Shown here one piece after another: positions 1 to 64,000 of a DNA stretch of 64,000 nucleotides. Both the position numbers and the translations under genes were made by a program. This DNA is from Salminus brasiliensis. Taxonomy: Eukaryota; Chordata; Actinopteri; Characiformes; Bryconidae. Location of the stretch: contig NC_132893.1 of the NCBI RefSeq assembly GCF_030463535.1, positions 33,620,191-33,684,190 of the forward strand. Direction: 5' to 3'. The notes below the pieces were generated by a model that saw only the letters and a program-made list of their open reading frames with translations, did not search any database and had not been told where the DNA came from. Position 1 is the first letter of the stretch, and every line of letters starts with the position of its first letter.

Positions 1-660
1 GTCTGCCTTCCTTCCACACATTAGTGAAGGAATGGGAGGTTCTAAAGAGCTCACTGAACTCCAGCGTGGTTCTGTACGTAATAGGAGCCACAGGGTTGTA
101 TTTTAGGGTCCATGGAACTGATCTTTATCTTCATGAGAGCGGGCAAGTTCAGTCTACGGACAAAAGTATTTGGACACCTACAGGAGCTTTTCTTACATCC
201 CATTCTAAACCCACAGTCATTTTTAATATGGAGCTGCTCCCCCTCTTCGCTCTAAGCTCTACCAGCAGCAGCAGGTCTGGAGCTGCTCAGCACTCGGCCC
301 TGACCCCGCTCTGTAACTATCCGTGGTCTGACAGACACTCGGTGGCTGAGCTGCTCTCTGTGAGCTGTTCCTCCTAAACTCTTCCACTGAGTTATAAGCC
401 TGGGGTTCAAAAGGTTAGGAGCGCAGTTTCCGCCTGAGCAGTTTTGGAGTTGTGCTGTCACCCCCTTCAAAAACCTGTTGACCCAAAACATGTTAATAAC
501 CCAGTGGTCAGCTGCAGCTTTTGTACGTGTGTTTAGAGTCAACAGGCTCTGTGTTATTGTTCTGGGAAGAGCCAGCAAGCTCATTAGGCCCTCACAGCCA
601 CACAGACAAGTGTGAATAGCCCAGGGTTACATACACCATAAGCTGACGACTACACTGACT

Positions 661-1164
661 ACACTACATGTCCAAATGTTTGTGGACACCCCTTCCAATG
701 AATGCATTCAGCTACTTCAGGTTGCACCCATTGCTGACACAGATGTGCATAAAAATGCATACTTAGAGCTTGTCTAGTCCCTGTAGAGAAGTACTGCCAA
801 TAGAATAGGACTCTCTCGGGAGCAGATAAACATCATGAACCTATTGGCACCATGATGCCTAATGACAGGCGTGGGCTAGTAGAGGGATATAAAGCCCCCC
901 AGCATTGAGCTGTGGAGCAGTGGAAGAGCTGTGTTCTCAGGAATGATGGATGGTGGAGCTCCATCCAGTACTTTTGGAATGAGTGTGGGAGTTGTGGTGG
1001 TGATCATCATCCAAAATCCTGACCTCACTCTCCTCACAGCAATGCTCCTCCAACATCTAGTAGAAACTCTTCTTCCCTGGACAGTAGAGACAAAAGTTAC
1101 TCCAACTAAAGCAGGATCAATTCTGCAAAAAAAGCAGGTGTCCCAATATTTTTGTCCATATAGC
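661..1164 (+). mobile_element. MITE family A, full-length copy
   Basis: Imperfect terminal inverted repeats: ACACTACATGTCCAAATG at the left, and the complement of CTATATGGACAAAAATATTG at the right. The body recurs in the window at 44705-45197, 55783-56335 and 57716-58152 and as fragments. No coding capacity. TA-rich ends suggest a Tc1/mariner-type origin (inference). Confidence 0.75.
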
Positions 1165-2074
1165 ATACATTCATACGCCTTACATCGGGTGCATGTATGG
1201 CCCAGACTACCTCAGTTAGTAAACAGTATGTTTGTTACAGTAGTAAGTCATGGCTGGACGAGACACAGCACACAGACATGCTGGAAAGTCCCGCGCTCTC
1301 TCTCCTGGAGAGATAAGGAGCTGAGGGCCACCATCCTACGCAAGCTCCACTTATCACCCAGCAGATAAGAGACTCCTGCAAAGGAAAGCAGCATTCCTGT
1401 TTGTAAAACAGGTGCAGAGCAGAGCATGGAGTTATGAAAGCAATACCAGTAATCTGCAGTTGTTATGATCTCGAGATCAACTGAGCTTAAAGTCATAAAT
1501 ACTGGGACGGGGACTGTGGGCTCACTGCCAGGCTGGGGACTATAGTTCAGTGAGTTTGATACGAAGCTTAATAAATAGTTTAGATGTAAAGGTTGGTGGC
1601 AGGCAGTGGTTCATTTAGTGTTGTGTTTAAACCCCGACCACTAGGTGGCAGTGTTGTTACAGCACTGTAACAACAGGGGCAGATTTAGGTATGGATAGGA
1701 TGGACATGGGTAGCTGCCCAGGACGCCCATACAAACCCTGAAAATCAGGTGGGGATGCCAGTCCGTCCGTTTTGTGCCAGTTGTTTCCAATTAAAACTCA
1801 ACGTTCCCAGTGGAGGCAACTTCTTTAAATTGGGAACGTTGGTTATTCACATTGTTTGTACCCAGTTCAGGGTGTTTATTGGCAAGAAGAGGCAATTCCA
1901 CTGACTGACGAACAACATTTTCTGGTGCTGACGGTCAAGACGGTCGACGGTTAGCCACAAAGCTAACCAGTGTCTGTGCTCCTGAGAGGAGATGTAATCT
2001 TAGGTAAACTGAGGTTGGGTCTCCTTGCTGGAAGTATTATAGTAAAGTGAAGTGGTGTAAAGACACACTGCGGT

Positions 2075-2210
2075 GTGCCAGCCCCTGGCCTTGCGACTGC
2101 AGTGTTGTTGCCCAATCCACCAGCCTCACCCAACATCGCTACCGCAGTGTTAGTACATCAGCCACCGGCCTCGCCCAGCATTGCTACAGCAGCATTAGTC
2201 TCAAGTCATG
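2075..2210 (+). repeat. three tandem ~45-bp units
   Basis: Three diverged units which, read in one frame, give variants of PPASPNIATAVLV. No homology recognised. Probably a short tandem repeat and not a gene. Confidence 0.4.
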
Positions 2211-2757
2211 TTAATAAGGTCCTGGGCCCTTTACATCTAAACACTAGTAAATATGAGGGTCTACATTTTAAGGCTCTAATGGCAAGACTTGAGTCCTTTA
2301 CTGTTCAGGAAACATAATAGAGGTCATTTTTTTACCATAAAGAGCAGATATTTTGGTCCCAAACTTCCCATTGTTGAAATGCTATTGACGACTCTATGCA
2401 GCTAATGGCGGTCCGTCAAAAACTAGGCTGGCCTGTTTTTCTTGTGTTCAAATGACTATATCAAAAAGTTATTTAACTTAAATGGTTTAAGACAATCCGT
2501 TTTCTTAAACCATCCAAGTTCACGTTAACTAGCCAGGTTTTAGAGCACCTCATTAAGAAGACAAAACCATGACTCATTATTTTAACATACACTAGGCCAA
2601 AAGCAAGGCTGTCAAATTTAGCCAGAAACAGAAATGGGGAAATACTGGGGAGTTTTTTTTATATGGGATGCAATTTAACAGGAAGTGTAGAAAACGTATT
2701 GCTAAGGTCGGTATTGTAGTTATAAAATGTTGAGCGATACTCAGCCCAGCCCTACGT

Positions 2758-2935
2758 ACGGCTTTCTTGTTAGCATAGTGGATTGCATCCCTGCCGGTCA
2801 CACAGAAGACAGAGGTTTGATTCCCAAACGGGGAGACGGTCTTTATGGGAACCCTGGCAGATGACATAAGGTTGTGGGTTCAATACCCGAGCTCAGCTTG
2901 TGTTCTTACAGTGTGTGTGTTTGATCACTAGTGTG
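2758..2935 (+). mobile_element. tRNA-derived SINE fragment
   Basis: Contains tRNA-like box elements, GTTTGATTCCC and GGGTTCAATACCC, followed by GT-rich sequence. Degenerate. Confidence 0.4.
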
Positions 2936-3201
2936 TGTGATTGTCTTGTCTTGTCTATTAGTCAGTATTAGTTGAAAGTATCACGCTATACTCAACCCAG
3001 CATCTCCAGGCCTGCTGTCGGCCTAAAACTATTCTTAATCCCGATTTTTGAACGATGCTACATTTCCTGCTCATCCTATGAGAAAACTACAGACTGAATT
3101 ACGTAGCAATCGGAGGTCCAGTAAATATGAACCGCTCCTGTAATGAAGAGAAGTCAAAAACAGGTTTTTAAATTGTATAAAATATTTAATTGATTTCTTC
3201 C

Positions 3202-5404
3202 TTTATTCATAACATTGTTTCATTAAAGACAATCAAAAAGATTCATTCAACCTCCTTCTGCCTGTTAATACATTAGTAAAAATCCACTGACAGGGTTTTA
3301 CTACAACCTGCCAAAACAATCCCCCACACACACTCACCACACACTCTCACCATACACACACACACACACACCCCGTACCTCATGAGCAGTAACAGCTAAA
3401 GTGGATCTGATCATGCTTCATTCACGTCCCATCAAAACAACACTAACAAAATTCATCAGTGACACCAAATATGAAAAACTAATAAATAACAATAACAGTC
3501 GATGTGAACTGAGCTGAAAGTTCGTCAGACCACATCACTCAAGGCAGCTGATAAAGCTAGTGACCACTTCTTCTTACCTGACCAGACCAGCTGAGCGTAG
3601 ACAAGGTACTGACAAAAGATACTACACCTATAGTAACATTACTGGACTGACCCTGATACTGAGAGCAGGTGGTTATTGCTGAGGAAGAGATCGGTCAGAA
3701 AGGTCAGCACTGACCACAGAGCTGTCACTCAACTGCAAACACAGAGAGGTTAAAATCAAAAGGTAAAAAAAAAGAGAGAGAGGAACGGGCTGTACATTTC
3801 AGAGCCCACAGAGAGCTGGAACCCCATTCCTGACAGGTGGAATGGTTGGGGGGGGCTCGGTCCTCCCCTTTTCTCTGCCCAACTGCAAAAACTTTGAATT
3901 ATGGCTCATATTAACTTATTTCACTTCTTGAAATGTTACATTTATGTAAAAATGACATAAAATGAAATAAAATTTGATCATTTCCAGACAAGAAATCTAA
4001 ATAATAAAATAACAAAAAATAAGTCAAAATGCAGAAAAAATTAAGCACTATTTAAAGACAAGTGAGTCCAAAGGTGAGGAAATAAGGCATTCCTTTAAGA
4101 CAAGAATTATTAAAAAAAAAATTTTTTTTAAATGTTGCAATTTAGGATTATTTAAAGAAATAAAAAAAAAAACATTAAAAATATTATTTTGATACAATAA
4201 GTCCCAACAAAAATCTTTTTTATTCAATTAAAAATAAATTAATAATTAAATAATTAAAAAAATGATCCTGGGCCTTAAAAACTGATATATGTAAATAAGC
4301 TCTGTTTTGATTGGCTGCCCTGTATTGTATTGTGCCTCATTCCAAAAGCAGTTTGGGCCGAAACACTTTTTGTAACTTTAGGGTGAATGAGCAGAGCTAA
4401 ACGTCTGTAGGCTGATTAACAGATGTACACATGTAAATGTACACCCAATTCAAAACATGAACTGAATGTTACCATAAAAATCTCAATTCAAGACAAACAA
4501 TTGAAGCAAAGATTTCTTCTCTTATGAGTTCAAAGCTAGCTTTGTAAACCAAAAACCCAGCTTCACACATAGTGTTCTGAATCCGTACAGTACTGTGCAA
4601 AAGTTTTAGTCTCCTGTGAAAATGATAATAAAAACTCCTTATCTGGGCAGTAAAACTCTGATATTAGAATAAACACTGATAATAACACTCCTACAGAAAG
4701 TGGTGGTGGTTCTCCATCACTGTGTTTATCATTAGAACATCTCCAAAGTTCTCCTCTCTCATGGAGTCTAGTATCACGCTGTGCTGGCTGGACTGGTGGG
4801 CGTCCAGGAGAACCCTGGAGGAACCGAGCTCTGTTCTTCAGACTAGCTCACAGACAAGATCTCACTACTTTCTTTCTTCAGAATGAGAAGCTCTTGTTTC
4901 TCCATTTTACTGGATTAATGCTCACCTGCTTTATCTGATCTGATGGGATCTGGAGCTTCTACAGCAGAAACCCTTTCATGATTAATGAGTTGTATTGTAA
5001 TTAGGGGCCTGAAACTTCTGCACAGTACTGTACATTTTCTTGAGGTCACCGTTCATCACAGTAGCTCTCCAAGTGTCGTCCAGTCCTTTCAGCCCTTCAG
5101 TAAACTGGTGGCAGAGTCAGTGTTGTATATGGCAGTATAAAGGCATGCTTCACTATCTCTCCAACTTCCACTACAAAATGTTCTTGGACTACGAAGGCAG
5201 CGGTGCCACAAACGGCTCGGAATAAGAGTACAGAGTGTCTGAGTGTTAACAAAACCAGTGTAGAACATCAGCAGCTGTCCGCTTCCCCCTCACCAGCTCA
5301 GAGAAACAGAGGTCAGTCATGACCACTTTGGTCCAACCGTGGCAGCTGGTTTCCTTCATGTCATTGGCAGTTGAGTTGGAGAAGGATGAGGTGGCCCTTC
5401 AGTG
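3202..5404 (-). other. pigo: probable pigo 3' UTR
   Basis: There is no AATAAA on the sense strand between the stop and the MITE at 5033. The first well-formed signal seen is AATAAAGG at 3207-3202, followed by AT- and GT-rich sequence. The interval carries a MITE (4585-5033), an AT-rich stretch (3880-4260) and no other gene. The true end could be nearer the stop. Confidence 0.35.
4585..5033. mobile_element. MITE family C, complete
   Basis: Terminal inverted repeats GTACAGTACTGTGCAAAAG and its near-complement at the right end, CTTCTGCACAGTACTGTAC. An internal portion recurs at 28155-28590. No coding frame. The ends resemble Tc1-like termini. Confidence 0.75.
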
Positions 5405-5534
5405 CTACCTGGAGTTATGTGGAAGGAGTTTCTGGAATAAGCGAGCCACGGCCACGTCCACCCTCATGACCAGAGCGACTCCCACCAGCACGAACACACT
5501 GCTCACGATGAAGCCGCTAGCCTCGAACATTAGC
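5405..5534 (-). CDS. pigo: pigo coding exon 12 and stop (residues 1036-1078)
   Basis: Encodes the last membrane segment, [21 protein letters not shown], a near match to human. It stops at TAG (5405-5407). The acceptor is GTGTGCGCACACAG, part of a short GT-rich palindrome. Confidence 0.95.
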
Positions 5535-6014
5535 CTGTGTGCGCACACAAACACACAGAGGGATAATGGGTCACATATCATGAGTAAATTTTCAATCAAG
5601 CTGTGGTGTAAAATGGCGGATGCTACTGCACTATGGAGCTTTGGTGGTGGAGCTGCAGGTGGAGAACCTCTCTCCAGAACTGCTGCTGTGTAACGCTGCA
5701 GAACCCATAGAGTCATACTAGTGTAAAATACTGTAGTATTACTCTATCGCCTCAGCCCACATGCTGCTCTACCTTCAGATCAAGCTTCTGGAGCTCTCAG
5801 CTTGCCCAGAAATGCATGTGTACAGCTAGGTGTCCATGAGGGGGCGCTCAAAGGCTGATTTGTATTTATGACAGTGGTGTAAAAATTAATTATGCTCCCA
5901 ACTGTAGGGGGAGCCCAAGAGCTAAAGTCCCAATTCTTGCATACTGCTGCTTTACTATTTTTACCCAACCTCAATAACAGCCAATCAAAATTTTTGACGT
6001 TATTGATGTGGGGG

Positions 6015-6075
<61 letters not shown>

Positions 6076-6183
6076 CTGCCTTTCACTTACTTGGGTGCAA
6101 ACACTTTCCACACCATGAGGTGTCTCCTGAGAATCGCTGCAGCACACACTGAGGCCAACACCTGTATATATACAAAAGTAATG

Positions 6184-6249
<66 letters not shown>

Positions 6250-6332
6250 GACCTCCTGCCCCCCAGGCAAAAATACACACAAACAAACAGACTCCCCATT
6301 ACAAACAGGGGTGTGTTTGTGTGTGTTTGTGT

Positions 6333-6368
<36 letters not shown>

Positions 6369-9300
6369 CTGTGCTCCGCTGATGAACAGGTAGCGCAGCG
6401 CCAGCTGCAGCAGTGCTGAACTGAACTGCTGAGGGTTTTCTCGCAGCCTCATCTCCATGGCAACGTCATCTCCATCCTCCCCTGCGCCCGAGCGGCCGGT
6501 TCGAGTCCCACGGACCTCACGCACCAGTGGCCAGAACAGCAACAACGGACACCCAACTAGTCACAGACACCGACAGACAGACAGACAGACAGACAGACAG
6601 CAAGTTAAGATCAGCATCTCTATTATAACTTTTATTAGTTTATATAAAAATCTCTTATATATTCTACCTCTGACCTCGGATGCACTCGATCACTGCAAGG
6701 CTAAAGTCGCTAACAAACCTGCTGATGTAGTTTAAACACTTCAAAGCAAAACGTCCACTAGAGGGCAGTTCAGAGTCCAGCGTTTCTTACAGCAATAGAC
6801 ATGGCGATGGTGGAGGAAGTCGTGATAATGGCAGCTCAAAACAATGCCAAAAAGTCTGTATGGTAGTGTTCGTGTGTTTCGCTTCAGCTATTGGCTAGAG
6901 ATGCACTGATCCGACTTTTTCTGTTCCGATACGATACATAAACTTTGTGTATCGGCTGATACCAGATACCATTGTTGAATTAATAAACCAAATACCTCAC
7001 TATGTGGGAGAGACTAAAGGCCTCAGGATTGACAAACATTATTTTACTAACTTTATAAAACAAACTAGGACAAATAAATAAATGGAAAATGAATATATTG
7101 CAGTTTATTTGTCGCTAAAATAAATAATGGTGCTGGACCTTGACACAGTGTCGTCTGGGCTCAGGACTTTTATCTTGAAATTTTTTGTTTTTTTTTTAAT
7201 AATATTTGTTACAATTTTCTTCCCAATTTGAACCGTCAATTACAAAACCTGCTCGTACCCTCCCCACGCGATGCCCCCCGACACTAGTGAGGACGGACTA
7301 ACCCCTGCTACCAATGCAACATGACCGGGCAACTCAGCTTTGACACACCAGCCCACAGTCGCCAGAGAGGCAGCAAAGCGATGTGGGGAGAGAGCGCCAT
7401 CTATCCACCCACCCTACTCACTCTGGGCCTCGGCTGCCGATGGCTAGCAGCATGATCGGGATTCGAACCAGTGGTCCTCTGATCATAGTAACAGCGCCTT
7501 AGTCCACTGGACCACTCGGGCCTGTATTCTCAAATTTAAAGTCTGTGAGACCAAAAAGGAGCTAGCAGCTCCTCCCTTCTCGGTTCTCCTTATACGCCAT
7601 TACCACCATTACCGCCTCCCCCTCGCCCTCAGCTGTCCTCCATTATAGATGCAAGTCTCCAAAGCTGAGGCTTTCAAAACGGCGGGGCGACGAGTCCTAG
7701 TATCAAATCAGTGCATCTCTACTTTTGGCTACACTGCCACCACGATTTCCAATGGTCCTCCTCCATCCCATCTGTATCCGTAAGCTTCACACAAATACGA
7801 CTGAATACCTTTGGGACGTGGTAGGCAGGTTAACATCCAACATCCTGACCTCACTAACGCTTTCATCATTGCCATCAAATCCTCAGAGCAATGCTCCTCT
7901 AAAATCTAGTAGATAGCCTTCTTCCCTGGACAGTAGAGAGAGAGAGAGACAACAACTCCAACAAAAGCAGGATCAACTCTTTTTAATACACCTTGATTTT
8001 CACGAGAAACAACGAATAAGCGTGAAAGTGTCCAAATACTTTTGTCAACATAGTAACTATAAAGAGGGGGGGGCTTTTGAAGCGGTCAGATGAGCGGGTC
8101 AGTTAATCATGACTCTGATCACTGCTTCGTAATCTTGGTCAAACTTCAAACAATGTGTTCACAGAGGTGTTTGACCCTCGACTCTACGTTACATCCTGAC
8201 TTCAAAGCCCAGAAGTTATTAACCTTCATCCCCCAATAATGAGCCACTGAATATAATAAACAGACGCTACTAAAGAGTTATTAATGATCTATTAAAGAGC
8301 ACCCAGCAATGCCAGCTCTCATTTGACAGCACAGACTTTCTATCCGTGAGTGTGCAAAAGTATCCAGACACCCCTTCTAATTGTAAGTGGTGCATCCATC
8401 AGATGCCCTGGAGCAGCATATGATCAGCTAGAGGTGGCCAGCACTGAGCTGTAGAGCAGTGGAGCTGCATTCCCTGGAGAGATGGAGCTCCAATCAGTAA
8501 ATCTGAGAAGAACTGTGAAAGAGTGCCAGAAGTAATAATCTGCAAACCCCCTTTTAAGGTTGAATGCAATCAATTCCTCCTCACAGCAATGTTCCAACAT
8601 CCCAGATCCAGAAGTAAACACTATTCAACTGTCCAACTCTAGGATGATGCATCTAGGATGAGTTGGAGTGGCAGAACTAACCATCAGACATCAGTAAATG
8701 ACCTCACTGATGCTCTAATGGGGCTGAAGCAATCAAATCCTCTTCACAGCAATGTTCCAACATCTAATGTAAAGCCTTTTCCAAAATATCAGAGGCTGTC
8801 ACTGCAGCAAAGGTGGACAAACCTCTTATAAGCACTCTTGCCAGACTTCAGAACAAAAAAGGTGTGAGTTGGAGATCCAGAACCAACCATCCAACATCAG
8901 AAACCAGCCATCGGTGACCTCATTAATGGCCTAGTGGGGCTGAATGCAATCAAGTTCTCCTCACAGCAAGTTTCCAACATCTAGTGAAAAGGCTGTTACT
9001 GCAGCAGAGGTGGACATGCTTCCTATTAATACCCTTGATTTCAGTAGAAACAGCTGCTTGGTATCTGCTTCTGCATTCTCTGGAGGGATGGAGCTCCATT
9101 AATTCACTAGTAGGAGTTGGAGCTCCAGAACCAACCGTCCAACATCAGAACCCTTGAAGCTCCAGGCTTACAGAAGGCACCGTTTTTAGTTATGCTAAAC
9201 CTTATAGCAACCAATGATTGTTAGTTATATAATTAATTATATGAGACCATTAAGGAACAATTGGAGGTTCTGTGCTTTAGGGAACCTTCAAGGAACCTCA

Positions 9301-11230
9301 AAGCACCTTAAGAGGCTCCAACAGTTCCTCAAGGATCGCATACTTTAAACAGTGTAGCTCCACATGGCTTGAAGAGCTTCTGCATCTACCTGCAAAGAGG
9401 ATGTGCGAGGCAAAGGTGTTCAGGGTGACGAGAGCGGCGGGCAGCACCGTGCCAGAGTGGCCTTGCGGGAACCCAACAAACGCAGCGCCCCACTGGATGG
9501 ATGGAAAGGTGGGCAGGTGGCCCGTGGCATGGAAAAACTGGGAGGCAGCAAGAGACCACAGAACCACTGGCGCCCACGGCACGCTGAAGATATCTGAGGA
9601 GGGGAAACACAGTCTTTATAGATTAGCGTGGAATTTAAGCCCAGATCTGAGCAAAATATCTATATCTAATGACCCTGCAAGGCTTCCACAGAGACCCTGT
9701 GAAGATGCAGATGAACCACCAAACAGGGAAGAAAGCCGAGCTTACTAGAGTGACTCTGCAGGCTGGAGAGAGTGCTGGAGGAGGCGTGGAGGTGCAGCAG
9801 CGCCGCGGCCTGCAGCAGCATCAGCAAGAAGGCCAGTGCCATGCCTTCAGGGTGCAGCAGCAGCAGCCCCAGGCCCAGCATGCCACAGAGCAAGACCAGC
9901 GGAGCGGAGTACACCGTGCCCAGCCCGTAGGCCTCCACAGCCGGCCGGCCGTCTTCCTCAGCCCCCTCAGCCCTGCCGTCCTCCAGAGATCGACGCATGC
10001 GCTGGTACAGCTGCGGTATGAGGTGGTGCAGCTCCGCCTGAGGGCTGATTCCTGTGCTAGCACGGTACCTGGGTGGAGGCATGGAGGGCCCACGGGAGTT
10101 TACGGGAGCCCGTGTCTTCAGGAACACGGTCAGAGGGTCCAGCCACAGCAGCAGCAGCCCGAGGCCCAGCAGGCCAAAGGAGACGCGTGGCAAAGCCACC
10201 TGCGCCAGGCTAGGATGGAATTTAGAAATCAGAGAGTTGAAAAAAATAACATGACAAAACATACAATACATGGACAAAAGTATTGGGACACCTGCTCATT
10301 CATTGTTTCTTCTGAAACTAAGGGTTGATCCTGCTTTTGTTGGAGTAACTGTCTCTACTGACCAGGGAAGAAGGCTTTCTACTAGATTCTGGAGAAGCAT
10401 TGCTGTGAGGATCTGATTGCATTCAGCGACAAGAGCGTTCAGCTCACTGCTGGGAGGCTTTATACCCTAACCCACGCCTGATATTAGGCAGCATGGTGGC
10501 AATAGGTTTACGATGTTTATCTGCTCCAGAGAGTCCTATTCTATTGGCAGTTCTTCTCTACAGGGACTAGACAAGCTGTGTGTGTGCATTTGCATATCTG
10601 TGTCAGCAATGGGTGATTATTATTATTATTATTATTATTATTATCTGATGTCGACCTGAGGAGGACATTTTTTTCCCCTTTTGAGTCTTGGTTCCTCTCA
10701 AGGTTTCTTCCTCTCAAACCAAGGGTTTTTTTCCTTGCCACTGTCGCCACTGGCTTACCACTTAAAAGAGGCTCGGACCTGGATCTCTTCGTTGTGAAAA
10801 ACGCTATATAAATATTTATTTAAATATAAAATTTGAATTGAACTGAATATAATAATAGTCTGCACCTTCATGCACATATTTATTTTCACATGCATGTTTG
10901 TATTTATTGTCTATTCACTTTGCCCTGTGTCTTGTCTATTGTCCTTGCACTGCTGTCCCACATTCTTTATCTACGACTGCACAGGAGATTTAGCCTAACA
11001 GTGTTTCAGTGTACAACCCTGTACTGGTATAATCACTGTATGTGTGCATCACAGGGTATCACTGATTAGAAGTAGGTAGCTATTAGTATTGTGCTTGTGG
11101 CATTGTGTATTATGTATAGTTTTCTGTTTGTTTATATAAACATTGGCTTCATGTGTTTCATTATACAGTCTTCTACCCCCCCAAAAAATATATAAATTTA
11201 TTATAAATAATAATAAAGAAATAATAAAAA

Positions 11231-11295
<65 letters not shown>

Positions 11296-12844
11296 TACAT
11301 ACATACATACATATACACACACTAGGGATGCACCGATCCGATATTATGATCGAATATCGGTCCCGATATTAATAAAATTAGCTGGATTGGGTATCGGATG
11401 AATAATTAGGCCGATCCATGGAACCAATCCTTTCACTTTAATTTGTTGGTGTAAGACTGCACTAAATGTGCAAATAAATAAATAACAAATGGCAGTTTAG
11501 TACATTTATATCTGGGTTAATTTGTTATACTATATAAAGTAATGTTTAAGTCAATTTTGATGCCTTAAGTCTCTCCTACATGGTGAGATATACGGTTTAT
11601 TAATTCAGCAATGGTATCGGACTGGTATCGGGTATCGACCGATATGCAAAGTTTATGTATCGGTATCAGTATCAGAACTGAAAAAGCTGGATTGGTGCAT
11701 CCCTAATATACACCGCACTTTACGCCCATATCAACCATAACACACAGCGCAGAACCCCAGAGTCTTATCAACTATCCTTTACCTAATCAGCTCCGCCAGG
11801 TTCCTGAAGCTGTCCTCTGGAGTGGCACTAACCGCCCAGTGCAGACCCATGCAGATGGAGGCCAGAGGGAGAAGGAAGCGGGCCGTGAACACAGCCACAC
11901 TGGTGCAGTTTAGGTTGCCGTAGTGCCGCAACCAGCGGTGGAGCAGGAAGGCCCAGGCGGAGAGCGAGGCGAGGGACAGGACGTAGTGCAGGTTGCGCAT
12001 GCGGCTGTCCTGCACCCGCGAGAGCGGCGTGAGAAAGGCAGAGGGCTGGCAGGACCCCTGCTCCTCACGGCAGCTGTGGAAGGAGAGGGAAAGGTACAGG
12101 CAGCCGACTAAAACACCCGCACTGACCAGCAGGGCGGTGCTCTCCCGCCGGACCGTAGAAAGAGGCAGACTAGGCGGAAGAAGGCCTGGAGGCTTCTGAG
12201 TGTCCGGTGGAGGACTGGGCACCAGGAGCCCGTCCCAGTTCAGCCGGAGCGGAACGTACAGGCCCAGTGTGAAGAGCAGGAAGGTGACTACGCGCCCCTC
12301 AGAGATGACGTAGCTGTCCGAAAGTAACGAGGCGCAGCGGAGCAGGAGAATGAGGAGTGGCAGAGGGAGATGCCGCAGAGAGAGTCGGCCGCGTGAGCTG
12401 GACAATACAAACAGAAATATCATATTATACCATATTCATTTCCAGAATTCCAGAAGATTTGTTTAGTAAAATATCTGCATTTTAAAAATGTATTTGTTTA
12501 TGCATTTATTATTATATTTTGTGTTTGTTTGTTTTGTCCAATTTCGGTTTATTGTTGGTTATGATGCATTTTACATTCTTATCATGCAAATCAGTGTAGT
12601 GTTTTACAAACTTTTTATTTACTAATTTTTTTATTTACTATTATTTATTAAGCTGTTCAGTAATAAAATTATATTAAATAAGTAATAAAAGTAATATAAA
12701 ATCTGAAAAGTAATATTAATATTAATATTAATATTAAATAATTATAAAATAATGTTTAATAGCATTTAAATTTTTGAACACTTTACTTTTTTATTTTGCA
12801 TATTGCTTTCATTTTTCATTTATTATATATATATATATATTTGT

Positions 12845-12879
<35 letters not shown>

Positions 12880-15800
12880 TGGTCATATTATTTTGGTGTA
12901 TTCTTGGTTTTGAGGTTTCTTTTTTCCTATGCAACTTTTCTTTAAAAATTCAATAAACAAAAATAAAAGTACAAATACTATTCACAAAATATTTTACTAC
13001 TATTTCATTACTTTTGATGTCATTTACAAGACAATTGCCCTTGTGATTTGCATAGTTAACCTTTGAAACAAGTGGAAACAATACACCAAAACAGAACAAA
13101 ACACAAAAGATAAATTAATTAATAAATTAAATAAAAATGTCAACCAATAAAATGTAAATAATACAAATAAAATTAAAGTAATGTGCACAGCAAAACAAGT
13201 AAAATAGTATCAATTAAAATGCTAAATGCAAAAAAACTAATTGTTTATTACTGATCAAGCAAAAAAAAGGTTCAATAATAAATGTAGAAATTAAATTAGA
13301 ATAAAAATAAATATAATAGTAATTGTAAATACAAAAATACAAATAACTTATTAAATAGGTTTAGTTTGTGTTTAATGATCTTACTAAAGACTTTATATGA
13401 TAATAATATTTAACTCAAATTAATATTATTATAATGGATTGCAATCAATTATAATACTCTATGCATCATGAATCAGTTTTTTGGACGACGCCTCGTGATG
13501 ACTGATGACTGATGAAACACTGTGTCCTACCTGCTGCGTGCGAACGCTCGCCGACTCCTCCACAGCAGCGTGACCTCAGACATCAGCACCGAGACCACGA
13601 CACACCACGAAACCTCTACGAATCCCAGCGTGAAGAGCTGCCCTGCAGCTACGGTTCCTCCCACCAGCAGCCCGGAGAGCATCGGCACCTTCAGCACACC
13701 GTCTTGCAGGACCAGAAGGGACAGCTCCGAGAGGACGTAGCACACCACGCATGCGAGGCCCATGACCAGCAGGCCCGCTGCCATTTTAAGGGGGTTAAAG
13801 CGGGCCCAGGAGGCGCGGCAGGTCTCCCTGACGGAGCTCAGGTAAGCCTGCATGGATGCCACCAGCTCAGGTGAGGGAGGAGCATCTTTACTCACTGAGC
13901 TCAGGTACTGGGAGGACAGCTGGGTGAAATGGGACTGAAGCTGGGACAGGCTGTTTGCTGGGATGTCTTTGGCCATGCTGGAGTAGGTCTCCAGAAACCG
14001 GTTTACCTGACAATCACAAGCAAACCACAGGATCTGAGTCAGTAAACAGCTGCAGAGCTTTTGCATGGATATTAACTCCTAATTACGAGCTGGAACAAGT
14101 CTTAGTCTTAGTCTCCAAGGACTGGTACTCTTTGCTCCTGGGCTCCTCCTACAGGTGGAAAGTGTAATTATTTTTTTAACCACTGCAGCTAGCTGTACAC
14201 ATGCATTTCTGGACAAGCTGAGAGCTCCAGATGCAGCTTGATCTGAAGGTAGAGCAGCATGTGGGCTGAGGTGGTAGAGTAATACTTCAGGATTTTACAC
14301 TAATATGACTCTATGGGTTCTGCAGTGTTACACAGCAGCAGTTCTGGAGAGAGGTTCTCCACCTGCAGCTCCACCACCAAAGCTCCATAGTGCAGTAGCA
14401 GCAGCATTCCGGCCCGGAGTAGGAATGACGGAGACGCCGTTCTCCCTGTTCCAGTCAGTGGAGCATCAGCATGATCCTGAAGCTGCTGGTTTAAGGTAGA
14501 ACTGCTACATAAATGATGCCTTTAATGATCTGCTGGAACATCTTGATGGCAGAAATCACAGATACCACCTTCAGAGGTCTTCAGAGTGTATAGTGTTGGC
14601 ACATGGTGGACCAACAGGATATGAAGCAGGTGGCCATAATGTTTTGGCTCATCTGTGTATATCAGTCGGCTGGTAACATTGGACCTGGACCTGTGGATTT
14701 CTCATTTATCATTATCTGCAAAGGCATTACTGAAAATGCACCAATTATTATTATGATTGTTTGGGACATGGCATCCCCAACAAAATGGGGGCGTAACTTT
14801 TAGCATGAGAATAATAAGTTGCCTTTTTATATGCACAAAACTGATGGAAAAAAAAAGAAAAAAAAGAAACTAATTACTAAAAAATCAATTAAAATATTAA
14901 AATTAAATGTAAATGTTTTGGTTGGCTAAAATGTAAAAATAAATAAGATTAATTAAAAAATGATTTATATATAAAACTAAATTAAAACATTAAAATGTCA
15001 TTTTAATGTTTTGGATGGCTAAAATGCAAAAATAAATAATAATTAATTGATTAATTGAAAAAATAAATAAATAAGAAATATAAAATTATATATATAAAAC
15101 TAAATTAAATAATAAATTAAATTTAAATGTTTTGGTTGGCTAAAATGTAAAAAATAAATAAATACATAAATAAATAACTAAAACGATTATCTTTTTTAAT
15201 ATTTCTACAGATGAAATGCTTAATCTAAATTTTTATCAGAAATCAGTAATCAGAATTTAGTTTGGAAATGACAATTTCTGTTGGTCACCATCAAGTTGTG
15301 ATTGTTGCCATCAAAAATGTACAACTTACAGTTTTTACAGTTCCTATATGAAATGACCTGTAAAAATGAACACAGCTCATCTCTGAATCATCATTTCTCC
15401 AAATCTCACCTGTTTGACGTTGATCCACAGCGCCTCCGCCTGGCTGAGGCCTGAAGGTGCACCCAGAGAGCTGTTGAATGAAAAAAGGGGCAGTAGAACC
15501 TGTCCTACACTGCTGTAGGGTATGGGCACCCCCAGCAGAAGGGCAAGGGTAGGCACTAAATCAGTCTGGGGCACCACCTCTGGCTCCACCTGCACACAGA
15601 TTTCAAACGGACACCCAGGCTTTTTCAGTACTGATGTGTTTTAATTTAAATTGCCGTTTTGGAGATACAAGGTTTTGCTTGACAGCGATGCTTAATGTTC
15701 AGTCTCTCACCTGTGAGCCGGGGGTTGGGAACAGGGGGGATCCGCTGTAGAGGAAGAGAGCGGCGTCCGTCTCCTTCTGGCTCTCTCCACCATGATCCCC

Positions 15801-18216
15801 TGTATCCGTCATCCCGTGATCCCCCATTACCACCAACAGCGTGTCGTTCTGCAGCCGATTAATCACTGACCTGGGGTCAGGAAAGAATCAACAGAGACTC
15901 TTTACCACACCTGTGGAATATTGTTTTTTTGGCTAGAAGTAGTTTAGCCAAACATGCTAATGCTGCTAATTGGCAAGACAGCATTATGCAAATGAATGGC
16001 TTTTATTCCCTGTAAGATTTTTTTTTAGCATTAGTGGTCCAATTCCTTTAAAGGGCTTTAAATGTGCTGCTGAAATTTGGGAAATTTACCAGCTGGACTG
16101 AGAAAAAAAAAAAGACAAAAACAACACAAAAAAGACAGGATAGCTATTTGTGACAAATATTATTAGCAGGTTAATAAAAAAAATAGCAATAATTATGAAA
16201 TTTTAGAACAAATACGTTTTACGCTGAGAAAGGCCACGAGAAGGTAGTAAAAATACTGTAACAACTAGAAATTAAATATTTTTTTTACATACTTTTTAAA
16301 TTTGATTTATTTTTCTATTTAATTAATTATTTTTATTATATGTATTATTATTTTTATAAATTGTCTCAGATTTTTTGCCCATTTCCTCCCCAGTTTGGAC
16401 TGTCAATTACCAAACCTGTATGTACTCGTCCTCCAGCACCCAAAAAAAAAATCCTCCTCCCACCACACGTGATGCCCTGGACACTAGTGAGGGCGGACCA
16501 ATACACGCTCCTCCGACATTTGCACAGTCAAGCCGATTATTTTCCGAACTGCCGCCAATGCAACATCACCAGGCAACCAACCAATGCTCCACATACCCGG
16601 CTTTGACCCACCAGCCTGATGTACCCAGCCTGTAGCCTTTTTGATTTGTCTGTTTTGTTGTTAATAAGAAATAGTAATAAAAAGAAAAAAAAAAAAATCA
16701 TTTAATTATTAATAATATATATCTATATGTAAACCTACATAGAGATCACATGGTTCGAACATACTGCTTTAAATGTCAAGCAAAATTAAGCTTTAATCTA
16801 CTGATTCATCAAAATCTGTCTACTGCCTGGTCTTCCCACAACACATAGCGCATCCTGAAAAAGCAGGGATTTTCTGTTTCACCTTTAACGGAGCAGAAGC
16901 TGCAGAATGTTAAACAAATGTAGCGTGGCTAATGCTAAAAGAACTCACTCTGGTGGCCTATTAGGTAGGTACCTAGGTATCCAGAACATCCTTGTGAAAA
17001 GGTTAATAGGAAACCACTAGAAATATTAAAAGGGCCCCTGCCATTGACTTTCCATGAGGGGGTGGGGGGACACCACATCAGTTCATAAAACATCCCGTGC
17101 TGTTTTGCAATTAGGGCCATAGGTCACAGGACACACGCCCAACATCGCTCAGTGTTCAGGCACGTGTAATAGAACTGCTATGCAGAAGCGAAGACCGCTG
17201 CTGCGAGTGCTTTTTAAAAAACTGACCTGATGACTCCGTCCATCTGCGTGAGCTTCTCCGCCATGGCTGGATGGTCCGGGCCGAACCTGTGTCCACAATG
17301 ATCCACACCCAGAAAGTGAGCAATCAGCACATCCCAGTCATCTCCTTCCACTGTGAGGGAAACACAAGGCTGTAAGTTTCTCCACTAAAGCACTTTTTCA
17401 GCACAGCTGCAGCACCGTAGCAGCCACCTAGACGTCTGTCCGTACCTCAGTCCATGTTTATAGAGAACAGCAGGGCTGTACCTGACTCGAATCGGTCAAA
17501 TCAGTCGAATCGGATTCAGACGTTCAATACAACGAAGATTCTGCGATTTCTTGTTTTAATTTTTTTGTTATTATTTATTTATTTATTTATTTTTTTACGC
17601 CATATGGAAACATATTTGGAACACTAAAAAAAATCAGTGAACGAGACGCTGCGTCTGATGGAAGATTGCATATTTTATTAGAATTACAGACATATAATGT
17701 CAGTCTGCCGTATAGATTTGTGGAATCTTGAGACAGACAGAAGCATGTATTTATGCTTACATCAAAATATCTTCTTGAACGGGAGCAAGCAACTTCTTTA
17801 TTTCTCTTTAAACATAAAAAAACATTTATTTTTTAAATTTGCAGGCTTATTAGGCAGCTTTTTTCATAAAATCTAATGTATATACAATATCTAAAATATA
17901 ATAAATGAATAAGTGGTTTCCCATGACAGATGTAGCCGACAGAGCTCACATTTAAGCCTTGTGCCTCCAAACTTCAGACAGTTTCTGACACATTGTTATT
18001 GCTAGCCTAACTTAACACCCGTCCACCTCAGCTACAGCTTGCCTTGCCATTGAACCAGCAGTGCATGTGGTCACGTAGATTTTAGCAGATAGCTCCGCTA
18101 GAAAAAAAAACATCTATTTATGATTCATGATGTCTAATTATTTGTTAAAATGTCATTCTTGAGCATTTAAAACTTTTACGTTTTTGTCCGTTTTACAAAA
18201 AAAAAAATAATAAATA

Positions 18217-18260
<44 letters not shown>

Positions 18261-18411
18261 TGTTAAAATGTAATTCTTGTGCATTTTTTACATTTTGCCT
18301 GATTTAAATAAATTGCATATATATATTTATTATTATTGTTATTTATTTATTTATTTATTTAAAACAGACAAAAGCTTAAAAATGCACAATAATTACATTT
18401 TAACAAGTAAT

Positions 18412-18462
<51 letters not shown>

Positions 18463-20347
18463 AAAAAAAACTAATCTCGACCGCTCGACTGACGCATCAC
18501 TGGCACTTCCTCCTCAATCAAGTCTATTACAGATTACTGAACACCTCCATACGGTTTGAGGAGAGTGTGTGATAATTGGTAAATTATTATTTACCATAAT
18601 TGCTAATAATTGATAATTGCTAAATGGTGGGTAAAAGCTTGCCCTTCCAGCTTCAAGTACGGCTCGGCTCGACCCGCCATCCTTTAAGATCCACAGAAGA
18701 CGAGCGTCCAGACTTTTTTCTGTCCTGCACCGAAGTGGTGGAACAAACTTCCTCTGGGTGTCCGAACAGCAGAGTCCAACACTCACTGTCCTCAAACCCA
18801 GACTGAAGACCCTCCTTTTCTGAGAGGACTCAGGTGAAGAGAAGAGTATTATGGTCTCCATATTGACTTGTGTTTAGTACAGTCTAAGATTAGAGGAGCT
18901 TTGATTTCTAGTCTGTTTAAACTAGCTGAGGTTCTTCTTCAGTAAACAGTGAAGCTCTTTTGTAAGTCGCTCTGGAGAAGAACCACTGCTAAATGCTGTA
19001 AACGTAGATGTAGTTGATCCAGTAAGTCAGGCCTGGTGTCCGAAGTTTAGCAAGCTAGCTTCTTTAGTTTTCCACTGGAGCTACAAGGCCCATGTAACGT
19101 ATTTTTAATAGACAGTCCAGCTTTCAGTACCGGTTTGCCACATTAGTATTCTCTAAAGACGCAAGCTTTGACTGATGGTCCACATTTGGGCTAACTGGAA
19201 ACCAGGGTAAAACCCTCTCTCTTGGCTGACGGACCATCTTTAAGGGGATAATGACGCTCATCGGATGCGTCGACCCCTCGCGGCTTTACCTGCCACAGAT
19301 ACTCACTGGTGGGGAAGATGTTCTGGAGGATTCCGTTGTCCACAGTGTGCAGATCTTTCACGTTGAAGGAGGGGAAAGGGAGCGAGCGGTGAAACTTTCT
19401 GGGGAATAGACTGACCCAAGTGTCGTCTCCCATGAAGACCACCCGCTTGCCTTTAAGGAGGACAAGAAAAGAGGACGGTCAGCCTAAATACATGCATATA
19501 CTCTAATAAGAGGCAGTGTGGTGGTTTCCCAGACATGGACTAAGCCTAGACTAAGACTAAACTATACCCTCATGGACAGCTAGCTGTACACATGCATTTC
19601 TGGACAAGCTGAGAGCTCCAGAAGCAGCTTGATCTGAAGGTAGAGAAGCATGTGGGCTGAGGTGGTAGAGTAATACTACAGGATTTTACACTAATATGAC
19701 TCTATGGGTTCTGCACAGTACAGTTCTGGAGAGAGGTTCTCCACCTGCAGCTCCACCACCTGCAGCTCCACAGTGCAGTAGCAGCAGCAGCGTTTTGGCC
19801 TAGGTTGTTAATGACGGAGATGCCGTTCTCCCTGTTACAGCAATGCAGATGCAGACCCCAACTCACCTGCCTGACCCAGCTGGTGAACGAGGTTGTCCTC
19901 CAGGACGGCGCTGGAGGCGAAGTTGTTTCCCACGTCGATGAAGGTTGGCAGGGAACCAGTGGTGAACCCCTTGATCCTCTGCATGGTGGTGGTGGGTGGG
20001 TCGGCTCTGAAGGTGTACAGCCTGGACTGGGCCGGCCGAGACGAGGCCATCTCGTCCAGGACGGGCAGTTTGTTCTCGAAGGCTCTGGGCGAGGCGTTCC
20101 CCGGGTCATAGCGGGCGAAGTCGGCCTTCAGCGCGTCAATGATGAGGATGACGGCCCTGCGGAAGCGCGGCTCCTTCAGGCAGAAATCTTCCCTCACGTC
20201 AGCTCCTGGAAGTAAGACGTCCCCACAGGTGCTGGTCCTGTTGACCTCCAGCCGCACCAGGAGGAAACCCCCGACGAAAAGGTAGATGCCTACATAAAAT
20301 ATGGAGCATATCCACAGGAGGAGGGCCAGGATGGGCAGTCTCTTCAT
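5405..20347 (-). CDS. pigo: GPI ethanolamine phosphate transferase 3, complete (12 coding exons)
   Basis: The product transfers phosphoethanolamine to the third mannose of the GPI anchor in the ER membrane, working with PIGF. Joined coding exons: 20347-19867, 19450-19307, 17350-17227, 15870-15711, 15589-15410, 14006-13531, 12397-11783, 10209-9746, 9593-9390, 6556-6369, 6161-6091, 5534-5405. Every junction is GT/AG and the frame stays open: 3237 nt, 1078 residues, against about 1089 in human. Residues 1-30 form a signal-anchor. The luminal alkaline-phosphatase-like domain keeps its metal-site motifs: [10 protein letters not shown] near 68-77, [18 protein letters not shown] near 119-136, GDDTW 168-172, GVDHCGH 223-229, GDHGM 266-270 and GDHGG 274-278. 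The C-terminal two thirds is hydrophobic with many membrane spans. It ends in the family-typical [14 protein letters not shown] and SGFIVSS blocks. Identity and frame are seen directly. The reaction is family knowledge. Confidence 0.97.
5612..5833 (-). repeat. dispersed repeat family B, copy 1
   Basis: A ~230-250-bp unit of unknown class, in pigo intron 5535-6090. It shares GCAGCTCCACCACCAAAGC and GTACACATGCATTTCTGG with copies at 14186, 19578 and 53379. Confidence 0.65.
5834..5849 (+). promoter_or_regulatory. CTCF-like motif
   Basis: CCATGAGGGGGCGCTC resembles the CTCF core. Intronic in pigo. Confidence 0.3.
6018..6062. repeat. (GT)n microsatellite, pigo intron 11
   Basis: Perfect GT run. 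On the pigo sense strand it is a (CA)n tract about 30 nt inside the intron after coding exon 11. Confidence 0.95.
6091..6161 (-). CDS. pigo: pigo coding exon 11 (residues 1013-1036)
   Basis: A 71-nt exon encoding [18 protein letters not shown]. The acceptor TATATATACAG has only a weak pyrimidine tract, 25 nt after a (GT)30 run. Donor is CCCAA|GTAAGT. Confidence 0.95.
6187..6246. repeat. (AC)30 microsatellite at the 3' side of a pigo intron
   Basis: Perfect (AC)30 on the plus strand, (GT)30 on the sense strand, ending 25 nt before the acceptor of coding exon 11. Confidence 0.97.
6311..6366. repeat. (GT)n microsatellite inside a pigo 5' splice site
   Basis: A perfect (GT)16 at 6335-6366, extended by interrupted repeats to 6311. 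On the sense strand it is (AC)n starting at the third intron base of coding exon 10's donor. Confidence 0.97.
6369..6556 (-). CDS. pigo: pigo coding exon 10 (residues 950-1012)
   Basis: Contains [20 protein letters not shown] and RYLFISGAQ. Acceptor is GTGACTAG. The donor GCACAG|GTACACAC runs straight into an (AC)n tract (see findings). Confidence 0.95.
6755..6769 (+). promoter_or_regulatory. CTCF-like motif
   Basis: CCACTAGAGGGCAGT matches the CTCF core. Intronic in pigo. Binding unproven. Confidence 0.35.
6896..7721 (-). mobile_element. hAT-type non-autonomous element with nested SINE
   Basis: Ends TAGAGATGCACTGATCC and TCAGTGCATCTCTA are inverted repeats. The 8-bp flanks CTATTGGC and CTTTTGGC agree at 7 of 8 bases, as for a hAT target duplication. 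The body matches 11323-11705 in the opposite orientation and is split by a SINE at about 7165-7530. Confidence 0.75.
7165..7530 (-). mobile_element. tRNA-derived SINE, reversed
   Basis: Its right end is a reversed tRNA-like head (GGGATTCGAACC, then TCCACTGGACCACTCGGGCC). A related copy lies at 16365-16640. Nested in the hAT element. Confidence 0.6.
7735..9165. repeat. cluster of degenerate MITE family A pieces
   Basis: At least four partial copies: about 7735-8052, 8345-8620, 8690-8790 and 8870-9160. They are recognisable by GCACTGAGCTGTAGAGCAG, GATGGAGCTCC and CTCACAGCAATG. This fills most of the pigo intron between coding exons 9 and 10. Confidence 0.55.
9390..9593 (-). CDS. pigo: pigo coding exon 9 (residues 882-950)
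   Basis: Encodes [18 protein letters not shown] and [12 protein letters not shown], matching the human QTFYSTGHQPVFPAIHW and FVGFPEGHG blocks. Acceptor CCTCCTCAG, donor TTTGCAG|GTAGAT. Confidence 0.95.
9746..10209 (-). CDS. pigo: pigo coding exon 8 (residues 727-882)
   Basis: The phase fixes the acceptor at CATCCTAG|CCTGG (10209). A nearby downstream CAG, at GGCGCAG, would shift the frame. It encodes more membrane spans around a charged loop ([17 protein letters not shown]). Donor TCTA|GTAAGC. Confidence 0.94.
10266..10613 (-). mobile_element. MITE family A, internally deleted copy
   Basis: Starts TGGACAAAAGTATTGGGACA and runs into family A body. It ends in (ATT)n with one terminus missing. 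Confidence 0.65.
10640..10850 (+). mobile_element. LINE 3' end
   Basis: GGTTCCTCTCAAGGTTTCTTCC, read as short blocks, and AAAACGCTATATAAATATTT are characteristic of the 3' end of a common fish L2/CR1-like LINE. No coding part remains. Confidence 0.5.
11232..11310. repeat. (TA)n and (CATA)n microsatellite
   Basis: A perfect TA run to about 11282, then CA/CATA repeats. It lies directly next to the hAT-type element. Confidence 0.95.
11323..11705 (+). mobile_element. hAT-type non-autonomous element, intact ends
   Basis: Inverted ends TAGGGATGCACCGATCC and GGATTGGTGCATCCCTA, 383 bp, no coding. Flanks ACACACAC and ATATACAC agree at 6 of 8 bases, as for a decayed 8-bp duplication. Many internal copies of TATCGG. 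Confidence 0.75.
11783..12397 (-). CDS. pigo: pigo coding exon 7 (residues 522-727)
   Basis: The largest exon, several membrane spans, with the family block WLRHYGNL. Acceptor is TTGTCCAG, donor ATTAG|GTAAAG. Confidence 0.95.
12425..13525. other. AT-rich pigo intron, no element recognised
   Basis: Long AT-rich sequence with TA runs (12823-12876) and simple ATT/TAAT repeats. No conserved frame seen. Confidence 0.6.
13531..14006 (-). CDS. pigo: pigo coding exon 6 (residues 364-522)
   Basis: Encodes [10 protein letters not shown] through the first transmembrane segments (for example [20 protein letters not shown]). Acceptor GATTGTCAG, donor AGCAG|GTAGGA. The exon splits codon 522 after two bases. 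Confidence 0.95.
14186..14445 (+). repeat. dispersed repeat family B, copy 2
   Basis: Same unit as at 5612, 19578 and 53379, here in the pigo intron between coding exons 5 and 6. Confidence 0.65.
14880..15185. repeat. three ~105-bp AT-rich tandem units
   Basis: The block AATGTTTTGG(T/A)TGGCTAAAATG recurs near 14910, 15005 and 15125 in AT-rich surroundings. Confidence 0.5.
15410..15589 (-). CDS. pigo: pigo coding exon 5 (residues 304-363)
   Basis: Exactly 60 codons. Contains [20 protein letters not shown], the conserved end of the luminal phosphatase-like domain. Acceptor TGTGCAG, donor AAACAG|GTGAGA. Confidence 0.95.
15711..15870 (-). CDS. pigo: pigo coding exon 4 (residues 250-303)
   Basis: Encodes [20 protein letters not shown], with the final metal-binding Asp-His pairs. 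Acceptor is GACCCCAG, donor TCACAG|GTGAGA, and it ends in phase 0. Confidence 0.95.
16365..16640 (-). mobile_element. tRNA-derived SINE-like repeat, second copy
   Basis: Aligns by eye with 7165-7450: CAGTTTGGACTGTCAATTAC, ACACTAGTGAGGGCGGACCA and GCCAATGCAACATCACC. The tRNA-like head is lost. Confidence 0.55.
17227..17350 (-). CDS. pigo: pigo coding exon 3 (residues 209-250)
   Basis: Encodes [19 protein letters not shown], containing the Asp225/His229 metal-site motif. Acceptor CTCACAG, donor ATCAG|GTCAGT. Too short to stand out as an open frame, it was found by family match and phase. Confidence 0.95.
18225..18460. repeat. two (AT)n runs with AT-rich spacer
   Basis: Perfect AT runs at about 18225-18255 and 18411-18460, with a GTTAAAATGTAATTCTTGTG block repeated in inverted orientation between them. 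Confidence 0.9.
18640..19012 (+). mobile_element. L2-like LINE 3' fragment
   Basis: A broken L2-type ORF2 tail followed by the shared 3' end GTAAGTCGCTCTGGAGAAG and CTGCTAAATGCTGTAAA. Paralogous to 50618-51065 and 62345-63098. In the pigo intron between coding exons 2 and 3. Confidence 0.7.
19307..19450 (-). CDS. pigo: pigo coding exon 2 (residues 161-209)
   Basis: Translates to [20 protein letters not shown] and [14 protein letters not shown], a conserved PIGO stretch. Acceptor ends AAAG, donor is CACCA|GTGAGT. It splits Gly161 and Met209. Confidence 0.95.
19578..19832 (+). repeat. dispersed repeat family B, copy 3
   Basis: Same unit as at 5612, ending about 35 bp from the donor of pigo coding exon 1. 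Confidence 0.65.
19867..20347 (-). CDS. pigo: pigo coding exon 1 (residues 1-161)
   Basis: Holds the start codon at 20345-20347, the N-terminal signal-anchor and the first catalytic motifs, including the metal-binding Asp of [10 protein letters not shown] and the Thr-rich nucleophile segment. The acceptor CTTACAG lies one base upstream of the ATG (exon base 20348 is leader), so a separate 5' noncoding exon must exist. Donor is CAGGCAG|GTGAGT. Confidence 0.96.
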
Positions 20348-21111
20348 TCTGTAAGAGAGGGAAAATCAGAGAGCAGGTGAACCTGAGTATAGACAGACGG
20401 TCTGGAGACACCTTATTGAACACGTCATCCAAAATCAAGGGGATTAATTAATTTTTTAAGAGTTTGACACCCTTTACTCCTGGGTAAGCTTTAGATTAAA
20501 TAGTGGAACACTGCTGTGAGGAGGATTTGATTGCATTCAGGCCAACGAGAGCATCGTTATGGTCAGATCCTGATGTTGGAGGGTTAGCTCTGCCATTGCA
20601 GCTCATCCCAGATCCTCAAGGTACTGGAGGAGACGCCCGCTCCACAGACTCCTCATACCTCTCTAGCAGACAGACCTTCTGCTCCTATGTCCAGTTCTAT
20701 GGGTAATGCTTCCCTATGGAGATCCACCAATATTTGCAACAATACAAGGTCAAGCTGTTAACAAAGACATTCAGAGTGGTTTGGTGTGAAATCAGACATC
20801 CCAAGCCTTTAACACCTCTAGAAGTTCCCTCATAGAAAGTCCTTCCACCTAATGTTTATGGTTAAACACTGTCAGACACCTGAGGCATGCTTTTACCAGA
20901 GTTTTAGATCCAGTCACAGCTGGTTTAAGTAAAATTTGGAAGAACAGGTTATAATTACCCTGTAATTATACCCCTGAATTAGGGTCAGAAACCAATGGAT
21001 GAACCAATGGTTATGAACACACTGCCTGATAGGCTATGGACCTAGGCCTAGACCTATACACCTATCCAGAGAGCGTACGCAATGGCTGTATTTGTATTGC
21101 AGTCATGGTAG

Positions 21112-21305
21112 GGCTGGACGATACGGCAAAAATATCACCACAATATATATTTTTTGATACTTTTTCATGATACACAATATTTATAACGCAGACAGATTCT
21201 GAAAAACTGCTGTTCAAACATGCATTTTTATTCTTCAGGCACTGACGATATCCTCAATAGGCTCAAATAGCATATTTTGTATCAAGATACAATAAAATAT
21301 CAAGT
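21112..21305. mobile_element. MITE-like repeat with GGGCTGG(A/G)CGATA end
   Basis: Begins TAGGGCTGGACGATACGGC with ATATCAC/ATATTG-rich body. Relatives near 32874, 43818, 47144, 49842 and 51060. Confidence 0.45.
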
Positions 21306-21688
21306 TAATAAGTCAAAATTTGGAAGAACAGGTGATAATTATCCTGTAAAATAACTGAACTGGGGTCTAGACAGAGGACGGGACCCAAGGTTATGAATAC
21401 ACTATGGGCCTAACGGTTTAAGGCCCCCCAATCTAAGCCAATTCTCCAGATTAAACACCACTTCCCCTGCATCAGCATTCCATGTCACACAGCGTAGTTT
21501 CACTGGTGGGTTTGGAGAGCGTATACAATGGCTGTATTTGTGCTGTAAACATGGTGACAGCTGGCTCTTATCACAATGACCTACCACAGGTCTGCATTCA
21601 AGGTGGATGATTCAGCTGGTCTACCAGTGGGAACAACCTGACCACGCTGGTGATCCAGCTTTTTAACCGGCATGACCAGGGTAGTCCA

Positions 21689-21691
<3 letters not shown>

Positions 21692-21735
<44 letters not shown>
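21692..21735. repeat. (TA)n microsatellite
   Basis: Perfect TA run followed by CA-rich sequence. Confidence 0.95.
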
Positions 21736-21743
<8 letters not shown>

Positions 21744-22159
21744 TATACACACACTCTATACTCTACACACTCTATAAATATATATACACACACACTGGTC
21801 AACCAGCCTAACCAGGGTGTGTTTAAGACCATCTTGGCCACCAGCTGGATTTTTTAAAGATGGACGTTCTAGCAGGGATACAGGTGTAGGTTGACTGGTG
21901 GGTCTGTGTTTGTGTTGTAAACATGGGGGCAGCTGCTTCCTACCATAATCGGTCATTACAGCTAAGCAGAACATTTAAAAATATATTTTTATATTAAAAT
22001 AATATAAATCCTTTAAAGTAGCAGAACTGGAGTAGGAGCCAATGGTTGGTGCATTGGGTGAGTAGAACAGTCCCCTCTCTTCTGCTGCTGGTTCCAGTGG
22101 AGGACGGACCACTAAGCCCAGTTGAGTGCCAACAAGTGCAGGACAGCTAGAGCCCCACT

Positions 22160-22163
22160 CGCC

Positions 22164-22195
<32 letters not shown>

Positions 22196-24660
22196 GTCTC
22201 ACTCTCACACACTCTCTCTCACTGTCTCACTCTCTCTCTCACTGTCTCACTCTCACACTCTCACTCTGTCTCTCTCACACTCTCACTCTGTCTCACTCTG
22301 TCTCACTCTGTCTCACTCTCACACACACTCTCACTGTCTCTGTCTCACTCTCACTCTCTCTCACACACACTCTCTCTCACTCTCTCACACACACTCTCTC
22401 TCACTCTCACACACACTCTCTCTCACTGTCTCACTCTCACTGTCTCACTCTCACTCTCACTGTCTCACTCTCACACTGTCTCTCACACACACTCTCTCTC
22501 ACTGTGTCTCTCTCTCTCTCTCTGTCTCACTCTCACTCTGTCTCACACACACTCTCTCACTGTCTCTCTCACACACTAACTGTCTCTCACACACTCACTG
22601 TCTCTCACACACTCACTGTCTCTCTCTCACACACTAACTGTCTCTCTCTCACACTCTCTCACTGTCTCTCTCACACACTAACTGTCTCTCACACACACTC
22701 TCACTGTCTCTCTCTCACACACTAACTGTCTCTCTCTCACACTCACTGTGTCTCTCTCACACACACTCTCACTGTCTCTCTCTCACACACTCTCACTGTC
22801 TCTCTCACACACTAACTGTCTCTCTCACACACTCTCACTGTCTCTCTCTCACACACTCACTGTCTCTCTCACACTCTCACTGTGTCTCTCTCACACTCTC
22901 TCACTGTGTCTCTCTCACACTCTCTCACTGTGTCTCTCTCACACACTCTCACTGTGTCTCTCTCACACACTCACTGTGTCTCTCTCACACACTCACTGTG
23001 TCTCTCTCACACACTCACTGTGTCTCTCTCACACTCTCACTGTGTCTCTCTCTCACACTCTCACTGTGTCTCTCACACACTCTCTCACTGTGTCTCTCTC
23101 ACACACTCTCACTGTGTCTCTCTCTCACACTCTCACTGTGTCTCTCACACACTCTCTCACTGTGTCTCTCTCACACACTCTCACTGTGTCTCTCTCACAC
23201 ACTCACTGTGTCTCTCTCACACACACTCTCACTGTCTCTCTCTCACACACTCTCACTGTGTCTCTCTCACACACTCACTGTGTCTCTCTCACACACTCAC
23301 TGTGTCTCTCACACACTCTCTCACTGTGTCTCTCTCACACACTCTCACTGTGTCTCTCTCACACACTCACTGTGTCTCTCTCACACACTCACTGTGTCTC
23401 TCTCACACACTCACTGTGTCTCTCTCTCACACTCTCACTGTGTCTCTCACACACTCTCTCACTGTGTCTCTCTCACACACACTCACTGTGTCTCTCTCAC
23501 ACACTCACTGTGTCTCTCTCACACACTCTCACTGTCTCTCTCACACACTCTCACTGTCTCTCTCACACACTCTCACTGTCTCTCTCACACACACTCTCAC
23601 TGTCTCTCTCTCACACACTCTCACTGTCTCTCTCACACACACTCTCACTGTCTCTCTCTCACACACTCTCACTGTCTCTCTCACACACTAACTGTCTCTC
23701 TCACACACTCTCACTGTCTCTCTCACACACACTCTCACTGTCTCTCTCTCACACACTCTCACTGTCTCTCTCTCACACACTCTCACTGTCTCTCTCTCAC
23801 ACACTAACTGTCTCTCTCACACACTCTCACTGTGTCTCTCTCTCACACACTAACTGTCTCTCTCACACACACTCTCACTGTCACTCTCTCACACACTAAC
23901 TGTCTCTCTCTCACACTCTCACTGTGTCTCTCTCTCACACACTAACTGTCTCTCTCTCACACTCTCACTGTGTCTCTCTCTCACACACTAACTGTCTCTC
24001 TCTCACACTCTCACTGTGTCTCTCTCTCACACACTAACTGTCTCTCTCTCACACTCTCACTGTGTCTCTCTCTCACACACTAACTGTCTCTCTCTCACAC
24101 TCTCACTGTGTCTCTCTCTCACACACTAACTGTCTCTCTCTCACACTCTCACTGTGTCTCTCTCTCACACACTAACTGTCTCTCTCACACACTCTCTCTC
24201 TGTCTCTCTCTCACACACTCTCACTCTGTCTCTCTCTCACACACTAACTGTCTCTCTCTCACACTCTCACTGTCTCTCTCTCACACACTAACTGTCTCTC
24301 TCACACACTCTCTCACTGTCTCTCACACACTCTCTCACTGTGTCTCTCTCTCACACTCTCACTCTGTCTCTCTCTCACACACTAACTGTCTCTCTCTCAC
24401 ACACTAACTGTCTCTCTCTCACACTCTCACTGTGTCTCTCTCACACACTAACTGTCTCTCTCACACACTCTCTCACTGTGTCTCTCTCTCACACTCTCAC
24501 TGTCTCTCTCTCACACACTAACTGTCTCTCTCACACACTCTCTCACTGTCTCTCTCTCACACACTAACTGTCTCTCTCTCACACTCTCACTGTGTCTCTC
24601 TCTCACACTCTCACTGTCTCTCTCTCACACACACTCTCACTGTCTCTCTCTCTCTCTCTC
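22160..24660. repeat. 2.5-kb CT/CA tandem array in pigo first intron
   Basis: Units of about 20-26 bp mixing (CT)n, (CA)n and CACTGTGTCTC or CACACTAACTG. A higher-order unit of about 46 bp repeats several times at 23915-24170. The plus strand is almost all pyrimidine plus A, with G only in TGT. The pigo transcript would be GA/GU-rich. It is open in several frames because of composition only. Confidence 0.95.
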
Positions 24661-24671
24661 TCTGTACTGAC

Positions 24672-24709
24672 CTTGCTCAGCTCTGTTCGTCCTCTCTCTC
24701 TCTCTCTCT

Positions 24710-24758
<49 letters not shown>

Positions 24759-24960
24759 CTCAGTCTGGAACAGGGTCCTGAAGGCGCGCCTCACTCTCTC
24801 TCTCAGAGCGGGTCCACAGCCTCATCAGCTCCGGGGGACGGTGTGGATTACAGCCGGGTTCGGGCTGAGGTTCTGGGCATCACTGCTTCCAGGATGCGGC
24901 TGCTGATATCCTGCACTCCTCACTGCCCGGTTTCCTTTTCCGTCGCCATGCGTTCCTTAA
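24672..24960 (-). promoter_or_regulatory. pigo: probable pigo promoter and 5' leader exon
   Basis: pigo needs an upstream noncoding exon, because an acceptor sits one base before its ATG. This is the only CpG-bearing, non-AT segment upstream. On the minus strand it shows a YY1-like GCATGGCGACGG near 24940 and a fair donor, GCAAG|GTCAGTAC (24672/24671). If transcribed, it holds short upstream frames, including a 9-codon one starting at that ATGGCGACGG. The left half (24693-24757) is a CT run. Exon limits are inference. Confidence 0.45.
24693..24757. repeat. (CT)n run near pigo 5' leader
   Basis: Interrupted CT repeat, GA-rich on the pigo sense strand, within the proposed leader exon. Confidence 0.9.
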
Positions 24961-24989
24961 CAGACCGGATGTCAAAATAAAAGTCCCGT

Positions 24990-27160
24990 CGAGCGAAGCC
25001 ACAAGCTCACGTTTTTCTTTTTTTCACTTCTCCACTTTAACAGTGTGTCGTATTTAGCTACATATTTTTAAATAAAAATAAAAAATTGTTGGGGAGTGAA
25101 ATAAAAAAAGTAAATTCGAGCACGTGGGTCTTTTAGACGCAACTTTTATTTTGGCACTCAGGTCTGTTCTCAATCCTGCTGGTCCAGTCCAGTGGGCAAA
25201 TTCCTGCACAGGTGCTGGTGGTTTTAAATTATATTATATATTTATATATACATTATATAATAGAAATAAATGTAACTACAACTAATAATAATTAATTATT
25301 AATATATAATTAAAATCTATGATAATAATTCATAATAATTCATAATTTACTATTATTATTACTTTAGTAGTAGTAATAAATAAAAATTCATTTGATTTTG
25401 GCACTCAGGTCAGTTTTGTTCTTAATAATATTGGTCCAGTCCAGTGGGCAAATTCCTGCACAGGTGCTGGTGGTTTTAAATGAAATTATATAATATAAAT
25501 AAATATAACTACTACTACAAAAAAGTATTAAATTTTTTATTTCAAATATTTGTAATATAATAATGAATGAAGTTAAAAAAAAAAAAAAGTATCATTCCTG
25601 CATGGGTGCAGGTGGTTTTAAATGAGATTATATGATTTAAATGATATAATATAAGTAAATATATCCTCTACTACTAATAAAAAATATAATTATATATTTT
25701 ATTTCAAATATTTGTAATATAATAATGAATAATTTTATATTATTACGACTACTTAGTAGTAGTAATAACTAGGGGATTTGTGAGTCAAATAAAAAGATAA
25801 AATTCCTTTCGGGATATTATTCTCAATATTGTTGGTCCAGTCCAGTGGGCAAATTCCTGTGCTGGTGGTTTTAAATGATATTATATATAGATTATATAAT
25901 AGAAAAAATACAACTACTACTAATAATAATTAATTATTAATATATAATTAAACTCTATATTAATAATTCACAAGAATTCATACTTTACTATTAGTATTAC
26001 TTTAGTAGTAGTAATAAATAAAAATTCATTTTATTTTGGCACTCACACAGGTGCTGGTGGTTTTAAATGCAATTATATAATTCAAATTATATAATATAAA
26101 TAAATATAACTACTACCACAAAAAAGTTTCATTACATTTTTATTTTTTCATCAAATGTTTTTAATATAATAATGAAATATAACTACTACTGATAATATAT
26201 TTTTTTAATAATAATTATATTTTTAAGTTTGCATCAAATATTTTATTTTCTATAATAATTAAGTAATAATTGTAAAGGGTTCTTTTATTTTGACACTCAT
26301 GACTGTTCGGGATATTATTCCCAATAATGTTGGCCCAGTCCAGTGAGCTAATTCCTGCACAGGTGCTGATGGTTTTAAATGATATTATATAATACAAATA
26401 ATTGTATATAATTATTAATTTGTATATAATTAATATATTAATTAAAATATATTATTATTATTATAATTACTTTAGTAGTAGTAATAACTAGTTAAGTGCA
26501 GGAAACTTAAGGATCCCACTTCCAAGCAGTTGCAGGGTGAAACTTGAGGGGTTCGTTAGGTGGTCGCTAGGGCACATCAGTTGGTTTCTAGATAGATGGT
26601 ATACTATTGCCAGGTGGTTGCTAGGAAGTTGCTGTAGTCTCCCAGGTTGTTGCTAGACATCCTCTGTGGTTGCTATAGTGTTGCTGCTTTTCAAGTCTTT
26701 ATAGATGGAGTGTATAGACTGGAAAAATTATATAATATGATTTGTTTGTTATTATTTTTATTTCATTCCGTTTTCCATTACAGACACCCTCTAAACCAAC
26801 ACACAAAGCTCCACTTAAAATCCCAGCACTTGGATCCCAGATCTAAAAAATGTAATTTTATAATTACCCATAAGTGCAATAAGCAATTCTCCCACCACGT
26901 AATGTACTGTACTCAACTCACAGTAGGCTACAGATTTCCAGATATAAATAAAAATGACCACATGCCATTCAATTTTCATTTATTTCATAATCGTGAGAGT
27001 TACACCCTTCATCCGCCTACGAGAGAATAGAAAAGGTCCAAACCCAGTATAGGTCTATATAGAATTGGTTGCATTTGTAGATTTAAGCTTTTCCCAATAT
27101 GCTACTGCAATACCCAGTGCTGTAACTTAAAAAAAGGAAACACATATTACAACATTGACA
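24990..27160. other. intergenic, pigo 5' side to stoml2 3' side
   Basis: AT-rich. Contains the tandem repeat at 25140-26490 and GGTTGCTAGG-type short repeats at 26530-26690. No coding exon recognised. Confidence 0.6.
25140..26490 (+). repeat. six diverged ~190-260-bp tandem units
   Basis: The block GGTCCAGTCCAGTGGGCAAA and CCTGCACAGGTGCTGGTGG recurs near 25180, 25430, 25590, 25830, 26040 and 26330. Each time an AT-rich tail with TTTAGTAGTAGTAATAA follows. Confidence 0.8.
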
Positions 27161-27164
27161 GAGG

Positions 27165-27170
27165 TTTATT
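27165..27170 (-). terminator. stoml2: candidate stoml2 polyadenylation signal
   Basis: AATAAA on the sense strand about 560 nt past the stop. It is followed by a GT-rich stretch (TGTTGTAATATGTGTTTCC), the usual layout of a cleavage site. Confidence 0.45.
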
Positions 27171-27726
27171 ATTCTGCATGGGGGGGCTTTTACTTTACAC
27201 ACAAGTTTCCAGTTAAAGTAGCCAGATTTTCTATATAGTCGCTGTCATTTTTAGCAAATTAGGAGTACAGACCTTCCCTGTAGTCCTAAAACACTTACTG
27301 GTGGTCTTTACTGACAGTGTTGAGGGGGGAAAAATTATTATTTAAAGAAAAGAAAAAAAATAAAAGGTTAAATAATAAAGGTTCACACCATAGAACGGTC
27401 TGTATATAAGCAAATATTCTGGATTTAAAGTAGAAGGAAAACTGCAGCAACTTCAGTTTCTCCAACATAAAATGGTACAAAAAGGAAAGAGCAAACGGAC
27501 AGAACACTAGTCCTAATCTAGCTCCGGACACCTCCAGTGGAGCTAGAGTCACTTTAACCACTTCCTTCACCCTCTTCTCTCTTTTTCAGGCGTCTGTCGT
27601 CTATAACCAGCATTTCATTGAAGGTCACGGCTCTCGTCGTGATGCAGGATGCTCTGCAGGGATGGAATATCACGTCTGTTCGGTCCTGAAGCTGGGCTGT
27701 GGTGTCCCTGAGGTTGACTGTGTGAG

Positions 27727-27870
27727 CTAAAAGCTGGAGGTGGTGGACTGAGGCGCTGGCTGTTCAGGCACTGCATTCTCGTCTGATGGAGCCTCTGCAG
27801 TTATAGTGGTCACGTTCTCCAGCGCTTTGGGAGACTGAGTCTTGGCTAAACTTCCGTAAATAGCCATGGC
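27727..27870 (-). CDS. stoml2: stoml2 coding exon 10 and stop (residues 317-363)
   Basis: Starts [10 protein letters not shown] (human AMGVYGALTK), continues as a diverged Pro/Ser/Thr-rich tail, and stops at TAG 27727-27729. Acceptor is CCCCCATTAG. Confidence 0.92.
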   Translation of the reverse strand, partial: AMAIYGSLAKTQSPKALENVTTITAEAPSDENAVPEQPAPQSTTSSF

Positions 27871-28669
27871 CTAATGGGGGAGAGGGAAAGACAACAAGCA
27901 TGGGTTCAGGAGACCCATTAATTTAAAAAGAAATAATTAAATAATAAATAGTCAGCAATGCTTACGGGGGAACATGAGTATGTTTATCAAGCTCTTCTCT
28001 GATTGGATAAGCTGGAGTCATCTGATTGAAGTTATCGTGCTACACTGAGATCTCTTGCTTTGTGAAATACCCACTGAGTTCACATGGACATATCTGACAC
28101 TGAGCCAAAATGATGTAAACAGAAGTCCAGACGGATCATCTGAATATTTTAAAATAAGAATAAACACTAATAATAACACTCCTACAGAAAGTGGTGGTGG
28201 TTCTCCATCACTGTGTTCATCATTAGAATATCTCCAAAGTTCTCTTCTCTCATGGAGTCTAGTATTATTTAGAGTTCTCCTCAGATCAACACCTGGTTTG
28301 GTGGTAAATCAGGGCTTAATGATGGTAAATCAGGTGAGCTGCTGCTGCTGCTGCTGCTGATGGAGGTGAACACATCCTCCACGCTGTGCTGGCTGGACTG
28401 GGGGGCGTCCAGGAGAAACCTGGAGGAACCGAGCTCTGTTCTTCAGACTAGCTCACCGACAAGATCTCACTACTTTCTTTCTTCAGAATGAGAAGCTCTA
28501 GTTTCTCCTTTTTACTGGATTTATGTTCTCCTGCTTTATCTGATCTGATGAGATCTGGAGCTTCTGCAGTAGAAACTTTCTCACTGCTGAGAGACGGGGG
28601 TTAGAATAATGGGATCAGGTGCTTAAAAAGTCTGCACGCTTCAGTATCTGGGGATTAATGTGCATTAGT

Positions 28670-28703
<34 letters not shown>

Positions 28704-31700
28704 GGGTAAGGTAAGCTGACCTGTGTGACCATACTGGAGATGTCTCCTGTGTTGGAGGGGAGGATGATGGTATTCGACTCCTTGGCCAGGTTGGAGAAGG
28801 CCAAGACGTACTGCTCCGCCACGCTGAGGGACGCCGCAGCATTTCCATTCTGTTCAAAAACACAGACGGCACCATTTCTACTTCTGTCTACTTCTGACAT
28901 TTAAAAACAAAGAGGACTCGAAAACTCAAGCAGAGTCTAAAACACACCTGCAGGGTCAGAGCAGCGGACAGCAGTCTAATGGCCTTCGCCTTCGCTTCTG
29001 CTTTGGCCAGCACAGCATTTGCTTCACCTGTAAAACAAACACAACAACAAATCCTTCTAGTGGCCATAAAAACTCTATAACTCCTCCCTCTGTGTGTGAC
29101 ACTACGGTTCATCTGTGCAATACTCAAATTATACTGTTCATATGTGCAATAATAATAATAATAATAGTACTGTAATTTAATGTGTGTGCAATAACTCAAG
29201 TGCAATCATTTCCCATATTTTTGTATTATATTTATATTATTATGATATAATTATTTTATCTCAGTATAATATATCTCAGTATTACCACTATGCCACTTTA
29301 CTATATTCTTATTTCTTATTTATATATATGTACATATTTCATTGTTTTTCTATTTTTTTCTGTATTTGTTTAAAGTTTATTTTAGTGTTTATTTATAGTG
29401 TTTTTGTAGTGTGTTTATTTAAAGTGTTTATTTTATGTTGTTTTTTATAGTGTTTATTTATAGTTTATTTTAGTGTGTTTATAGTATTTATTTATAGTGT
29501 TTTTTGTAGTGTGTTTATATAAAGTGTTTATTTTATGTTGTTTTTTATAGTGTTTAATTATAGTGTATTTATAGTGTTTATTTATAGTTTATTTTAGTGT
29601 GTTTATTTTCTAGTGTTTATTTATAGGGTGTTTATTTTATAGTGTGATTATTTTATAGTGTGATTATTTTATAGTGTGCTTGTTATAGTGTGCTTATTTT
29701 ATAGAGTGTTTATCTATAGATAGTTTGTCTATAGAGTGTTTTTTGTAGTGTGTTTATTTTATAGAGTGTTTATTCTTACACAAACGGTTGCAACTGTAAC
29801 AACTGCAATTCCCCTCCCGGGATCAATAAAGTATTTCTGATTCTGAAACCAAACATTGAACACTGCGCCTCAATTCAACTGCATACACAGAAGGTAGACA
29901 CTACTGCTCATCCACCCTGCTTTACAATAGCAGAGACGCTCAGCGCTGCCTCTGCCATCACACCCATCCCTGGAGCAGGAGTCTCCACTGCCACCCACGG
30001 ACGTTAAGGATGTGCTATACCTGCAGCTTTGTTGATCTGCTCTTCTTTCTCTGCCTCAGAAGCCAGAATCTGAGCCTGCTTGCGTCCCTCTGCCACGTTT
30101 ATGGCCGCCTCCCTCGTTCCCTCAGATTCCAGAACCGTGGCTCTCTTCTTCCGCTCGGCTTCCACCTGTGCAGGAGTTCCACACCAAATCATGACTGACC
30201 AGACCATTCCTGGACTTTTAAAGCACCAAATGACCAGACGTACTGAAAATGTTCTTAGAACTGGGTTTATAAACCCAAATAAACAAAGTCAGTGAGAATG
30301 TCTATCTGTAATGAACTCTATATAACATTAGAATAAACCAAAATAAATAGCAGACACTCTCACTGACCACTGCCTATGTTTATTTGGGTTTATTCCAATG
30401 TCATAGAGCTTTACAGGTAGACACTCTCACTGACCACTGCCTATGTTTATTTGGGTTTATTCCAATGTCATAGAGCTTTACAGGTAGACACTCTCACTGA
30501 CCACTGCCTATGTTTATTTGGGTTTATTCCAATGTCATAGAGCTTTACAGGTAGACACTCTCACTGACCACTGCCTATGTTTATTTGGGTTTATTCCAAT
30601 GTCATAGAGCTTTACAGGTAGACACTCTCACTGACCACTGCCTATGTTTATTTGGGTTTATTCCAATGTCATAGAGCTTTACAGGTAGACACTCTCACTG
30701 ACCACTGCCTATGTTTATTTGGGTTTATTCCAATGTCATAGAGCTTTACAGGTAGACACTCTCACTGACCACTGCCTGGTGGTTGGTGTGGCGCAACAGA
30801 TAACACCACTACCTGCCACGGAGCTACCACACCATGTGGGTGACTGGGGTTCGATTCCCGGTCTGGGTGACTATGCTGTGCTACACCAATAAGAGTCCTT
30901 GGGCATGTTTTCTAACATTACATTGGCCCACCTCTGTAATACGAGTCACCTTGTAAGTCGCTCTGGATAAGGGCGTCAGCTAAATGCCATAAATGTAAAT
31001 GTAATGTAAATGTTTATTTGGGTTTATTCCAATGTCATAGAGCTTTACAGGTAGACACTCTCACTGACCATTGGCTTTACATTTATATTTTAATATTATA
31101 GAGTTTTACAGCCCGTCTACGTTGCTTTCTTCAACATTAAGGTAAAAAGTTCTCCTGACAGTGAGAACCTTGTTATCAACAGGTGTGATTTAATGAGCTC
31201 ACCTGCATCTGCATGGACTCTTTAACACGCGGGGGGACGTGAATGTCCTTAATCTCGTATCGGAGGCAGCGGATCCCCCACTCATCCGACGCCTGGTTGA
31301 TGGAGTGTACGATGTTTGAATTGAGGGACTCTCTCTCCTGTCAGAAAAGGGTTTGACCGTTAATTCCAACCACATTATTTCATCAACTACAGCATGTTAT
31401 TTGTTACTACAGCTATACAGCATAGGGAAACAAGTCAGAAAGTCACATAAATAAAATAATAAAACCGAAAATAATGAACTCCCTCACCTCAATAAAACAG
31501 GAAAGGAGGAAAAACAAAAAACACAGCGCATCCAACAAAAACTCACAGATAGCACTGTTTCTACACTCCGATCTACTTTACTATGTATAGCACAAAGTCT
31601 CTGACAGCTGAGTTAACCCTTTCAACCCTAAAGGCCTGTTTGTGGGCCTATAGTCTGAAAGGGTTAACTCAGCTGCCAGAGACGTTTGTGCATATTAGCT

Positions 31701-34700
31701 TTAAAGCAGCTACTGAAAATAATTAGTATTAAAAATAGTTACTGAATATTCAAGATGAAATTATAAGGCTACTTCTCAATGGACTATATGAATAAGTAAA
31801 ATTAATAAACAGAAAATCAACCAATCCATTTCTACAACGCTCTGCAGAACAGCCACTAGAGGGCCTGCAGAATGAGGTTTGGGGAATACTCCCACTATTT
31901 ATTTATTTTTTTTATCTCAATTTATCTCAAATTTCTCAAAAAAGGGACAGAAAAAAAGTCCCTCTAGCAACTGAAAGAGTGGGGTTAGGAAAGAAATTAG
32001 AAAATAATTATTAATATTTATCTATTAATATTCACCAAGGTTTCGATACATTATTAAATATGATAAATACAGAAATAAATACGCTGTGCTCCTGATATAC
32101 TTGCAGTACAAATCTCAATTTGCTGTTGTTATTGTAAGGAATTAGCTTCCTTTAACATGACAGCAATCAGAATACAGTGTGAAGCCATTACAGAAACAAT
32201 CGGAAAGGAGGAGAGCGAGTCCGATACCCTGAAGACTTTGTCCAGAGTGAGCTTTCCCAATTCCGATCGCATTGTAGTCTGAGCCAGCTGAGTCACAGCA
32301 TACTCTGGATCCTCAACTCCATAACTGGCCTGGAAAAGAGGAAGCGAACAGGATTACACCAGCCCAACACAAGAGGGGCTCCGAATAAAGTAGCGTCCGA
32401 AATCACTCACCTTAAAGGGGTCGAGTATCCGGAGGTATAAAACCCCGTCTATCTGCAGCGTCACGTTATCTGAAACGGAGCACACACACCGCTTCACAGT
32501 CTGCAGGCAAACCAAGCGCCCGGATTTCTGGGAAGTTGCGATATTTACTCACCAAGAGATACAGCCGACTGCTCTGGAACATCTATCACTATCTCCTTCA
32601 GGCTCTGCACGTAGCGGACTCTGTCCAATATGGGGATTAGGAAGTTCAGCCCCTGCAGAAATGAACGTACAGCGAAATGCTTTAGGTGATTAAATAGCAA
32701 TAATACTTCATTTCATTTAGTAAGACAGTAATTATAATATATTCATCTATTAATATTCACCATGGCTTTGGTATAATATTAATTAATATTAATATGATAC
32801 ATACAAAATAAATAAGCTGTGCTTGTGATATACTTGCAGTATATCAGAACACAACACACTGTATTAACCAGGGCTGGGCGATATGACTATCATACACTCA
32901 TATCTCGAACTGCTTGATGGAGAAATTGTGATATGATATGAAATCAGTATGATGTTAAAGATTCAGTATTTATTTTTAAAAATCAAAAACACAGCATGTT
33001 TAACATTTAAACAGTAAATAATATGTGGGATTTGAATGTGCAATCCTCTGGCCATAGTGTGTGGAAGTGTGACAAATAATATGAATTTTAATCTGGTTGT
33101 AAAATTCAGAATCGGTATGGATTGTAAAAATGAATATATATCAAAATAAATTACTAAATAAATAATTAATTAATTTAAATCAATCCGACAAATAAATAAA
33201 TAAAAAAAATTGTGTGAACTGGGGTGATGTACCGGCTCCAGGATCCGGTGGAAGCGTCCCATCCTCTCCACCACCCACGCCTCCTGCTGCGGCACGAACA
33301 GAACGACCGTATTCATGGGGAGGCTGGAGGCCCAACGCTGCTGAGCCCGCGTCCCCCACAGGACCGGGGCTGTCTGTCGTGAGTGCTGAAACAGACACAC
33401 ACAGAGAGACACACACACACACAGAGAGACACACACACAGAGAGACACACACACAGAGAGACACACACACAGAGACACACACACAGAGACACACACACAG
33501 AGACACACACACAGAGACACACACACAGAGACACACACACACAGAGACACACACAGAAAAACAGAGCCAGAGACAGAGACACACACACACAGACTTTAGA
33601 AACAGAACTGGCCGATGCAGAAGGACATCAAAGTAGTTATCAGAAGTTATCAAATATTCACATATGTAAAACACTTGACGGACGTCAGGACTGTAGGTGA
33701 GCATGAGCTGGAGCTCACACTGAGGAACCGGGTTCTTCCTCTCGGTTCCTTAATCAGTAAAACAGCCCACAGTCCCGACATTCATGACATTCTGCTCATA
33801 TTTCTTTCTGCTGAACCACTGTTAGGCCTCTCAGGCTGTTTGTACTGCAGGGTTTACTGACTGGCTTTAATATATACTGCTATTGGTGGTCTGTAGTCAC
33901 CTAGCCACTAACCTGCTGCTGCCTGAGACCCGAGTCTCATTTATAAGGAATAGTTATAAGGGCAAAGTAAGACACGTCTGGATCTGTCTGGGTAAATTAA
34001 CCTGAACGTCACACTACGTAAAAGATCTTCAAAAAGGTTCACTCACAATTCATCATTTCACATACACACAAAAACAGTGATTAATATTAGACGTTTTATT
34101 AGATGGGAAAATCCAGGCAGATTACTAAAGCAGATTATAGAGAGCTATAGTACAGTTTCAGCTCTTTAATTGAGTTAGATTGGGGTACAGTACCATACTT
34201 TCACTATAGTACAGTTTCAGCTCTTTAATTGAGTTAGATTGGGGTACAGTACCATACTTTTACTATAGTACAGTTTCAGCTCTTTAATTGAGTTAGATTG
34301 GGACACAGTACCATACTTTCACTATAGTACAGTTTCAGCTCTTTAATTGAGTTAGATTGGGACACAGTACCATACTTTTACTATAGTACAGTTTCAGCTC
34401 TTTTAATTGAGTTAGATTGGGATACAGTACCATACTTTCACTATAGTACAGTTTCAGCTCTTTTAATTGAGTTAGATTGGGATACAGTACCATACTTTCA
34501 CTATAGTACAGTTTCTGCTCTTTAATTGAGTTAGATTGGGGTACAGTACCATACTTTCACTATAGTACAGTTTCAGCTCTTTAATTGAGTTAGATTGGGA
34601 TACAGTACCATACTTTCACTATAGTACAGTTTCAGCTCTTTAATTGACGCTCTTATCCAGAGCGACTTACAAGGTTACTGGTATTACAGAGTTGGGCCAA

Positions 34701-35739
34701 TGTAGGGTTAGGAGTCTTGCCCAAGGACTCCTACTGGTGTAGCACAGCATTCGAGGAATCAAACCCTAGTCTCCAAGTCTCCCAGATGGTGTAGCAGCTT
34801 ACTGGCAACCATGAATTAATTAATTATTTAATTAAGGGATAAGACCCATGATTCCCACATTAATATGAATAGGTAAAGACTAACGAAAATAGTCCTGGTT
34901 CTTTGCGAGCACACATCATATTCGCATACAGGAACACTGTTCTCCAACAACCTCAGACTGACAGGGTTCTAAGACCCCAACCAAAGTTATTTATGACATA
35001 GAGGTGGCGACTTTTTATGAGTGTTGGCATTTAGCTGATCCCCCTATTCAGAGCGACTTACACAGTCGCTGGTATTACAGAGGAGGGCCGATGTAGTGTT
35101 AGGAGCGTTAGGAGTCTGGCCCAAGGACTCTTATTGGTGTAGCCCAGCATAGTCACCCAGACCGGGAATCGAACCCCAGTCTCCCATGTGGTGTGGCAGC
35201 TCACTGGTAGGTAGTGGTGTTATCTGTTGCACCACACCAACCACAGATTAGAAGTATAGTATTATCAGAAGTGAAATAATAATATAAATGATAATATATT
35301 ATAAATTAAATTATATAAATCATAACAATTTTACAAATAACATAAATACACTGTATCTCTATTTCTGTTCATAATATTAAACTGACAGTTCTTCTCCTCT
35401 CATCTCTTTGCCCACATCTCAGGATGAACAGACCAATAGAAAAGCTCCAGGAACCAATTTCACATTGACCTCCATTGAAAGTTTGGTCGCTTTTATTATT
35501 ATAATTTTTTTTTAATTATTATAATTTTTTTTGCCTGATCTGAAGATACAAGGTTTCTGCACGACTACACCATTATGAAAGTTATGAAAGAAGGCTTTTC
35601 TGTAGTAGATCAGGAGGGTGAACAGTCCCAGGACCAGATGGACCTCCTGCCTCCTGCCTGATCGACCACTACCGCTGCAGGTATCTAAGCTCACCTTCAG
35701 GAGGCCAGCACCCGCCCGCCAAACCACGGTCCTCAGCAT
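27727..35739 (-). CDS. stoml2: stomatin-like protein 2, mitochondrial, complete (10 coding exons)
   Basis: STOML2 is a prohibitin-like scaffold of the mitochondrial inner membrane that binds cardiolipin and organises prohibitins and respiratory complexes (family knowledge). Joined exons: 35739-35695, 33385-33233, 32652-32553, 32469-32411, 32329-32228, 31337-31203, 30165-30021, 29027-28948, 28849-28721, 27870-27727. All junctions are GT/AG and in frame: 1092 nt, 363 residues (human 356). Residues 1-40 are basic, as expected of a mitochondrial presequence. The SPFH/PHB domain runs from about 45 ([20 protein letters not shown]) through [10 protein letters not shown] and [21 protein letters not shown] charged coiled coil follows ([19 protein letters not shown], then [18 protein letters not shown]). 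The C-terminal 50 residues are low-complexity and diverged from human, which is usual. Confidence 0.97.
28155..28590 (+). mobile_element. MITE family C, copy without termini
   Basis: Body matches 4650-4960 (CTACAGAAAGTGGTGGTGG, CATCACTGTGTT) but both GTACAGTACTG ends are missing. In stoml2 intron 9, with an extra (CTG)n block at 28338. Confidence 0.65.
28675..28700. repeat. (GT)n microsatellite
   Basis: (CA)n on the stoml2 sense strand, about 20 nt after the coding exon 9 donor. Confidence 0.9.
28721..28849 (-). CDS. stoml2: stoml2 coding exon 9 (residues 274-316)
   Basis: [20 protein letters not shown] to [14 protein letters not shown], close to human. Acceptor TTGAACAG, donor ACACAG|GTCAGC, with a (CA)n run about 20 nt into the intron. 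Confidence 0.95.
28948..29027 (-). CDS. stoml2: stoml2 coding exon 8 (residues 247-273)
   Basis: [20 protein letters not shown], an Ala/Lys-rich helix. Acceptor GTTTTACAG, donor CTGCAG|GTGTGT. Confidence 0.94.
29390..29850. repeat. TTTATAGTGT tandem repeats ending in a LINE-like 3' tail
   Basis: Short diverged units (TAGTGTTTATTTATAG). They end in CCCGGGATCAATAAAGTATT and TCTGATTCTGA, the 3' end of a Rex/CR1-type fish LINE. In stoml2 intron 7. Confidence 0.5.
30021..30165 (-). CDS. stoml2: stoml2 coding exon 7 (residues 199-247)
   Basis: Charged coiled-coil segment [20 protein letters not shown] to [11 protein letters not shown]. Acceptor CTGCACAG, donor GCTGCAG|GTATAG. Confidence 0.95.
30353..30777 (+). 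repeat. 67-bp minisatellite, about 6.3 near-identical copies
   Basis: Unit begins GACACTCTCACTGACCACTG and contains TTTATTTGGGTTTATTCC. It repeats every 67 bp with almost no divergence. It resumes at 31012-31075 after a SINE. Lies in stoml2 intron 6. Confidence 0.95.
30778..31011 (+). mobile_element. tRNA-derived SINE with L2-type tail
   Basis: tRNA-like B box GGTTCGATTCC at 30848-30858, then a body, then GTAAGTCGCTCTGGATAAGG and CTAAATGCCATAAATGTAA, the 3' tail shared with L2-like LINEs. It sits inside the 67-bp array. Confidence 0.85.
31203..31337 (-). CDS. stoml2: stoml2 coding exon 6 (residues 154-198)
   Basis: [20 protein letters not shown], then [20 protein letters not shown]. Acceptor TTCTGACAG, donor ATGCAG|GTGAGC. 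Confidence 0.95.
32228..32329 (-). CDS. stoml2: stoml2 coding exon 5 (residues 120-153)
   Basis: [20 protein letters not shown], then [14 protein letters not shown]. Acceptor CTTTTCCAG. Phase sets the donor at TTCAGG|GTATCG. Confidence 0.94.
32411..32469 (-). CDS. stoml2: stoml2 coding exon 4 (residues 100-119)
   Basis: A 59-nt exon: [20 protein letters not shown]. Acceptor CCGTTTCAG, donor TTTAAG|GTGAGT. Confidence 0.94.
32553..32652 (-). CDS. stoml2: stoml2 coding exon 3 (residues 67-100)
   Basis: [20 protein letters not shown], early SPFH domain. Acceptor TTTCTGCAG, donor CTCTTG|GTGAGT. Found by family match and phase. Confidence 0.94.
32874..33130. mobile_element. MITE-like repeat, GGGCTGGGCGATATG end
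   Basis: Starts CAGGGCTGGGCGATATGAC, with ATATGATATG body. The other end was not resolved. Confidence 0.4.
33233..33385 (-). CDS. stoml2: stoml2 coding exon 2 (residues 16-66)
   Basis: Rest of the presequence, then [20 protein letters not shown], nearly identical to human. The acceptor CTGTTTCAG lies only a few bases from a 200-bp TG/CT repeat. Donor is GAGCCG|GTACAT. Confidence 0.95.
33392..33592. repeat. (ACACACACAGAG)n array at stoml2 exon 2 acceptor
   Basis: Units of ACACAC and AGAGAC. On the stoml2 sense strand TGTGTGTCTC repeats run to within seven bases of the acceptor AG. Confidence 0.95.
34147..34647 (+). repeat. 59-bp minisatellite, array 1 (about 8.5 copies)
   Basis: Unit contains TAGTACAGTTTCAGCTC, TTTAATTGAGTTAGATTGG and ACAGTACCATACTTTCAC. 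In stoml2 intron 1. Its right end abuts the SINE at 34648. Confidence 0.95.
34648..34806 (-). mobile_element. tRNA-derived SINE, reversed
   Basis: Begins with the reversed 3' tail CGCTCTTATCCAGAGCGAC and ends with the reversed head (GGAATCAAACCC). Same family as 30778-31011. Confidence 0.8.
35024..35236 (-). mobile_element. tRNA-derived SINE, reversed, near full length
   Basis: Reversed B box GGAATCGAACCCC and head TGTTGCACCACACCAACCA. The tail reads GGCATTTAGCTGATCC and CAGAGCGACTTAC. In stoml2 intron 1. Confidence 0.85.
35695..35739 (-). CDS. stoml2: stoml2 coding exon 1 (residues 1-15)
   Basis: [15 protein letters not shown], an Arg/Lys-bearing amphipathic start typical of a mitochondrial presequence. 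Donor is CTGAAG|GTGAGC. Confidence 0.93.
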
Positions 35740-35935
35740 GTTCGCACCCTGCCCAGGTCCTCACAGCTCCTCCAATCCGGGAAATCAGCAGAAATGATGA
35801 AATTAATCTGCAACCTTTCAACCCTTCAGCTACAAGCGTGACCCGCCTGCTGCTCTTCTTCTGCGGAGATGCTGTGAGCGCTCACAGCCGCTCAGCGCGC
35901 CCCCTACTGGCGCTGCTTTCCTCTGCTAGACTGTT
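35740..35935 (-). promoter_or_regulatory. stoml2: stoml2 promoter region with CTCF-like site
   Basis: A CG-richer segment directly upstream of the start codon, bounded on the far side by a minisatellite. On the minus strand 35914-35896 reads AGCGCCAGTAGGGGGCGCGC, a very good match to the CTCF core. No TATA box was seen. Confidence 0.5.
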
Positions 35936-35977
35936 CCACAGCAGGTTATACATGCAGATATTAATCCAAATAAATTT

Positions 35978-37457
35978 GAGTTAGACTGAGATACAGTACC
36001 ATACTTTTACTATAGTACAGTTTCAGCTCTTTAATTGAGTTAGATTGAGTTAGATACAGTACCATACTTTCACTATAGTACAGTTTCAGCTCTTTAATTG
36101 AGTTAGATTGAGTTAGATACAGTACCATACTTTCACTATAGTACAGTTTCAGCTCTTTAATTGAGTTAGATTGGGGTACAGTACCATACTTTCACTATAG
36201 TACAGTTTCAGCTCTTTAATTGAGTTAGATTGGGATACAGTACCATACTTTCACTATAGTACAGTTTCAGCTCTTTAATTGAGTTAGATTGGGATACAGT
36301 ACCATACTTTCACTATAGTACAGTTTCTGCTCTTTTAATTGAGTTAGATTGGGATACAGTACCATACTTTCACTATAGTACAGTTTCAGCTCTTTAATTG
36401 AGTTAGATTTGGATACAGTACCATACTTTCACTATAGTACAGTTTCAGCTCTGTAATTGAGTTAGATTGGGATACAGTACCATACTTTCACTATAGTACA
36501 GTTTCTGCTCTTTAATTGAGTTAGATTGGGATACAGTACCATACTTTCACTATAGTACAGTTTCAGCTCTTTAATTGAGTTAGATTAGGATGCAGTACCA
36601 TACTTTCACTATAGTACAGTTTCAGCTCTTTAATTGAGTTAGATTAGGATGCAGTACCATACTTTTACTATAGTACAGTTTCAGCTCTTTAATTGAGTTA
36701 GATTGGGATACAGTACCATACTTTCACTATAGTACAGTTTCAGCTCTGTAATTGAGTTAGATTGGGATACAGTACCATACTTTCACTATAGTACAGTTTC
36801 TGCTCTTTAATTGAGTTAGATTGGGATACAGTACCATACTTTCACTATAGTACAGTTTCAGCTCTTTAATTGAGTTAGATTGGGATACAGTACCATACTT
36901 TCACTATAGTACAGTTTCAGCTCTTTAATTGAGTTAGATTGGGATACAGTACCATACTTTCACTATAGTACAGTTTCTGCTCTTTAATTGAGTTAGATTG
37001 GGATACAGTACCATACTTTCACTATAGTACAGTTTCAGCTCTTTAATTGAGTTAGATTGAGATACAGTACCATACTTTCACTATAGTACAGTTTCAGCTC
37101 TTTAATTGAGTTAGATTGAGATACAGTACCATAATTTCACTATAGTACAGTTTCTGCTCTTTAATTGAGTTAGATTGAGATACAGTACCATACTTTCACT
37201 ATAGTACAGTTTCAGCTCTTTAATTGAGTTAGATTGGGATACAGTACCATACTTTCACTATAGTACAGTTTCATCTCTTTAATTGAGTTAGATTGGGATA
37301 CAGTACCATACTTTCACTATAGTACAGTTTCAGCTCTTTAATTGAGTTAGATTGGGATACAGTACCATACTTTCACTATAGTACAGTTTCAGCTCTTTAA
37401 TTGAGTTAGATTGGGATACAGTACCATACTTTTACTATAGTACAGTTTCAGCTCTTT
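35978..37457 (+). repeat. 59-bp minisatellite, array 2 (about 25 copies)
   Basis: Same unit and orientation as 34147-34647, now upstream of stoml2. Variation is mostly single bases plus short insertions of TTAGATTGAG. Confidence 0.97.
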
Positions 37458-37789
37458 TTACACCACTGAGTAATGTATTCAGAAGAGTGTGTGTAAATAT
37501 TTTGGCTTTCACATGTGTTTCATCACTAGAGGGAGCTGCTTTCTAAAGAAGTCTAAATACCAGCCAGAAAATCCACTGAACAGAATCACAGTCTGGAGGC
37601 ATGGAACAGGCGTCAAGAGATTCAGATTAAACTGCCCAGAGTGAAGGAACTCATGGATAGAGATCTGTGCAAGCGCAGTATTTGTGTTTTTATGCTTTTG
37701 TGATCTGAAAACCACAAACTATTCAGGAGGTTTTTGTCAGATTTGCAGAGTGAGCAGACTTGCCTGCAAAGACTGGTTAAACCCCTTTT

Positions 37790-39520
37790 CAGTACTATAC
37801 CTGTTTCAGTACTATAGAGAACCTCTTATTATATAGGACCTTTCCTCAGTACAACATGGAACCATTTAAATACTGTAAATAACCCTTTTCAAAGGACCCT
37901 TTTCCAGAATTATATAGAACCATATAGAACTATATAGACCCCCTATATATATTCTGTACTGCATATAACTTTTTGTATAATACAAAGCTCTTTTTGGTAC
38001 TATATAGAACCCTTTCAATACTATATGAAACAAATTTTGAGGACTATATAGGGCCCTTTTGCAGTATTATATAGAAACCTATAAGTGCTTATTGGAATCA
38101 TTGTCAGTACTATATATCACTTGCTTTCATCACTGTACAGGACCCTTCTTAGTATTGTATAGGTTCTTTTTTGAACACTGCATAAAACCATTTTCAGCCC
38201 TATTTGGAACCTCTTTTCCAGATGATTTTTATTACTATATAGAACCTCATGTCCCCTATTATTTAATTTATTATATAATTTTACTATACAGTACTATTTG
38301 AGGACCCTATAGATCCCTTTCAAGTGTGACATAGCACCAGTATTATATTTGACACTTTTAATAACTATATAAAAATACTGTTCAGTACCATACAGAACTT
38401 GCTTTTCAGTACTATATGGAACTCTTTTCAGTACTATATAAATCCCCTTTCAGAACTGCATGTGACCTTTTTGGTATAATACAAAGCTCTTTTTGGTACT
38501 ATATAGGACCCTTTTAATACTACATCGAGCTAATTTTGAGTACTGTACAGAGGCCCCTTAGTACTATAAAGGACCCTTTTGAGAACAATATAGAACCCAT
38601 ATTAACCCAGTATTATATAGAAATCTATAGGTGCTTCATGGAATCATTGTCAGAACTATCATACGCAGTACTTTGAGTACTGCATTAAACCATTTAAGCC
38701 CTATATAGAACCCCTTTTCAGGACCATTTTCATTACTATTTAGAATCTCGTTTTCACTATTATATTATTTATTATATCATTTTGAGTACCATATAGAACC
38801 CTTTCAAGTGTGATATAGTACCATTTGGCACTTTTAATAACTATATAGAAATACTGTTCCGTACTATACATCACTTGCTTTCACGACTGTATAAGATCCT
38901 TCCTAGTACTGTATAGGATGTTTTTGGAGTACTATATAAAACCATTTTAAGGACTATATGGAACTGCTTGGACCATTTCCATTCACCCTTTTCAGTACTA
39001 TATAACCCTTTTTAGTGTTATATAAAACTCTTTTTGATATTATATAAAACCATTTTCAGTACAATGTGGAACTTTTTTCAGTACTATATAGACCCCCTTT
39101 CAGAACTGCATGTGACCTTTTTGCATATAATACCAAGCTCTTTTTGGTACTATATACAACCCTTTTAATACTATATGGAGCTAATTTTGAGTACTGTATA
39201 GAGCCCCCTTTTAGTACTTAAAGGGACCCTTTTGCTTTTATATAATTTATTATATCATTTTCAGTACTATACAGAACCAATTTGAGTGCCATATAGGACC
39301 CTTGTGCAGTATTATATAGGAACGTATAGGTGCTTAACGGAATCTAGTACTATATGTCACTTGCTTTCACTACTGCATAGGACCCTTCTTAGTACTGTAT
39401 TTACTGTTAACTGCATAAAACTATTTTCAGGACTATATGGGACCATTTTCATTCACCCTTTTTAGTGTTATATAAAACCCCATTCAGTACTATATGGAAC
39501 TCTTTTTCTGGACCCTTTCC
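37790..39520 (+). repeat. degenerate AGTACTATATAG repeat, block 1
   Basis: Dozens of irregularly spaced (about 20-35 bp) variants of CAGTACTATATAGAACC followed by CTTTT. Upstream of unc13b. A weak tail reaches 39790. Confidence 0.85.
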
Positions 39521-39529
39521 GCTGCTTTT

Positions 39530-39715
39530 TAGGGTATTGATGAAAGGGTTGTGGGTTCGAGACCCGGGCTCAGCAAGCTGCCACTATGGGGCTCTTGAGC
39601 AAGGCCCTTCACCCTCTCTGCTCCCCGGGTGCTGGAGTGCTGTGCTGTCCACTGCCCCTACTTCACTAGTGTGTGTGAGTGTGTGTGTGTGTGTGTGTTC
39701 ACTACCATAGATGGG
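39530..39715 (+). mobile_element. tRNA-derived SINE, second family
   Basis: Head GGTTGTGGGTTCGAGACCC, then GGGCTCTTGAGCAAGGCCC and CTCTGCTCCCCGGGTGCTGG, then GT repeats. This is a common fish SINE pattern. Inserted in the AGTACTATATAG block. Confidence 0.75.
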
Positions 39716-39954
39716 TGACATTTTGCTGTACATAGTACAGTGACAGATACGTTCAGGACTATATAGGACCTTGTTTCAGTACTACAGAAGAATGTGAAAT
39801 ATGATATATCATATATATATATACATGAATAATATCTGCATATCCTCCGTGCTGAGAGCAGCTTGTGTAAATGTGCAGTTTTACACTCATACGAGCCACA
39901 CACTGCACTTTCCACGGCTCCGTGCGTCACACCTGTTCCTTCAACCTGTTTATT

Positions 39955-40297
39955 CAAGCCACGGCCACACCTCTTCGCTCCTATTGGCTACTACCGCGCG
40001 GCGCCCCGCCTCCGTGCGGAATTAGCGCGCTGCGAGTGGACAGTCTCAACGTCATTAAAACCTGCAGGCTCCCGCCCCCTTCTACTCAGTCCACTGATTT
40101 TTTTTCTAAGCCTGATTCGTTTTATCATGGCGATGGGACATCCTAAGCTCCAGTAGGACAGTTTAGAGGAACTTTAGCTTTAGGAAAACCCAGAAAAGTC
40201 ACTTTTTGCGCTTTGCGATGTCGGCGGCCCGCACACGGCTCAGCTGAACCGCTCACAAGCCCCCAACCCTGGGATTTAGCAGAGGAAAAAGCCTGGC
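39955..40297 (+). promoter_or_regulatory. unc13b: unc13b promoter and 5' leader
   Basis: The most CpG-dense stretch of the window, with an inverted CCAAT box (ATTGGCT near 39981) and runs such as CGCGCGGCGCCCCG. The leader carries a YY1-like ATCATGGCGATGG and two short upstream frames, 40127-40156 and 40218-40247. The TSS was not placed exactly. Confidence 0.65.
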
Positions 40298-40319
40298 ATG
40301 TCTCTTCTCTGTGTAAGAG
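40298..40319 (+). CDS. unc13b: unc13b coding exon 1 (5' end of Munc13-2; gene continues off the right edge)
   Basis: UNC13 proteins prime synaptic vesicles by opening syntaxin. Their N-terminal C2A domain binds RIM. The exon encodes MSLLCVR plus one base, then donor AGAG|GTAAGA. Spliced to 58713-58742 it gives MSLLCVRVKKAKLQGPP, which matches the UNC13B start and fits B better than A (Arg at position 7, QG at 14-15). The neighbourhood of PIGO and STOML2, as on human 9p13.3, supports the call. Only 17 residues lie in the window, so family is secure and paralogue assignment rests partly on synteny. Confidence 0.88.
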
Positions 40320-42797
40320 GTAAGAGGGGGTTTCGATGTAACTTTATTATAATTTAAATTCGTTGAGCTTTTGTGTTTGTTGTCGTTCTCTAAACTAGAC
40401 GTTTTTCACTTTGTTTAGTTCGCGTTGGCCGTAAAAGTTGACGCTCCATTAAGTTAAGCGTCTTTTTTTTCGAATTTTTCCAGTCCACCTTAAATTCGCC
40501 GCATTTGCATTGAAGCGCTCGTCCGGCGCCCGCTGTAACTGCTGCGGCATTTAAGGTGGAACGGGCAATTCGAGGAGCGAGCTACTACAACTGCAACTGA
40601 CAACTCCCTGCAGCGAGGAACTTAATAAATACATTTTTAATAGCAGATGCACACCACATTTTCTTCATAATCAACGAATTAAAGGTCTGATTGTGTGTCT
40701 AAGCTCTTGTTGAGGAGGAATAAGGTGAACAACGTTATATAATTGGACCTGTCTGCCTTCCACAACATACCAGCTGTTTCTCCACTGGGACTGGGATGGA
40801 GCAGCCTGGGACTTCTGCATAGGATTTTAATTTGTTCATTGTGGAGAAATGTACAGCTTTATTTACAATAATGGTGAGGGATTCCAGGGGTCTTCATAAC
40901 TACAATGCAAATATAGCCAGTAAATACGGATTATTTACTATCCAAACCCACCAGTGGACCTACACGTGTCTCCTGAGTCTTGTATACAGTACTGATGGTG
41001 TTTAGATGTGGTAGGATAAGTGATCTTCAGCTACTGTTTTGTGCTAGAGAAACTCAAATACACTTTAAAATAGGTTTGAGGAGAAAACAGGCCTCAGGCA
41101 GTGTATTCATCATGTAGTGTGACCATTCAGTGGTCAAAAGCTTGAAAACTCTTCAGGCGTCGGTTTCCATTCACCACTATTGTGTTCACGTGTGACGTGG
41201 TATGTTTTTTTGGCCAGAACGAGGCGTTTCACACCAAACCCAGCTGAATAACTATGATAATTAGGGTAATTATTATGATAATTAAGCTGAAACTCTGTAA
41301 CATTGGAGGATTTCCCCTTTAGGCCTCATGGTCAGTGTCTTTTCAGTACTAAATAGGACCCCTTTTTAGTGCTATAGAACATCTTAGTACCATATAGAAT
41401 CCTTAGAGAGTATCCCGTAAGACCCAGTTTCAGTACTATATCGGACAATTCATTGATACTATATTTGAAAAATGTTCAATGCTATAGAGCATTCCTTTCT
41501 GAGTAGTGTATAGAATCCCCCGCAGGACCCCTTTCCAATAGGACCCATATTCTGTACTATATAGGGCACCGTTTCTGTACAATATAGAAACCCTTTTCAA
41601 TGGTGATCAGTTCTATATAGAATCATTTTAGAGTACATCGTAGGACCCCTATTCAGTACTATATATGGCCTGTTTTCAGTACTATATGGGGGCCAATTTC
41701 AGTGCTACATAGGACCCCTTTTCAGTGCTATAGAACATCTTTTCTGAGTACTATATAGAATCCTTAGAAAGTACCCCATATGACCCAGTTTTCAGTACTA
41801 TATAGGGCCTCTTTCCAGTACTATATCGGACAATTCATTGATACTATATTTAAACCATTTTCAGTGCTATAGAACATTCTTTTCTGAGTACTGTATAGAA
41901 TCCCAGTAGAACCTCTTTTTCTAGTATTATATAGGACCCATATTCTGTACTATATATGTCCCGTTCTCAGTACTATATAGGGCCCATTTTCAGTACTACA
42001 TAGGGCCCTTTTTATTGATATATAACAGATGTTCTGAGTACTATATTTAATTATGTTAGAGTACCTCATATGGCCCCTTTCCAGTACTATATAGGGCCCC
42101 TTTCCAGTACTATATAGGGCCTCTTTCCAGTACTATATCAGACCCTTCATTGATATTATATTTAAACAATTTATTAGTGCTATAGAACGTTCTTTTCTGA
42201 GTAGTGTATAGAATCCCAGTAGGACCCCTTTGCAGTATTATATAGGATCTATATTCTGTACTATATAGGGCGCCTTTTCTGTACAATGTAGGAACCCCCT
42301 TTCAATGGGGAGCTTCTTTTCAGAGTACTAGATAGAATCCTTTTAGAGTACATCGTAGGACCCCTTTTTAGTACTATACAGGGCCCATTTTCAGTACTAC
42401 ATAGGACCCCTCTTTAGTGCTATAGAACATATTTTCTGATTACTATATAGAATCCCTTTAGAGTACCTTGTAGGATCCCTTTCCAGTAATATATAGGGCC
42501 TCTTTCCAGTACTACATGGGACCCCTTTTAGTGCTATAGAACATCTTTTCTGAGTACTGTATAGAATCCCATTAGGACCCCTTTCCAGTATTATATAGGA
42601 CCCATATTCTCTACTATATAGGGCCACTTTTCTGTACGATATAGAAACCCTTTTCAATAGAGAGCATCTTTTTTGAATACTATATAGAATCCTTTTAGAG
42701 TACATTGTATGACCCCTTTTCAGTACTTATTCTGCAATGTATAGAAACCTTTTTCATTTCTATGACCAGTTTCAAGTGCTATAAATTATTGTAGTAC

Positions 42798-43254
42798 TAC
42801 AGTGCCTTGTGAAAGTATTCATCCTTGGCATTTTGCCTTTTTTGTTACATTACAGTATATAATAAATATATAAAAGGTTTTTTCTATCTGAATTGTATGT
42901 GATTCATCTGCACAAAATAGTTAGTTGGTGAAGTAAAATGAGAAAAATATTGTCTAATAAAAAAAAAACAACTGCAACAGTGGTATGTGCCACATATTTG
43001 CTATTCGCCCACATTTGCTATGAAGCCCCTAAGAAGTTCTGGTGCAACCAATTACCTTCAGAAGTCACATGCTTAGTGAAGTGAGGTCCACCTGTGTGCA
43101 ATCCAGGTGTCACATGATCTGTCAGTATATATACACACCTTTTCTGAAAGGCCCCAGAGGCTGCAACACCATTGAGCAAGAGGCACCACTAACCAAACAA
43201 CACCATGAAGACCAAGGAGCTCTCCAAACAAGTCCGGGACAAAGTTGAGCAGTA
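42798..43254 (+). mobile_element. Tc1-like transposon, 5' part only
   Basis: A TA dinucleotide followed by the Tc1-type terminus CAGTGCCTTGTGAAAGTATT. Then leader, then ATG at 43205 encoding MKTKELSKQVRDKVEQ, the conserved transposase N terminus. The homology then stops at CAGTAC and the surrounding repeat resumes. Everything downstream of the first 16 codons is gone, so the copy is inactive. Confidence 0.85.
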
Positions 43255-43273
43255 CAAAATAGAATTCTTTTAG
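43205..43273 (+). pseudogene. Tc1 transposase N-terminal remnant
   Basis: Sixteen codons match the Tc1-family start. The frame then runs into repeat DNA and stops at 43271-43273. The DNA-binding and DDE regions are absent. Confidence 0.8.
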
Positions 43274-43817
43274 TGTACATCATTTTCACTGATATATATG
43301 TCCTGTTTTCAGTACTATACAGTGCCCATTTTCAGTACTACATAGGGCCCTTTTTAGTGATGTATAACATTTTTCAGAGTACTATATTTAATTATGTTAG
43401 AGTACCTCATATGGCCCCTTTCCGGTACTATATAGGGCCCCATTCCAGTACTATATAGGGTCTCTTTCCAGGACTATATCAGACCCTTCATTGATATTAT
43501 ATTTAAACAATTTATTAGTGCTATAGAACGTTCTTTTCTGAGTAGTGTATAGAATCCCAGTAGGACCCCTTTTCAGTATTATATAGGACCTATATTCTGT
43601 CCTATATAGGGCACCTTTTCTGTACAATGTAGGAACCCCCTTTCAATGGAGAGCTTCTTTTCAGAGTACTAGATAGAATCCTTTTAGAGTACATCGTAGG
43701 ACCCCTTTTTAGTACTATATAGGGCCTGTTTTCAGTACTATTTGAGTGCTTTGAGTGTGTGTTTATTGTGTAGGTTGCGCCTATACACACTCCTAGAAAC
43801 GCAGTGCTTTAATCTAG

Positions 43818-44114
43818 ACCTGGGCATGACATGGTAAAAAAAATATATATAAATGAAATGATATTTATAACAATATTTCATCATGTAGACAAAATGCACC
43901 AGCAGCGTATATTTTCTGTACTGCTATTCAAGTGCTATTAAAGTACTCTCACGTACTGAGTACTGGGGTTTTTACTCAGAATATGCTGCTCTCCATTTAA
44001 GTAAATAAGAGTGATTACACTCTTTGTAAAGAAATATGCAGTTAATTAGTGCTCTTTTACCACAATGACAGAATTGATCACAATACAATAAAATATTGTC
44101 AGATTGCCCAGCCC
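43818..44114. mobile_element. MITE-like repeat with CTGGGCA / TTGCCCAG ends
   Basis: Left end GACCTGGGCATGACATGG and right end CAGATTGCCCAGCCC are inverted. Body of ATATTTCA/ACAATA and AGTACTCTCACGTACTGAG blocks, shared with 49842-50170 and 51060-51256. Confidence 0.5.
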
Positions 44115-44165
44115 TGCTTGGATCTGGCGCTGCTGGTCAGGTGCAGATCAGTATCTCTGTGGTCT

Positions 44166-44166
<1 letters not shown>

Positions 44167-44258
<92 letters not shown>
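44167..44258. repeat. (GT)46 microsatellite
   Basis: Uninterrupted GT run. Confidence 0.97.
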
Positions 44259-44704
44259 TAAAGTGCTCTCCTTAATGCTAATACTCTATTGCTTCTGGAC
44301 GGAGGTACAGTGCTCTTACCGCCATTCATTCCTTTTATGCTCATCAGGTTTAACAACAGGAAGCCTGAGTGGTAGTGTTGCGGTGCTGAAGTGGGGTGGG
44401 GTGGTAGTGTTGCGGTGCTGAAGTGAAGTGGGGTGGGGTGGGGTGGTAGTGGTGGGACAACACAAGCCAGACACGGTGACCTAAAGGCGAGCGATTTGTG
44501 GAGCGCATTAAGGCGCAACGATGCCGGTCGTTAAAGCTAGGCTTTTGGGTGCTGCCTATCAAACTAAAGTGGGTGGGGAGGAGGCGGGGCTTGTGCTGTA
44601 TTTCAGAGTAAATCCAATGTATCTGTGAGATCTGTAGAAATGAGGCATTTTGACACGTACAGCCTAAAAATCAGTGTTTGGAGAGTGTATCTGTCTTATT
44701 AAAT

Positions 44705-45197
44705 CACTATATGGACAAAAGTATTGGGACACCTTCTCATTCATTGTTTCTCCTGAAATCAAGGGTGTTAAAACGAGTCGATCCTGCTTTTGTTGGAGTA
44801 ACTGTCTCTGCTGTCCAGGGAAGGAGGCTTTCCAGTAGATTTTAAAGCGACATTGCTGTGAGGATTTGATTGCGTTCAGCAACAAGAGCGTAAGTGAGGT
44901 CAAAATGTTAAATGCTCATCCTAAAACTACTGGATGGAGCACCACCACCATCATTCCAGAGAACACAGCTCTTCCACTGCTCCACAGCTCAATGCTGGAG
45001 GGCTTTATACCCGTCTACTGGCCCATACCTGGCATTAGGCAGCATGATGCCTAATGGTCCAGAAAGTTCTATTCTATTGGTAGTACTTCTCTACAGGGAC
45101 TAGACAAGCTGTGGGCATGCATTGGCACTCTGTCTGCAATGAGTGCTGAATAAGTACAAAAGTAGGGGTGTCCACAAACATTTGGACATGTAGTGTA
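44705..45197 (-). mobile_element. MITE family A, full-length copy
   Basis: Both termini present: CACTATATGGACAAAAG and, at the right, TTTGGACATGTAGTGTA. Confidence 0.75.
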
Positions 45198-47143
45198 TTA
45201 GTCAAGCCAATATTGTCTGGTTATGCACAGTGGAACCAGCAAGCTGTTGAGTGTTCCAGGCCTGCTTCGAGGCCGATATGCTCTTCCCAACAATCCCAGA
45301 AAGTCTCCCGAATTCAGGGTGATTGTAAACGATGATCCTCCCAGATGATCCTGTAGTGTGTGGCCTCTATAATCCAATCTCTAGTCCCCCAGTCTTCTCC
45401 CAGAGCATTTGAGGCCACCCTGATAGTAATATTATTATTGTTATTGTTTATTATTAATAATAATTATGATGTTTAATATTTACAACTCCTATAGTGTGAG
45501 GTGGACACCAACCACAAAGCACTCACCACCAGCATTGCAATGGTTTCGCCGTCCTCCGCCATGAGGTTACGGTCATTGTGTGTAAGGTCTCTCACATTTT
45601 CAGCATAGGTTAGGATTTTAGCGTGGGTCAGGCATAACTGTGGTGTAAATAGGCTTGTTCAACCGCTACTGGACATTGTTCCCACCAGCCAAAGTCATAA
45701 ACTTACTATTTATACATTTACACAATAACTTAACCACCCAACAAAGGCCTTCTATTTAAGAAAGCACCGGCTCTCTGTCCTCCTTCAGCTCGGCCCACAT
45801 AGACCAACATAGTGAGAGAAAAAAAATGAGGCTTATTAAAAGTTATAATAGCGTTTGTATATTAAGTCGATGATCTTTAGTGTCGTTGAATCAGTAAGCC
45901 TGGGTGTGTTGGGTTTAGCTTGGGTTTTCCAGTTTCCTTCCTTTCTGAAGGGAAGTGCAGGTTGACCCGGGCCTCTGCTCTTTTGCTGTAACTGAGGACT
46001 GACGTGACCTGAAGTTATGCAAGCGATGCATAATGAACGATCAGGGGGTCTCTACACCACCAACATACAAACTCTGTACCAGAACGCTGTTTATCTGAGA
46101 CTTCCAAGCTGTCAATTATTCAGAAAGGCGAGAGAATTTTCAGGGGTCTCCACGGGCTCAGTGGATGTTGTCGTTTTTAGGGAAAGGATCCAGACATGCT
46201 GTCATGTGACCGCGTCGAGGGCTTGGATGTTTTATGGTGCGCTTGGGCTTTCTTTGAAAATTGGGAAGTTTAGCACTTGAGCAGCTCCTGCGTTACCTGA
46301 CTTTCTGTTTGTGATGTGTCACTGTTGCCACGGTAACTGTGGACCAAGCCAGCATTGGTCCACAAGGCTGGACATTAGGGCTGTTTTGGCAAGCCTATTA
46401 TTTACTGCGATTATCTTTTATTTATTATTATTTTTTATTTTAATTAATTTATAAATTTTTTTTATTTAATTTTAGAATCAGATTTTAGTAAAACACACCA
46501 ATAATACTAATTTGGAGGTTTGGAGGAGGCGTGTGCAGCCCTCTCCCTCTCTGATTGGTCCTACATACCCTATATATGTAAATTTTTAATATACACTATA
46601 GTGGAGAGGCCTGCTACAGTGAGCGCTGGCTCTGACCAAATGAAAAGAACAGTGGAAAGGGGTGGGTGTATTGAGGTGTAGTCATTAAAGGTGTAGTGCG
46701 TAGGTCTTTCCATAGTACTAGAGCAGTGATTTAAATAAATCAGCAATCATTTAATGAGTCATTGTTTCATTTTAGTGCTTTAATGACTTTTTTTGCCATT
46801 GAACTAAAATGATCCTGAAAAAGTAAGAAGTAAGAGCCAGATTGAGCTCGAGATAATGCCCGCATGCCATTTAGGGGGCTTTTCCGCTCTCTTCACCCTT
46901 TAAATGCTTCTGCTTTGGTTATGTAATGATCTGTTCGGCATGTTCGGCTCTGTGCAGGTTAAAACGCCTGGGGTTTTTATCTTCTGAGTTAATCCCATCT
47001 CTGATTAAACAAGCAGTGGTTATCTTCACTCCGACGCTTTCCCTGTTTTCACAGCCAAGGCTGAGCAGGCTGTTTCGTAGGTCGGTGGGTCACTGAACAC
47101 CCTGTTTAAGTGGAACGTGTGAAACGTTATGTCCTATGATGTA

Positions 47144-47466
47144 GAGCTGGGCAATATGAGGATACTTTATTGCATGTAGAGGTGCACCGATCCGATATTA
47201 GGATCGGATATCGGCCCCAATATTAACCAAAATTTGCTGGATCGGGTATCGGATATTTAGGCCGATCCATGGAACCGATCCTTTCACTGTAATTGGTTGG
47301 TGTGAGACTGCACTAAATGTTTACATTTTTGCTGGGAGAGTATCTTAATACTAGTTTTGTAATAGTTATAATATATATGATTACATGTATTGTGATAAAT
47401 ATTGTGTATCATTAAAATATCTTTAAATATTGTGATATAGGATTTTTACTATATCGCCCAGCCCTA
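47144..47466. mobile_element. MITE (GAGCTGGGCAATAT...TATCGCCCAGCCC) with nested hAT fragment
   Basis: Inverted ends as shown. At 47177 a truncated hAT-type copy starts (TAGAGGTGCACCGATCC) and ends near 47320 without its right terminus. Confidence 0.6.
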
Positions 47467-49285
47467 CCTCATTGTTTCCTAAATTGGGTGGATAAATGAC
47501 TGCAGGAAGCGTGGACAGCACAGCGTCTCTCAGAAGGGAAGCATCCATAGTTGTAGCGCCTCTGCTGGCTGAGTGTAGTATCATATGTATCTCCGCCCAT
47601 TTCCTCTACATCTCCAGTGTTTCCAAACTCCAGCAGTTAGTCTTTCTGTGCTGATATCGGCCCTAATCTTATTCTCCCTCAGAAATCAGTTTTTAACCCT
47701 TTCTCTGCTCTGTTGTAAGAAGGCGGGGGTACATTTAGGAATGAAGTGATTGACAGACAGCCTTGGCTAGAAGAGGCCGGTCGTCTGCAGCAGGACCTGC
47801 ATGATGCCCTTTCTGTTCAGTACATGGAGGAGCTGAGCTGTAGAGGAACTTACATGAGCTGCACTTTTACTGCTGGAGCGTCCACCTACCGGACAAACTG
47901 GGAAGCCAGGAGGAAATCTGCTCAGTGAAGGCGGTCTGAGACACTGAGGCTTGGTCTGGTAGAAGGGGGCGGGTCTACTAAATGAGTAGGCGATGAGTCT
48001 GGCTCTGCCTCGGGTCTCTACTGCGCAGATATTGGTTGCAGATTTGACAACATGGCCGACAGTTTTGGCTTCATTTCTGCAGAACAGAAGGGAACAGAAC
48101 CACAGTGTCCAGGCTTTCTACGGTCACTGGGCTAGATAAATAAGTGGCCCTTAGTGTAAAGTAAAAGCTTATGAGGGCCAGTTAACCTCATATGTTTGCT
48201 TAATATAGACTTTTCTATCCGCCAATGCATGTCCCTGCTTATATAAGGATGGGAATCGTGAAATTGCCAGTGCTTTAATAACGCTGACCAGTGGACTTCC
48301 TGTAAGTCCTGTAAGGTGGCCAGGGCCTCCATGAGCGTTAATGAGCCTTGGGCGCCCATGACCCTGTCACCAGTTCACTGGCTGTCCTTCTTTGTGGCCC
48401 TTTGGTAGGTTGCATACCGGGACTCCCTGAAGTCCTGCCTGATGTTTTGGAGGTGTTCGGACCCAGTCCAGAACCAAATAAACAATGTTTTTCACTTCAT
48501 CGGTCAGTGGTGTTCCAGATAACTAGATAACTGGTGTGGACTGAGGTGGGTTGAAGGGAATTATTACCAGCGTTTGTTCATCCTTGCAACAGTAGTTTTG
48601 ATGGAACGTATCTGTGGGCGGAGCCTGGATATATCAATCATTGGACACACAGCCTACTAAATATCTGCGCAGTGAAAGGCAGGGATTGGAATGACGACAC
48701 CAGGAATGACGCATGAACATGGAAAGAGAGTGTTTACACAACAGAAAAAGATGAATTACTCAAAAGAAAATCCTCTCAGTGAGGGGGAAACGGTCACGGA
48801 ACGGATATATTACACAGATCAGCTCCTCCAAGCTAAAAAAAATAAAAATAATAAACAGCATTTTTTATTGTTTCCTACACCAACGTTTGATTTGTAGCCT
48901 GGGATGTGTAATACTGGACAGATTAATGCACTACAAATACGCTCGGAACAAGTGAGGCCCCCCTGTCACTGACCGACAAGTGACCCTAGCACAACGAGGC
49001 AAGGTATACCTGTGGCAAACAGCAAAACTGCTGAAAGGTAGGGCCGGATGTGATTGTTGACTAGACCGGACATGTCACATTTATCTTCTGGCAAACCCCA
49101 AAAATCATGCACCTACCTCAATCTGCACTAAACATGACTTCATGTAGGGGGCGCTATACCTATGACCAATAATAACCACATTAGGACTGGGCTATTAGTA
49201 ACCATGCTTAATTTGGGGGTGATCAAACCAAGCATGGCCAAGATACACTACCTGTTTTTCTATGTCTCAAGTAAATCAGTATAAA

Positions 49286-49287
<2 letters not shown>

Positions 49288-49328
<41 letters not shown>
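49288..49328. repeat. (GT)n microsatellite
   Basis: Perfect GT run in unc13b intron 1. Confidence 0.95.
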
Positions 49329-49333
<5 letters not shown>

Positions 49334-49841
49334 ATATATTTCAATGTTAAATGTATTTTTTTTTTGTTGTAAAGTTTCTTTAAGTGACTGAATGCCGTGA
49401 CAACGCTGCTGTTGGAGTTTCCTGTCAGGTGTAATTTCACGTTATCTCGAACGTCATGTTCCAGCTGTAGAAGTTCCCACTGTCCGACTGTTAGTCCAGG
49501 CTCTGACCTCATCCTGAGCTTAGTCTTACATTGACCGGTAATGTTGACAGTGTGGTGTGTCTACAGCCATTCATTCACTGCACTATCAGCTGTTTGAATG
49601 ACGCCACACTTGCGGAAATGCAGCGTGAACTGGCGTACTGTCAATTGCTGACTTGTAAAGGTCTGGCTCATGGTTCCGATTGTGCGAGCATCTCTGATTT
49701 TTACTTGAAACGGACTGTGAACAACATCTGACCGCACCAACAGTGACCTAATAACAAAACCGAAAATGGTAAAATCCTAATAAATAACTTCCTTTAAAAG
49801 CCTTTGAGGGATTAGTTTGCATTTACTCCAGACTGTTACAC

Positions 49842-51256
49842 TCCGAGCTGGACAGTATGACAATATTTTATCGTGTCGTGATAAATTGTTTTATTGTGGT
49901 ACACGATCTGCTTTTAGGAGTGAATCGTGGATCTCGTCAGTGCTTAAAGAGCACGGGTTGTCTGCATGTTTCATTAGAAAGAGTGTAATCGGTCTTATGT
50001 AATTCAGTGGAGTGCAGCATATTTTATAAAAGTAAAAATCACAGTACTCAGTGCTTGAATGGCAGTTTTTTAATTATGCTGTTGGTACATTATGTCTACA
50101 TTGCAATAAATATCGCATATTGCCAAAAATGGCTTTAAATATCATGATGGAAAGAAATTCCGTTCCGATAGCAGCCTGATACCATTGCTGTTGCATCTTA
50201 ATGAGGTCATTGCTGATGTTCAGGCTACAGTGGACTGAGAGGGACAGGTGTGAAGGGCCTGCTCCATGTGAGCGGCACACATGACTCACCTTCTTCCTCT
50301 TGCCGTCACCGCCATGCTTTAATTTTTCCTTATTTATTCCTGTCCCAACAAAAGGCCCATCTCCATGGTGATGTCATTACTCACAGGCCTGGCCAGAAAA
50401 GGCCCACGTGAATTGAAGCGTGATTGAAGCGCAGTGCGGCCCCGGTCCATTTCCCAAATCTGCAGAACTACAGTACAGAACCTTTATCATAGGGCTGTGC
50501 ATTCCAACTGAAATGCTCAGATCCAGTTTTACAACCCTGTTATTTAACCTCGGACTGGAACACATTGATTTCCCTTGTTTAGCTGTGAGTATAGCTCTAG
50601 TTTGGTTTAGCCAGGCGTACATTTACATTTAAGCATTTAGCAGACGCTCTTCTCCAAAAGAGCTTCACTGTTACTCAGGAAGAACCTCAGCTAGTTTAAA
50701 TAGACTAGCATTCAAAGCTCCTCTAATCCTAGACTCTACTAAACACAAGTCAACATGCAGACCATAGTACTCTTCTCTTCGCCTGAGTACTCTCAGAAGA
50801 GGAGGGTCTTCAGTCTGGGTTTGAAGACAGTGAGCGTTGGACTCTGCTGTTCGGACACCCAGGAGAAGTTTGTTCCACCACTTCGGTGCAGGACAGTAAA
50901 AAGTCTGGACGCTCGTCTTCCGTGAATCTTAAAGGATGGCGGGTCGAGCCGAGCCGTACTTGAAGCTGGAAGGGCTCTCTGTGCAGATCGGGGTTTTGAC
51001 CATCGCCATCAAGTACGGAGGGGCTGGCTGGTCCAGTCTTGGCTTTGTAGGCCAGAGTCAGGGGTTTGACAAATAGTGTAATCAGTCTCATTTAATTGAA
51101 TGGAGTGCAGCACATGTTGAGTGAAAATCGCAGGACTCAGTACGTGAGAGTACTTGAATAGCAGTTTTTTTTAATGATGCTGTTTTTCTACATGACAAAA
51201 TATTGCCAAAAATGGCTTTAAATATCGTGATGAATTTCTCTATATCACCCAGCTCT
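49842..51256. mobile_element. MITE pieces flanking an L2 insertion
   Basis: 49842-50170 and 51060-51256 share GTGTAATC(G/A)GTCT(T/C)AT, TGGAGTGCAGCA and TTGCCAAAAATGGCTTTAAA. The second ends in ATATCACCCAGCTCTAC. An L2 fragment lies between. Confidence 0.45.
50618..51065 (-). mobile_element. L2-like LINE 3' fragment, reversed
   Basis: Starts with the reversed tail TACATTTAAGCATTTAGCAG. The minus strand reads LTLAYKAKTGPASPS and then a broken ORF2 tail. Paralogous to 18640-19012 and 62345-63098. Confidence 0.75.
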
Positions 51257-53378
51257 ACTTTTACCTATGTAATACCATATTTCATTTTATTATTCAGTGT
51301 TATTTTAAAAATATATATATTTTTATCATGATAATGGGGAGGGGGGGGGGTTGGGTGCTGGTGGCGTTGGTGCCCTAAGCGGCTGCGTAATTCGAGTATG
51401 TCTTGAGCCAGCTCAGCATTGACGTGTACATTGTTTAAAATTATTTTTTATTATTTTAAAACAATAAAAAATTCTCACATCGCCATTACAACCATTAGTT
51501 TGTTTAAAGAAAAAGGATTTAAATTGTTAAATTGTTGAATAGGGACCAGACGTGGTTCTACTGCTGCATGGCTGTAGAGAGCCCACATTTCAGGAGTACA
51601 AATGATTTTTCTGAGATACACTGGTATAGTTTGAGTCCTCATTACTTTTTAATTACAGACCCAAGCCTGTAATTTCCTCTTTAGTTTTATTGTCTTGCTG
51701 CCGTCATTATTAGCCCCTCTTTGCAATCGTTTATCCGACTGGCGTCTTTATTGCGGCCGTTTAAATTACACCCACCGACTGTACTGGATTAAAACAGTGA
51801 TGGATATGTGGCGAGTCTTGGGCTACACAGCGAAGTCAGGGCTGAGGATGTGCACGACTTCACTAATATCATTCCTCGCTCGTGTCTCACACTTCCCTGC
51901 CGTGAGGACTGAACTGACCCTGCTGAATATCTGCCAATATCTGAGAATTGATATTAAACACATACTGAGTGTAACGTCATCAATCGGCCGAGGTGACGCA
52001 CAGGCAGCAGTTCCACAGTACTTTTTATATTTCGGAAAGCCGAACAGATTAGACCTGGGTGGTATAACGGTAATACTGTTAATCGTGGTATTTAAAAATG
52101 CTGATTGTATTTTAATTAATATAATAATTCATTAAGATAATTAACCTTTTGACCTCCCGGACACCAATGTCTGCTGCACACATCAGGATCACATGCAGTC
52201 CTATTTGAAGTCTCATGAAGTCCCTGTGTGAGCTCAGTCTTCACGCGGACCCCTGTCTGTTGATAGCTTTACGTCAATTCTGACGTCTTTTAGGCTCGGC
52301 TTTGCGTCTCGGATTCCTGTAAAACTCTTAATTCTGGGTTTTTAACCAAACAGCAGCTTTTTGTTCTTGTTCTGTGTAGAAGTACATTTGCCAGTATTCG
52401 TTTTCTGGCCAGTGCGCATTGCTTAAACTGCACGAATAGTGTCCTAACGGCAGGTGTTTGGCGATGTGGGTCAAACGTGTAGAGGATGGGCCCAGCTGTG
52501 CCACTGACCGACTTTCGAGGTGAGAGGAGGATTCCAAAATGATTGTTTTTGGGTTGGCATCCTTTTAAACCTTCATTCATGTGAATACAGTGATGTGAGG
52601 CTGAGAGGTCGGGAGGATGCTAGTGTGTTATATTGGGCGCAGAACACTTTTCTGAGTGTATGATGGGTGTTATGTTTATTTAAGTATATTTGATTCAATC
52701 GGCTTCTGGTCGTGTTGTAATCTAAGGCCGAAGCTGCTGCCCTTTCCTAAACGCACCCAAAATTCACCTAAACTCACTGACCAGAGTTCCCACTCCATCC
52801 AGTTTCGCCATGTTCAACTCCAGCTGAAAAGCTCCACCCATCATGTGTCTTTTTTAACGAGGCGACCAATAAAACGAGAGTTAAATTGAAGTAGCGTGAA
52901 GGCAGGGCTGAACGGTGGGACGGGTTTAGCTTCTCGTGTTTGTGTAAAATTGCTAGCACGCTAAACCTGAAGATCAGCGTTAGTTCATTCAATCTTCATT
53001 TAAATAGTTTCAGCAAGGTTTGGTCAAAACCCTTGAGAAATAGACCGTTCAGTGCCGGGTTGGACCATTCAGTGCCGGGTCAAACCCCTCTGTGCGGGGT
53101 CTTGGTCAGTAGTTTACTTTTTAGTTGCTAACATTGCCAATATTTACCTGGACTGAGTGGGAGGAGCTAAACCTCAGATATGAGGTGATGTGGTGTTAGC
53201 ATTAAGAGACGCTCGGCTCCTTCTCTGCTCTGCTGAACTCCTCCTCCAAGGACTCCCAGTGGAAACTAGCCTTTGTCCGTGTTGGAGGGACTTCCAGACA
53301 TGTTAACTGTCCCCCCCTTGGCCGCTGTGCCGAAGCCCAGTGAAGAAAAGCCCAGTTGGCTCTGGCCGCTACTATTCA

Positions 53379-53622
53379 GAGCTGTACACATGCATTTCTG
53401 GACAAGCTGAGAGATCCAGAAGCAGCTTGATCTGAAGGTAGAGAAGCATGTGGGCTGAGGCGGTAGAGTAATACTACAGGATTTTACACTAGTATGATGG
53501 GTTCTGCAGCGTTACACAGCAGCTCTGGAGAGAGGTTCTCCACCTGCAGCTCCACCACCAAAGCTCCATAGTGCAGTAGCAGCAGCAGCGCTCCGGCCCG
53601 GAGTGGGAATGACGGAGACGCC
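53379..53622 (+). repeat. dispersed repeat family B, copy 4
   Basis: Shares GTACACATGCATTTCTGGAC, GCAGCTCCACCACCAAAGC and the end AATGACGGAGACGCC with the pigo intron copies. Confidence 0.65.
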
Positions 53623-55782
53623 AATTTTCTGCTGTAAATTAGTCTGACCTTTGAGCTACAGTGGAAAAGCTAGGGTACTTTTTTGGGGGAGGAAAAGCGT
53701 GTCCCCTGTCCTTTTAATATTCAGTGTGGATATTTTTGGTAAGTGCTAGAGGATAGTGAAAGCTGCTGTCAGAGTAAAAGGTAGGTCAGACTGAGAGAGA
53801 GAGAGAGAGAGAGGAAGAGAGGGAGATTGGAATTGTAATCCTCTGGCCATCTGTTGCACTCTCTGACTGACCAGTCATCCAGCAGGCTAACAGGCTCCTC
53901 CTCGCTGCTTCCACAGTGCCAAAAGTAAACAGCAGCAGCAGACACCAGCTCCACTTCCTGCTTCCTTTTGCACAGTTCACGCTTGTGTGTGTGTGGGGGC
54001 AGCGATGATTTCCAAAGCTGACCCAAAGTCAAAGGTGTGAAAAGTATTCTCATTCATTCCTCAAATTAGAAGTGAGTGGAGATACGAGGGTTTAAAAGAC
54101 TTCTATAGAAGCTGAAGTATCAACTGAAGCTTTTTACTCCAGTAAAAGTGTAAAAGTACTGGTTTCAGAACCACTTCAAGTAGAAAAGTAAAAGTAATGG
54201 AAGGAGAACAAAGACCGAAAGCTTAGGCCGCACCACAGGGGTCTATAGTGCACTAACCCCCCCCCTCCACCCTTCCCAAAACCCCATTTCTCTAAAAGTC
54301 ATAATGAGGAGAATGATCTAGTAAAATGTTGATGTTAAAAATGTTGGGCTGCACTAGGCTCCTGTTTCAGCTGCAGATCTGCCCATTGAAAATGAAGCAT
54401 TTCAGTAATATCAGCTCTATTAAAGGAGCGTCTCTGTGCTCTACTGAGCATCAACATGAGCTTCATGGAGGAAAATATGAGGAGTCGTTGTCTAGAAGTT
54501 CTGTAAAGCTGCAGAAAGTCAGACTTCAGAGGCGTGTGATCAATAAGCTTTATTGGAATGTAAATGTGGGGCTCAGTCGGGACGTTTCACTGCAGCTCTC
54601 TTGAGTCTCTGCCACGGACACAGTCTTCATACTAGACTACAGACGTCTGCTGTGAGCTCGCTGGAGAGGGACGGGACGTGTGCAGGTGTGATGGATCTCT
54701 TATAAACCAATAGGGAGTCAGAATGGAGTCTGTTTATACTTCTCATCCAATCAGGATCAGACTCTCACTTTCCGGATGGAGAGATTTATCTGGAGAGGGT
54801 TTTTATTGATGACGAGCCGGAATGAAAACAAAGGGAAATGAAATAGGAGGAACGAGGCTGTTTTTAAAATTTAAGGAGGAGAAAGTTCAGATAATTGGGG
54901 GAAAATTTTTGCAGTTTTCGGCGTTAAAGAACCTCCACAAGTTCCTTGAGGATCTTGTTCTACAGGACGCCGGGCAGGATGTGCAGTAGCCCACCTGGCC
55001 AAGGCTGATATTTCTGAAGGCTGTACCACCCCGACTGCGTCCACCATACATCTGGGAGAGCTGATTTTTTGACCGGCATGTTGTCCGATCATGACACGCA
55101 CCATCCATAGGGCCTGTCGTTTCATCAATCATTGGTCACCTGTGCTAACTGACCAGAGAATCATGTGACTTATGACTTGATGCATCATTGTTTCTTTAAA
55201 ATCCCCTTTTCCATCATTTTGACTCGTCTGAGCTTTAAACTCTCTGATGAAAGTTTGTATTTTTCAGAATTGTACAACACAGAGAAGCAGGAGAAGCAAT
55301 GAAATGCATTAAAAATGAACTTTCTGACTAACAGCCCCTTTAATGGGGAAACTCTGGACTCATCAGGAAGCTCCTGGATGATTAGGCACAGCTACAGGAG
55401 CTTCTGAGCGGAGTGCAGAAACCAGAATTTGAGATAAGCCTCAGTTTCCATTGTCATCCTCCAGCAAATCGCAGCACGGGACGTAGGAGGTTGATGTAGG
55501 AGGTCCACGCGTCTGCACTGAACGCTGTAAAGCAGACCTGCTTTCCATTGAAAAGTCGTGCGGCAGTGTGAGCTTGGGCTTGTGTTTGCCAGCCTATCTT
55601 GGTGCCCAAGCTGCTGTTTTTGGTCTCATTTGCCTTCAGCTTTGCATATGCAGCCTTCTCAGCGGCTCTACCTGTCCAGTCTCTTGCGGTGATGGTATAC
55701 TGCAGATGTTAGGGGTCAAATGTCCGAAATGTTCGAAGTAATTGCCTTTAAAGGGCAATTCGGCCAGGTGAATTGTGGCTAT

Positions 55783-56335
55783 ACACTACATGTCCAAATA
55801 TTTGTGGACACCGCTTCTAAAGAATGCATTCAGCTACTTTAAGTTGCCTTCATTCATTGCTGATGGATGTACACAGATGTGCAAATGCACACATACAGCT
55901 TGTCTAGACCCTCTAGAGAAGAGAAGTACTGCCAATAGAATAGGACTCTTTGTAGCAGATAGACCTGATTAACCTATTGGCACCATGCTGCCTAATGCCA
56001 GGCGTGGGCTAGTAGAGGGGTATAAAGCCCCCCAGCATTGAGGAGCTGTGAAGCAGTGCTATCTGGAATGATGGATAGTGCTCCATCTAATACATTTGGC
56101 TGGGATAAGGTGGGGTTGTGATCATCCGATATTCCAACCTTACTAACGCTCCTGTCGCTTAACGCAATCAAATTCTCACAGCAATGCTCCAGCTCCCAAA
56201 TCTAGTAGAAAGCCTTTTTCCTGGACAGTAGAGACAGTTACTCCAACAAAAGCAGGATCAGCTCTTTTTAATATCCATGATTTCAGAAGAAATAATGAAT
56301 GAGCTGAGGTGTCCCAATACTTTTGTCCATATAGT
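55783..56335 (+). mobile_element. MITE family A, full-length copy
   Basis: ATACACTACATGTCCAAAT at the left, CTTTTGTCCATATAGT at the right, 553 bp. Confidence 0.75.
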
Positions 56336-57154
56336 TTAATAGGCAGCAAGTAAAGTCACTCCTTGGAGGATGTTTAAGTAGAAACTGAGACACTTTGACC
56401 AGAACCAAAACATCAGGCAGGTCTTGTAGGGTTTTTTTAGTATGCAGTGGTCAGTGTCTGCCAAATGGACTCCAAGGAAGGACAACCCTTAACCTGACGA
56501 CAAATTCATGAGCGCCCAAGGCTCTCAGTGATTCTTATGGTGGTCCCACCTCACAACTTACAGGGCTTAAAGGATCTGCTGTAACATCTGAAGGCGTTCC
56601 AGATACCACAGGCCACTATTTCAGAGGTCTCGTGAAGTCCATGCCTCCATAGGTCAGAGCTTTTTCTTCTCAGGTCCACAGCCACAGCTTCCAGGCTCAG
56701 GTTTTAGCACCTCAACCACGTAACCTGATCATCGGCAGCACAACAGACCGTAGTAAACAAACAGGTCTGCATGTATCAAGGCCTCAGATCTGCCGGGGAG
56801 GGTTAGAGCAGTGACCATGATGATAATAATAATCCAGTGATGCCTCGAAGCCCGTCGTTCAATCCCGCCATCCATCTGCCAGATCCGTCCAGCAGAGAGT
56901 AATCTCCTTTAAACCAGCACTCAATCCCGTAATAGTTATTGCGTAGACCTGGGAAGGAGCTAAAAAAATAAAATGCGTGGATCGTCACATGAAGATCATT
57001 ACGAAAAAATGTTTGTCGAACCGTATAGCGTATAGGTTTTTTTTTTTTTTTTTTTCTGGATCCTGGAAAGCGTGATCGGACAGTCTGGGTGGGTCTGGAG
57101 GTCAGTTCCAAATAATGAAGGGTGATTATTTTTACATGTAGAATCACTGTTGAC

Positions 57155-57415
57155 GATAAACATGATTAACATATTGGCACCATGCTGCTTAATGCCAGGC
57201 GTGGGCTAGAGGGGTATAAAGCCCCCCAGCGTTGAGCTGTGGAGCAGTGGAAGAACTGTGCTCTCTGGAATGATTGATGGTGGAGCTCCATCCAATAAGC
57301 TCCTGGCACTGAACGCAATCAAATCCTCACAGCAGGATCAACTCTTTTTAATACCCTTGATTTCAGAAGGAACAATGAATGAGCAGGCGTCCCATTACTT
57401 TTGTCCATATAGTTT
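57155..57415 (+). mobile_element. MITE family A, right-half copy
   Basis: Right part only, followed by host flank AATAAGCAGCAAGTAAAGTC that also follows the 55783-56335 copy. Confidence 0.65.
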
Positions 57416-57715
57416 AATAAGCAGCAAGTAAAGTCAGTTCTTGAAGGATGTTGAAGTAGGAAAAATGGACAAGCGTGAGAAACTTTGATAAGAACAAAAG
57501 TAGATTGACAGTAGAAATGGAAACACTCGAACCTTCCCTGAGCCTTGTGTCCATTTTCGGTCATCCTCGCGATGGATTATGGGCCACGCAAATGTTGGGT
57601 CCAGATTTTATCAGTCAGCTGACTTTTTAACTTGTAGCACTGTGTGACGAATCAGGAATGTGATGTAGAACCAAATAATTCAGACTGTTTACTTGCTGCC
57701 TAAAAAAAAAAAACA

Positions 57716-58152
57716 GAGGGACAAAAGTATTGGGACACCTTCTCATTCATCGTTTCTTCTGAAATCAAGGGTTGATCCTGCTTTTGTTGGAGTAACTCTC
57801 TCTACTGTCCAAAGAAGAAGGCTTCCTACCAGAGTTTGGAAGCTCATTTCTGTGAGGATTGTATTGTATTCAGCAACAAGAGCCTTACTAAGGTCCGGAT
57901 GTTTGATAATGATCACCACCCACCTCATCCCATCCCAAAAGTATCTGATGGAGCACCACTATCCATCATTCCAGAGAACACAGTTCTTCCACTGCTCCAC
58001 CGCTCAACGCTGGGGGGCTTTATACCCCTCTACTAGCCCACGCCTGGCATAGACAAGCTTTTGCACACCTGTGTCTGTGTCAATGGGTATGGCTTAAAGT
58101 AGCTGAATGCATGTATTAGAAGGGGTGTCCACAAACTTTTGGACAGATGGTT
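57716..58152 (-). mobile_element. MITE family A, inverted copy
   Basis: Inverted relative to the two preceding copies and preceded by the reverse complement of their shared flank (TTTACTTGCTGCCTA). Confidence 0.7.
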
Positions 58153-58712
58153 TAAATGCCAGCTTCTAATTATGTTACAAAGTAAAAAGCACCTTTGGCC
58201 GTAGCTTGTGTCGTGATGTTGGCAGAGGAAGGCCATTATGCGGGAGGGGGGGTACGAGCGTCGGGCTGCACGTGCCTATGTTGACAATTCACTGCTGAGA
58301 TAGCAGCGAACGTCTGACTCCTGGCGAACGTCTGCCTAGACTGTTTTCAGTCAGTGGAGCTCCTCCTGTGTTCTCCGTCACCAAGATACAGATACAGCAA
58401 TACTCCAGAAACTGACCTGAACCCCTAATTTCCAGACCACCGCGCCCATCAGCGTAGATATATTCACCAGCAGTGCTGCTGTTTAAATGAGGCCTGAAAA
58501 TAGACTGTTGTCGGGGTGGAAGATAGCGATGAGCATCCCGACCTGCCCTGCGCAGCGTGTCAGATAGGGCCCTTGGTCAGGTAGAGGTTGCAGGTAAAGG
58601 CCTGGTTCTGGTGTAGATGGTTCTGATTGGTTCTGTACAGACTGTTTAGAGAATGTTTATTCACTCCTAACTGCTGTTCTCTCTCTCTCTCTTTTTTGTT
58701 CCCTCTCTCTAG

Positions 58713-58742
58713 TAAAGAAAGCCAAACTCCAGGGGCCTCCAG
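58713..58742 (+). CDS. unc13b: unc13b coding exon 2 (30-nt microexon)
   Basis: A long CT-rich tract ends TCTCTCTAG, then comes the exon, completing Val8 and encoding KKAKLQGPP before donor CCAG|GTAAGC. Phase joins exactly to 40298-40319. The next residues should be (D/E)KFNTYVTLK. I saw no exon coding for them in 58743-64000, so exon 3 lies beyond the window. Confidence 0.88.
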
Positions 58743-59154
58743 GTAAGCACACTGTGCCTTCTGTTCAGCAGCTCTCTCGTCTTTAATGGCCCTTTGTCTG
58801 TAATGTAACACAACACTGCACCTGATTTGTGTTTAAGTCCAGGGTGAAGCTATTTGGTTTCATCTTTCCTAAACCACGCAGCTCTTCCGGGCGGGGGGTT
58901 GTTCCTGCCTGGGTTTGTGCAAATCCGGACACTTTTACGCTCCTGGCTCAGCTGATGTAGACGGTCACAGAAAATGTATCGAATGAGGGAATATAGATGT
59001 AATACTCATTTCTGTAGTGGAGTGTTTAATGCTGATAACAGGAATGGCCTTTCTCATGTGTGCAGTCAGTACAGTAGTGTTTCCAAAGGGTTAAAAAAAA
59101 CCCAAAACATTAATATTAATATTACAAAAAAAACCCAATACTCATAAACACTAC

Positions 59155-60040
59155 CACTGACTTTGTGTATTTGAGTTGAGTCTAATGTTACGTAGTTATT
59201 TACAGGTAGACACACTCACTGACCACTGACTTTATTTAAAAGGGGGTTTAATGTAATGTTATGTAGAGTTAATTACAGGTAGACACTCTCACTGACCACT
59301 GACTATATAATATCAGAAAAACCCCCCTTCTAAATAAAGTCAGTGGTCAGTAAGAGCGTCTACTTGTAATTAACTCTATATAACATCAGAATAACCCCCC
59401 TTGTAAATAAAGAGTTAATTACAAGTAGATACGCTCACTGACCACTGACCTTACATTTATTTGGGTTAATTCTACAACGACACTTTGACGACACTAGTCA
59501 CTTTAAACACACTCTGCTGCTACCTTCTCCATTTACTTCTCTCTGTATTTTATTTTCATTTTTTACATATATTTTATATATTTATGTATATTTTATTTAT
59601 TTAAGTACTGCTTCTGGGTAAAACTGGGTCCTTGGGTACCACAATTTCGTTCCACCCCATGTACCACATGTGATGCGAATGACAATAAAGTCTCCTTGAA
59701 TCCTTGAATCCTTGAATCCTTGAATCCTAATGTTGTATAGTCTTACTGGTAGACACTCTCACTGACCACTGACTTTATTTAAAAGGGGGCTTATTCTAAT
59801 GTTATATAGAGGTAATTACAGGTAGACACTCTCACTGACCACTGACTTTATTTAAAAGGGGGTTTAATGTGATGTTATATAGAGTTAATTATAGGTAGAC
59901 ACTCTCACTGACCGCTGACTTTATGTTTATTTGGGTTTATTCTAATGTTATATACAGTTAATTACAGGTAGACACTCTCACTGATCACTGACTTTGTTTA
60001 TTCGGGTTTATGGTAATATTATATAGAATAAATTACAGAT
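59155..60040 (+). repeat. diverged minisatellite related to the 67-bp stoml2 array
   Basis: Repeats AGACACTCTCACTGACCACT with TTATTTGGGTTTATTCTAA. A segment near 59300-59410 is reversed, and a LINE tail (59510-59731) interrupts it. Confidence 0.8.
59510..59731 (+). mobile_element. LINE 3' end with TCCTTGAATC tandem tail
   Basis: AATTTCGTTCCACCCCATG and GAATGACAATAAAGTCTCC, followed by five copies of TTGAATCC. This is the short terminal repeat typical of CR1/Rex-type LINEs. No coding remains. Confidence 0.6.
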
Positions 60041-60837
60041 AGCTACAGTCAGTGAGTGAAGGTGAGCATGCATCTCCGCTCTGCAGTGCCGGTCGGTCTG
60101 ATTAATTGATTCTGCATTAAGTAATCTCATCAGGCTGTGTGTCCTTCCTTGGCCGGCTCTCTTGGCTCGCAGGGAATAAGATCAGTGTATGTTAAGCTCA
60201 AATCCCCACGCTCTCCTCCCCTACAAATCCTCTGCACTGTTTGCCCTCAAACCCTTCCCGTAAGCCCCGTCACTGTGGAGGAAGTGAGGGAATGCTGGGA
60301 ATGCCATAATGTGACCACACTGCTTTTGCTTGAACAGCCTCACTATAGACGCCACTGACAAAAGTTTGAGGACACTGTGGCCTTTTCTGTGCAGTCAGCT
60401 TAATGATTTTTTTTCAGGCTGTTGTTAAAAGCTCAGGGTTTGTTGTTATGTAATACTAGTACAACTTCTACCAGCTCCTCCTTCGTGGGCTGAGGCAGAC
60501 GAGACCGTGTAGAGATGTTGGCTTGATCTTGGCTCTGCCTGAGCACTTGTTCAAACACTGAGCAGATCAGCAGACTGCAGTATTGTCCCATTGCTTCCTT
60601 TATAGCCGAGGGTAAACAGGCCCGCCGGCCTTCCCTTCATTATTGACAGTTGGCTCTTTTGTTTCCTGAGATCCGGCGTGTTTGCTTAGTTCTGTAAACG
60701 ACACATCAGCTATTATGCCTTCCCGCCATTGTTCCCTCAATGCCACCTTTACCCTGGGACCAAAAGATGTGTCATCCATTTGATCTAGAGGGGAATAGTT
60801 TGATAGCTGTTACACAGCTGTTCTGTTTTAGAACATT

Positions 60838-61225
60838 AGACTACACCCAAATAAGCAAAGTCAGTGAGAGTGTCTACCTGTAATTTACTCTATAGAACAA
60901 TATCAGAATAAACCCAAATATACAAAGTCAGTGGTCAGTGAGAGTGTCTACCTTTAATTATCTCTATATAATATTAGAATAAACCCAAATAAACAAAGTC
61001 AGTGGTCAGTGAGAGTGTCTACCTGTAATTTAACTTTATATAACATTAGAATAAACCCAAATAAACATAAGGTTAGTGGTCAGTGAGAGTGTCTACCTGT
61101 AATTAACTCTATATAACATCAGAATAAACCCAAATAAACATAGTCAGTGGTCAGTGAGACTGTCTACCTGTAATTAACTCTATATAACATCAGAATAAAC
61201 CCAAATAAACAAAAAGCCAGTCGGT
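60838..61225 (-). repeat. same minisatellite in inverted orientation
   Basis: Reads AATAAACCCAAATAAACAAAG and CAGTGAGAGTGTCTACCTG, about five units, the reverse complement of 59155-60040. Confidence 0.85.
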
Positions 61226-61721
61226 CAGTAAAGATATGATGGCTAAGAGATCACAGTTAGCAGATCACAGGTCTGGGTGCTGATCTTCTCTGTGAGCTCC
61301 AGACCCTGTATGGATGTCTTCAGCTCCACCAGCATCTCCTGATTCGCTGTAATGAAGGGTAGGTTAGATAAACTAGGTTGGATGAGGACTGGAATTACTG
61401 GTTCTCCTCCAGGAGAACGCTGGAGGTGGTTGAGCTAACACACTTACACACAACCATCACAAGTAAGAATCAGTTTCTCAGATAAACTCTTGCCCATGTC
61501 TGTGTTTATCTTGGCTGGTCCAATCAGGTGTGGTCAGTATGATGGCTGTATAACTACTGCATAACTTACTCCATTCCATAGTAGTATCTGAAGTAATTAC
61601 TGAATAATGAATTGTAATTATTGAGCAGTAAGTAGGTACTACATCATTTATAGCAGTTACTGATTAATTTATAGTAAAAAGAAAAAATAGACATGCATAC
61701 ATACATATACACACATACATA

Positions 61722-61722
<1 letters not shown>

Positions 61723-61792
<70 letters not shown>
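61723..61792. repeat. (GT)n(TA)n compound microsatellite
   Basis: GT run switching to a TA run. Confidence 0.95.
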
Positions 61793-61795
<3 letters not shown>

Positions 61796-61951
61796 GAGTT
61801 GAATAATACTAAATTATTCATATTAGTACCTGCATACTTTAGTATTTACTAAGTAAACAGTAGTTAACTGAGTAATTTAGGTGTTCATGACTGTAATGCA
61901 CTTTAAAAAGCTACTGATGGATTGGACAGAACGTCAAGCCAGTGGACAGAC

Positions 61952-62165
61952 ATGTGGTTGTTTGGGCGCAATGGGTAACGCCAGTAATTGCCGCTGAGCT
62001 ACCACACTGTGTGGGAGACTGGGGTTTGATTCCCGGTCTGGTTGGCTATCCTGTGCTACACCAATTAGAGTCTATGAGCAAGACCCCAAACACTAAACTG
62101 GCCCACCTCTGTAACATGAGTAACCTTGTGAGTCGCTCTGGATGAGTGTCAGCTCAGTGCCGGAA
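61952..62165 (+). mobile_element. tRNA-derived SINE
   Basis: Head TTTGGGCGCAATGGGTAACG, B box GGTTTGATTCC (62023-62033) and tail GTGAGTCGCTCTGGATGAG. Same family as 30778-31011, more diverged. Confidence 0.8.
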
Positions 62166-62344
62166 AACCACACCCACAGACGCGCAGGTGCAGCCAGTGT
62201 AGAAACATCCCCACAAGCTACATGGCCGTGCTCCACAGTCCGTCCCTTCGCTCATACAGCATTTAGCAGGGCTCCCGAGCAGAAATGTCAGCTCCTAATG
62301 TCTGACTAATTCAGCGGAAAACTCTACCGGCGTCAATAATGAAT

Positions 62345-63098
62345 GAAGACGTTGTTGGTTAGCTCTGTACGGTCCTGCAGATGTCTCCTTCTAAACATCC
62401 AGAGAATTCAACCCTTCCTCTCCAGAGAGTCGCCCAGGATCTCGTTCAGTCTCTCGTCACTTCAAGACTTGACCACTGCAGCTCCCTTCTGGCTGGTCTT
62501 CCTCTGCTCACCATCAGGCCCCTGCAGCTTATCCAGAGTCTTCTTCAACGTCTCCAAGTTCAGCCATGTTCAGCTCCTCCTCCTCTGCTGCTGAGTTCTC
62601 TCTTCACTGTAGCTTCCTGTAGCTGCTGCCCAGGTCATCAGATTCAGACCCCTGACTCTGGCCTACAAAGCCAAGACTGGACCAGCCAGCCCCTCCGAAC
62701 TTGATGGCGATGGTCAAAAGCCGATCTGCACCGAGAGCCCTTCCAGCTTCAAGTACGACTCGGCTCGACCCGCCATCCTTTAGGATCCACAGAAGACGAG
62801 CGTCCAGACTTTTTACTGTCCTGCACCGAAGTGGTGGAACGAACTTCCCTTGGGTGTCCGAACAGCAGAGTCCAACGCTCGCTGTCCTCAAACCCAGACT
62901 GAAGACCCTCCTCTTCTGAGAGTACTCAGGCGAAGAGAAGAGTACTATGGTCTGAATGTTGACTTGTGTTTAGTAGAGTCTAAGATTAGAGGATCTCTGA
63001 ATTCTAGTCTATTTAAACTAGCTGAGGTTCTTCCTGAGTAACAGTGAAGCTCTTTTGAAGACGAGCGTCTGCTAAATGCTGTAAATGTAATGTAAAAC
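62345..63098 (+). mobile_element. L2-like LINE, 5'-truncated, broken ORF2 end
   Basis: Encodes LVQSLVTSRLDHCSSLLAGL in one frame and, after frameshifts, [20 protein letters not shown] and [10 protein letters not shown]. Both are typical of the C-terminal end of L2-clade reverse-transcriptase ORFs. Ends in CTGCTAAATGCTGTAAATG. Inactive. Confidence 0.85.
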
Positions 63099-63852
63099 AG
63101 ACCAGAATGTATTTGGTTGAAATTCACTGTTTGCTTAACTTTATTATAATCTTCACAGCTGGAGCAGCAGCTTATCATTACAATTAGCTTATCGTTGCTG
63201 ATACGGTCTTTAATAGTCTGTTGTGTGTTATGTTTTTTGTGTACTGCCAACTCTAAACTTTGTATCTACGTCATATTTAAAGCAAAAGTTATTTATTTAT
63301 TTATTTTAATCTTTAAACTGCAACAGCATGATGTAAATAGACAGGATTCCATTCTTCCTGAAAACTCAGCCCTAAATCAAAAAGGCCACCAGGCAGACCC
63401 TGAGTCCCACAGGCCGGCCTCACTCCGAGGGGAGTGTTGGCGTCGCTGCAGCTGCGGTTGGACTAGACTGGTGGTCATTAGCGTTAGCGTCCCAAAAGAG
63501 GCCTTCAAGCCAAAACGCTACTCACCTACATTTACACTTACGAGGCACCTGGGAAAACACCCTTTTCTTTCACACACTGTAATTAGACGGCGCTCTCATT
63601 ACGAGAGTGAATCTTAAACAGCAGAGACAAAGACAGCAGCGGCGGAGGAGGAGGGAATTAGCACGACAAACACTGTTAGTCACGTCACTCAATCTGCTCG
63701 CAAAAAGCAGCGGCCTGCAGCACCTGCTCGTCACGCTCGGGAGGGGGGGGTGTGTAGGGGTCTCTGGTGAGGCTTATTAGTAGCCTTATTATTTTAAAAT
63801 TGCAACACATGATGGAGCTCAAAACTGGCTGGAGAACAGTCTTGAAGTTAGC

Positions 63853-63930
<78 letters not shown>
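63853..63930. repeat. (TG)39 microsatellite
   Basis: Uninterrupted TG run. Confidence 0.97.
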
Positions 63931-63935
<5 letters not shown>

Positions 63936-63942
63936 TGACACA

Positions 63943-64000
63943 CCGCTTGTCTAGTCCCTGAGAAGTACTGCCAATAGAATAAGACTCTCTGGAGCAGTTC
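63943..64000 (+). mobile_element. MITE family A, cut by window edge
   Basis: CTTGTCTAGTCCCTGAGAAG and GCCAATAGAATAAGACTCTC match the family A body at 768-820. Confidence 0.6.

Follow-up and report, generated by a model that had tools for sequence, protein, structure and literature searches.

Intron 10 of a pigo-like gene of Salminus brasiliensis (6368..6162, minus strand, 207 nt, GT...AG) carries an AC tract beside its donor and a GT tract close to its acceptor, and the two are predicted to fold into a long helix which bridges the splice sites. All positions are counted within the window, i.e. the whole stretch of 64,000 nt of DNA that was analysed. With a probability of roughly 0.55, this bridging helix aids the pairing of the splice sites of intron 10 and is opposed by an exon-looping helix, in which the same GT tract would pair with a further AC tract (AC2) beyond exon 11. 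If the bridging helix acts, the gene would join a group of genes, known from fish, whose splice sites are recognised in part through RNA structure. If AC2 matters, the locus would offer a compact natural test of whether repeat length by itself sets intron bridging versus exon looping. The repeats had been noticed in a first-pass annotation; the observation itself was confirmed, and its interpretation was partly supported.

Gene model and layout of intron 10

Splice sites of the minus strand were selected visually and then joined, which resulted in a model of 12 coding exons, separated by 11 introns, and a single open frame of 1078 aa. The start codon lies in the exon beginning at 20348 and the stop codon ends at 5405. 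In the whole protein, PF01663, a phosphodiesterase domain, scored 56.2 bits against a cut-off of 23. The protein is presumably PIGO (GPI ethanolamine phosphate transferase 3) rather than the product of a sister gene, a name taken over from the first-pass annotation and from general knowledge. The Pfam profile PIGO_PIGG (PF19316, cut-off 27) scored 26.2 bits with the C-terminal piece, where residues 25-85 align with profile positions 355-415 (61 residues to 61 positions) across the joint of exons 10 and 11. With the whole protein it scored 23.5 bits (899-1056 against 288-414), 158 residues being set against 127 positions with net gaps. Searches of solved structures gave no match up to an E-value of 0.01 for the C-terminal piece, and up to 0.001 for the whole protein they gave ENPP7 only (1e-4) and no PIGO structure. 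The open frame alone is no proof that intron 10 is removed, because intron 10 is itself open and of 3n length. The equal-length PIGO_PIGG alignment over the exon 10/11 joint fits, as a profile comparison, with the removal of exactly intron 10.

In the gene model, exon 10 (6369..6556, minus strand as all features that follow, 188 nt) ends with GCACAG in phase 0, and intron 10 (6162..6368) has a length of 3n with no in-frame stop. The first AC tract (AC1), a perfect (AC)16 at 6335..6366, begins at intron position +3 and is continued by an interrupted AC/ACAA stretch (6311..6334), which lengthens the predicted helix. A spacer of 64 nt (6247..6310) forms the head of the predicted hairpin and is followed by the shared pairing arm, a perfect (GT)30 tract of 60 nt (6187..6246), and by an acceptor tail of 25 nt (6162..6186, ACTCATTACTTTTGTATATATACAG) which ends in CAG. 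A candidate branch point, CTCAT (6181..6185), was picked by eye from the branch point consensus; its A (6182) would then lie 20 nt before the final base of the intron, and a single base separates the motif from the GT tract. Exon 11 (6091..6161) is 71 nt long and is followed by intron 11 (5535..6090, 556 nt), where AC2, a perfect (AC)20.5 of 41 nt, is located at 6022..6062, 28 nt past the donor. Exon 12 (5405..5534) is the last coding exon. The anatomy reported in the first-pass annotation (GTAC start, (AC)16, interrupted AC, 64-nt spacer, (GT)30 and 25-nt tail) was exact on the minus strand. The judgement that intron 10 is a clean example of its kind was wrong, because AC2 as a competitor across exon 11 and the open frame of 3n length had both been missed.

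Splice signals and open frame of intron 10

The donor of intron 10 is CAG/GTACAC with the G at 6368, and its U1 duplex energy of -7.1 places it in the weaker half of the gene (other introns -4.5 to -12.2, weaker in 3 of 10). Among the GT sites between 6380 and 6090, two that resemble donors lie where the GT tract begins on its 5' side and AGG/GTGTGT is found, with U1 duplex energies of -7.5 and -7.3; a further one in the spacer, GAG/GTCAGG at 6252, is below the real donor with -6.0. Since the two edge sites match U1 slightly better than the real donor, hiding them could be useful.

At the acceptor, the pyrimidine fraction at positions -23..-4 is 0.65 with 11 T among 20 bases, and the longest pyrimidine run is 5. 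The pyrimidine tract is therefore poor in absolute terms, as had been claimed, but not in comparison with the 10 other introns of the gene, in which the fraction ranges from 0.55 to 0.90 and the longest run from 3 to 12 (6 longer, 1 equal, 3 shorter). As the tail lies inside this range, it gives no sequence cue for a substitute of U2AF2, and a poor pyrimidine tract was rejected as a sign of U2AF2 independence. In the neighbouring intron 9, a GTCT repeat on the sense strand (6572-6600) ends 15 nt before the 3' end and the longest pyrimidine run is 3, so that this 3' end apparently does not exceed the one of intron 10 in strength.

Intron 10 is the only one of the 11 introns which is open in frame (phase 0), and since it is stop-free and of 3n length, its retention would lengthen the protein by 69 residues without a frame shift. 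When the non-repeat part was shuffled with tracts and length kept fixed, 10.3% of 20,000 sequences were open as well, which makes chance a fair explanation; with the 3n length included, the chance would be about 3%. Stop-free retention is thus not claimed as a selected feature.

Predicted folding of intron 10

Intron 10 alone folds with a minimum free energy (MFE) of -117.9 kcal/mol, compared with a mean of -83.3 (sd 5.2) for dinucleotide shuffles (z -6.7), and 0 of 200 shuffles were as low. Tiles of 207 nt from other introns had a mean of -44.1 (sd 15.6, lowest -77.8), and none of these 194 tiles, taken from the 8 (of 10) other introns that measure 207 nt or more, all but introns 4 and 8, reached the value of intron 10. 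Among 1276 window tiles of both strands only one did, and this tile overlaps intron 10. The earlier proposal of an AC/GU helix of at least 30 bp bridging the splice sites is strongly predicted. The helix begins beside the first base of the donor, and in three transcripts without AC2 the GT tract is paired with AC1 at 0.82-0.88. The folding evidence covers one locus in one genome at the level of DNA sequence, and the program treats RNA only, free of bound proteins and of pUG quadruplexes.

In 10 folds with exon sequence, the mean unpaired probability of the donor was 0.13-0.22, and that of the acceptor AG and the base after it was 0.01-0.06 (0.61 for the intron alone). As the true donor and the AG are buried in the predicted folds, splicing could also be hindered.

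Predicted competition of AC2 across exon 11

Because AC2 lies beyond exon 11, the GT tract has two partners and can pair across the 71-nt exon. The layout for exon looping, with complementary tracts in the flanking introns (GT at 6246..6187 and AC2 at 6062..6022), is present. Duplex energies were -62.8 kcal/mol for AC1:GT and -82.5 kcal/mol for AC2:GT. With AC2 present and no span limit (4 folds), the GT tract was paired with AC1 at 0.48-0.49 and with AC2 at 0.51-0.52; span limits of 200, 250 and 300 gave 0.44-0.47 and 0.53-0.55, and a limit of 150 gave 0.53 and 0.12, respectively. In the lowest-energy fold through AC2, two helices stand side by side, each with about half of the GT tract.

In silico changes of tract length shifted the pairing almost wholly in either direction, so that tract length decides the balance in these predictions. 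GT tracts of 10, 15 and 20 units gave 20/0, 30/0 and 35/4 pairs with AC1/AC2, and tracts of 25, 30 and 40 units gave 26/24, 29/31 and 35/40. Setting AC1 to 25, 8 or 0 units resulted in 52/6, 17/39 and 0/41 pairs, and setting AC2 to 10, 30 or 0 units resulted in 35/18, 6/52 and 52/0. The suggestion that repeat length could alter the inclusion of exon 11 becomes more plausible with AC2, but according to these folds the sign of the effect is opposite for different tracts, and lengthening AC1 or AC2 leads to opposite predictions for the balance of bridging and looping. Skipping of exon 11 would shift the frame to ...GAQANVRG-stop with loss of the last 66 residues.

Relation to known repeat-containing introns

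The primary study of (AC)m-(GT)n introns in zebrafish and other fish is reportedly that of Lin et al. from 2016 (Genome Res 26:12). Intron 10 has the layout of this class, an AC repeat towards the donor end and a GT repeat towards the acceptor end of a single intron, and also its energy feature, a long predicted hairpin of -117.9 against a mean of -44.1 for 207-nt tiles. By layout and predicted energy it would accordingly fit into the known fish class. The published work to which the first-pass annotation referred does exist: passages of PMC9024468 describe zebrafish introns that carry AC on the donor side and GU on the acceptor side, have energies 50-100% lower than ordinary introns and are spliced without U2AF, and such fish introns also appear in passages of PMC9198270 and PMC12636285. 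As far as the published set is represented in these citing papers, its introns share the donor-side AC, the acceptor-side GT and one long low-energy hairpin, and intron 10 differs in that AC2 could compete across the next exon and that the intron is stop-free with a length of 3n.

Competing intronic RNA structures, e.g. those of human ATE1 and of Dscam1, resemble the locus, as excerpts of PMC11802352 describe them, in that rival partners of one pairing element decide which exon is used; here the elements are, in contrast, simple repeats which are expected to change length fast and which are known from one sequence. Complementary repeats flanking an exon were also looked for in the literature, and nothing on a triad with a shared arm was found, a weak result given the partial coverage. 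The triad of AC1, GT and AC2 may be the sole part that is new.

Proposed mechanism and alternative readings

During transcription, we infer, AC1 would pair with the GT tract in the cell to give a helix of some 30-50 bp, the length depending on the share of the GT tract taken by AC2. The bridging helix would tuck away the 64-nt spacer together with the donor-like sites and draw the donor near the branch point region, so that the correct two sites could pair more readily and less U2AF2 might be needed. About half of the GT tract may pair with AC2 instead, and exon 11 would then be enclosed in a loop of some 124 nt. As transcription yields AC1 first, then the GT tract and AC2 last, the bridging helix would probably win, with exon 11 normally included.

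The repeats might instead serve as protein-binding sites with no helix formed. TDP-43, CELF and hnRNP L are known repeat binders, with CFTR exon 9 and eNOS as cases, and TDP-43 or CELF bound to (UG)30, together with hnRNP L bound to the CA tracts, could tune exon 11. The positions would suit such binding, with (GT)30 located 25 nt from the acceptor and the CA tracts at positions +3 (intron 10) and +29 (intron 11). Moreover, long UG repeats are preferred by TDP-43, and exons repressed when TDP-43 rises carry short UG motifs, according to the available sections of PMC11163724; skipping of human SH3YL1 exon 9 is linked to an AC repeat in those of PMC13174678, which cites titles on CFTR and eNOS. 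UG paired with CA would, however, not stay single-stranded for these proteins, and pairing is the role published for such repeats in fish, as given in part of PMC12636285. Action by repeat-binding proteins is considered unlikely, though not negligible.

A neutral origin was weighed by random placement. The window contains 9 perfect AC/GT runs of at least 20 nt, three of them at the intron 10/11 site with alternating direction. Of 20,000 trials with the 9 runs placed at random, 4.6% contained an opposite pair within 130 nt and 0.035% an alternating triplet; the comparison is post hoc, and microsatellite clustering would raise both values. Common repeats could thus have come to lie opposite each other by chance with splicing indifferent to them, and the splice signals of intron 10 are inside the gene's own range. 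The much rarer triplet argues against this, and a helix of such stability would be hard for splicing to ignore. This reading, too, appears rather improbable.

A stronger form of the competition would be a length-tuned splicing switch, in which bridging by AC1 includes exon 11 and pairing with AC2 loops it out. The CFTR (TG)m(T)n repeat beside exon 9 is likewise a GT repeat that shortly precedes an acceptor, and its length could set exon inclusion; the GT tract here differs in being longer and in having two complementary CA partners. An exon in a helix loop is described as causing exon skipping in the consulted part of PMC11802352. If the switch were real, microsatellite length changes could tip the pairings, predicted to be balanced in this allele, either way, and the gene product would differ among individuals with repeat length. 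From the predicted folds, such a switch is regarded as doubtful, with low odds. Action of the GT tract through folding into pUG quadruplexes, for which there is space for two of 23-24 nt and enough guanosines (30, where 12, as in a minimum (GU)11.5, are required), is very improbable, as CA-rich complementary neighbours can block the pUG fold and two such tracts are present (requirement and blocking as stated in portions of PMC12636285).

Other repeats in the window

No known structured RNA was detected in the window at gathering thresholds and no tRNA by ARAGORN (bacterial code). A tandem repeat family of 67-73 bp with the core CACTCTCACTGACCACTG forms arrays at 30352-30777, 59743-60042 and 60860-61213; the third is reversed relative to the first two, and these could possibly be arms of a mobile element. 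One 59-bp unit occurs in two arrays, 34145-34647 (8.5 copies) and 35976-37457 (25 copies), with 96-97% matches. A CT/CA-rich repeat array of 2.6 kb (22166-24755) has two open frames, of 389 and 405 codons, probably due to composition alone. Finally, a diverged unit of 21-23 bp like TTTTCAGTACTATATAGGGCCC recurs in many short arrays within 38364-43741.
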